Positions 1-37,882 of a DNA stretch of 37,882 bases are shown here, piece after piece; the stretch's first letter is position 1; every line of letters begins with the position of its first letter. The notes beneath the pieces are model-generated. The model was given only the letters and a program-made list of their open reading frames with translations, did not search any database and was not told where the DNA came from. The stretch spans positions 1 to 37,882 of the forward strand of contig DAOUTQ010000011.1 of NCBI GenBank assembly GCA_030668615.1, read 5' to 3'. The position numbers and the translations under genes were made by a program. The stretch is from Bacteroidales bacterium. Lineage in GTDB: Bacteria; Bacteroidota; Bacteroidia; Bacteroidales; UBA12077.

Positions 1-2
1 AA

Positions 3-1595
3 TTTATTGAATATAAAACCTTTGGGAAAAGTGTGCAAGGACGTGATTTACCATTTTTAATTATAGATAAAAACAAAAAATTTAATCCCGAAAGTGTAAA
101 AGAATCAGGAAACGCAATATTGTTTATCGAAGCGTGTATTCACCCAGGCGAATCGGAAGGTAAAGATGCAGGATTAATGCTTATTCGTGATATTGTAATT
201 CATAATAAATTTCCAAAACTGTTTGAAAATACAACTCTCCTTTTTATTCCTATTTTTAATACTGATGGACACGAAAGATTCAGTGCTTATAATCGTATAA
301 ATCAGAATGGGCCAAAAGAAATGGGTTGGCGTACAACAGCCGAAAACTTGAATCTAAACCGTGATTTTCTTAAAGCAGATGCTCCTGAAATGCAGCAATG
401 GCTAAAACTATTTAATGAGTGGTTACCCGATATGTTTATTGATATACATACCACTGATGGCGCTGATTATCAATACTCCATGACCTATGGAATGCATACT
501 ATGGGCGATATGAACGCAGAACATTCCGCTTGGCAAAATGATTATCTGGCTGATGTGGAAGAAAAATTAATGGACGATGAAGTTTTAATGTTTCCTTACG
601 TATCTTTTCGACGATGGCACGATCCACGAAGTGGATTAATCAGAAGAACTGCTACTCCCCGATTCTCAACTGGTTATGTGGCAAATCAGAACAGACCTGC
701 CTTACTTGTGGAAACGCATATGCTAAAGGATTATAAAACAAGAGTTGAAGCTACATATCATTTGTTAAGACACACTATAGAATACACTGATAAACATTAC
801 AGCACATTAAAGTCAACTAATGAAACAGCAGATCAAGAATCAAAGAATCTTGCTGGAAAAGAATTTGTGATAGATTACTATACTTCTAAGGATGACAGCA
901 CTATGGTTCTATTCAAAGGTATTGAATACGATATTGTGCATAGCGATTTAACCGATGATATTTGGGTACAGTTTAGCGATAAGCCAAAAAATTACGAATT
1001 GGTATTATTTGATAAATTAATGCCTGGAACGAAAGTAGTATTACCTGATGCATATATTATTCCTGTGGAATGGACAGAAGTAATTAAGCGCATTAAAATG
1101 CACGGAATTGAGTATACTACCTTAGCTGAAGCAAAAGAGTTTGAGATTAAAACTTGTAAATTCAGTAATGTTTCCTTTGCTAACTCTCCATATGAAGGCA
1201 GGCAAATGGTGCAAGATTTTAATATGGAAGAAATAACTATGAATAAAACCTTTCCTACTGGTTCAGTTATTGTACATGTAAATCAGCGTACAGCAAAAAT
1301 TATTGCTCATTTGCTTGAACCTGAGGGGCCTGATTCGTTTGTTAGTTGGGGATTTTTTAATTCTATATTCGAGCGCAAAGAATATGTAGAAACCTATGTT
1401 ATGGAGAAAATGGCTCGCGAAATGATAAAGGAAAAGCCGGAATTACTTGAACAATACGAGCAAGCTGTAAAGGATAATCCTGAATATTACAATAATCAAT
1501 GGGTAAAACTATTTTGGTTTTTCGAAAGAACTCCATATTGGGATCAACAAAAAGACGTTTATCCTGTAGGTAAAATTTACAATACAAAATTATAA
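3..1595 (+). CDS. M14-family zinc carboxypeptidase, 5' end cut by window edge
   Basis: Zinc metallopeptidase of the carboxypeptidase A (M14) superfamily, expected to trim C-terminal residues or short peptides in the envelope. Counting from the GTG at 33, the metal ligands are visible as HPGE (H37, E40) and H139 in FIDIHTTDG; NLNRD (107-111) matches the substrate-binding Asn-Arg pair, and E227 in LLVETH is the likely catalytic Glu. The frame is open upstream of the GTG to base 3 with peptidase-like sequence (YKTFGKSVQGRDLP), so the GTG is internal and the true start and any signal peptide lie outside the window. The roughly 290 residues after the catalytic domain are less conserved and probably form an accessory domain. 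A strong hairpin follows the stop. Family assignment is firm; substrate is unknown. Confidence 0.88.
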   Translation, partial: FIEYKTFGKSVQGRDLPFLIIDKNKKFNPESVKESGNAILFIEACIHPGESEGKDAGLMLIRDIVIHNKFPKLFENTTLLFIPIFNTDGHERFSAYNRINQNGPKEMGWRTTAENLNLNRDFLKADAPEMQQWLKLFNEWLPDMFIDIHTTDGADYQYSMTYGMHTMGDMNAEHSAWQNDYLADVEEKLMDDEVLMFPYVSFRRWHDPRSGLIRRTATPRFSTGYVANQNRPALLVETHMLKDYKTRVEATYHLLRHTIEYTDKHYSTLKSTNETADQESKNLAGKEFVIDYYTSKDDSTMVLFKGIEYDIVHSDLTDDIWVQFSDKPKNYELVLFDKLMPGTKVVLPDAYIIPVEWTEVIKRIKMHGIEYTTLAEAKEFEIKTCKFSNVSFANSPYEGRQMVQDFNMEEITMNKTFPTGSVIVHVNQRTAKIIAHLLEPEGPDSFVSWGFFNSIFERKEYVETYVMEKMAREMIKEKPELLEQYEQAVKDNPEYYNNQWVKLFWFFERTPYWDQQKDVYPVGKIYNTKL

Positions 1596-1745
1596 TACTC
1601 AAAACCTTTTAATCTGTGAAACTCCTAATTTTAGGATTATTTTCTCTATTGATAATTATTCATTTCATTGATATAAGTTACATAACTTATAAGTTTTGAA
1701 TTTGCACCTAATTTATAACGTTTGATTTGTAAGCTTACCGAAATA

Positions 1746-1781
1746 AAAAACTCCTTTGAAAAATTCAAAGGAGTTTTTTTT
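1746..1781. terminator. Bidirectional intrinsic terminator
   Basis: A 15-bp perfect stem (1746-1760 with 1764-1778) and AAA loop, with A-rich flank on the left and a T run on the right, lies between the convergent peptidase and DUF4476 genes and can stop transcription from both sides. Confidence 0.9.
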
Positions 1782-1797
1782 AAATGCTTTATAATAC

Positions 1798-2718
1798 TTA
1801 TAAGCCAAGTTTCTCTTTTAAATCATCAATACTTAGTTCATATTCAAATGCGTCGTACACTTCATAATAATTGTCTTTATCATAAACATAATTATATGCA
1901 AAAACTGCAAATTGTAGTCTGTCCTCTTCGTACGTTAATAGTTTCATAACATCGTGCACCTGAGAGCTAGTTAAACACTTATTCTTTGCAATATCTTTAG
2001 CAGTTGTAAGCTTAGTATCCTCAAAATCCTTAGAACTAATGTTAGCTTTTATTTTTGCAAATTCTGAACCTGAAGTTGCATAAGCACATCTTCCGGTTTT
2101 AATGGGTTCTTCTTCGATATAATCTGACGATCCAGTATACTCTGTAGTAGTTGTAGTACTTACTCCGGAAACGCTCATTGAGATATTCATGCTTTCTTCT
2201 GTTGTTGTTTCGCCTGAAACAGATACATCAACATTCATTGAAACAGAAGCATTTTCTGATGCATTAGTAGAAACGTTAATATTTGTCGATACGTTTTCTG
2301 TTAAAACCGTTGATTCATCTTCATAAGTAACAACTTCTTCAGAAACAGAGTATTCTTCTACATTGCTGTCCTCAGAATTATATGCTTCAAAATTGCTCAC
2401 TTTTAATTTATATTGGCCTTTTTTATTTTGCTTAATAATAAATACCATTTTTTGATATTCGCCTTCGAGCCCTCTTAACATTACATTCTTTTTAATTGCC
2501 GGAATACTTACGTTCAAGAATTCAATTTTTAAAACAGCCATCTCATTTTCATTTTTTACATTGGCAACTCTCGATTGTGGCTTGTTATTTATTTTTTCTC
2601 CATCAACATACAAACTAAACTTTTCACCATCATCAGAGAAAGCAGTAAAAATACTATGCTGAGAAAAGGCAGTAAATGCAAATAAGGCAATAATTAATAA
2701 TGTAAACAGTTTTTTCAT
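1798..2718 (-). CDS. Exported DUF4476-domain protein
   Basis: A 306-residue protein with an N-terminal signal peptide (MKKLFTLLIIALFAFTAFSQ), so it is exported across the inner membrane. Residues about 20-120 form a beta-rich region, 125-205 are a low-complexity Ser/Thr/Val/Glu linker (repeated ENVSTN / MSVSG-like stretches), and the C-terminal ~95 residues fit DUF4476, a helical domain common in Bacteroidota: the segments SGSEFAKIKANISS, LTSSQVHDVMKLLTYEEDRL and YVYDKDNYYEVYDAFE are typical. The linker between two folded domains suggests a periplasmic or cell-surface protein. The function of DUF4476 is not established. It is a single-gene unit, converging on the M14 peptidase across a shared terminator. 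The ATG at 2718 is well supported by the signal peptide. Confidence 0.8.
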   Translation of the reverse strand: MKKLFTLLIIALFAFTAFSQHSIFTAFSDDGEKFSLYVDGEKINNKPQSRVANVKNENEMAVLKIEFLNVSIPAIKKNVMLRGLEGEYQKMVFIIKQNKKGQYKLKVSNFEAYNSEDSNVEEYSVSEEVVTYEDESTVLTENVSTNINVSTNASENASVSMNVDVSVSGETTTEESMNISMSVSGVSTTTTTEYTGSSDYIEEEPIKTGRCAYATSGSEFAKIKANISSKDFEDTKLTTAKDIAKNKCLTSSQVHDVMKLLTYEEDRLQFAVFAYNYVYDKDNYYEVYDAFEYELSIDDLKEKLGL

Positions 2719-3041
2719 AATTGTTGATTTTTAATTAATATTTGTGTAAAATAATGCTTTTTTTTAAAACATAATTGATTTTTTCAAAATCTTTCCAGAT
2801 TTGAAATCTGTTGCTTTTTTGCAAAAACAATGCCACAGTTGCAAACGCAAATACAATCGAAAACAGGCCGTATCTAAAATCTTAAAAGGTTTGAGTATTA
2901 GATTAATGGAGTAATGAAGTTAATTGAATTTAATTTACAAAATAAGTGAAAAAAGTCAATCCTGAATTCAGCGAATTTATTAATAATTAAATTCTTATTA
3001 CTTTTCAATAACTCTAATACATTTTTTTGGTAAAAAGTTCA
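2719..3041. other. Intergenic region, no gene seen
   Basis: About 320 bases between the EgtB-like gene and the DUF4476 gene, both on the minus strand. It should hold the DUF4476 promoter, but I see no clear TAnnTTTG box. No ORF, RNA gene or strong hairpin is evident. Confidence 0.5.
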
Positions 3042-4307
3042 TTACTCAAGATCTGAAGCAAGTCTTATCCCAGTGAATTGCCAGCGTTTTTCGGGCTGAA
3101 AAAAGTTTCTATAAGTAACTCTGAAATGTTCAAAGGATGTTGCACATGATCCTCCACGTAGTACCATTTGATTAATCATAAATTTACCATTGTATTCGCC
3201 TAAGACTCCTTCAGGTTGTTTATAACCAGGATAAGGCAAATATGCACTATTGGTCCACTCCCACACATCACCAATTAACTGATATGAGCTTTCTTTTCGT
3301 GCCAATGGATGAAACAAATTGTTATCCTGAAAATTAGACAAATTGTAATCCAATTCTGTAGCATATTTTTTTACTGCAACCTCCCATTCAAACTCTGTTA
3401 ATAATCTCATTTTTTTCCATCTGGCAAATGCATCAGCTTCGTAAAAACTAACATGAGTAACTGGTGCGTCAGGATTTATTTTCTGTAATCCATTGGTTAA
3501 AGTATATTCGTAATACTTTCCATCAATTAAATGCCAATATAAAGGCGATTTAACTTCGTTTTGTTGTACCCAACCCCAACCATCCGACGACCATAATTCG
3601 AAGCGTTTATATCCTTCACTCATAATGAAATCGACATATTCGCTATTGGTTACCAACATATCAGAAAACATAACTCCATTCAAGTAAACTTTATGCTTTT
3701 TTTCTTCATTATCGAAATGAAACTTATCACCCTCATATCCTACTTCAAATAATCCTTCATTTATCTTCAAAAAGTCTGGATCAACAAATTTTGCCAGTTT
3801 ATCAAGAGATTTATCGTATTTAAGCTTATAAGATGGAAAAAGAGGATTATGTCCAAGAATATATTTTATGTCAGTAATTAGTAATTCCTGATGTTGTTGT
3901 TCATGATTTAAGCCTAACTCAATTAAATCCAGCACTTCATCATTTACTTTTTTAGAAAGGAAAATTTCCATGTTTTCATCAGTTATTTCTCTGTAATGGA
4001 TAGTTTCTTCTACAGTCGGACGTGTTAAATTTCCCCTGTTTATACGAACTATTCTTTCTCCTAAACTTTCATAATAACTATTAAAAATATAGTTGTACTT
4101 CTTATTATAAAATTGATAATCCTTAATATTTTCTTTCAGAATTAAAACTTCGAAAAACCAGGTTGTATGACCCAAATGCCATTTCGGGGGACTAACATCT
4201 TCTATTGGCTGAACAACGTAATCTTCTATATTTAAAGGTTTGCATATTTCAACCGTTCTTTGTCGTACTTCTTTATATTTGTTGAGTAAACTTTCTTGTC
4301 TTTCCAT
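3042..4307 (-). CDS. egtB: EgtB-like non-heme iron sulfoxide synthase (DinB_2 + FGE-sulfatase domains)
   Basis: Matches the ergothioneine-biosynthesis enzyme EgtB, which joins a cysteine thiol to trimethyl-histidine (hercynine) using O2 and Fe(II). The N-terminal DinB-like helical bundle (about 8-150) carries the iron-binding histidines: H47 in WHLGHTTW and H135/H139 in LNHEQQHQELL, with spacing like characterised EgtB. The C-terminal half (about 175-420) is a formylglycine-generating-enzyme-type fold ending in YRNFFQPEKRWQFTGIRLA. Length (421 aa) is normal. I start at the ATG at 4307 rather than the TTG two codons upstream. The usual partner, the methyltransferase EgtD, is not next to it and not in the window, so hercynine must come from elsewhere, or the enzyme is an OvoA-like or other thiol-imidazole variant. 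Cytoplasmic; monocistronic. Confidence 0.82.
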   Translation of the reverse strand: MERQESLLNKYKEVRQRTVEICKPLNIEDYVVQPIEDVSPPKWHLGHTTWFFEVLILKENIKDYQFYNKKYNYIFNSYYESLGERIVRINRGNLTRPTVEETIHYREITDENMEIFLSKKVNDEVLDLIELGLNHEQQHQELLITDIKYILGHNPLFPSYKLKYDKSLDKLAKFVDPDFLKINEGLFEVGYEGDKFHFDNEEKKHKVYLNGVMFSDMLVTNSEYVDFIMSEGYKRFELWSSDGWGWVQQNEVKSPLYWHLIDGKYYEYTLTNGLQKINPDAPVTHVSFYEADAFARWKKMRLLTEFEWEVAVKKYATELDYNLSNFQDNNLFHPLARKESSYQLIGDVWEWTNSAYLPYPGYKQPEGVLGEYNGKFMINQMVLRGGSCATSFEHFRVTYRNFFQPEKRWQFTGIRLASDLE

Positions 4308-4403
4308 GGTCAAAGAATTTTAATCTGAATGATTTTGATTAATTCTTATTAATACTAATTTTACGTTTTAATATTTAAAACAAATTTAAACTATAATACA
4401 ATC

Positions 4404-6461
4404 ATGATGAAAAAAAGTTTTGTAATTATTTTATCTGTAGTTGCTTTGATATTTGTACAATGTACAAATACAGCTATTGATAACAAAGTATCCGATCAGA
4501 AAAATATAAATGATCAGGTAATTGAGAACACTCAAAAAGCACTATCTGAAAAATATGGTTCCGAGAATGAGGAACTAATTAGTCGTGGTGTAAAACATGC
4601 TGCATCTCTATGGAGAACTTCTGACGGAACAACTTCAGAGTTTGAAAACTTCTGTTTAGATCAGTATATTTCTAACGATTCTATTAAGGAAGTTATTTTT
4701 AATAAAATTTCTAAGAATTTTGAATCATTGTGGGGTCATGGAAATAAAATTATACTTGACCTGAATGAAAACATGCATCTTAACAATGGCCCTTATCACA
4801 GTATTGATGCCATGTTTGCTGCATATAGTCCGGGATCACACTTTGCTGACGATTTTTACTCCAATAAAATAGCGTTTGTAATAGCATTAAATTTCCCTCC
4901 ATATTCACTGGATGAAAAAAATGAAATTGGTCAAAAATGGAGTTCACTGGAATGGGCCTATGCAAGATTAGGTGATGTTTTTACAGCACGTGTTCCAGCA
5001 GAATTATCACAAAAAATAGGAAATGCAAGTACAGGTTCCGATATTTATATTGCTGAGTATAATGTTTATATGGGACATTTATTAAACAATGCAAACGAAA
5101 AATTATTTCCAGAAGATATGGTTTTGTTGTCACATTGGAACTTACGCGACGAAATAAAATCAAATTATGCCAACCAGGAGAATGGGCTTGAAAAACAAGA
5201 TATGATTTACAGTGTAATGAAGCATATCATAAACCAAACCATTCCTGAAGCAGTTATTAACTCAGGAGATTATGATTGGAATCCAATTGAAAATAAAGTT
5301 TATCAGGATGGAAACGAAGTACAGTTAACTGCAGAACCTAATGCAAGATATCAGGAGATATTAAATAATTTTCATGCAAGAAAAGCTACTGATGAATATC
5401 ATTCCGAGTATAACACATTTGTAAAAAGAGCCTTTTCAGGATCAAAAGAAATTCCTCAGGAAGAAGTTGAAATATTATTTGACGAGTATTTATCATCACC
5501 AGTTGCGAAACAAGTTGGCAAACTTATTAAATCGCGCCTTGGTCGTGATTTAAAACCTTATGACATTTGGTATGATGGTTTTAAAGCCAGAAGCTCTATT
5601 TCTGAAAAAACCTTGAACGATATAACTCAGAAAAAATATCCAAACGAAAAAGCATTAGAAGCTGATTTAGGAAATATTTTAAAGAAATTAGGTTGGGAAA
5701 AGAGTAGAGCCGAATTTATTGCTTCGAAAGTAGTTGTTGATGCAGCTCGTGGTTCTGGTCATGCTTGGGGAGCACAAATGAAAGCTGAAAACGCACATTT
5801 ACGTACTCGAGTTTCAGAAAAAGGAATGGATTATAAAGGTTATAATATTGCAGTTCATGAGTTTGGACATAATGTAGAACAAACTATTTCTTTACATGAT
5901 GTTGATTATTATCTAATTAATGGTGTGCCTAACACTGCTTTTACAGAAGCTTTAGCATTTATTTTCCAGAAAAGAGATCTTCAGTTATTAGGTTTTACAA
6001 ACGAAAATCCTGATAAGGAATATCTTGAGACACTTGATTTATACTGGTCGGTTTTTGAAATAATGGGTGTTTCAATGGTTGATATGAAAGTTTGGAAATG
6101 GCTTTATGCAAATCCTGAAGCAAATGCAGCACAGTTAAATGAGGCAACAGTTAATATTGCTAATGAAGTGTGGAATAAATATTTTGCACCTGTGTATGGA
6201 ATTAATGATCAGCCTATACTTTCAATTTATTCGCATATGATAAATGCTCCTTTATATCTTGCAAATTATTCTTTTGGGCATTTAATTGATTTCCAGATTG
6301 AACAATACCTTGTTGGAAAGAATTTTTCTGACGAAGTTGACAGGATATGGAGTATCGGACAAGTAACACCACAGATTTGGATGCAAGAAGCTGTTGGAGA
6401 AAATATTTCAATTAAACCCATGATTAAAGCAACGGAAGAAGCTTTGAAACATATAAAATAA
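4404..6461 (+). CDS. Lipoprotein zinc metallopeptidase, gluzincin type (HEXXH...E)
   Basis: A 685-residue lipoprotein: signal sequence with a Cys at residue 20 (lipobox region LIFVQC), so it is lipid-anchored after export. The zinc-binding motif HEFGH is at 485-489 and a third-ligand Glu is plausible at E515 (AFTEALAF), 26 residues after the second His, the spacing seen in M3/M2-like gluzincins. The preceding segment RGSGHAWGAQMKAENAHLRT and the long helical C-terminus also suit an M3-like fold closing over a deep cleft, which would favour oligopeptides. It is not the M49 (DPP III) type, whose motif is HEXXGH. I do not recognise the exact family. Start: the first of two tandem ATGs. It stands alone, divergent from the EgtB-like gene, and ends at a strong terminator. 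Confidence 0.72.
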   Translation: MMKKSFVIILSVVALIFVQCTNTAIDNKVSDQKNINDQVIENTQKALSEKYGSENEELISRGVKHAASLWRTSDGTTSEFENFCLDQYISNDSIKEVIFNKISKNFESLWGHGNKIILDLNENMHLNNGPYHSIDAMFAAYSPGSHFADDFYSNKIAFVIALNFPPYSLDEKNEIGQKWSSLEWAYARLGDVFTARVPAELSQKIGNASTGSDIYIAEYNVYMGHLLNNANEKLFPEDMVLLSHWNLRDEIKSNYANQENGLEKQDMIYSVMKHIINQTIPEAVINSGDYDWNPIENKVYQDGNEVQLTAEPNARYQEILNNFHARKATDEYHSEYNTFVKRAFSGSKEIPQEEVEILFDEYLSSPVAKQVGKLIKSRLGRDLKPYDIWYDGFKARSSISEKTLNDITQKKYPNEKALEADLGNILKKLGWEKSRAEFIASKVVVDAARGSGHAWGAQMKAENAHLRTRVSEKGMDYKGYNIAVHEFGHNVEQTISLHDVDYYLINGVPNTAFTEALAFIFQKRDLQLLGFTNENPDKEYLETLDLYWSVFEIMGVSMVDMKVWKWLYANPEANAAQLNEATVNIANEVWNKYFAPVYGINDQPILSIYSHMINAPLYLANYSFGHLIDFQIEQYLVGKNFSDEVDRIWSIGQVTPQIWMQEAVGENISIKPMIKATEEALKHIK

Positions 6462-6481
6462 TTAAAAATCAATATATTATG

Positions 6482-6513
6482 AAAGACCGGCAATAAATGC
6501 CGGTCTTTTTTTG
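6482..6513 (+). terminator. Intrinsic terminator after the gluzincin lipoprotein
   Basis: GC-rich stem AGACCGGCA / TGCCGGTCT (6484-6492 with 6498-6506), 5-nt loop, followed by seven or more T. It lies about 20 nt after the stop codon. Confidence 0.93.
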
Positions 6514-6613
6514 TTTTTAAATAGACTCACACATAGAAACAATTCAAATAAATTATAAATACATCTTGTGATTTTTTTATATCTTTAACCATTGGCAAGA
6601 AAACATATAAGTT

Positions 6614-8671
6614 ATGAGCGCAAAATTTTCGTTATATGCAAAATTGGGAATGATCCCAAAAACTTCGGTTTTAGAAGAAAAAGAAAATAAGTTAAAACAG
6701 GAGTTTGAAGACTTTACATCATACTCTGAGTCAGAAGAACTGGCCCGTTATAAGGAGCTTGAGTCTTTTATTACTTCAAAGGAATTTGAGGATATTAAAA
6801 AAGAAATAAACGGGAAAAAATATCCGAGTTCTGAGCCTTCAGAAAAAGAAAAAAAGTACAAAGAACAAAAGAAATCTAAACGAATTAAAACCTATTACCA
6901 GCTTAAGGATTCTAAAGAACTTAAAGATTATGAATCATTAAAAGACTCTGATAAGCTTGCCAATTATCAGGAACTGGATCAGTTTTATACATCTCCTGAA
7001 TTTGAAGAGTTTAAAAAATCATTAATTCAGCAAAAAACAGAAAAAACTCAGGGAATTAAAGACAAACAGGCAAAGTATAAAGAGTTAAAAAAGAAGTATA
7101 AAGTTTTTTTCACTTTAAAAAACTCAAAGCAACTTGCTGATTTTAATAATTTTAATGGCTCCAAAGAACTGGATGATTACAATGAATTGAAAACCTATAT
7201 TGAATCATTAAATTTTGATGCCTTAAAAATTGAGATTGAAAATCAGAAGAAGGCAAAACAGAATGAGTTTAGTGTTTATATTTCAAGACTTAATGAGTTA
7301 AAGCAAATAAAAAAATCAGTTAAAAAAGGTGAAGAATTTGCGGAAAATGAAGAATTTGAAAATATTAAAAACATTATCAGTTCAAAAGAACATAAAAAAG
7401 CACTTCTTAAACTGAAAATTGAAAATCTGGACGAACATAAAAAATTAAAAGAGTTTCAAAAACTTGAAAAGTCGTCAGTTTTTAAGAATTACTTTAAATT
7501 TGGTGATTCTGATAAGTACAAAAACTACCTACAACTTAATGGTTCAGAAGAAATTGAGGTTTATATAGAACTTGAGAAAGGAGTTAATTCTTCTGAATTC
7601 AAGACACATATTGACGAAGTTAAAAACCTAAAGTTTGAGAATACCGAAGAGTTTAAAAAACTGCAAGAATATAAATCTCTTAAAAAATCAGCAGAAATTA
7701 AGCAGTATTTTAAGTTTAAGGATTCAGAAAAGCTTAAGATATATATGGAATTAAATGAATCACAAGAGATTACAGATTATGAAGACTTAGAGGTGTATAT
7801 CAACTCCAATGAATTTGCAGAAGAAAAGAAATACTTATTAACGAAAGATAAATTTAAATTATCGGAGGAATTTAAGCAATCAGAGGAGTTTAAGGAACTT
7901 AAGAGTTCAGAAAAAATTAAATGGTATCAGAAATTAGAGAAAAAGAATGATTTTGATAAGCTTAACGAATGGCAACTTACATTTGAAGATAATTTCGATA
8001 GCTCTAAATTGGATTCTGAAAAATGGCTTGCTGGTTATTATTGGGGAAAAAATTTGTTAAAAGATAATTATGTTCAAGTTAATGAAAAACAGTTTTTCAC
8101 TGAAAATAACGTTGAATTAAGTAATAGCAATCTTAAAATTTCAACAAGACAGGAAAGTGTAGCTGGCAAAGTATGGGATCCTACTTTGGGATTCTATTCA
8201 AAAGATTTTGATTACACTTCAGGTTTAATTAATACTGGACAGTCTTTCAGGCAACAATATGGTTTATTTAAGGCTAAAATAAAACTGAATCACTCCTTCC
8301 CTGTGCATCACGCATTTTGGTTGTTAGGTGAAAAAATTACTCCAGAAATTGATATTTTTAAGTATGGTAAAAAATCTCCATCGAAACTTGAAGTAGCTAA
8401 CTACTGGGATGGTGATGGAAAAGTTAAAAATAATAAGAAATCACTTGGAGGATTGAATTTTACAAAAGACTATTTCATTTATTCACTTGAATGGACAAAG
8501 GAAAAACTAGTGTGGAAAATAAACGATATTGTGTTATATGAACAAACACAGGGAATTCCACAAGAACCAATGTATATTATTTTAAGTTCTGGTATTAGTC
8601 AGGAAGGTAATCCTTCTGTTCCTTGCAATATGGAAGTTGACTGGGTAAGGGCTTACAGTAAAAATGAATAG
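6614..8671 (+). CDS. Repeat-rich protein with C-terminal GH16-like (laminarinase-fold) domain, catalytic Glu replaced
   Basis: 685 residues in two parts. Residues about 36-440 are highly charged and helical, with a repeated unit of ~45 residues (pattern YxxLkxSxxLxxYxxL...SxEF) best seen at 93-137, 164-208, 292-336 and 364-408, and partly at 36-65. Residues about 454-685 resemble a glycoside hydrolase family 16 jelly roll (LTFEDNFDSSKLDSEKW, SGLINTG, YGLFKAKIKL, HHAFWLLGE, ending MEVDWVRAY). The GH16 active-site strand normally reads E-x-D-x-x-E; here it is PEIDIFKYG, keeping E578 and D580 but with K583 where the acid/base Glu should be. That predicts a carbohydrate-binding rather than hydrolytic domain, unless another residue substitutes. 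No signal peptide or membrane segment is visible at the ATG at 6614, which is odd for a polysaccharide-facing domain. Single gene; function unknown. Confidence 0.75.
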   Translation: MSAKFSLYAKLGMIPKTSVLEEKENKLKQEFEDFTSYSESEELARYKELESFITSKEFEDIKKEINGKKYPSSEPSEKEKKYKEQKKSKRIKTYYQLKDSKELKDYESLKDSDKLANYQELDQFYTSPEFEEFKKSLIQQKTEKTQGIKDKQAKYKELKKKYKVFFTLKNSKQLADFNNFNGSKELDDYNELKTYIESLNFDALKIEIENQKKAKQNEFSVYISRLNELKQIKKSVKKGEEFAENEEFENIKNIISSKEHKKALLKLKIENLDEHKKLKEFQKLEKSSVFKNYFKFGDSDKYKNYLQLNGSEEIEVYIELEKGVNSSEFKTHIDEVKNLKFENTEEFKKLQEYKSLKKSAEIKQYFKFKDSEKLKIYMELNESQEITDYEDLEVYINSNEFAEEKKYLLTKDKFKLSEEFKQSEEFKELKSSEKIKWYQKLEKKNDFDKLNEWQLTFEDNFDSSKLDSEKWLAGYYWGKNLLKDNYVQVNEKQFFTENNVELSNSNLKISTRQESVAGKVWDPTLGFYSKDFDYTSGLINTGQSFRQQYGLFKAKIKLNHSFPVHHAFWLLGEKITPEIDIFKYGKKSPSKLEVANYWDGDGKVKNNKKSLGGLNFTKDYFIYSLEWTKEKLVWKINDIVLYEQTQGIPQEPMYIILSSGISQEGNPSVPCNMEVDWVRAYSKNE
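6719..7924 (+). repeat. Diverged tandem coding repeat, period about 71-72 codons
   Basis: Encodes residues 36-437 of the GH16-like protein. Full units start at residues 93, 164, 292 and 364 (steps 71, 128, 72) and a partial unit at 36-65 is in phase with the 71-residue step. The middle step suggests a degenerate or shortened unit around 235-280. Within each unit the submotif YxxLxxSxxLxxY recurs every ~15 residues. The DNA copies have diverged, so duplication is old. Confidence 0.75.
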
Positions 8672-8680
8672 TAAAGCTAT

Positions 8681-8697
8681 GAATAGTAAAACTATTC
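8681..8697. terminator. Small hairpin at the convergent gene ends
   Basis: GAATAGT / ACTATTC (8681-8687, 8691-8697) with an AAA loop sits in the 20-bp gap between convergent genes and overlaps the stop codon of the minus-strand gene. The stem is weak (AT-rich, no long T run), so termination is only a possibility. Confidence 0.35.
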
Positions 8698-10254
8698 TTC
8701 TTTTAATTCATCCAGTTTATGTTGAATTCGTACTAAAGCCTCTTCGAGTGATTCGTTGGGGCTTATATAATTATAATCACCCCAGAAGTTTTGATCATAA
8801 TTAAAATCTTCGTCAATAAAAACTTTGTGTGGCGAAATTGTTTCACTTCTTTTAAATCTGGATACATCTGTTGTATCAAAATCATTGGCTGCAAATTCAA
8901 ATACTGTTTTAAAATCAGTTGAAAAAAGTTTTCGTTTATATCTTGCTTTAAACTCTAACTCTCCTCTGGTAAGGTTAATGAAATATTTATTATTAATTTT
9001 TCGATAATTTATAAAATAACGTACCGAAGCTGCTTTTACCTGGGTTCTAATACTACTCTGCACAACAAGGTCTTTACCTGCTCTTTTTAAACCTTCATCT
9101 GTTAAATTAAATCTTAATGCTAAAATAGCCAGATCCTCTGTATTTATGTAGATTGAACCTTCAAAAGCATTATTTTCTATATAAATCTTTGGTTTAAAGT
9201 AAATAACATAGGAAGGACTATTATTATAATTTACAACTTCCTTAAGGTAAAAATAATAATATTGTAACATATCGCTTCTGAGAAAATTTAATGGATTTTT
9301 AATTAAATCAAGGTATAAACTTGCAGACATTCCACCCTGTAATTTAAGAGAAATTGTATCAGCCGATGAGTAAAACTCATTCTTTCTACTTTTTAAAAGT
9401 TTGATTTGATCTGAAAAAAAACCAGAATATGGACTTTTATAGACTTTCATTACGGCTTCTGTAATAGATGTAAGTTCATTTTGTTCAGTAACCATTTCTC
9501 TATAAAACGATGTAATGTAATATGGATCATTATAATAATTCTCATCAATTTTATCCAGAGCCTCTCGTATAATTAATTCGGCATTACTCATTACGAAAAC
9601 AACTTCCTGAATTTGAAAATTATCTTCTTTTAAATAGATTATATTTTTACTATAAGAAAGTTGATTAATTGGTATGAATGCATTTCTGTAACCTATAAAA
9701 GAAACTACAATTTTATCCATAAGGTTGTCTTTATCTAGTTTAAGAACAAACTGACCTTGCTCATTAGATACTGTACCTGTACTTTTTCCAAATACAGAGA
9801 CATTGGCATATGAAAGTGCTTTTTTTGTATTTATATCTATTATAGTTCCTTTAATAATTAAAGAATTACTTTTTTCTGAAAAACTATTCAGTGACACTAA
9901 TCTATTAAAAGAATTTTTCTTGCAAATAATAATCTGTTTATCAACAATCTTACATTCAAGTGTTGTATCGTTTAATATTTCTTTGAGTATATTATGAACC
10001 GAAATATTTTCGAAGCTTCTTTTTATTTCGGTATTGGTTTTAACCAAATCTGAGTTGTAAGAAAACTCATAACCAGTAATTATTCCAATATCATTTAATA
10101 CTTCTAATAAATTAATATTTTTAGCCTTATATGATATAATACTATCAAGAGGATTATTATTTTGCGAAGAAACTTCGTTTGAAAAAAAAGAAAAACCCAT
10201 GATTATGACGGTGATAATCATGGGTTTAAATATATTTCTTAAATAGTTAATCAT
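8692..10254 (-). CDS. STN plus carboxypeptidase-regulatory-domain outer envelope protein, no TonB barrel
   Basis: 520 residues. An N-terminal membrane-spanning stretch (about 9-30) acts as signal peptide. Residues 43-112 fit the STN domain (secretin/TonB short N-terminal domain): LLEVLNDIGIITGYEFSYNS then a KIVDKQIIICKK end. Residues 132-212 fit a CarboxypepD_reg-like beta sandwich (GTIIDINTKKALSYANVSV, GTVSNEQGQFVLKL). The remaining 300 residues form a beta-rich region (IIREALDKIDENYYNDPYYI, FYREMVTEQNEL) common in Bacteroidota regulatory-domain proteins. A TonB-dependent receptor would need about 600 more residues, so no transport barrel is present. It is the last gene of a sigma-FecR unit, 43 bp after FecR. 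In known systems the STN domain of the receptor contacts FecR; here this protein could do that job without transport (inference). Confidence 0.8.
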   Translation of the reverse strand: MINYLRNIFKPMIITVIIMGFSFFSNEVSSQNNNPLDSIISYKAKNINLLEVLNDIGIITGYEFSYNSDLVKTNTEIKRSFENISVHNILKEILNDTTLECKIVDKQIIICKKNSFNRLVSLNSFSEKSNSLIIKGTIIDINTKKALSYANVSVFGKSTGTVSNEQGQFVLKLDKDNLMDKIVVSFIGYRNAFIPINQLSYSKNIIYLKEDNFQIQEVVFVMSNAELIIREALDKIDENYYNDPYYITSFYREMVTEQNELTSITEAVMKVYKSPYSGFFSDQIKLLKSRKNEFYSSADTISLKLQGGMSASLYLDLIKNPLNFLRSDMLQYYYFYLKEVVNYNNSPSYVIYFKPKIYIENNAFEGSIYINTEDLAILALRFNLTDEGLKRAGKDLVVQSSIRTQVKAASVRYFINYRKINNKYFINLTRGELEFKARYKRKLFSTDFKTVFEFAANDFDTTDVSRFKRSETISPHKVFIDEDFNYDQNFWGDYNYISPNESLEEALVRIQHKLDELKEE

Positions 10255-10297
10255 AGAGTAATTTTATATAATCGTTAAAATACTGATTATTTTTAAA

Positions 10298-11326
10298 TTA
10301 ACTATCCTGTTTTATCAAATATATTTTGTCGTTTTTATATTCTACTTTTAAATCAAATGTTACACATATTACATTTAGTACAGAGTTAATTTCTTGATTC
10401 ACAAAGGTAGATGTGTATTTTAAATTTAATACTTGCTGATTTTCGCAGATAATACTTGTATTGTACACCGTATTTAAAATATGAATAACATCAGATATTT
10501 TGTCTTCACGAAATATAATTTCACGCGTTTTCCAAGCAATTATATTATTATTCGTATTAATTGTCTTTTCTAACTTGTTTTTTGTTAATACTCCTACATT
10601 ACCTGGTTTAATAAGCAGTTTCTCACCACCGTTATTTTTACGTTTTAATTCAACCAATCCTGTTTCAACAAAAACTTCTACATTACTTTCTGATATTCTT
10701 GTATTTACATTAAAAGATGCGCCTAATACTCTAACTTCAGCGTTATCAGTTTCAATAACAAAAGGTTTTTCAGGGTTTTTAGTAACGTTAAAGAAACCTT
10801 CTCCAGTAAGCTTTACTTTTCTCTCAGTACCAGTAAATTCTTCCGGATATTGCAGTTTGCTTTCTGCATTCAGAGAAACAACAGAACCGTCGGGTAATGT
10901 TATTTGTTTATTAATTTCATTTTTAGCAGTTATTTCGGTTATGTTATAGTAACCATTCTTTAAGCTCGTGTAATATTTTGTTGTAAAAAATCCAACACTT
11001 ACTAAAAGAATTATAGCTGCAGCATATTTTAGTAAGAAAGGAAACTGTAATTTCCTCACTTTACGCTCTTCTTTTAATGGCAGAGCCTGCTCATCTTCCT
11101 GTATTCTGCCTTTTAACTTCTCCCAAGCCGAATCTACATTAATTTTATTCATCGATTTATTTATATTTATAATTTTAAGATCTTGTTTTGCCTGATTAAA
11201 TAATAATTTATTTTCCTCACTTTCATTTATCCAATTAAATAAATAATCTATTTCATCTTTATCGCATTCATTTGTAAGATACTTTGCGATAAGGTCCCAA
11301 TATTTATTATTTATGTTTGCTTCCAT
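10298..11326 (-). CDS. FecR-family anti-sigma factor with DUF4974 domain
   Basis: 342 residues, single-pass inner-membrane protein. Residues 1-90 are the cytoplasmic sigma-binding part (WDLIAKYLTNECDKDEIDYL, then an INVDSAWEKLKGRI-type motif), about 97-116 span the membrane (KYAAAIILLVSVGFF), and the periplasmic part contains the FecR domain (about 130-235: ITLPDGSVVSLNAESKLQYP, GEGFFNV, VRVLGASFNVN) followed by DUF4974 (about 265-335: IIFREDKISDVIHILNTVYN, IYLIKQ end). It keeps the upstream ECF sigma factor inactive until a signal arrives. It lies 22 bp after the sigma gene and 43 bp before the STN protein, a clear three-gene operon. The assignment is firm. Confidence 0.93.
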   Translation of the reverse strand: MEANINNKYWDLIAKYLTNECDKDEIDYLFNWINESEENKLLFNQAKQDLKIININKSMNKINVDSAWEKLKGRIQEDEQALPLKEERKVRKLQFPFLLKYAAAIILLVSVGFFTTKYYTSLKNGYYNITEITAKNEINKQITLPDGSVVSLNAESKLQYPEEFTGTERKVKLTGEGFFNVTKNPEKPFVIETDNAEVRVLGASFNVNTRISESNVEVFVETGLVELKRKNNGGEKLLIKPGNVGVLTKNKLEKTINTNNNIIAWKTREIIFREDKISDVIHILNTVYNTSIICENQQVLNLKYTSTFVNQEINSVLNVICVTFDLKVEYKNDKIYLIKQDS

Positions 11327-11348
11327 AGTTTTCCCCTTTTACATTGAA

Positions 11349-11900
11349 CTATACAGCTTCTGCGTATTCTTTCAGATTAGATCTGAATTGTTTTAGCGCC
11401 TTTCCCATATTTGCTTCAACTGTCTTTATTGATATAGACAACTTATCAGCAATTTCATGATATTTAAGACCTTCATATCTGCTCATTTTGAATATTTTTC
11501 GGCATCGGTCAGGTAATGAGTTTAAGGTCTTATTAATTACTTTAGAGAGTTCTTTTGCATTTAATTCATCAACCGGATTAACGCTATCATTAACATAATG
11601 AGATTTATAATAGTTTTCATATTTAATGTCCAGATTACGCTTTCGTATTTCCTGCAAACAATTATTTTTAACAGCAGTATATAAATATGCTTTTAAAGAA
11701 GTTTTAATATTTAAAGTCTTTTTATTTTTCCATATATTATAAAAAGTATCTTGTATTATCTCTTCAGCTTGCTCTAAATTCTTGAGATATACCATAGCAA
11801 ACTGGCATAGCTTTTCATAATAATCCTTAAAAAGAACTTCAAATTGCCGAATATCACCTCTATTAATATTCACTATTATTTTTTTATTTTCAGAATTCAT
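11349..11900 (-). CDS. ECF-type RNA polymerase sigma factor (sigma-70 family)
   Basis: A 183-residue ECF sigma factor. Region 2 is seen in the segment IRQFEVLFKDYYEKLCQFA and AEEIIQDTFYNIWKN; region 4 helix-turn-helix in SLPDRCRKIFKMSRYEGLKY and IADKLSISIKTVEANMGKAL. This is the FecI-like group that pairs with FecR in Bacteroidota. I start at the ATG at 11900; the frame also reads back to a TTG at 11912, which is less likely. It is first in an operon with the FecR anti-sigma and the STN protein. Usually such pairs drive SusC/SusD genes, but none are in this window. Confidence 0.93.
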   Translation of the reverse strand: MNSENKKIIVNINRGDIRQFEVLFKDYYEKLCQFAMVYLKNLEQAEEIIQDTFYNIWKNKKTLNIKTSLKAYLYTAVKNNCLQEIRKRNLDIKYENYYKSHYVNDSVNPVDELNAKELSKVINKTLNSLPDRCRKIFKMSRYEGLKYHEIADKLSISIKTVEANMGKALKQFRSNLKEYAEAV

Positions 11901-11964
11901 GAATTTTTGCAATCATTTATCATTAAAAATAAAATAATATTATCGTTTATACAAAGCTCACTTT

Positions 11965-12003
11965 AAAAACTTATGGTCAGTTACTTTCTTACTGACCATA
12001 AGT
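11965..12003 (-). terminator. Intrinsic terminator downstream of the AEC transporter
   Basis: A 13-bp perfect stem (11969-11981 with 11991-12003), 9-nt loop. Read on the minus strand, the stem is followed by TTTTT. It separates the AEC transporter transcript from the sigma-factor operon on the same strand. Confidence 0.8.
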
Positions 12004-12123
12004 ACCTGTAAATCACTCTGATTAAGAACTAACCTCACCCTAAAATCAAAAAACTTAATCGCTTTTCAATTACATGATAATAAACTTAGATTTTACCCTA
12101 CGTTTTTTGTAAATAATTTTGTT

Positions 12124-13077
12124 TTAGAAAATATTTATTAAAAAATATAAAAAAGGCAATGTTGCCAAGGATAGTACGGTAGAAAGAAATAAATTTTCAG
12201 TTGCATGTATATCATCACTTCCGAATCTTTTTGCTAATACAACAACCATTGCCATACAAGGCATTGCAGTTTGCATTACAACCACTGTTTTAGCAATATT
12301 TCCGATATGAATGCCAAAAACAAGTGAGACTGCATTTATCAACAATAACAAAACAAATGGAACCAAAAGCATTTTATTAAAAATCAACATATAAATTTCT
12401 GGCTTTTTAAATGCTGTAATCATAGGATTTCTGGCTAATACAGCTCCAATATATAGCATAGCAAGGTAAATTGTTGTTTTCCCAAGCCCCGATATTGGAT
12501 TGTAAATGTATTCAGGAAATCTAATCCCAAAGGCAAGCATTAATATACCAATTGCAAACGAAATTGTATTTGGATTAACAAGATGTTTAAGACTTTCTCT
12601 GAATTTAAGGTTTCCGGTATTATTAAATTCAAATACTCCTACGGTCCAAATATAAATATCTTGTGTTAAATGAAAAATTACGGCATATAATAAACCTTCT
12701 CCACCTGGAAATAATGCAGAAAATAAAGGATAACCAAGAAAAGCAACATTTCCTAACATAGTATGTATTACATGAATATTCCCTTTTTTACCATCAATGC
12801 CAATTAATTTACGTGAGAGCTTTCCTGTAATATACAGTAGAAGTATTCCAACATGAGATGCAATAAAAACAAGCATGCTATTGAATAATATTTCACGGTT
12901 TAGTTCAACATGTGAAACAGAAGAAATAATTAACGCAGGAAGTGTAATGTTAAAAACTATAACGGCTATACTATTTTTAATTTCCTCGGTAATTACCTTT
13001 AATTTAGTAGCTATGACTCCTATCAGAGCTAAAAAACCGAGAATTAATATTTGATGGATAATAATTGAAAAATTCAT
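12124..13077 (-). CDS. AEC-family transporter (auxin efflux carrier-like permease)
   Basis: 317 residues with about ten hydrophobic segments over the whole length, ending LPFLYFLINIF, typical of the AEC (membrane transport protein) family. Characteristic segments are NITLPALIISSVSH near the N-terminus, GNVAFLGYPL and the C-terminal half TAMPCMAMVVVLAKRFGSD. Bacterial members move small organic acids such as malate or malonate across the inner membrane; the substrate here cannot be read from sequence. Length is normal. It appears monocistronic, with a terminator about 120 bp after the stop. Start ATG at 13077. Confidence 0.88.
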   Translation of the reverse strand: MNFSIIIHQILILGFLALIGVIATKLKVITEEIKNSIAVIVFNITLPALIISSVSHVELNREILFNSMLVFIASHVGILLLYITGKLSRKLIGIDGKKGNIHVIHTMLGNVAFLGYPLFSALFPGGEGLLYAVIFHLTQDIYIWTVGVFEFNNTGNLKFRESLKHLVNPNTISFAIGILMLAFGIRFPEYIYNPISGLGKTTIYLAMLYIGAVLARNPMITAFKKPEIYMLIFNKMLLVPFVLLLLINAVSLVFGIHIGNIAKTVVVMQTAMPCMAMVVVLAKRFGSDDIHATENLFLSTVLSLATLPFLYFLINIF

Positions 13078-13241
13078 TAATCTTAATTATTTTTTTAACA
13101 AACAAAGCTAGTAATTTACTTGGACAAAAGAATAGTCATTAGGTTTACTTAATAAAATCTAATTTAATATATAAATGGCTTACAGGTGATATTGTAGCAT
13201 AACACAATATTATAATAGACTTATACCTTATTGATTTATTT

Positions 13242-16200
13242 TTAAAAAAAAGAATTTAATATTGATAATAAATCAGATCGTAAAAAAGGCTTTGAAAGAT
13301 AATCATCACAGCCTGATTCGAAAGCTTTATTTTTATCATCGTTCATTGCAAAAGCTGTAACTGCAATGATTGGAATCTCAGGGAAAGATTTTTTAATTTT
13401 ACTGGTAGCTTCCAAACCATCCATTACAGGTAATTTAATATCCATGAGTATTAAATCAGGTTTTTGTTGATTACAATACTCTATTACTTCTTTACCGTTA
13501 TTTGCTCTTTTAATAGATATTCTGGTTTTTTCCAGAAATTTACATATCAGGTTATAATTACTATCTTCATCTTCTGCTATTATAATATTATAACCTGACC
13601 AATTGTGTTTTTGATCTGTTTTTACCGTAATATGATTTGAGTCTATGTTTTGAGTTGTACCTGAATTTGAAATAGTGAAATAAAAAGTTGATCCTTTTTT
13701 ATATTCAGATTCTAACCAAATATCACCACCAAGCATTTGAGCGAGGCTTTTGCATATTGTTAATCCTAAGCCTGCTCCACCATATATTTTTCTTCTATCT
13801 CCTTGAATTTTATAAAATCTGTTAAAAATTTGTTTCTGTTCACTTAAAGATAATCCAATGCCTGAATCTTCTACAAAAAATTTAATTTTTTGATTATTCA
13901 ATATATAACCAAACTTAATATATCCTTCATCAGTAAATTTTAAAGCATTATCAATTATATTCGTTAATATTTGCCTAAAACGGGTTTCATCGGTGTAAAC
14001 TATAAGATTATTTTTACGATTTGGTTTAATAATACTTATATCTATATTTTCTTTATTTAACTCTTTTCTTTTTTCCAGAAATAACTGGTATAGTTCATTC
14101 AATATTTCATCAATATCACATTCATTTTTTCGTATAGTTAGTTGTTTTGATTCTATCTTAGCTATATCTAAAATATCATCAATCAGACGCAAAAGTATTT
14201 TACTATTATTTTCAACATGTTTTATAAATGTCTTTTTTTCATTCTCATCAATTTCCTGATCGTCTAATAATCCTGAGAAACCTATAATTGCATTCATAGG
14301 AGTTCTTATTTCATGTGACATATTTGTAAGGAAAGCACTTTTTAATTTATCAGATTCTTCAGCTTTTTCTTTTGCAATTTTAAGATCGGCTGTACGCTCC
14401 ATAACAAGTTTTTCCAGGTGATTTCGATGTTGCTCTAATTCAATATTTTGTTGATTGACTTTAAATGTTCGCTCTTTAACTATTTTTTCAAGTTTTTTAT
14501 TTAGATTTTTTAGTCTTCTTGTAAAGAGCCTTACGGTAATAATTATAAGTAAAATTAATGTAGTTACATATGTAAAATACGCATACAGAGTTCTGTGCCA
14601 AGGTGTTAAAATAATAAATTTGTAGTTAGCTTCATTGCTAATATTGCCATACGTATTAATTGCCCGCACCCTGAAAATATATTGCCCATGCTGCAAATGA
14701 TTATATTCTTTATATTTTTTATCGGTAAAAGAAGACCATTCTTTATCAAATCCTTCAAGGAAATACTGATAGTTAAGATTGTCTTTATTACTGAAATCAG
14801 GAGTTGAATAATTAAAGGCTATATAATTTTCTTTACATTCAATTTTAGGTGTTCTTTTCTGTTTATTTTGATTAGATGTTCCATAATAAATAATAGAATC
14901 CTGTTTAATGGTTACTTTTCTAATTAAGGCATGGTATTTTAGGTTGTAATTTTTTATATCTTTTTGGCTGTCATACCTGAAAAGCAGTTCTGTTCCTCCA
15001 AACCATGTAATATTATTTGTATCGGAATATATTGCATAAATGGTCATTTCAGGTAATCGCCTAAAAGGCATGTCATACCATTTTGGATTAGAATCAAAAT
15101 CTTTTAAATATCCTATTGACTGGTAATTGGCTGTATTATTTGATATCCAGAGATTATGGTTATTATCTTCATGAAATATATTACCAGGAAGGTATATGCT
15201 CCGGGATGTGTCTTTAATAAAATTATTAGTATTGGCATTATAAGAATAAATACTTTGATTATCAGCAAATAACACTTTCTTATAACACTCAATTATTTTA
15301 ATATTATTATGATTTGGATCACTTTCGTCCAAATCGTATTTTATAGTTTTTGTAGAGTGGAGATTGTTTGGGTTTCCAAAAACTATGTGATAAACTCCAT
15401 CAAATTCACCACCTACCCATAATGATCCATCTTTATCTTCAACAATACTTCTTACATATTTATTTACATCAAAAACGATTCCTTTATTTTGCCATTTACC
15501 ATTTACATAATCCAGTATAACTATCTTTGTTTCTGTTGCAACATAAATTCTTCCTTTGTTTTTTTTCGATACATAAATGTTTATACAGTTCCATAATTTC
15601 TCAATTAACCGTGCTTTATTGTTAGTTATTTCATAAATACCAGAGTTAGTACCTGCCAATAAAGTAGATTTGTCTTTATCAGGATATTTGAAGTTAACTA
15701 ATTTCCAGGTATTTTCAGTCATTCCGAAACATTGGATAAATTGATTATCTTCAAGATAATAAGTACCAGTTAATGTAGCAACATAAAGAGTTCTATTATA
15801 TTTTAAAATGGATGTAATGGTTCCTTTTAAGCCTTTTAATTCATTATATGTAGAAATGGGATGATTGATTTCAATCATTGAGATGCCATTACCTAAACCA
15901 AGCCATAAATTTGATTGATTATCGCAATATGCAGAATAAATTACGTCATCTGTAATACCTGAACCTTTATCAAGTTTTTTTATTAATTTGCCTTCTTTGT
16001 TTATTATTACAACTCCTCCCCGTAATGTGCCATAAGCAATCATATTACTGTTTAAGGGAGTACTACAATAAACAAGATTCTTTTTGAGAAATTCATCAGC
16101 TTCAGTTCTAAATTTGGAATATCCATTAATAGAATCGTAAAAAATAAGTCCCTGGTTACGGGTCGTAATTAAAATTCTTTCCGGATTGTATTGAATAACA

Positions 16201-16835
16201 GAATATACTCTGTCGTTTTTAAAACGATCACCACCAGGGAGTAATTCCATATTTTGATCATCATTTAAAAACATAAGACCCTGACCAATACTATGCACAA
16301 ACAATCTGTTATTTGCCATAAATGCATTTGAGAAAGGTGTTGTTTGGGGTTTCCAAATTTTTACATTCTGGTTATTGGCTAAAAAAATGATGTTATGTGT
16401 AAAATAATAAGTCCCGTCAGGAGTACTAAATGTAACCCATACATCCGAAAAATTTCTGTGCGTAGAGTCTATTCGGTTTAAATATGATTTATAAACTAAC
16501 CGGCCAATACTATCAGCTTCAAGATATCCAATTTCTCCAATTCCCCCTACATAAATTCTGTCATTTTTATCAATTGCTAATGAGCGTACAAGAGATTGAT
16601 TAGGTAATACAATAAATCTGAAGTCTTCACCATCATATTCCATAACTCCATTACCATTACCAAAATACATAACATTTCGTCTGTCCTGTACTATTGCCCA
16701 GTTTTGTTCCGCACCCTTATAATCTTTAGGAGTAAAATTTCTAATAAAAGGGTTTCCTTCTTTTACCTGTGGTTGAGCAAACAGGTTTAATGTTTGTACT
16801 AACAATAAAGATATTGAGATGATAAACGGTTTCAT
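13242..16835 (-). CDS. Hybrid sensor histidine kinase with two-component-regulator propeller (HTCS-like without AraC output)
   Basis: 1197 residues. Signal peptide (1-20, ends LNLFAQ), then a periplasmic sensor of repeated ~45-residue blades (two-component regulator propeller; e.g. WAIVQDRRNVMYFGNGNGV, NQSNLWLGLGNGISMI, DGSLWVGGEFDGVYHI) and a Y_Y_Y domain near 690-760 (NYQYFLEGFDKEWSSF, GQYIFRVRA). One membrane segment lies near 768-790, then a coiled coil, HisKA with phospho-acceptor H841 (SHEIRTPMN), HATPase (DNALKFTDEG, GAGLGLTICKSLAQML), and a receiver with D1132 (LILMDIKLPVMDG). Classical HTCS proteins end in an AraC-type DNA-binding domain; this one stops after the receiver, so it needs an external phosphotransfer or output partner that is not in the window. 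Domain calls are firm; the ligand is unknown. Confidence 0.93.
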   Translation of the reverse strand: MKPFIISISLLLVQTLNLFAQPQVKEGNPFIRNFTPKDYKGAEQNWAIVQDRRNVMYFGNGNGVMEYDGEDFRFIVLPNQSLVRSLAIDKNDRIYVGGIGEIGYLEADSIGRLVYKSYLNRIDSTHRNFSDVWVTFSTPDGTYYFTHNIIFLANNQNVKIWKPQTTPFSNAFMANNRLFVHSIGQGLMFLNDDQNMELLPGGDRFKNDRVYSVIQYNPERILITTRNQGLIFYDSINGYSKFRTEADEFLKKNLVYCSTPLNSNMIAYGTLRGGVVIINKEGKLIKKLDKGSGITDDVIYSAYCDNQSNLWLGLGNGISMIEINHPISTYNELKGLKGTITSILKYNRTLYVATLTGTYYLEDNQFIQCFGMTENTWKLVNFKYPDKDKSTLLAGTNSGIYEITNNKARLIEKLWNCINIYVSKKNKGRIYVATETKIVILDYVNGKWQNKGIVFDVNKYVRSIVEDKDGSLWVGGEFDGVYHIVFGNPNNLHSTKTIKYDLDESDPNHNNIKIIECYKKVLFADNQSIYSYNANTNNFIKDTSRSIYLPGNIFHEDNNHNLWISNNTANYQSIGYLKDFDSNPKWYDMPFRRLPEMTIYAIYSDTNNITWFGGTELLFRYDSQKDIKNYNLKYHALIRKVTIKQDSIIYYGTSNQNKQKRTPKIECKENYIAFNYSTPDFSNKDNLNYQYFLEGFDKEWSSFTDKKYKEYNHLQHGQYIFRVRAINTYGNISNEANYKFIILTPWHRTLYAYFTYVTTLILLIIITVRLFTRRLKNLNKKLEKIVKERTFKVNQQNIELEQHRNHLEKLVMERTADLKIAKEKAEESDKLKSAFLTNMSHEIRTPMNAIIGFSGLLDDQEIDENEKKTFIKHVENNSKILLRLIDDILDIAKIESKQLTIRKNECDIDEILNELYQLFLEKRKELNKENIDISIIKPNRKNNLIVYTDETRFRQILTNIIDNALKFTDEGYIKFGYILNNQKIKFFVEDSGIGLSLSEQKQIFNRFYKIQGDRRKIYGGAGLGLTICKSLAQMLGGDIWLESEYKKGSTFYFTISNSGTTQNIDSNHITVKTDQKHNWSGYNIIIAEDEDSNYNLICKFLEKTRISIKRANNGKEVIEYCNQQKPDLILMDIKLPVMDGLEATSKIKKSFPEIPIIAVTAFAMNDDKNKAFESGCDDYLSKPFLRSDLLSILNSFF

Positions 16836-17218
16836 TAATACTGTATTTTAAAATTAGAATGAAAGAAGTGTAAATTTTCATCTAATTTATAAATTTTTTA
16901 TTATACATGACCTAAATAGACTTAAATATTTTGTTTAAATCTATTTTTAAATAAATGATTATTATGAGCTTTTATTGTAGTTTTAAATAGCTTTAAAAGC
17001 GTTTTATTTTAGTCGCCTTTATCTAACAATATTCCAGATAAATTTTTATTCGTTTACAGATTAAGTGATTAGCCGTGCCACGATTTACTTATACAGATGA
17101 CAGTAAATTTTAATTACTTGCTTGCTGAAAGCAGGATTTACAGATTTAAGGGAGTAATGAAATGGTTCTGTTTTCTTTGTAATTGCCTATATCGTTCTTA
17201 CTTATAAACGACTTATGT
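16836..17218. other. Intergenic region, no gene seen
   Basis: About 380 bases between the DUF4130 gene and the hybrid kinase, both minus strand. It must contain the kinase promoter, but I find no convincing TAnnTTTG box, no strong terminator after the repair pair's neighbour, and no ORF or RNA gene. Confidence 0.5.
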
Positions 17219-18007
17219 TTAGTTTAATTCGTATTTCATTTTAAAATCCTTTTCAGGAAGGAATTTCCAGAATCTTTTTGGTAAAAACTGCATGTGAACC
17301 TTCATGTTCTTACGTTCCTTAATATTTATTGTGTCGTAGTAACTTTTCCAGAGTTTCTGAAATAATTTCTCACTTACATGCAAAACATCATCGTTTACCT
17401 TTCCGCTTGTAAAATCAACTTTTTGTTTTCCAATTGTAATTTCTCTTACATTTTCAAGATCGTAGTAATATCCAAATTTACGACGAGTATCAAAAATAAC
17501 CCATTTCTGATCAGCGAATCGATTTCTGAAATGGTTTACTGTAAGGGGAATTACGTTATATTTTGGGTCAAATGATGCATAGTAGATATTATCAACAGTT
17601 TTTTGAAATCGCACAAACATCAATATTCTTTGCGCTTCTCTGCCCACCTTCATTTGCATATTGTTAAGTTTTATTACTGAATCTTCGCTGAAATTAACTT
17701 CAACATTATAAGGTGTTTCCAGAATTAACTTAATGTAATTGTGTATAACAATTTCTATATCAGACATTTCTGATAAATAAGCCTTAAAAATTCTTTGACA
17801 ATTCTGCTCGTTTGATTTTTCTTTTACCTTATTCCAGATTGTTTCGAACCTTTCATAATTCGTTGATATATAATGTTTTGTTGCAAATAAATCATCCTGG
17901 AAAGCTTTTGTACTTATAATTTTGTCAGGTGTAATATTCGATTCTAAAGCATCGTGTATGGCAGTAATTAAGCCTTCGAAAGTGTGATCGTAAATAAAAA
18001 TATTCAT
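17219..18007 (-). CDS. TIGR03915/DUF4130-type putative DNA repair protein, partner of the radical SAM protein
   Basis: 262 residues, cytoplasmic. It matches the family that always accompanies the TIGR03916 radical SAM protein: start MNIFIYDHTFEGLITAIHDA, central FVRFQKTVDNIYYASFDPKY, then HFRNRFADQKWVIFDTRRKF and YYDLENVREI, ending with WKSYYDTINIKERKNMKVHM and LPKRFWKFLPE. In some genomes this protein is fused to a uracil-DNA-glycosylase-like domain, the reason a repair or DNA-modification role is proposed; the fusion part is absent here. The biochemical reaction is unknown. It follows the radical SAM gene by 11 bp on the same strand, so the two are co-transcribed. Confidence 0.9.
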   Translation of the reverse strand: MNIFIYDHTFEGLITAIHDALESNITPDKIISTKAFQDDLFATKHYISTNYERFETIWNKVKEKSNEQNCQRIFKAYLSEMSDIEIVIHNYIKLILETPYNVEVNFSEDSVIKLNNMQMKVGREAQRILMFVRFQKTVDNIYYASFDPKYNVIPLTVNHFRNRFADQKWVIFDTRRKFGYYYDLENVREITIGKQKVDFTSGKVNDDVLHVSEKLFQKLWKSYYDTINIKERKNMKVHMQFLPKRFWKFLPEKDFKMKYELN

Positions 18008-18018
18008 AATACAATGGT

Positions 18019-19293
18019 TTAGTTTACAGTAAATAAGCTTAATTGTTTATGTGCGTTGTTACTGGATTTTTTAACAATACTCTTTTCACTTAAAAGAATC
18101 TTTCTGACATTCTTGGGTAATAATTCGTTTATGGTATGAGCTTTAAGTTCATTGCAAGTAATAAAGTATTTAGCTCTTTTTAATACAACTCCAATCTTTT
18201 TCAAATTTGATAAATTCAGCTTGCTGTAACGTCTTGCTAAAATGATCTTTTTAGCAGACAACACTCCAATACCGGGAACTCTAAGTATAGTTTCGTAGTT
18301 TGCTTTGTTAATATCAATAGGAAACATCCACGGATTGCGCAGCGCATAACTCAATTTAGGATCAATTTCTAAATCGAGATCGGGATGTTCATCATTTACA
18401 ATTTCATCAATCGAATAATTGTAAAATCTAAAAAGCCAGTCGGCCTGATAAAGCCTGTTTTCTCGTTTTAGAGGTGGCTCAATAAGAGCCGGCAACCTTT
18501 TGTCATAGCTATTTACAGGTATAAAACCTGAATAATAGACTCTTTTTAGATTTTTAGAATTGTATAAGTCCCCAGCTAAATTTAATATATGTTTATCGCT
18601 GTCAGGTGTTGCACCTACAATTAACTGCGTACTCTGTCCGGCTGGTGTAAACCTTGGTGCATGCCTGAATTTTTTTCTTTCTTCCTTATTTTCAATGATT
18701 TTACTTTTAATTGTATTCATCGGAGTAAGAATACTTTTAAAATTCTTGTCTGGTGCAAGTATTTTTAAGTTATTTTCAGTTGCTATTTCAATGTTTACGC
18801 TTAAACGATCAGCATATAAACCAGCTTGTTGTTGTAAATCATCGCTGGCTCCTGGAATTGATTTTAAATGTATATATCCGTTATAGTTTTGTTTAGTTCT
18901 GAGATCTTTAGCAACACGAACCATGCGTTCCATAGTATAATCAGGGTTCTTTATTACACCAGAACTTAAAAAAAGACCTTCGATATAGTTTCTTCTGTAA
19001 AATTCTATAGTTAGATCAACTACTTCTTTTACCGTAAATGTAGTGCGCTCAATATCATTACTTTTTCTGTTGGCACAATAGGCACAATCATATATGCAAT
19101 GATTCGTTAGCATTAGCTTCATAAGAGAAATACAACGTCCATCTTGAGTAAAGCTATGACAGATTCCCCACGGTGAGGCATTTCCTATACCTTTCCCGCT
19201 ATTAGGTCTATTGCTGCCACTTGATGCACATGACACATCGTATTTTGCAGCTTTTGCAGATATTTTTAGTTTATTTATAGTTTCAGCTTTCAT
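18019..19293 (-). CDS. Putative DNA modification/repair radical SAM protein (TIGR03916 type)
   Basis: 424 residues. The 4Fe-4S radical-SAM motif is CxxxCxxC at C66, C70, C73 (HCIYDCAYC); three more Cys (22, 45, 54) precede it. The barrel region follows (GLFLSSGVIKNPDYTMERMV, HLKSIPGASDDLQQQAGL, NIEIATENNLKILAPDK). The C-terminal part has a helix-hairpin-helix DNA-binding element (ILRVPGIGVLSAKKIILARR). The family is paired with the downstream DUF4130 protein and is thought to act on damaged or modified DNA; the reaction is not known. The gene starts within a 21-bp-periodic operator array and has a TATATTTG box 27 bp upstream, so it is probably regulated with the S24 regulator that lies divergently at 19813. 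Confidence 0.92.
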   Translation of the reverse strand: MKAETINKLKISAKAAKYDVSCASSGSNRPNSGKGIGNASPWGICHSFTQDGRCISLMKLMLTNHCIYDCAYCANRKSNDIERTTFTVKEVVDLTIEFYRRNYIEGLFLSSGVIKNPDYTMERMVRVAKDLRTKQNYNGYIHLKSIPGASDDLQQQAGLYADRLSVNIEIATENNLKILAPDKNFKSILTPMNTIKSKIIENKEERKKFRHAPRFTPAGQSTQLIVGATPDSDKHILNLAGDLYNSKNLKRVYYSGFIPVNSYDKRLPALIEPPLKRENRLYQADWLFRFYNYSIDEIVNDEHPDLDLEIDPKLSYALRNPWMFPIDINKANYETILRVPGIGVLSAKKIILARRYSKLNLSNLKKIGVVLKRAKYFITCNELKAHTINELLPKNVRKILLSEKSIVKKSSNNAHKQLSLFTVN

Positions 19294-19366
19294 ATTAGTT
19301 AATATACTAATTGTATTAGCAAATATACTAAATAATTTTACATTTATACTAATTTATTTAGTATAA
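19291..19366. promoter_or_regulatory. 21-bp-periodic operator array in the divergent control region
   Basis: The sequence TATACTAA occurs at 19303-19310, 19324-19331 and 19345-19352, exactly 21 bp apart, i.e. on one face of the helix. In the first two units it pairs with an upstream TTAGT or TTAGC to give TTAG(T/C)-N6-ACTAA inverted repeats (19295-19310, 19316-19331). An inverted copy, TTAGTATA, follows at 19358-19365. The array overlaps the minus-strand promoter of the radical SAM gene and abuts the plus-strand promoter at 19372. The likely binder is the S24/XRE regulator at 19813 (inference). Confidence 0.65.
19320..19327 (-). promoter_or_regulatory. Bacteroidota-type -7 box for the radical SAM repair operon
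   Basis: On the minus strand it reads TATATTTG, matching TAnnTTTG. It lies inside operator unit 2, predicting a start near 19313 and a leader of about 20 nt. No good -33 TTTG is seen, which suits a regulated promoter. Confidence 0.55.
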
Positions 19367-19371
19367 TGTAT

Positions 19372-19379
19372 TATATTTG
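19372..19379 (+). promoter_or_regulatory. Bacteroidota-type -7 box reading toward the cassette and S24 regulator
   Basis: TATATTTG on the plus strand matches TAnnTTTG. Predicted transcription would begin at about 19384-19387, essentially at the first base of the left inverted arm (19386). It was probably the regulator's own promoter before the cassette came in. Confidence 0.55.
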
Positions 19380-19385
19380 TAATAA

Positions 19386-19408
19386 GCTTTTAGCCTTTTG
19401 CTATTTGC
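19386..19408 (+). repeat. Left inverted arm of the cassette
   Basis: 23 nt pairing with 19774-19796 with two mismatches. Its inner end continues into CTATTTGCAAATAG (19401-19414), a perfect 14-bp palindrome, so the left end can also fold on itself. Confidence 0.75.
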
Positions 19409-19781
19409 AAATAGTATTTTTATTATTAGGAATTTTAGATCATTAAATATTTGGAAAGATGGAATTGTACTTGTAAAAAAGATCTACAAACTTGTAGAAG
19501 TACTACCAAGTGAAGAGAAATATGGTTTAAAAAGCCAAATATGCAGAGCTGTTGTATCTATTCCTTCTAACATAGCAGAAGGTTGTTCGAGAAATAGTGA
19601 AATTGAATTCAAAAGATTTTTAGAAATAGCTATTGGTTCTGCATTTGAATTAGAAACACAATTAATAATATTGTCTGATTTAGAATTTATTACAAAAGAA
19701 GACTCAATTCTAATATTAGAATTATTGAACAATGAACAAAGAATGATTAATGGTTTAATTAATAAAATTAACGGCAAATAG
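19398..19781 (+). CDS. Four-helix-bundle protein, S23/IVP (Avd-like) family
   Basis: About 115-127 residues, all-helical, matching the S23 ribosomal intervening-sequence protein family: LNIWKDGIVLVKKIYKL, then the signature VSIPSNIAEGCSRNSEIEFK and FLEIAIGSAFELETQL. Relatives form pentameric barrels; one branch (Avd) assists diversity-generating retroelements, another is encoded in rRNA intervening sequences. Function as a free gene is unknown. The start is a problem: no in-frame ATG lies near the N-terminus. The only conventional candidate is TTG at 19398, inside the left arm. By family convention translation should begin just before RNFRSLNIW, where the codon is ATT (19425-19427), perhaps a mutated ATG. 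The gene may be translated from a non-ATG codon or be silenced. It is upstream of, and co-directional with, the S24 regulator. Confidence 0.8.
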   Translation: MLFANSIFIIRNFRSLNIWKDGIVLVKKIYKLVEVLPSEEKYGLKSQICRAVVSIPSNIAEGCSRNSEIEFKRFLEIAIGSAFELETQLIILSDLEFITKEDSILILELLNNEQRMINGLINKINGK

Positions 19782-19796
19782 CTAAAAGCTAAAAGC
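19774..19796 (-). repeat. Right inverted arm of the cassette
   Basis: 23 nt, complement of the left arm at 21 positions. It contains the TAG stop (19779-19781) of the four-helix-bundle ORF and ends 16 bp before the S24 regulator start. It includes a short internal direct repeat, GCTAAAA twice. Confidence 0.75.
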
Positions 19797-19812
19797 AATT
19801 AAAAAATATAAA

Positions 19813-20595
19813 ATGGAATATATTGCTCAGAATATTAAGTATTTAAGGAAAGAAAAAGGCTTAACTCAAGAAGAATTAGCTAATAATATTGGTGTAAATC
19901 GTGCGATGATAGGTTCTTATGAAGAAAACAGAGCAGTTCCTAAATTATCAGTTTTAAAGGATATGGCTTATTTCTTTAAGATATCCATTGATGATCTAAT
20001 AAAAATAAGGCTTTGGGAAGAATCAAACCGTGATTCTATGCAGGAATTTGTAAAAGGTGATAATTTAAGGGTTATTAGTACTGTTGTAGATCAAACTGAT
20101 AAAGAACTTATTACTACAGTTCCAATTCAGGCTTCTGCTGGTTATACCAAAGGTTATGCCGATTCGGATTACGTTGAAGAGCTTCCTCACTTCTCTTTAC
20201 CTCTTATTGAACTTAGTAAAGAAAGAACCTACAGAGTTTTTCAGATAAAAGGTGATAGTATGGAGCCCATAAAATCAGGTTCTTATATTATTTGTGAATA
20301 CCTTGCAAATTGGGATGAAATATACGATGGCAAGCCCTATATTTTAATTTCGAAAGATGATGGGATTGTTTATAAACGATTATTTAATAAAATTAATGAT
20401 TCAGGTGAGATTATATTAAAGTCGGATAACCCTGAATATGAAGCATATTCAATAAAAGCAGAAGAAGTATATGAAGTGTGGAAAGCGCTTGGTTTTATAA
20501 GCTTTGAACTGCCTGAACCCGTTGAAATTACTACTCATAAATTACATAGTATGATTCTGGATATGAAAAACGATATAGATAAACTTAAAACTTAG
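19813..20595 (+). CDS. XRE-family repressor with S24 (LexA/CI-like) autopeptidase domain
   Basis: 260 residues. Residues 1-62 form a helix-turn-helix (IKYLRKEKGLTQEELANNIG, MIGSYEENRAVPK). Residues about 100-235 form an S24 peptidase fold: putative Ala109-Gly110 cleavage site (IQASAGYTKG), nucleophile S149 (KGDSMEPIKSG) and general base K188 (VYKRLF), with spacings close to LexA. The likely role is a repressor that self-cleaves in response to RecA filaments after DNA damage. Divergence from the radical SAM DNA-repair pair across a periodic operator array supports control of those genes and itself (inference). The start ATG follows the right arm of the IVS-like cassette by 16 bp, so the regulator's leader carries the cassette. 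It could also respond to another signal; many Bacteroidota S24 regulators are uncharacterised. Confidence 0.88.
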   Translation: MEYIAQNIKYLRKEKGLTQEELANNIGVNRAMIGSYEENRAVPKLSVLKDMAYFFKISIDDLIKIRLWEESNRDSMQEFVKGDNLRVISTVVDQTDKELITTVPIQASAGYTKGYADSDYVEELPHFSLPLIELSKERTYRVFQIKGDSMEPIKSGSYIICEYLANWDEIYDGKPYILISKDDGIVYKRLFNKINDSGEIILKSDNPEYEAYSIKAEEVYEVWKALGFISFELPEPVEITTHKLHSMILDMKNDIDKLKT

Positions 20596-20596
20596 T

Positions 20597-20998
20597 TTAC
20601 TCTTCGGTATTTCGCAATCTTTTCTTTTGCGAAACTATCTTTTTTTCTTTAAGTCTTTTTTCTTTGGATGTTCTTGTAGGCTTTGTTTTTACCCGCTTTT
20701 TGGGCCTTTGTAATGCTTTTTCAATTAATTCAAAGAACAACTCTATTACATTCTTTTTATTTCGCAATTGTGTTCTTTCTGAATCTGACGTTATTATTAA
20801 AATTCCTTCAGAAGATATTCGGTTTTTAAGCTTAGATTCTATTCTTTCTTTTTGATTATCAGACAATAACAAAGAATTGTAAAGATCGAATCGCAACTCA
20901 ACTTTTGTAGAAACTTTATTAACATTCTGCCCTCCGCTTCCACTACTGCGAGATGCCTTAAACGTTAACTCCTTTAATATCTGATCTTTATTTATCAT
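20597..20998 (-). CDS. arfB: Alternative ribosome-rescue factor ArfB-like peptidyl-tRNA hydrolase
   Basis: 133 residues. The class I release-factor GGQ motif is present near the N-terminus (RSSGSGGQNVNKVSTKVEL), followed by the catalytic-domain core and a basic C-terminal tail (AGPR-like KRVKTKPTRTSKEKRLKEKK). This arrangement, GGQ without codon-recognition domains and with a positively charged tail that enters the empty mRNA channel, defines ArfB/YaeJ, which releases peptides from ribosomes stalled at mRNA ends. I use the ATG at 20998; one codon upstream is a TTG. It converges on the S24 regulator with one base between stop codons. Cytoplasmic. Confidence 0.92.
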   Translation of the reverse strand: MINKDQILKELTFKASRSSGSGGQNVNKVSTKVELRFDLYNSLLLSDNQKERIESKLKNRISSEGILIITSDSERTQLRNKKNVIELFFELIEKALQRPKKRVKTKPTRTSKEKRLKEKKIVSQKKRLRNTEE

Positions 20999-21247
20999 CA
21001 ACTAAACTTTTAGTCTATTTTAAATCCATTAATACATGCTAAAATTAACTATAATTGCATTGTAATGAAATATATTATAACCAGAAATAAATTTAAACAA
21101 TTCTTTCCTGATTCTGTTTTTATGAGTTATAAGTAAAGCAATATAAATTTAATGGTATATTCACTCCCTAAATTGCTTTATTCAATCCAATTGCTTGTGT
21201 ACAATGAATGAATTTTTAGACTTTTGCAGTGAATTAATTATACAAAC

Positions 21248-22519
21248 ATGAAAACAAGATTTATTATGCTATTTATTTTTGTTTTTGCCTTTATTTTCCT
21301 AGTTGACATCTATTCTTTTAAAGGAATTAAGTTACTCACTTCCGGGTTTGAATCCACTTTGTTGAAAAATAGTATTCATATTCTTTATTGGGTAATTCCA
21401 GTATTAATTATTTCCACATTACTATATTTCAGGACATTACAACCATTTGACAGAGATCCGCGAATATTTAGGAATTTCTTCCTGCTGGCCGGATTTTTCA
21501 TTTTGTTTTATATTCCAAAGCTTACATTTATTACGTTTCATTTAACCGAAGATATTGTTCATTTAGGAAAGTGGATAATAAGTAAATTTACACAACCTGA
21601 AGTAAGTGATTCTGTTTTAGCAACTTCTGGCATTTCGCGAGCAAGATTTCTAACACAATTAGGATTAATATTAGCGGCAATTCCGTTTACTTCAATATTG
21701 TACGGAATGACCAAAGGACGCTTTAATTTTAGAATTACAAATGAAAAGCTTTCTTTTTCTAATCTACCCGAAGCTTTTGATGGTTTTAAGGTTATTCAAA
21801 TATCAGATATTCATATTGGAAGTTTCTTGGGACATGAAAATCAGGTTAAGAAAGCTGTTGAGCTTGTAAATGAACAAAATCCAGACCTAATTTTATTTAC
21901 AGGAGATCTTGTAAATAATTTTGCAGAGGAATTAAATGGCTGGATTCCAATATTAAGCAATTTAAAGGCTAAATATGGTAAATTTTCTATTTTGGGTAAT
22001 CATGACTACGGAGATTACTTTGATTGGGCTAATAAGGCTGAAAAAGAACAAAACCTTACTAATTTGAAGCAAGCACACAAAGACCTTGGCTTTAGGCTCC
22101 TTTTAAATGAATCTGAAGAAATTGAATTAAACAATTCGAAAATTGGTTTAATTGGTGTTGAAAACTGGGGTTTACCTTCTTTCCCTCAATATGGAAATTT
22201 GAAAGTTGCAATGAACGGATCTGATGAATTACCATTCAATATACTTATGTCACATGATCCATCGCATTGGGATGCTGAAGTTATAGAAAAAACTGATATT
22301 GATCTAACATTATCGGGACATACACACGGAATGCAGTTTGGGATTGAGATAGGAAATGTAAAATGGAGCCCGGTAAAATATAAATATCCACGTTGGGGAG
22401 GTTTATATAAGGAAAACAATCAATACTTATATGTGAATCGTGGATTTGGTTATATTGGCTTTCCTGGACGTGTAGGAATGCCACCTGAGATTACTGTAAT
22501 CGAATTAAAAAAGACATAA
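21248..22519 (+). CDS. Membrane-anchored metallophosphoesterase (YaeI/YkuE type)
   Basis: 423 residues. The N-terminal half has three to four hydrophobic segments (about 5-25, 40-60, 77-95, 130-155), then a calcineurin-like phosphoesterase domain from about 175: D187/H189 in ISDIHIGSF, the metal-bridging Asp in LFTGDLVNN, LGNHDYGDY, then the His motifs MSHDPSHWD and LSGHTHGMQFG. All metal ligands are present, so it should be active. Related proteins (YaeI) hydrolyse lipid A precursors or other phosphodiesters at the membrane; the substrate here is unknown. Single gene with its own terminator immediately after the stop. Confidence 0.9.
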   Translation: MKTRFIMLFIFVFAFIFLVDIYSFKGIKLLTSGFESTLLKNSIHILYWVIPVLIISTLLYFRTLQPFDRDPRIFRNFFLLAGFFILFYIPKLTFITFHLTEDIVHLGKWIISKFTQPEVSDSVLATSGISRARFLTQLGLILAAIPFTSILYGMTKGRFNFRITNEKLSFSNLPEAFDGFKVIQISDIHIGSFLGHENQVKKAVELVNEQNPDLILFTGDLVNNFAEELNGWIPILSNLKAKYGKFSILGNHDYGDYFDWANKAEKEQNLTNLKQAHKDLGFRLLLNESEEIELNNSKIGLIGVENWGLPSFPQYGNLKVAMNGSDELPFNILMSHDPSHWDAEVIEKTDIDLTLSGHTHGMQFGIEIGNVKWSPVKYKYPRWGGLYKENNQYLYVNRGFGYIGFPGRVGMPPEITVIELKKT

Positions 22520-22544
22520 AAAAAGGGCCAAAAGGCCCTTTTTT
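22520..22544. terminator. Bidirectional intrinsic terminator
   Basis: AAAAAGGGCC (22520-22529) pairs with GGCCCTTTTT (22534-22543) around an AAAA loop. It serves the phosphoesterase gene, and on the other strand the lipoprotein gene that ends at 22570. Confidence 0.92.
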
Positions 22545-22569
22545 ATTTATTATGAGTAATTAAGATATT

Positions 22570-23682
22570 TTACATACCTCCATTAAAAAGCTCGTCAAAA
22601 AACAAAAAGAAATCTTCAAGATCTGCAGCAAAGTCTTCGAAGAACGGCAATGCAGGCTCAGTTGAACCATCAGTAAATTCAAACACAATCATTTCAGGTT
22701 GTGGCTCTGTCCATGAATCGTCCCAAACTAAAATAATACTTGCAGCTCTTGTTCCATCAACAGTAATATAAGCATCAAATTCTGCATTAACTTCAGCAAA
22801 TAGTGCTTCAAAATCTGTTGATTCAGTTTCTCCCTCCAATATATCCATAATATTTGCAAAGTTTGCATCAACAACCACTTTTACATTTAATAACTGAACA
22901 TAACCACCAATAGTTAATGGAGGATTGTCCCAGTTAGTAGTTTCAAATGTAGCATCAACACCAGCAGCAAAAATTAATGTTTCTTCGTAATCAATTTCAA
23001 AATCAGCACTTGCAGTTGTACCAGTATTATTAAAAGTACCCGTGAAAGTAAATGGATTTAGATATACATTTATTGATAATGCTTCAGGTTCTTCATTTGC
23101 ATTCCAAGAAGCTGAAAAATCGATATCCACATACTCAATACTACTAATAACAAGATCAGCCTCTAAAGCAGTAGGATAATAATCTGTATATCCGTCATTA
23201 GTAATTGCTACTTCACCGTAGTTATAAATAGTTATTGTAGCATCATTAGGTGAATTTCCTTCGGTTGGGAATTCAATTATAATTTGATTGGCAGTACCTG
23301 ATATTCTATTAAAATAGGTTCCATTATATACATACTTATAGCCTTTATTCTCGTCCCAAGGAAATAATTCACTTGATAAAGCAAGTTTTGTTTTAGTATA
23401 ATAAGCTGGAGTTAATAGATTCTGCATTGTTATAAGAGCAGAACTGTGCTCAGTTGATTTTGTTGGATTGTCAAAAGGATCAGGCAAACTCATTAATGCT
23501 TCCATTGCTGCAATTCCTTCAGCATCTTGTAATTCATCAAGATATCCTGCCATGTCGGTATTAAGCGCTTCAAGAGCAGTCTTTGTTTCAGCAGGTGACA
23601 ATTTATCATCATCATCATCCTTGTTACAAGAGATAACAAATACTGATAAAAGCATCAGCATCATTGCAATTAATTTTTTCAT
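22570..23682 (-). CDS. Surface-type lipoprotein of unknown function
   Basis: 370 residues from the ATG at 23682 (an ATG three codons earlier, at 23691, is possible). The signal peptide ends at a lipobox Cys (VFVISC) followed by NKDDDDDK; such an acidic stretch directly after the Cys is the known lipoprotein-export signal that sends Bacteroidota lipoproteins to the cell surface. The rest is rich in Ala, Glu, Asp, Thr and aromatic residues with predicted beta strands (TIYNYGEVAITNDGYTDYYP), an alpha segment near 255-300, and an acidic, Phe-rich C-terminus (FFEDFAADLEDFFLFFDELF). I recognise no named domain. A TAnnTTTG box lies about 80 bp upstream. Single gene. Confidence 0.72.
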   Translation of the reverse strand: MKKLIAMMLMLLSVFVISCNKDDDDDKLSPAETKTALEALNTDMAGYLDELQDAEGIAAMEALMSLPDPFDNPTKSTEHSSALITMQNLLTPAYYTKTKLALSSELFPWDENKGYKYVYNGTYFNRISGTANQIIIEFPTEGNSPNDATITIYNYGEVAITNDGYTDYYPTALEADLVISSIEYVDIDFSASWNANEEPEALSINVYLNPFTFTGTFNNTGTTASADFEIDYEETLIFAAGVDATFETTNWDNPPLTIGGYVQLLNVKVVVDANFANIMDILEGETESTDFEALFAEVNAEFDAYITVDGTRAASIILVWDDSWTEPQPEMIVFEFTDGSTEPALPFFEDFAADLEDFFLFFDELFNGGM

Positions 23683-23763
23683 GTTTTGCATAAGTTTATT
23701 AATTTTGGTTAGTAATTTTAGTTTTATTTATTATAATATTTTAAGTTGGTTGTTATTAAGATG

Positions 23764-23771
23764 CAAATTTA
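23764..23771 (-). promoter_or_regulatory. Probable promoter -7 box of the surface lipoprotein
   Basis: On the minus strand TAAATTTG matches TAnnTTTG; GTTG lies 16 bp upstream as a weak -33 element. The leader would be about 75 nt. Confidence 0.42.
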
Positions 23772-23885
23772 GTAAAAAAGGTTTCGTCAACTTGTATTTT
23801 TTTTCTCAAATTATATGAAACTAAACATTTTATACGTTACTTTTTTGATTTTGTTCAACCAAACATCATTATGCAAGTACTATGC

Positions 23886-23923
23886 AAAAAAAAATGAGCG
23901 AAATTTTTATTATTTCACTCATT
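23886..23923 (-). terminator. Intrinsic terminator of the sigma/DUF4252 operon
   Basis: On the minus strand a 12-bp stem with one G-U pair (23912-23923 with 23893-23904) is followed by nine T. It lies about 25 bp after the last gene of the operon. Confidence 0.85.
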
Positions 23924-23946
23924 ATAAATTGTTAATTATTAGAGAT

Positions 23947-24468
23947 TTAATTTCCTTGCAGTTTAATGTTTTCCATATTAATAGATTTATAAACTTCCAT
24001 AACCTCCTCTTTTGTAAGATCCCCTAAAATATTTATACCCATATATTGATTCTCAGAAATTATAGTAACTAATACCTCGCGAATACTATTTTCACTTTCA
24101 ATAATATAAATGGACACATCATTATCTTCTTGGGCAATTCTGGTAAGAAGATTATAATTGTAATCTTTTATTTTAGTATTAAGAGATTGTTTTAATTCAT
24201 CCAACCTTAGAGTATTTTCCTTCTCCTCAAACATCATAAATTTAATAAGCTCTACCTTATCTAGAAGTTCTTTTGAATTATATTCCTCATTGTCTGATAA
24301 TGAAATAACTATTTTAAACAATACCGGAGGAATATGTAAAATACTAAAGCCATTTTCGGCTTCATATTCTTCAAAGATATCTGTTTCTTTATATTTATTT
24401 TTATCGGTAATACAAGAGAATTGAAGTCCCAATATAAGGACAATTAAAATTAATATAGTTTTCTTCAT
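23947..24468 (-). CDS. DUF4252-like lipoprotein
   Basis: 173 residues with a lipoprotein signal peptide (LILGLQFSC, lipobox Cys near residue 19), so membrane-anchored. Resembles the DUF4252 paralogues next to it: an opening EYEAENGFSILHIPPVLFKI matches their YxGxxGFTxVxI segment, and the C-terminus (INILGDLTKEEVMEVYKSIN) aligns with their IKGxIDLKxxxxLSxS segment, but it is the most diverged of the three. DUF4252 proteins are exported, of unknown function, and often linked to ECF sigma factors. It is the last gene of the operon, 7 bp after the previous DUF4252 gene, and is followed by a strong terminator. Confidence 0.75.
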   Translation of the reverse strand: MKKTILILIVLILGLQFSCITDKNKYKETDIFEEYEAENGFSILHIPPVLFKIVISLSDNEEYNSKELLDKVELIKFMMFEEKENTLRLDELKQSLNTKIKDYNYNLLTRIAQEDNDVSIYIIESENSIREVLVTIISENQYMGINILGDLTKEEVMEVYKSINMENIKLQGN

Positions 24469-24475
24469 GATTTAA

Positions 24476-24985
24476 TTATTTATCGATTCCTTCAAGGTGC
24501 TCAAGCCCATTAATGTTCATTGACTTTGACAATTTTGAGATATTTTTCAAATCAATATTACCTTTTATACATATTAAAGCATTTTCATCCTTTCCTCCTG
24601 CTATTAGCAAAAGTTCAATTATTTTGCCATCTTTTTCATTAATGAGAAACTTTACATCCTGATCCTTTTCCTTGATTACCATAAGTTCTTTATAATCCTC
24701 CATAGGAAGCTTGTCAATTATTTCTTTATAAAAGTTGGCATTTCCATTATAAGATTCATCAGTTGCAAGAATTTTAATTCCCTTTAAATTCTTCATTAAC
24801 TCATCAAATTCAGGATCATTAGTTTCTACATCAGTAAACATGCTAAACATATAGCTTGTTATATAAACTGAGGTAAAGCCTTCTTGCCCGCTGTACTTAT
24901 CGAACAGCTCATCTACCGGTGTATTCTGTGAAAAACCGGATAAACCTAAAAGCACTACGGTTAATAATAAAATAATTTTTTTCAT
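24476..24985 (-). CDS. Exported DUF4252 protein
   Basis: 169 residues. A signal peptide (MKKIILLLTVVLLGLSGFSQ) without a lipobox Cys predicts a soluble periplasmic protein. The mature part is DUF4252: FDKYSGQEGFTSVYITSYMF, ILATDES, ELMVIKEKDQDVKFLINEKD, LLLIAGGKDENALICIKGNI and DLKNISKLSKSMNINGLEHL. It is closest to the paralogue at 26137 and next to the lipoprotein paralogue at 23947. Located 4 bp after the anti-sigma gene in one operon. One idea is that these proteins are the stress-responsive or sensing output of the sigma factor; that is inference. Confidence 0.85.
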   Translation of the reverse strand: MKKIILLLTVVLLGLSGFSQNTPVDELFDKYSGQEGFTSVYITSYMFSMFTDVETNDPEFDELMKNLKGIKILATDESYNGNANFYKEIIDKLPMEDYKELMVIKEKDQDVKFLINEKDGKIIELLLIAGGKDENALICIKGNIDLKNISKLSKSMNINGLEHLEGIDK

Positions 24986-24989
24986 GGTT

Positions 24990-25565
24990 TTATTGTTTAA
25001 TATATTTATCTGCTACTCTGAATTTACTTACAGGACTTAACTCTTTTAGTCCTTTATTAAAGCTTGACAATTTATATAATTGTTCAGTTCCTTCGCTTAC
25101 TTTTTGAATTGGTTCTAAATGATCAGTTCCATTGTTTAGCATTGCGGAAACATATAAAAGAGTTTCTTTAGCTTGCTGGTACGCAATTTCAGGATTATCG
25201 TATGTATCTGAAAACTGAATATTTTGTTCTTTATTAAAAATTTCATTCTTTAAAAGAAAATAAGAACCTGTTAATATTATTATACTTGCAGCTATTCTCA
25301 AAAATAAATACTTTACACTTTTCTTACTCTTCACTTTTTTGCTATCAATATCCTTTAAAGTATCCCATATTTGATCTGAAATATCAGGTACCTCCATGCT
25401 TTTAGCATTTTCCTGTGATTGATATAAGAAAATGTCTTTATCTGCAATAAGCTCACTATCTACTACTTCACTATTAAAATACTTGCGGAGAATATTTTCT
25501 TCGTCCAGCGTAGAATCGCCACTATAATATTTCTCTAACAGAACTTTTATTCTTTTCAGATCCAT
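24990..25565 (-). CDS. Probable membrane-bound anti-sigma factor
   Basis: 191 residues. The N-terminal ~80 residues are cytoplasmic and helical (IKVLLEKYYSGDSTLDEENI; DQIWDTLKDID), the type of segment that anti-sigma factors use. A single membrane segment lies at about 85-105 (YLFLRIAASIIILTGSYFLL), followed by an 85-residue periplasmic tail without FecR features (AYQQAKETLLYVSAMLNNG). No zinc-binding HxxxCxxC anti-sigma motif is visible. The function is inferred mostly from position: its start codon lies 44 bp inside the end of the ECF sigma gene, so the two are translationally coupled. Confidence 0.72.
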   Translation of the reverse strand: MDLKRIKVLLEKYYSGDSTLDEENILRKYFNSEVVDSELIADKDIFLYQSQENAKSMEVPDISDQIWDTLKDIDSKKVKSKKSVKYLFLRIAASIIILTGSYFLLKNEIFNKEQNIQFSDTYDNPEIAYQQAKETLLYVSAMLNNGTDHLEPIQKVSEGTEQLYKLSSFNKGLKELSPVSKFRVADKYIKQ

Positions 25566-26067
25566 GGTTATAATATTTATTTAATAGTTGTTCTCTTATC
25601 TTTTTTCTTGCTCTGGATAAACTAACACGAATAGTATTTATATTCATATTAAGTATTTGCGAAATCTCCTCATAATCATATCCTTCAATATCACGCAATT
25701 GCATAATTGTTTTTTGAGGCTCATCAAGTTTATTTATAGCATTTTTCGCTCTTTCATATGCAAGTTTTGTTTCTGTTTGTTTTTCCTTATTAAACGATTC
25801 TTCTTCGGTTTCTTTTCTTTCAATACCATTTAAAGGTACCGTTTTCTTTAATTTTATTTTATCCAAACAAAGATTACGTGTCATTCTCATTGCTAAAGCT
25901 TCTACACTATTGTATTTATCAAGCTTCGTACGCATATTCCACAGTTTAACATATATTTCCTGGACTATATCTTTAGAATCATCCATATCCTGCATAAATC
26001 GATTTGCAAATCCAAGCAATTTTCTGTTTAATGGTAATATGTTTTCTTTAAAAACTTCAGCAGTCAT
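25522..26067 (-). CDS. ECF-type RNA polymerase sigma factor
   Basis: 181 residues. Region 2: NRKLLGFANRFMQDMDDSKD, IVQEIYVKLW; region 4: LDEPQKTIMQLRDIEGYDYE and ISQILNMNINTIRVSLSRAR, a standard helix-turn-helix. It has a 25-residue tail beyond region 4 (YYNHGSEKNKSSVREIL) that results from the 44-bp overlap with the downstream anti-sigma gene. It probably drives its own operon and perhaps the upstream DUF4252 gene. Start ATG at 26067. Firm family call. Confidence 0.93.
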   Translation of the reverse strand: MTAEVFKENILPLNRKLLGFANRFMQDMDDSKDIVQEIYVKLWNMRTKLDKYNSVEALAMRMTRNLCLDKIKLKKTVPLNGIERKETEEESFNKEKQTETKLAYERAKNAINKLDEPQKTIMQLRDIEGYDYEEISQILNMNINTIRVSLSRARKKIREQLLNKYYNHGSEKNKSSVREIL

Positions 26068-26111
26068 TTATCAACAATTCAAGACCATGAAAATTACAAA
26101 TTAATTTTGAG

Positions 26112-26135
26112 AAAGGGAGTAAAATACTCCCTTTT
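26112..26135. terminator. Hairpin between the first DUF4252 gene and the sigma operon
   Basis: AAAGGGAGTA / TACTCCCTTT (26112-26121 with 26125-26134), loop AAA, immediately after the stop of the DUF4252 gene. T runs are short on both sides, so it may be a partial terminator allowing read-through into the sigma gene 70 bp downstream. Confidence 0.6.
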
Positions 26136-26136
26136 A

Positions 26137-26643
26137 TTAATGATTCTCTAATTCGTCGAGATACTCAAATCCTGATATATGTACTGAGTTTGATAAAGAA
26201 GCTAATTGTTTTAAATCAATTTTGCCTTTTATGCTTATAACAGCGTTTTCGTCATTGCCGCCAGCGACAAGCATTAGCTCAGCTATTTCCTTTCCTGCAT
26301 ATTTTACATAAAATACCACATCATTATCATGTTCTTTTATCGTCATAAGCTCCACATAAGCTTTTGTATCAACCTGAGATTTCATTTCTTCGAAAAAATT
26401 AATATCAGAGCTAACATGGTCTTCCATTGCAATTATCCGGATATTATCAATCATACCTTTCATTTTTTGAAGATCTTCATCGTCATCAATTGCAGCAACA
26501 ATATCAAATAAAGCACTATTAATTACTATAGTCGTAAATCCTTTTTCACCTTGATATTTACTTATTAAATTATCAACAAAATCCTGTGCATTCATTATAA
26601 ATGGAAATGCGGCTATAACTAAAACTAAAATTATCTTTTTCAT
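26137..26643 (-). CDS. Exported DUF4252 protein
   Basis: 168 residues with a cleavable signal peptide (MKKIILVLVIAAFPFIMNAQ). The mature domain is DUF4252: LISKYQGEKGFTTIVINSAL, MKGMIDNIRIIAMEDH, ELMTIKEHDNDVVFYVKYAG, LMLVAGGNDENAVISIKG and IDLKQLASLSNSVHISGFEY. Strong similarity to the protein at 24476 points to local gene duplication on either side of the sigma/anti-sigma pair. It is just upstream of the sigma gene on the same strand, with a hairpin between. Periplasmic; function unknown. Confidence 0.86.
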   Translation of the reverse strand: MKKIILVLVIAAFPFIMNAQDFVDNLISKYQGEKGFTTIVINSALFDIVAAIDDDEDLQKMKGMIDNIRIIAMEDHVSSDINFFEEMKSQVDTKAYVELMTIKEHDNDVVFYVKYAGKEIAELMLVAGGNDENAVISIKGKIDLKQLASLSNSVHISGFEYLDELENH

Positions 26644-26787
26644 GATTACGTTTTTTAATGTTTTTAATTTATTAATTGTTTATTATGAGCTCAATTCAAT
26701 AACAAGACGAATCTGGTTTAAAAACATTACAACTATTTCATAAAAAATAATTTTTAAAGGAAATTTCGATATAAATAAATAGAGGCT

Positions 26788-26868
26788 GTCATCCTCAACT
26801 CGATTGAGGATCTCGTAATTAATAGTATGTAAATTTATTAAGAGATTCCCTTTTTCAAGGGAATGACA
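26788..26868. repeat. REP-like intergenic palindromic element (81 bp)
   Basis: Two hairpins in mirror order. Left (26788-26815): TGTCATCCTC...GAGGATCTC. Right (26842-26868): GAGATTCCC...GGGAATGACA. The outer TGTCAT and ATGACA ends are complementary, so the whole unit is an inverted repeat, separated by an AT-rich spacer. This is the plan of dispersed repeats common in Bacteroidota intergenic regions. It lies downstream of the thioesterase gene and may act as its 3' end. Confidence 0.72.
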
Positions 26869-26901
26869 ATATAGAGACTTTTTGGACCGTCTACTGAAAC
26901 T

Positions 26902-27315
26902 TTATTTAAAGTATGGTTCTAATTTCTTAATTAACTCATCGGGCGCTTTTCTAGGTCTCCTGCTCTTTTCATCAACAAAGATAAGCATTGTAGATCCTTC
27001 ATTTAATAATTCTTGTTTTTCATTTAAAACTTCATAATAAAATGTTATTCTAACGCCTGGAATCTCTTTAATTGTTGTTTTTAGTGTAAGTAGATCATCA
27101 TACATTGCAGCCTTATGATATTTTACATCCAAAGTTTTTACAGGTAAAATAATACCCATTTCTTCTATTTTATTATACGAATATCCAAAATTACGCATCA
27201 ATTCAGTACGTCCAACCTCATAATATAAAGGATAATTACCATAATATACATAACCCATTTTATCAGTTTCTCCGTAACGAACTCTTATTTTTGTCTCAAA
27301 TGTGAACATAATCAT
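26902..27315 (-). CDS. Acyl-CoA thioesterase, 4HBT/YbgC-FadM type
   Basis: 137 residues (or 135 if the second ATG, at 27309, is used). Hot-dog fold thioesterase: the active-site region RVRYGETDKMGYVYYGNYPLYYEVGRTEL has the conserved Asp (D near residue 19) and the YGNY helix start; TLDVKYHKAAMYDDLLTLKT and GSTMLIFVDEKSRRPRKAP complete the family pattern. Such enzymes hydrolyse short- to medium-chain acyl-CoAs, or act with the Tol-Pal system, in the cytoplasm. Single gene. Family is certain; substrate is not. Confidence 0.92.
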   Translation of the reverse strand: MIMFTFETKIRVRYGETDKMGYVYYGNYPLYYEVGRTELMRNFGYSYNKIEEMGIILPVKTLDVKYHKAAMYDDLLTLKTTIKEIPGVRITFYYEVLNEKQELLNEGSTMLIFVDEKSRRPRKAPDELIKKLEPYFK

Positions 27316-27522
27316 TTAATATTTTAAGATCCATATTCAATAATTAGAAAATCATTTACAATTATACAGAGATTTTTTTTTAATCAATAAGAAACTATTT
27401 CATTTATGATTTTTATGACCTTTTTCAATAGTTTACAAGGATTTTATAGTCATGTGAATTTTAATATTAGTATTCATATTTTGGTATATAAAAAATTAAT
27501 CTAATATTTTTTTTTGAATTCT

Positions 27523-27552
27523 TTTGATTTAAAGAAAAAGGTTTTACTTTTG
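27523..27552 (+). promoter_or_regulatory. Promoter of the first tRNA-Lys gene
   Basis: TTTG at 27523-27526, an 18-bp spacer and TACTTTTG (TAnnTTTG) at 27545-27552 make a textbook Bacteroidota housekeeping promoter ending 10 bp before the tRNA. Confidence 0.8.
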
Positions 27553-27562
27553 CAATCCGATT

Positions 27563-27635
27563 GACTCAATAGCTCAGCTGGTAGAGCACATCCCTTTTAA
27601 GGATGGGGTCCAGGGTTCGAGCCCCTGTTGGGTCA
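27563..27635 (+). tRNA. tRNA-Lys(UUU), copy 1
   Basis: 73 nt cloverleaf. Acceptor stem GACTCAA pairs with TTGGGTC (one T-G pair), D stem GCTC/GAGC, anticodon stem CATCC/GGATG with loop CTTTTAA (anticodon TTT), T stem CAGGG/CCCTG with loop TTCGAGC, discriminator A. CCA is not encoded. Confidence 0.97.
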
Positions 27636-27636
27636 C

Positions 27637-27667
27637 AAAAGAGAAGCAAATAACGCTTCTCTTTTTT
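27637..27667 (+). terminator. Terminator after tRNA-Lys copy 1
   Basis: AAAAGAGAAGC pairs with GCTTCTCTTTT around AAATAAC, followed by a T run. Confidence 0.88.
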
Positions 27668-27757
27668 ATTTTTAACTCTCTGCAATACAACGCATTATAA
27701 AGAGTAGTTAAATAACTTTATTTAAGTAAAAAATATTTAAATTATTTTCGATAAATA

Positions 27758-27788
27758 TTTGCATTTAAATTATAAGATATTACATTTG
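27758..27788 (+). promoter_or_regulatory. Promoter of the second tRNA-Lys gene
   Basis: TTTG at 27758-27761, a 19-bp spacer and TACATTTG (TAnnTTTG) at 27781-27788, 16 bp before the tRNA. Confidence 0.8.
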
Positions 27789-27804
27789 CAGTCGCAAAAT
27801 GATT

Positions 27805-27877
27805 GACTCAATAGCTCAGCTGGTAGAGCACATCCCTTTTAAGGATGGGGTCCAGGGTTCGAGCCCCTGTTGGGTCA
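27805..27877 (+). tRNA. tRNA-Lys(UUU), copy 2
   Basis: Identical in all 73 nt to the copy at 27563, and identical for a few bases on both sides. It has its own promoter and terminator, so the two are a tandem duplication, not one transcript with two tRNAs. Confidence 0.97.
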
Positions 27878-27878
27878 C

Positions 27879-27909
27879 AAAAAAAGAGAAGCTTTAGCTT
27901 CTCTTTTTT
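27879..27909. terminator. Terminator after tRNA-Lys copy 2, bidirectional
   Basis: GAGAAGC/GCTTCTC stem with TTTA loop, extended by A/T pairs, with seven A on the left and six T on the right, so it also ends the convergent pyrD transcript on the minus strand. Confidence 0.88.
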
Positions 27910-27928
27910 GCTTTATAGATATTGTATA

Positions 27929-28963
27929 TTATCTATTCTTTAATAAAGTCTTATTTATTTGCTTAACAAAACCAGGACCTTCATATATAAAACCTGTGTA
28001 TACCTGTATTAAAGAAGCTCCCGCATTAAGCTTGTCTATTGCATCCTGAACCGTCATTATTCCTCCCACACCTATGATTGGGATTGTTCCATTCGATTTA
28101 TCAGTTAAATATTTAATAATTTCAGTAGATCTTTTTGTTAAAGGCTTTCCACTTAAGCCTCCATTTGCAATTTCTTCAATACGTTTAGTATCAGTTATTA
28201 AGTTTTCTCTTGAAACTGTTGTGTTTGTAGCTACAACACCATCAATACCTGTTATTTTAAATGTTTCAATAACATCATCGAGTTGATCATTTGTTAAATC
28301 TGGTGATATTTTTAGTAAAATCGGCTTATGCAATGACTTCTCAGCTCCTATTGCTGTTAGTTTATTTAATATATTGATGGTTGAATCTTTATCCTGCAAT
28401 TTTCTTAAATCCTTAATATTCGGGCAACTCAGGTTTACAACAAAGTAATCGGCATGGTCATAAAGCTTTTCAAAACATATTACGTAATCATTTAAGGCTT
28501 CATTGTTTGCAGTAGCTGTATTTTTACCAATGTTACCACCAATAATTACTTTATGTTCTTCATTTTTAAGCTTCTCAACTGCAAAATCGACTCCTTTATT
28601 ATTAAATCCCATTCGATTTATTAAACCTGAGTCTTTTGGTATTCTGAAAGATCTTGGTTTAGGATTACCATGCTGAGCTACAGGCGTAACAGTACCTATT
28701 TCAATAAAAGAAAACCCAAAATTAGAAAACTGATTATAAACCTCGGCATTTTTATCAAATCCGGCAGCAAATCCCACAGGATTATCAAATTTAAGCCCAA
28801 TAAAATTTGTTTTTAAGCGTTCATCTTTAACAAGATACATTTTTCTTACCAATAACGCGATTCCAGGGATTTTAAACCCTATTTTAAGGATATTTACTAT
28901 TAATGCATGTATACTTTCGGGTTGTAAAAGGAATAAAAGAGGGCGGATAATAGACTTATACAT
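27929..28963 (-). CDS. pyrD: Quinone-dependent (class 2) dihydroorotate dehydrogenase
   Basis: 344 residues. Converts dihydroorotate to orotate in pyrimidine synthesis, passing electrons from FMN to quinone. The N-terminal helix pair ([20 protein letters not shown]) that tunnels quinone and docks to the membrane marks class 2. FMN-barrel motifs: [73 protein letters not shown]. Oddity: in the active-site loop NLSCPN the residue just before PN is Cys180, whereas the catalytic base of characterised class 2 enzymes at this position is Ser; Cys is the class 1 base. A TATCTTTG box lies 11 bp upstream. Single gene. Confidence 0.94.
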
Positions 28964-28973
28964 CGTTTTTTTG

Positions 28974-28981
28974 CAAAGATA
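28974..28981 (-). promoter_or_regulatory. Possible pyrD promoter -7 box
   Basis: On the minus strand TATCTTTG matches TAnnTTTG and lies 11 bp before the ATG; a properly spaced -33 box is not seen. The leader would be very short. Confidence 0.4.
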
Positions 28982-28997
28982 ATACGTTTATGCAAAT

Positions 28998-29432
28998 TTA
29001 CTCAGGAATAAATTCTTTAAATGTTCCATTTTCATAAAAAATAAGAACTTTCTCAATTATCTTTTTTTCAGTATCAGAATTTAGAGTTTTAGCTGAAATT
29101 TCTTTTTCTTCTTTAGTTTCTTTTAATTCTGTATTAGTATTTACAGAATTTTGAATATGCAATTCTGGGGAAGTTAACACATTTTCGATTATTTTCTCAT
29201 CAGTTTTAAATAATGAAGGTTGGTTAACAAACATATTACCTTTACCTGTAATAAGCCACTGGGCGTTCATATCAGGGTAGGATAGCAACATTTTCTCTAT
29301 AAAATCATAGCTTGGCTTATTTCTTCCTGATAATATATGAGATATGCTGGAACGCTGAACACCAATAACATCCGCAAATTTTGTTGATGTTAGGTTGTTT
29401 TCTTTAAGGAACTGAATTATTCGGTCTTTCAT
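28998..29432 (-). CDS. XRE-family helix-turn-helix regulator, probably self-regulating
   Basis: 144 residues from the ATG at 29432. The frame is open 22 codons further (to 29498) but that stretch is hydrophobic, overlaps the promoter and is not expected. Residues 1-65 are the DNA-binding domain (IQFLKENNLTSTKFADVIGV, SSISHILSGRNKPSYDFIEK), ending MNAQWLITGKGNMF as in many Bacteroidota XRE regulators. The rest is a charged linker and a C-terminal KVLIFYENGTFKEFIPE segment also seen in this group. Three TTACA-N2-TGTAA palindromes cover its own promoter, with one centred on the -7 box, so autorepression is very likely. A second cluster of the same site 0.5 kb away suggests another target. It is followed by pyrD after 34 bp, probably by chance. 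Confidence 0.84.
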   Translation of the reverse strand: MKDRIIQFLKENNLTSTKFADVIGVQRSSISHILSGRNKPSYDFIEKMLLSYPDMNAQWLITGKGNMFVNQPSLFKTDEKIIENVLTSPELHIQNSVNTNTELKETKEEKEISAKTLNSDTEKKIIEKVLIFYENGTFKEFIPE

Positions 29433-29449
29433 AATGTAAACAGTTAATA

Positions 29450-29519
29450 TTACAAATGTAATTATAATATTGTTTACAAGTGTAATTATTAATGCCAATT
29501 TAGTAGTTTACATATGTAA
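29450..29519. promoter_or_regulatory. Operator cluster 1: three TTACA-N2-TGTAA palindromes over the XRE promoter
   Basis: Sites at 29450-29461, 29474-29485 and 29508-29519, all perfect in the ten defined bases. On the minus strand the first contains TACATTTG (29453-29460), a TAnnTTTG -7 box; the second covers the -33 region 16 bp upstream. Binding would block RNA polymerase at the regulator's own promoter. Confidence 0.75.
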
Positions 29520-29968
29520 CATAAGGGCATTTGCTTTTTGAAGTTTATTTTAAGATAAGCCTAAAGTTTACCCTATTTTATCATATATGCATATTAATAA
29601 GTATAAACTTGATTAAAATCAATGTAGCACCTCTATTTAATAGGACTAATACAATGCTTATATCCATATATAATGCTACAACTTAAATGTTTTTGAAGGA
29701 TTTATAGCTTGATTTAGTACAATTATTGCTTAAGTAAACTATTTCTTTAACAAAAAAGTCATAACAAACAGAAATAGAGCATAATAAGTTGTAAATAGAG
29801 TTTGATTTTATATAAAAAAGAATAAATTGTTATAATATTACTAAATTATTACTTTAATTACGCCTTATAAGTAATTGATTATATGAATACAATAATGTTT
29901 TCGATCAGGTAATCGGTTACAATCTGTAAGTGTATCCAAATGTAATCTTAATTAGTGTCAATTTGTGG
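29520..29968. other. AT-rich intergenic region
   Basis: About 450 bases between the two operator clusters with no ORF of note and no tRNA or strong hairpin. One further near-site with a 3-base spacer (TTACA-N3-TGTAA) lies at 29917-29929. Confidence 0.5.
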
Positions 29969-30014
29969 TTACAATTGTAATTAATTGTATTGATTTGCTA
30001 TATTACATTTGTAA
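29969..30014 (+). promoter_or_regulatory. Operator cluster 2 with a rightward promoter
   Basis: Perfect TTACA-N2-TGTAA sites at 29969-29980 and 30003-30014, 34 bp apart, the same distance as between sites 2 and 3 of cluster 1. The second reads TTACATTTGTAA, identical to the minus-strand form of the site on the XRE promoter, and carries TACATTTG (30004-30011) as a plus-strand -7 box. Predicted transcription starts near 30018 and runs toward the symporter. Confidence 0.65.
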
Positions 30015-30194
30015 CCTATCTGAATATTCACTTTTGTAATATTGATTTTTCAATAGTGTTACATAATTATCTAAATTCAAATATCTATTTGGAATACCAA
30101 TACTCCTATTTCTATCTTAGTTTTTAACCTTCTGAGAATTGAATATTTGAAATCAGTTTTAGTATATGTATGAAATATCAAATTCATACTAAAC

Positions 30195-30347
30195 ATGTTT
30201 TTTCCGTATTTTAACTTCAGAATTAAACTTAACTCCTATTTTGGAAGAGATACTATGCATAAGAAAGAGTTGCAAGTTCAAAGTTATGAAAGTATTTTAC
30301 AAAATAATTTTCCTTACTATGTATATGTTATCAACAGTAACTTTTAA
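30195..30347 (+). CDS. Possible 50-residue small protein (low confidence)
   Basis: An open frame from ATG 30195 to TAA 30347 in the predicted leader between operator cluster 2 and the symporter. An internal ATG at 30255 follows a GGAAGAG. The product would begin MFFPYFNFRIKLNS and end YVYVINSNF; it has no recognisable domain, signal peptide or membrane helix. In DNA this AT-rich a chance frame of this size is common. The remaining bases 30015-30454 hold nothing else I can name. Confidence 0.2.
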   Translation: MFFPYFNFRIKLNSYFGRDTMHKKELQVQSYESILQNNFPYYVYVINSNF

Positions 30348-30454
30348 GTCAGGTTTTTAATTAAATCAATATTCTTGTTTGTAATACTTTTTATTCTTTT
30401 AAAAAATTCCGTAATTTAAATATCTTTATTAACTATTATACAAGCAAATTCAAT

Positions 30455-32110
30455 ATGAATAATACAATTTCAAAATCGAATAAGTATGATAAACAGCAAT
30501 CTTCATTAAAAAGAAGAAAACGTCCTTCTATTCTATTTGGAATAATTATAGCAATTATTATAGGCACAATCGTTGGTGGTTGGTTCCCTGATTTTGCTGT
30601 TCGATTTAATATATTAGGTGAAGTTTTTCTCAATTCATTAATGATGATTGTAGTTCCGATTGTAATGTTATCTTTAATTATTGGAATTACACACTTAGGT
30701 GATATTAGCAAACTGGGATCAATAGGTGGTAAAACGGTTATTTATTATCTGGTAACAACAAGTATAGCTGTATTAATCGGAATTTTTATGGTTAATATTA
30801 TTAAACCAGGTATAGGAATAAGTCCTGGCGAAACTCACATTGATTTTAGTTATATTGTAAAAGGAGAAAATAATCGAACAGTATATTTAACAGATGAAAG
30901 ATTTGATAAAAATCAATATACAGATCAATATGTTTTAATACTTGTGGATCAGGAAGTAAAGGGTGTTATAGAATCTTTTTCAGAGAATAAAGTTACAGTG
31001 AAACTTTGGGAGAATTTAAAGACCGAGGAGTTATATTATGTTACTGCCGAAGATGGAACACAATTACCTTTTTATCGTATCAATGGCCAATTAGTTTCGG
31101 CAGAACCACAATTAAAATCAACAGGAATCGGTGTTGAAATAAGTTCATTTATTAAAGGTGATCTTAATGGTAAAGATGTAAGAAATATTGGGAATACCCT
31201 GAATGAGCTTCTAATAGGAAATAAAGAAACTGACAAACAGGGATTAATTCCGTCAAATATATTTTCCGCAATGGTGCATATGGATATTCTTCCATTAATA
31301 TTTTTTGCATTATTACTGGGAGTTGCACTTTCGTTGTTAGGAGAAAAAGCAGTTCCTACAATTAATGTTTTATCTATATTAAATGATGCAATAATGAAAA
31401 TTGTCCACTGGATTATTGTTATTTCTCCATTTGGTATTTTTGGTTTAATTGCTGCTCGTATTGGATTGGCAGGTGGTTTCAAAGGATTTGTCCCTGAATT
31501 GATATCTCTTGGAAAGTATAGCATAACAGTTATGATTGGTTTGATTATACACGGCTTAATAGTACTTCCACTTATTCTTAAAATATTTGGCAAAACAAAT
31601 CCAGGGAAATATGCCAAAGGAGTCGCTACTGCCCTACTTAATGCCTTTTCAACAGCCTCCAGTACAGCTACTTTACCTTTAACATTAAAAGGTGTTGTTG
31701 AAGAAAATAAAGTATCTGATAAAACTGCAAGTTTTGTTCTACCTCTTGGTGCAACAGTAAATATGGATGGAACAGCATTATATGAAGCTGTCGCTGTAAT
31801 ATTTATAGCACAAATCTACGGAATTCATCTCCCCCCTGTATCAATGGGAATTATATTTCTAACTGCAACACTTGCTGCAATTGGTGCCGCAGGAATTCCA
31901 CAAGCTGGTTTGGTAACCATGGTTATTGTAATGAAAGCAGTTAATTTACCTCTTGAAGGAATCGGACTTATTTTATCAATTGATTGGATATTAGACAGAT
32001 TCAGAACAGCCATAAATGTTTGGGGTGATAGCATTGGAGCAGCTGTAATAGATACTATGGAATCGAAAAAGGAGATAGCTAAATCAGAAGGAGAAATACT
32101 CAAAGTATAA
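30455..32110 (+). CDS. Dicarboxylate/amino acid:cation symporter (DAACS family) with inserted loop domain
   Basis: 551 residues; typical DAACS members are about 400-450. The C-terminal transport core is clear: the serine-rich hairpin (ASSTATLPLTLKGV), LPLGATVNMDGTALYEAVA with NMDGT at 436-440, and the closing AAGIPQAGLVTMV and DWILDRFRTAINVWGDSIGA. These take up acidic amino acids or C4-dicarboxylates with Na+ or H+. Residues about 125-255, between the third and fourth membrane segments, hold an extra soluble region (IVKGENNRTVYLTDERF, ILVDQEVKGVIESFSENKVT, LKTEELYYVTAEDG), probably a small beta domain on the periplasmic side. The N-terminus has a basic, unusual 22-residue cytoplasmic leader. 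A possible regulated promoter lies about 440 nt upstream. Terminator follows directly. Confidence 0.9.
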   Translation: MNNTISKSNKYDKQQSSLKRRKRPSILFGIIIAIIIGTIVGGWFPDFAVRFNILGEVFLNSLMMIVVPIVMLSLIIGITHLGDISKLGSIGGKTVIYYLVTTSIAVLIGIFMVNIIKPGIGISPGETHIDFSYIVKGENNRTVYLTDERFDKNQYTDQYVLILVDQEVKGVIESFSENKVTVKLWENLKTEELYYVTAEDGTQLPFYRINGQLVSAEPQLKSTGIGVEISSFIKGDLNGKDVRNIGNTLNELLIGNKETDKQGLIPSNIFSAMVHMDILPLIFFALLLGVALSLLGEKAVPTINVLSILNDAIMKIVHWIIVISPFGIFGLIAARIGLAGGFKGFVPELISLGKYSITVMIGLIIHGLIVLPLILKIFGKTNPGKYAKGVATALLNAFSTASSTATLPLTLKGVVEENKVSDKTASFVLPLGATVNMDGTALYEAVAVIFIAQIYGIHLPPVSMGIIFLTATLAAIGAAGIPQAGLVTMVIVMKAVNLPLEGIGLILSIDWILDRFRTAINVWGDSIGAAVIDTMESKKEIAKSEGEILKV

Positions 32111-32112
32111 AA

Positions 32113-32142
32113 AAAGGGAGATTCAAAATTAAATCTCCCTTT
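32113..32142. terminator. Bidirectional intrinsic terminator
   Basis: AAAGGGAGATT (32113-32123) pairs with AATCTCCCTTT (32132-32142) between the convergent symporter and head-GIN genes. The A-rich left flank gives a T run for the minus-strand transcript. Confidence 0.88.
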
Positions 32143-32158
32143 GCATTAGTAATTTCTA

Positions 32159-32902
32159 CTAATGTATATAGTAATTGTATCTTAATACCTGACCTGAACC
32201 TGAAATATATGAATCAATTTCAGGGTTACCGGAGTAATAAACGTTACCAGAACCTGAAATATCAACTTCAAGATAATCATTAACATACGTATATATATTG
32301 CCTGACCCGGAAATATTTGAATAACAAGCAGTTTGATATAATCCTAAACATTGAATATTACCCGATCCCGGAATATAAAATTCGGTTCTGTCAGCTTCTC
32401 CTGATATGATAATATCGCCTGAACCAGGAATATCTCCAATAACATCTTTTGCTACAACTTTAGAAAATTCAATTCTACCTGAGCCAGTAATTTCAGCACT
32501 TAAGAAATCAGTAGTTAAACTATCACATACAATAATACCAGAACCGGTAAGCTTCACTCCTTCTAAATTTGGAGTGGTTAAAAATATTTTTATGGGTTGA
32601 TTATTGTCTAGTTGATAATCATCTTTAACCTCTGCGTAAAATTTCTGACCACGAACAGTAGTCATTATAAATGGAAATAAATTCTCTTCTGCCTGCACAA
32701 TAAGCGATGTAGAATCAGCAATTGTTATTTTTACATCGAAGTTTCCGGTTGAAACAACTTCATTAAATTCAGAAATATCGCGTATTTTATACACAACATT
32801 GTTATTTCCTTCTATTCTATCCTCAAATAGTTCATCACACGAGATTATTGTTAACGTTAATAACATATATATCCCCATTCTAAGTATTTTCCTTGTTATC
32901 AT
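32159..32902 (-). CDS. Head-GIN (DUF2807) lipoprotein
   Basis: 247 residues from the ATG at 32902, chosen because it gives a clean lipoprotein signal (LLTLTIISC); the open frame extends 16 codons upstream. The mature part is a putative auto-transporter adhesin, head GIN domain: an opening FNEVVSTGNFDVKITIADST followed by a series of TGSG/PGSG/SGSG turns spaced about 17-20 residues apart (LTGSGIIV, ITGSGRIE, IPGSGDII, IPGSGNIQ, ISGSGNIY, ISGSGNVY, ISGSGQVL), which predicts a right-handed beta helix. The family is widespread in Bacteroidota envelopes, function unknown. Single gene. Confidence 0.9.
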   Translation of the reverse strand: MITRKILRMGIYMLLTLTIISCDELFEDRIEGNNNVVYKIRDISEFNEVVSTGNFDVKITIADSTSLIVQAEENLFPFIMTTVRGQKFYAEVKDDYQLDNNQPIKIFLTTPNLEGVKLTGSGIIVCDSLTTDFLSAEITGSGRIEFSKVVAKDVIGDIPGSGDIIISGEADRTEFYIPGSGNIQCLGLYQTACYSNISGSGNIYTYVNDYLEVDISGSGNVYYSGNPEIDSYISGSGQVLRYNYYIH

Positions 32903-33029
32903 AGTTTTAAATTTTACAGTATAATAACTAATCAAAAAAAACAAATTCAATTTCTATGCCAAATAATTTGTTTAGTTAGGACATACTTAAAAGATTTATT
33001 AGTTTTATAATAAAATAATATAAAAGATT

Positions 33030-33407
33030 ATGAGAATTCTTGGAAATATTTTATGGTTATTACTTGGAGGAATAATTACTGCACTTGAATATTTTATAAG
33101 CAGTATCATTTTAATGATCACAATAATAGGCATTCCCTTTGGAATACAAACACTTAAGCTAGGAGTTCTTGCATTGTGGCCATTCGGAAAAACAACCGTT
33201 CAAAGCGACCGTTCAAGTGGTTGTTTATATATTATATTTAATATTATTTGGATTTTTATTGGAGGTATCTGGATAGCACTTTCACACCTTGTTTTTGGAC
33301 TTATTCTTTATATTACCATAATTGGCATTCCTTTTGGTAATCAACACTTTAAATTAGCCGGATTAGCCCTTACTCCTTTTGGTCGTGATATAATTGATAA
33401 AAAGTAA
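33030..33407 (+). CDS. YccF-domain inner-membrane protein
   Basis: 125 residues with two copies of the YccF unit: each has a hydrophobic segment followed by TIIGIPFG (about 32-39 and 96-103) and LAL(W/T)PFG. The start GNILWLLLGGIITALEYFIS is typical. Expected topology is several membrane helices in the inner membrane. Function is not known in any organism with certainty. Single gene between the head-GIN and FISUMP genes. Confidence 0.92.
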   Translation: MRILGNILWLLLGGIITALEYFISSIILMITIIGIPFGIQTLKLGVLALWPFGKTTVQSDRSSGCLYIIFNIIWIFIGGIWIALSHLVFGLILYITIIGIPFGNQHFKLAGLALTPFGRDIIDKK

Positions 33408-33623
33408 TTACTAGTTTTTAGACATCGCAAACAAAGCATCTAAAGAATAAAAACAAAAGAATTAACTTATTCAGACAAGTTAGTCGAGTAGTATACAATA
33501 ACTTATTGGAATGTAATTTTAAATACTAATTTCGCAATAAGAATTTTCTTATCATTTTAGCAATAGTTTATACACTGTTTATATAAAAGTTATTAAATTT
33601 GAACAGCTTTAAAAACAGGTAAT

Positions 33624-34709
33624 ATGCAAACAAATAATTTCAAAATTAAACACATAATCATTATTATTTTTGCAAGTGTATTAATAAATATTTATAGTTG
33701 CGAAAAAGAAAAATCTCCTAGTTGCACAATAGTTCATCCACAAAATGGACAAGAATTTGGACAAGGAGATACAATAAATATTTCTGTTGAAGCAAATGAT
33801 CCTGACGGCAGTATTGCTGAAGTAAAATTCTACAGAGATGGAATTGGAAAACTTCCGTTATATAGTCCTCCATATAATTATAATTTTTTGATAACACTCG
33901 ATGAAATAGATATTCATACCATTATAATTAGCGCCACTGCAAAAGATGATCAGGGCAATTCATCTTCAGATGAAATATCTATATATATTAATGGTGGTGG
34001 AGAAACTGGTACAGTAACCGACTTCGATGGCAATACATACCACACCATTAAAATTGGTAAACAATGGTGGATGGCGGAAAATATTAAATCTACACATTAT
34101 AACGATGGAACAGAAATTCAGTTGGTAGAAAGTAGTTCTTCTTGGGGAAATTTGGAAGTTACTGATAAAGCCATGTGTTATACACCTAATTCAGGCTCTA
34201 TAGTTTCTGCATTATATACTTGGGCGGCTGCAGTAAACGATACAATTGGAAGTACTTCAAGTCCAAGTAATGTGCAGGGTGTTTGCCCTGATGGTTGGCA
34301 TTTACCCAGTGACGATGAATGGAAACAACTTGAGATATATTTGGGAATGCCTGAGGCCGATGCAAATGATGAAGGTAAGAAAAGAGGTACCTACGAAGGA
34401 AGTAAACTAGCAGGAAATTCCGAAATTTGGCAAAATGGAGAATTAAAACAGAATATTCTTTTTGATAAATCTGACTTTGAAGCTATTCCAGGAGGTCAAC
34501 GGTATGAAGAAGGTGATTACTATTATCTTTATGGTGGGATTTTACCAGTCAATACTAGTTGGGGATATGTAGCTAGCTTTTGGAGCGCTACAGATCGGCA
34601 TCCTTCTTATTCATGGATACGTTCATTATCTTATGAAAGTACTAAAATTAGGAGATTTGAAAATATAAAAACTTGTGGTTGTTCTGTTCGGTGTATTAGA
34701 GATGAATAA
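33624..34709 (+). CDS. Lipoprotein with Ig-like and FISUMP domains
   Basis: 361 residues. Signal peptide with lipobox Cys (LINIYSC, Cys26) followed by EKEKS. Residues about 33-125 form a bacterial Ig-like beta sandwich (IVHPQNGQEFGQGDTINISV, EVKFYRDGIGKLPLYSPPYN). Residues about 130-361 are a FISUMP (Fibrobacter succinogenes major paralogous) domain: VTDFDGNTYHTIKIGKQWWM, AENIKSTHYNDGTEI, VCPDGWHLPSDDEWKQLE, SFWSATDRHPSYSWIRSLSY and a C-terminal Cys-rich CGCSVRCIRDE. Surface protein, possibly in adhesion or polysaccharide binding; unknown ligand. Single gene with terminator. Confidence 0.92.
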   Translation: MQTNNFKIKHIIIIIFASVLINIYSCEKEKSPSCTIVHPQNGQEFGQGDTINISVEANDPDGSIAEVKFYRDGIGKLPLYSPPYNYNFLITLDEIDIHTIIISATAKDDQGNSSSDEISIYINGGGETGTVTDFDGNTYHTIKIGKQWWMAENIKSTHYNDGTEIQLVESSSSWGNLEVTDKAMCYTPNSGSIVSALYTWAAAVNDTIGSTSSPSNVQGVCPDGWHLPSDDEWKQLEIYLGMPEADANDEGKKRGTYEGSKLAGNSEIWQNGELKQNILFDKSDFEAIPGGQRYEEGDYYYLYGGILPVNTSWGYVASFWSATDRHPSYSWIRSLSYESTKIRRFENIKTCGCSVRCIRDE

Positions 34710-34727
34710 AGGAAATTATATTTACAG

Positions 34728-34758
34728 AAAAGAGCAAGTTTTTTACTTTGCTCTTTTT
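34728..34758. terminator. Intrinsic terminator after the FISUMP lipoprotein
   Basis: AAAAGAGCAAGT pairs with ACTTTGCTCTTTT (one bulged T), followed by T7 on the plus strand. Confidence 0.85.
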
Positions 34759-34770
34759 TTATTGTTTCGA

Positions 34771-36345
34771 CTATAGTTCTTTTTTAGGATAATCAGTGAT
34801 ATGTCTGATATCGTGATACAAAGGTTTTAACTGCTTATACATTCGTTTGTACACTTTATTATATAGCTTTTTATAAATATCTCGATTTTCTGTTTTTGGT
34901 AAATATACCTCACCTACTCTACACATATTATTAATAGCAGTCTGAAAATCAGGATATAAATCTAAACCAACAACACAATTTATTGCAGCACCAAGAGCTG
35001 AAGTTTCGTACGTATGAGGTTTTTCAACAGGCATATCGAAAATATCAGCTGTCATTTGCATTGCATTTTTACTTTGCGAACCACCGCCAGAAACACGCAG
35101 TTTCTCAATCTTTACACCTGTCCGTTTTTGAGTACGCTCTGCTCCTTCTTTTAATGCATACGTTAATCCTTCCAGTATAGAACGGTACAAATGTGCTCTG
35201 GTGTGAACATCCCCAAATCCTATTACAGCTCCTTTTGCTTCATGTCCTGGGATCTTTACTCCAGGCGACCAGTATGGTTGCAAGGTAAGTCCCATAGAAC
35301 CCGGAGGAATATCTTTAATCATCTCATCAAATAATTCCTCAGGCGTTTTACCTGTTTTTTTCGCAAGTTCTACTTCTTTATGCCCAAATTCCTTTTTAAA
35401 CCAGTTTATCATCCAGTATCCACGGTAAATCATAACTTCCGTGTTAAAATGATCGGGAATAGCACTTGGATATGAAGGAAAAAACTTTATAACTTCAATA
35501 TACTTTTTATTTACAGTTTCAACTGTGGCTGTAGTTCCATAGCTCAGGCACGCTATCTCTGGAGAAATGCATCCTGAACCTAAGACTTCGCAGGCTTTAT
35601 CTGCAGCTGAGGCAATTACAGGCAATCCGGCTGGCAAACCAGTTTGTTCGGCTGCTTTTACAGTAATTTCTCCTAATTTTTCTGAAGGTTTTACCAAATC
35701 AACCAATTTATCTCGCTCTATTGGAAAGAGTTTAAAATTTAATTCAGATCGTTTCGACCATTTTTGTTTTTTGTAATTAAATGGCATATAACCAACCGTG
35801 CTTCCAGTTGAATCAATAAATTCACCTACCAAGCGGTGATTAAAAAAGGCTGAAAGAAAAACATATTTATATGTTTTTTTCCATATTTCAGGTTGATTCT
35901 GTCGAATCCAGTTTGATTCTCCATCTTTTATAGCATGAACTAATGACTCATGCATATTAATTACCTGTAAACCTTTTTTCAAAAATCCGTTTGGCCATTT
36001 TTCAACTTTTGCTTTTCTCTGATCAAGCCAGACAATTGCAGGACGTAATGATTTACCCTCTTTATCAAGATTTACTACTGTACCACGCTGTGTTGTAACT
36101 GATAAACCCTTAATTTGAGAAACAGGTATAGATGTATTTTTTAATAAACGCTGTGTAGTGGTGCATAAAATATTCCATAGATATTCTGGATCTTGCTCTG
36201 CATATCCTGGTTGTTCAGAATAATATGGTTCAATTTCTGTTCGTTCAATTTCACAGATATTACCTTGCAAATCAATAATTACAGCACGAATTGACTGTGT
36301 TCCTGCATCAATTACGAATACATAATGTTTTTCTTCCTTTTCCAT
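34771..36345 (-). CDS. FGGY-family carbohydrate (polyol or ketose) kinase
   Basis: 524 residues from the ATG at 36345. The frame stays open to 36396, but those 17 codons come from the REP-like repeat and are not family sequence, so I reject the longer start. ATPase-fold motifs: phosphate 1 FVIDAGTQSIRAVIIDLQG; catalytic region ASAADKACEVLGSG with the conserved Asp; SYGTTATVET; and adenosine-binding LRVSGGGSQSKNAMQMTADI with FDMPVEKPHTYETSALGAAI. FGGY kinases phosphorylate glycerol, xylulose, ribulose or related sugars; the substrate cannot be told from these motifs. It follows the FAD oxidase gene on the same strand after 120 bp and probably shares its transcript. Confidence 0.9.
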   Translation of the reverse strand: MEKEEKHYVFVIDAGTQSIRAVIIDLQGNICEIERTEIEPYYSEQPGYAEQDPEYLWNILCTTTQRLLKNTSIPVSQIKGLSVTTQRGTVVNLDKEGKSLRPAIVWLDQRKAKVEKWPNGFLKKGLQVINMHESLVHAIKDGESNWIRQNQPEIWKKTYKYVFLSAFFNHRLVGEFIDSTGSTVGYMPFNYKKQKWSKRSELNFKLFPIERDKLVDLVKPSEKLGEITVKAAEQTGLPAGLPVIASAADKACEVLGSGCISPEIACLSYGTTATVETVNKKYIEVIKFFPSYPSAIPDHFNTEVMIYRGYWMINWFKKEFGHKEVELAKKTGKTPEELFDEMIKDIPPGSMGLTLQPYWSPGVKIPGHEAKGAVIGFGDVHTRAHLYRSILEGLTYALKEGAERTQKRTGVKIEKLRVSGGGSQSKNAMQMTADIFDMPVEKPHTYETSALGAAINCVVGLDLYPDFQTAINNMCRVGEVYLPKTENRDIYKKLYNKVYKRMYKQLKPLYHDIRHITDYPKKEL

Positions 36346-36361
36346 TATTTCTATATTCACA

Positions 36362-36443
36362 CTTCGACAAGCCTGCCTGACGGCAGTCAGGCTCATGTAA
36401 CAATAAACTGTAAAAAGTAGTCATCCTGAGCCTGTCGAAGGAT
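36362..36443. repeat. REP-like palindromic element between kinase and oxidase genes
   Basis: Left half: CTTCGACA (36362-36369) then hairpin GCCTGAC-GGCA-GTCAGGC (36375-36392). Right half: CATCCT...AGGATG hairpin (36422-36444) containing TGTCGAAG (36433-36440), complementary to the left end. It has the common Bacteroidota form GTCATCCTGAGCCTGTCGAAG. It supplies the spurious upstream codons of the kinase gene. Confidence 0.78.
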
Positions 36444-36466
36444 GAACAACTATTAAATTTCTAAAT

Positions 36467-37882
36467 TTATGGTTTTAATCCCAATGTATTTCCAGGATTC
36501 ATAATTCCGTTCGGATCTAAATGATCTTTAACAGCTTGCATTAAATTTAAACTTTCTTTTCCTAATTCATTTTCCATCCATGGAGCTAAAGATCTTCCAA
36601 CTCCATGATGATGCGATAATGAACCATTATTTGCTTGAATGGTTTCAATAATACCTTTATGATATTCAGTATATTCATTAAGTTCATCGCCTTTTTTCAT
36701 AGGGCTTAAGAATGTAAAATACAGATTTGCTCCGTTCTGATAAACATGTGATATATGAACCATTACAACTGTTTTTTTACGACTTTTTAAGTATCTTCTT
36801 ACTTCTGTCCACAATGGAATAAGATTATCCCACATTACGGCAGTTTCCAAAGTATCAGTCATTATTCCTAAATCCATTAAAGGATCTCTTAAATATGCAC
36901 TTGAATATCTTTGTTCAAGCCACTTTTTTGTTGGTTTTGCACCAAGTGAAAAAGCCTTATTTTTCTTAGCAATTTTCTTAATCGAAGTTATAACCTGATT
37001 TGTATATGATTTACTCCCTTCAACAGCAACAAACATTAAACAACGATCACCGGATTTATAGCCTAAAGTATTTAGAAACTTATCAGCAAAAGTACCATCG
37101 AAATTCTTAGTTTTAAATGCAATTTCCGATTCTTCAGGGTCAGAAATTCTAAATAAGTGTGGTACGCCTACACCACTTTGCATTACATTGCGCATAGCCT
37201 CAATTGCTGATTCAAAATTCTTAAATATAAATGAAGCATGCTTTGTATTATCCGGTAAGAATTTTTGGATTTTCATTGTAACTTCACTAATAACACCCAA
37301 TGTTCCTTCAGAACCTATAAATGTTTGATATAAATCCCATCCCTGTGCACTTGCCGGATATGTTTTTGTATTTATTATTCCTGTTGGAGTAACAACTTTC
37401 AATGATAAAACCATATGCTCAATTTTACCATATCCAGTAGATGCCTGCCCTGCTCCTTTGGCAGCTACCCAACCACCAACTGTTGAATATTCAAAGGATT
37501 GAGGGAAATGCCCACAAGAATAACCTGTTCCATAATTATTCAGGTAACTTTCAAATGCCGGACCAAACATTCCTGATTGAACTGTAACTGTTGAATTTAC
37601 TTCGTTTACTTCAATAACTTTATTGATGTGTTTTGTTAAATCAAGACTTATTCCTCCTTTGGGTGTTTCAACTCCACGTGATACTGATGATTGTCCGCCA
37701 AATGGTGTAATTGCAATATTATTCTTATTGCAGATATCAACTATTTTAATTATTTCATCTTCGGTACGAGGATAAATAACTGCATCAGGAGGCGTTGGAA
37801 CAACTCCCATTCTTAACTTTAATAAGTCGGCATAATATTTACCATATGCGTGTATAACTCTATAATAATCATCTATTTGGAT
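36467..37882 (-). CDS. AGPS-like FAD-binding oxidase, 5' end beyond window
   Basis: At least 471 residues; the frame runs open through the right edge (IQIDDYYRVIHAYGKYYADL upstream of the internal ATG at 37810), so the start lies outside. PCMH-type FAD domain: VIYPRTEDEIIKIVDICNKN, ITPFGGQSSVSRGVE, GYSCGHFPQSFEYSTVGGWV, LYQTFIGSEGTLGVISEVTM. The C-terminal cap contains SHHHGVGRS, the three-His motif of alkyl-dihydroxyacetonephosphate synthase (AGPS), and the end DPNGIMNPG. In AGPS this makes the ether bond of ether lipids; many bacterial relatives oxidise 2-hydroxy acids or sugar acids instead. The neighbouring FGGY kinase, on the same strand, suggests a joint pathway for a small polyol or its phosphate. 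Fold firm, reaction open. Confidence 0.85.
   Translation of the reverse strand: MQIDDYYRVIHAYGKYYADLLKLRMGVVPTPPDAVIYPRTEDEIIKIVDICNKNNIAITPFGGQSSVSRGVETPKGGISLDLTKHINKVIEVNEVNSTVTVQSGMFGPAFESYLNNYGTGYSCGHFPQSFEYSTVGGWVAAKGAGQASTGYGKIEHMVLSLKVVTPTGIINTKTYPASAQGWDLYQTFIGSEGTLGVISEVTMKIQKFLPDNTKHASFIFKNFESAIEAMRNVMQSGVGVPHLFRISDPEESEIAFKTKNFDGTFADKFLNTLGYKSGDRCLMFVAVEGSKSYTNQVITSIKKIAKKNKAFSLGAKPTKKWLEQRYSSAYLRDPLMDLGIMTDTLETAVMWDNLIPLWTEVRRYLKSRKKTVVMVHISHVYQNGANLYFTFLSPMKKGDELNEYTEYHKGIIETIQANNGSLSHHHGVGRSLAPWMENELGKESLNLMQAVKDHLDPNGIMNPGNTLGLKP

Follow-up and report, generated by a model that had tools for sequence, protein, structure and literature searches.

An S23 gene in a heptad-repeat hairpin between protein genes: a probable free-standing relative of the 23S rRNA intervening sequences

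What is a gene of the S23/IVP family, placed between two complementary arms, doing outside an rRNA gene and directly upstream of a regulator gene? The question arises from the window, by which we mean the whole stretch of 37,882 nucleotides analysed (contig DAOUTQ010000011.1 of assembly GCA_030668615.1, from a Bacteroidales bacterium placed in UBA12077). A preliminary description had reported two 23-nt arms pairing at 21 positions, and this pairing was confirmed: 21 of 23 positions are paired between the 5′ arm (19386–19408, + strand) and the 3′ arm (19774–19796, + strand). What had been overlooked is that both arms consist of 7-nt tandem repeats, GCTTTTA, GCCTTTT, GCTATTT and a final GC in the 5′ arm, GCAAATA, GCTAAAA, GCTAAAA and GC in the 3′ arm, a period-7 design found at other S23 flanks as well. 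These heptamers are intergenic and in tandem, like the known heptameric intergenic repeats. In our view the window probably carries a relation of the intervening sequence (IVS) of 23S rRNA that stands on its own: a heptad hairpin element embedded in a transcript, with the S23 protein as its hairpin-binding partner.

In the window, no other pair of 23-nt arms had at least 21 pairs and starts 300–599 nt apart, and one such pair in total was found among ten dinucleotide-shuffled versions of the window. A repeat search of positions 19340–19840 returned a single inverted repeat, the same arms lengthened to 52 nt, over which they are 75% complementary. The RNA fold of 19380–19800 had a z-score of −3.71 and was better than that of 100 out of 100 shuffles. 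Positions 19769–19801, which include the 3′ arm, formed the only lag-7 array in the window at the threshold used.

The S23 ORF (19398–19781, + strand) encodes 127 amino acids from a mechanically assigned TTG start. The statement that the arms enclose this ORF and nothing else was correct as to its place between them and inexact as to its limits, since the ORF overlaps both arms and its TAG stop codon (19779–19781) lies within the 3′ arm. When the sequences were compared by eye, the ATG of the orthologues was found to be ATT in the window copy (at 19425, positions 19425–19427), with the frame still open; translation of this copy is therefore uncertain, and it may be decaying, a point against the reading proposed above. 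The HTH/S24-peptidase regulator gene (19813–20595, + strand; PF01381 and PF00717) begins 16 nt past the 3′ arm. On the other side, a divergent radical-SAM gene of a putative DNA modification/repair family (18019–19293, − strand; TIGR03916, E = 7.5e-194) borders the empty site in relatives. The cassette is predicted to lie at the 5′ end of the S24 regulator mRNA, from the gene layout and from TATATTTG at 19372–19379, which we take to resemble a Bacteroidota −7 box. The IVS-like plan proposed earlier, complementary ends closing a stem with an S23 ORF in the loop, was upheld. In L004, which comprises the window copy and 1.5 kb to either side, no Rfam family matched, and because an rRNA site is lacking the cassette is not itself a 23S IVS. 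The genome from which the window comes has eight S23 matches, several with complementary-looking flanks of quite unlike sequence.

The assignment of the ORF to the four-helix-bundle S23/IVP family was borne out by profile and structure searches. PF05635 was its sole Pfam match (E = 1.8e-36, 125 bits against a curated cut-off of 33.8), and TIGR02436 matched with E = 4.8e-36 (123.3 bits, cut-off 24). The AlphaFold2 model was a confident four-helix bundle (pLDDT 90.1), whose best PDB match was 2GSC, the S23 protein XCC0516 of Xanthomonas (chain B, TM 0.87/0.94, rmsd 0.8), followed by 2RLD, also an S23 protein; after the S23 structures, Foldseek matched Avd (4DWL and 8UB7, E 0.018–0.04). The median dN/dS was 0.085 at the window site (10 pairs of five orthologues) and 0.08–0.14 in four sets of in-place orthologues, some dS values exceeding 2; S23 is therefore a constrained protein at those four resident sites. 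The cassette carries no movement enzyme, its one ORF not being a Y1 transposase of the RAYT kind.

A genome of 1.5 Mb in the gammaproteobacterial sample (G686) gave eleven PF05635 matches, of which the ten fetched (L369–L378, on G686:C1) are nearly identical genes. The idea that these copies reflect fresh transposition was dropped. We take the genes, by eye, to be Avd-like; the two flanks inspected contained a variable-repeat-like stretch and no evident heptad arrays, and G686 may be rich in diversity-generating retroelements.

The 7-nt design was common at S23 genes and recurs in several phyla. Among the genus loci, lag 7 was the best of lags 4–12 upstream in 48/77 and downstream in 47/77; it was also the best in 23/30 and 23/30 in the phylum and in 60/80 and 60/80 in public genomes, and the best of lags 5–12 in 28/29 and 26/29 in the gammaproteobacterial sample; these are best-scoring matches (the best 77 of a longer genus list, 30 from the phylum, 80 of 582 confirmed in public genomes, 29 from the gammaproteobacterial sample), several of them mutually orthologous, and the counts come from samples that were not drawn at random and are not independent. 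The last sample is the sampled class of a betaproteobacterial genome, presumably Gammaproteobacteria in GTDB usage. In controls, lag 7 was best in 36/280 far flanks and in 28/372 shuffled flanks. Other genes of the same loci gave 25/127 and 46/181 (20–25%), a rate that may be due in part to neighbouring cassettes and bare arrays, and genes in 400 kb of genome G009 gave 27/324 and 26/329 (8%). Autocorrelation over the flanks of 36–37 genus loci peaked at lags 7 (0.40–0.42), 14 (0.39) and 21 (0.35–0.40), the other lags giving 0.27–0.35. Period 7 was not clear at a share of the S23 genes, which counts against the hairpin-element reading, and a period of 8 was seen at a few loci (L251 and, by eye, L005), with 7 as the prevailing period. 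A strict pair scan of the 400 kb of G009 and the window found 8 pairs at lag 7, one being that of the window, and 3, 4, 11 and 13 pairs at lags 5, 6, 8 and 9; therefore no genome-wide number of bare hairpins was fixed.

The heptad type differs from locus to locus (GCTTTTA in the window, and elsewhere AGTATCA, AATTCAG, GGGAACA and TAAAAGC, among others) and is common to both arms of a locus. The suggestion that the arms recur with other S23 genes was correct for their design and not for their sequence type, which changes by locus; the surmise of a general class of cassette was upheld, the window copy being one of a large class with like-built arms. When 107 5′ arms and, independently, 105 reverse-complemented 3′ arms were aligned by rotation, both sets gave the consensus TTAGYNN, with G at 0.84–0.95 and 2.54–2.95 bits, compared with means of 1.85–2.22 bits in phase-permuted controls. 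G exceeded C in the 5′ arm of 140 of 184 loci and C exceeded G in the 3′ arm of 135 of 184 (3 of 187 loci having been dropped for short flanks or N runs). Stop codons in all three sense frames were present in 57 of 131 5′ arms (22.4 expected from shuffling) and in 36 of 128 3′ arms (9.7 expected).

Complementarity of a locus's own arms exceeded the 95th percentile of cross pairs at 53/77 public-genome, 35/76 genus and 13/30 phylum loci. Two results of this comparison, from which 4 of 187 loci were dropped for short flanks or N runs, speak against the hairpin-element reading: own arms were the best of their row at only 46/183 loci, and own arms scored in direct sense averaged 11.0 versus 13.3 when inverted. 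Duplexes of own arms were better than swapped duplexes (p = 2.4e-5 for 29 gammaproteobacterial-sample loci, p = 2.6e-7 for 29 phylum loci), in a test that covered the phylum, gammaproteobacterial-sample and orthologous-locus sets. Also against the hairpin-element reading, covariation of the arms within orthologous loci was not measurable (p = 0.10 for the bare hairpins of the V-ATPase junction, 0.31 for the S24 leader and 0.79 for the family L012–L022). RNAalifold gave no consensus pairs for ten bare V-ATPase hairpins, in our opinion because slippage by 7 nt defeats column alignment.

The preliminary description had suggested looking for an empty site in relatives, and such a site exists. S23 was present at the window site in 6 and absent in 10 of the 16 genus genomes that possess a close orthologue of the S24 gene; G001, G003, G008 and G014 lack such an orthologue. 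At this site in G007 (L045), AAGTTAATAGCTATT stands in place of the missing cassette and is perhaps the scar of a lost element. Another type of hairpin, with ends GCTTAGCGG/CGCTAAGC, was seen upstream of the S24 regulator gene in G012 (L049) and downstream of it in G016 (L047); it is perhaps a separate miniature element of the genus.

At the junction of the V-ATPase B and D genes, 18 genomes showed S23 between arms in 6, a bare heptad hairpin in 10 and neither in 2 (the gene was present in 18/19 genomes; G019 has only the 3′ part of S23 with its arm and was left out of the S23 tree). These states required 8 changes on the locus tree, against a mean of 7.0 for shuffled labels; being no fewer than with shuffled labels, the changes indicate that states at this junction are not clustered by descent. 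Four of the S23 genes at this site, those of G014, G005, G017 and G007, group together in a clade (100/100). The G016 gene is placed elsewhere, next to copies from another site in G016, G017 and G013 (modest support). Between two G016 loci, L037 and L076, there is an 83% match over 463 bases, which correspond to the cassette, and none over the flanks. Against the hairpin-element reading, the fold of 3 of the 10 bare V-ATPase hairpins is scarcely superior to that of shuffled sequences (z −0.3, −1.1 and −1.9), and many cassettes look inherited in place, as in the family L012–L022 and the S24-leader clade.

At the fadB–fadA junction of Flavobacterium, 30 loci were fetched from 41 genomes searched and 28 were scored (L363 and L368 were not located). 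The 28 genomes comprised 6 with S23 (4 read through; L355 and L364 called from an S23-like start alone and apparently interrupted), 15 with a bare hairpin, 6 almost empty and 1 with another palindrome. In the almost empty junctions the gap between stop and start codons was 3–5 nt in five and 29 nt in one. Lag 7 was the single best of lags 5–9 in 14 of the 15 bare hairpins (tied in L342), and L342, L360 and L365 were weak. The palindrome of another kind (L340) is 177 nt long, with ends CCCCCTAACCCCC and GGGGGTTAGGGGG. The four states required 9 changes, compared with a shuffled mean of 11.7. The stop codon at the junction was TAG at 13/15 bare-hairpin and 5/6 S23 sites, and TAA at 5/6 empty sites, as if the first heptad repeat supplied the stop codon. 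L358 and L359 are a close pair, the one with a gap of 3 nt from stop to start codon and the other with S23; the difference is the whole element, and a target-site duplication was not evident in this filled–empty comparison. No such duplication was seen elsewhere either, which, like the lack of a movement enzyme in the cassette, counts against the hairpin-element reading. The S23 genes at this junction are not one clade: 10 changes were counted, of which at least 3 are forced by well-supported branches, in a short and poorly resolved alignment. The window's own genome has a bare hairpin (L002) at the end of contig C132, and matches to AGC-type repeats, some of them half-hairpins only. Because bare hairpins occur at the same junctions, S23 sits in the loop of a hairpin able to exist alone; the earlier view of the hairpin as a mere wrapping of the ORF had to be given up, since the hairpin is often present without S23.

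PF05635 was present in all 20 genus genomes, with 1–19 matches each, in 232 of 296 phylum-sample genomes and in 77 of 369 genomes of the gammaproteobacterial class sample. A tblastn search with the window protein gave no S23 match in phage records; S23 was found in nineteen plasmid records, mostly cyanobacterial. Among 15 plasmid loci examined from these 19 records, 10 had period-7 arms of at least 18/28 on both sides, some of them perfect, for example those in Pseudanabaena that lie between cas6 and cas4. The others were L251, with period 8, and L243, L252, L254 and L255, one-sided or weak. In Azospirillum lipoferum, a 23S rRNA gene of plasmid AZO_p2 (Rfam RF02541, positions 292–3339 of L253) harbours the S23 gene, which has GACAGAG-type arms. 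The 29 loci of the gammaproteobacterial class sample gave no rRNA match in Rfam; the Rfam search covered 39 loci, and further rRNA insertions are possible among the remainder.

Several observations were made beside these counts. S23 cassettes lie within CRISPR-Cas operons of the cyanobacterial plasmid loci L242, L247 and L251, in the order cas6–S23–cas4 twice and Cas10–S23–Cmr3 once. Further S23 genes enclosed by distant paired heptad arrays were seen near S23 loci (L195:4553–4980, L221:1052–1540, L178:5507–6074 and L233:1244–1750), and it appears that S23 cassettes can be clustered. Heptad arrays also occur, apparently in frame, as low-complexity inserts within coding genes (L233:3948–4347, L202:1774–1973, L201:2141–2360 and L209:4189–4752), which by eye are epimerase- and glycosyltransferase-like.

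Of 130 cassettes that have a gene close by on each side, 110 were in sense orientation between co-directional genes and 8 were antisense; after collapse to 86 distinct gene contexts, the numbers were 66 and 8 (p = 2e-12). Control genes at the public-genome loci were co-directional with both neighbours in 72 of 104 cases and opposed to both in 5; the remaining sets supplied only 6 control genes. The leader of a regulator gene, where the window cassette was described, is therefore not the typical place, which is between two co-directional genes. That the sense orientation is retained favours a function, or at any rate expression, at the RNA level, and does not indicate the mode of movement.

Three other explanations of these data were weighed. 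An accidental pairing of AT-rich flanks, by chance or composition, deserves almost no credence: some loci do score no better than cross pairs, but the ten shuffled windows yielded a single arm pair and lag 7 alone was prominent among lags 4–12, and chance arms were rejected on these shuffle and lag controls. Improbable, if less extremely so, is a domesticated regulatory pair, in which S23 would bind its own arms and tune its operon, the hairpin being an attenuator or stability element and not mobile. Such a pair would account for the sense orientation, for the low dN/dS at resident sites and for arms that abut stop and start codons; it fits poorly with states that change between close relatives, with one cassette at two sites of the same genome (L037 and L076) and with 86 distinct gene contexts in 130 loci.

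The third explanation is a more serious competitor, though we still think it unlikely. Heptad hairpins would be primary, arising by slippage and inverted-repeat template switching, or being REP-like with an unknown mover, and S23 genes would be passengers that settle in loops, those of rRNA helices and of mRNA hairpins alike. It was observed that bare hairpins outnumber S23-bearing ones at the V-ATPase and fadB–fadA junctions and that one junction can be occupied by different S23 lineages, both as expected for passengers, and the excerpted texts of two papers report heptamer repeats without S23 (PMC4692102, PMC4679880). In the gammaproteobacterial sample, the presence of period 7 in 28/29 and 26/29 of the flanks at the best-scoring S23 loci is a closer association than an occasional passenger would show, and the single clade formed by the V-ATPase S23 genes of G014, G005, G017 and G007 is compatible with descent followed by losses that leave the hairpin.

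A transcript-embedded hairpin element with S23 as partner, the reading that we prefer, could work as follows. Since nearly all copies are retained in sense orientation, the element would act as RNA. An S23 oligomer, a fold relative of the Avd protein of the diversity-generating retroelement ribonucleoprotein, would recognise the repeats of its own hairpin and of bare ones. RNase III may cut the hairpin as it does in rRNA, which would release the mRNA of the neighbouring genes from the insert. Elements and bare hairpins would spread between gene junctions, or be exchanged at them, and S23 would often disappear from a hairpin that persists; excision and movement of the element are what we infer.

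A wider proposal can be made tentatively, and we rate it lower because the repeats of Nostoc and Beggiatoaceae are reported, in the portions of the sources available, to be mostly unpaired. S23 genes and heptad hairpins may together make up a single ancient family of mobile elements, embedded in transcripts and spanning several phyla, in which S23 would be the hairpin-binding component, bare hairpins non-autonomous or relict forms, 23S IVSs copies inserted into rRNA hairpins, and the heptamers of Xanthomonas, Nostoc, Calothrix and Beggiatoaceae traces, with movement via RNA or via single strands folded as the hairpin. Three things described separately, rRNA IVSs with S23, the four-helix-bundle orphans of Bacteroidota and bacterial heptamer repeats, would then possibly be one. 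The reading gives S23 a candidate substrate, the TTAGYNN hairpin, and predicts where hairpins lie; natural filled, bare-hairpin and empty sites are on hand for experiments.

In REP/REPIN elements, the gene for a Y1 transposase (RAYT) is flanked by hairpins, and bare hairpins lie between genes. The S23 elements resemble them in having a gene between hairpins and bare hairpins of the same type in the genome, and differ in that S23 is not a Y1 transposase and that their arms are 7-nt arrays of changing sequence. With the Avd of diversity-generating retroelements the likeness is one of fold, detected by Foldseek, and the Avd-like genes of G686 are in another setting.

The heptameric repeats known from bacteria include the STRR of cyanobacteria. 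According to the partial texts available, GGGAATC repeats of Xanthomonas and GGGGA(C/T)T repeats of Nostoc have the G-rich strand near the 3′ side of stop codons and the C-rich strand near the 5′ side of start codons, and convergent pairs number 70 and 75 in two Xanthomonas genomes and are few in Nostoc (PMC4692102); TAACTGA repeats of Beggiatoaceae lie directly before start codons, with one inverted set (PMC4679880). The same excerpts explain heptamers as G-quadruplexes, products of slippage or regulator binding sites, and no link to S23 was found in them (PMC4692102, PMC4679880). The elements described here share with these repeats the 7-nt unit and the strand bias at stop and start codons; they differ from those of Nostoc and Beggiatoaceae, mostly unpaired as reported in these excerpts, which also counts against the hairpin-element reading.

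For the 23S rRNA IVS of Coxiella, the available portion of PMC4990558 describes three tandem GACAGAT units ahead of the S23p start, whose number varies among strains; the RNase III site coincides with the beginning of the first unit. It notes the heptamers of this one IVS (PMC4990558). Literature searches turned up no paper that connects S23 genes generally with heptad arms, or the heptameric repeats with S23. S23p of Coxiella is called expendable in the same portion, in contrast to the low dN/dS of S23 at the four resident sites studied here (PMC4990558). Heptamers thus accompany 23S rRNA IVSs both beside the Coxiella ORF (PMC4990558, as excerpted) and in the arms of the Azospirillum insertion found in this work. 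The window cassette differs from an IVS in lying between protein genes, in having counterparts elsewhere that are bare hairpins and in lacking an rRNA site. It shares with the IVS the S23 ORF in a loop between complementary ends and the sense orientation, and S23 genes sit in the loops of bare-type hairpins much as IVSs sit in the loops of rRNA hairpins.
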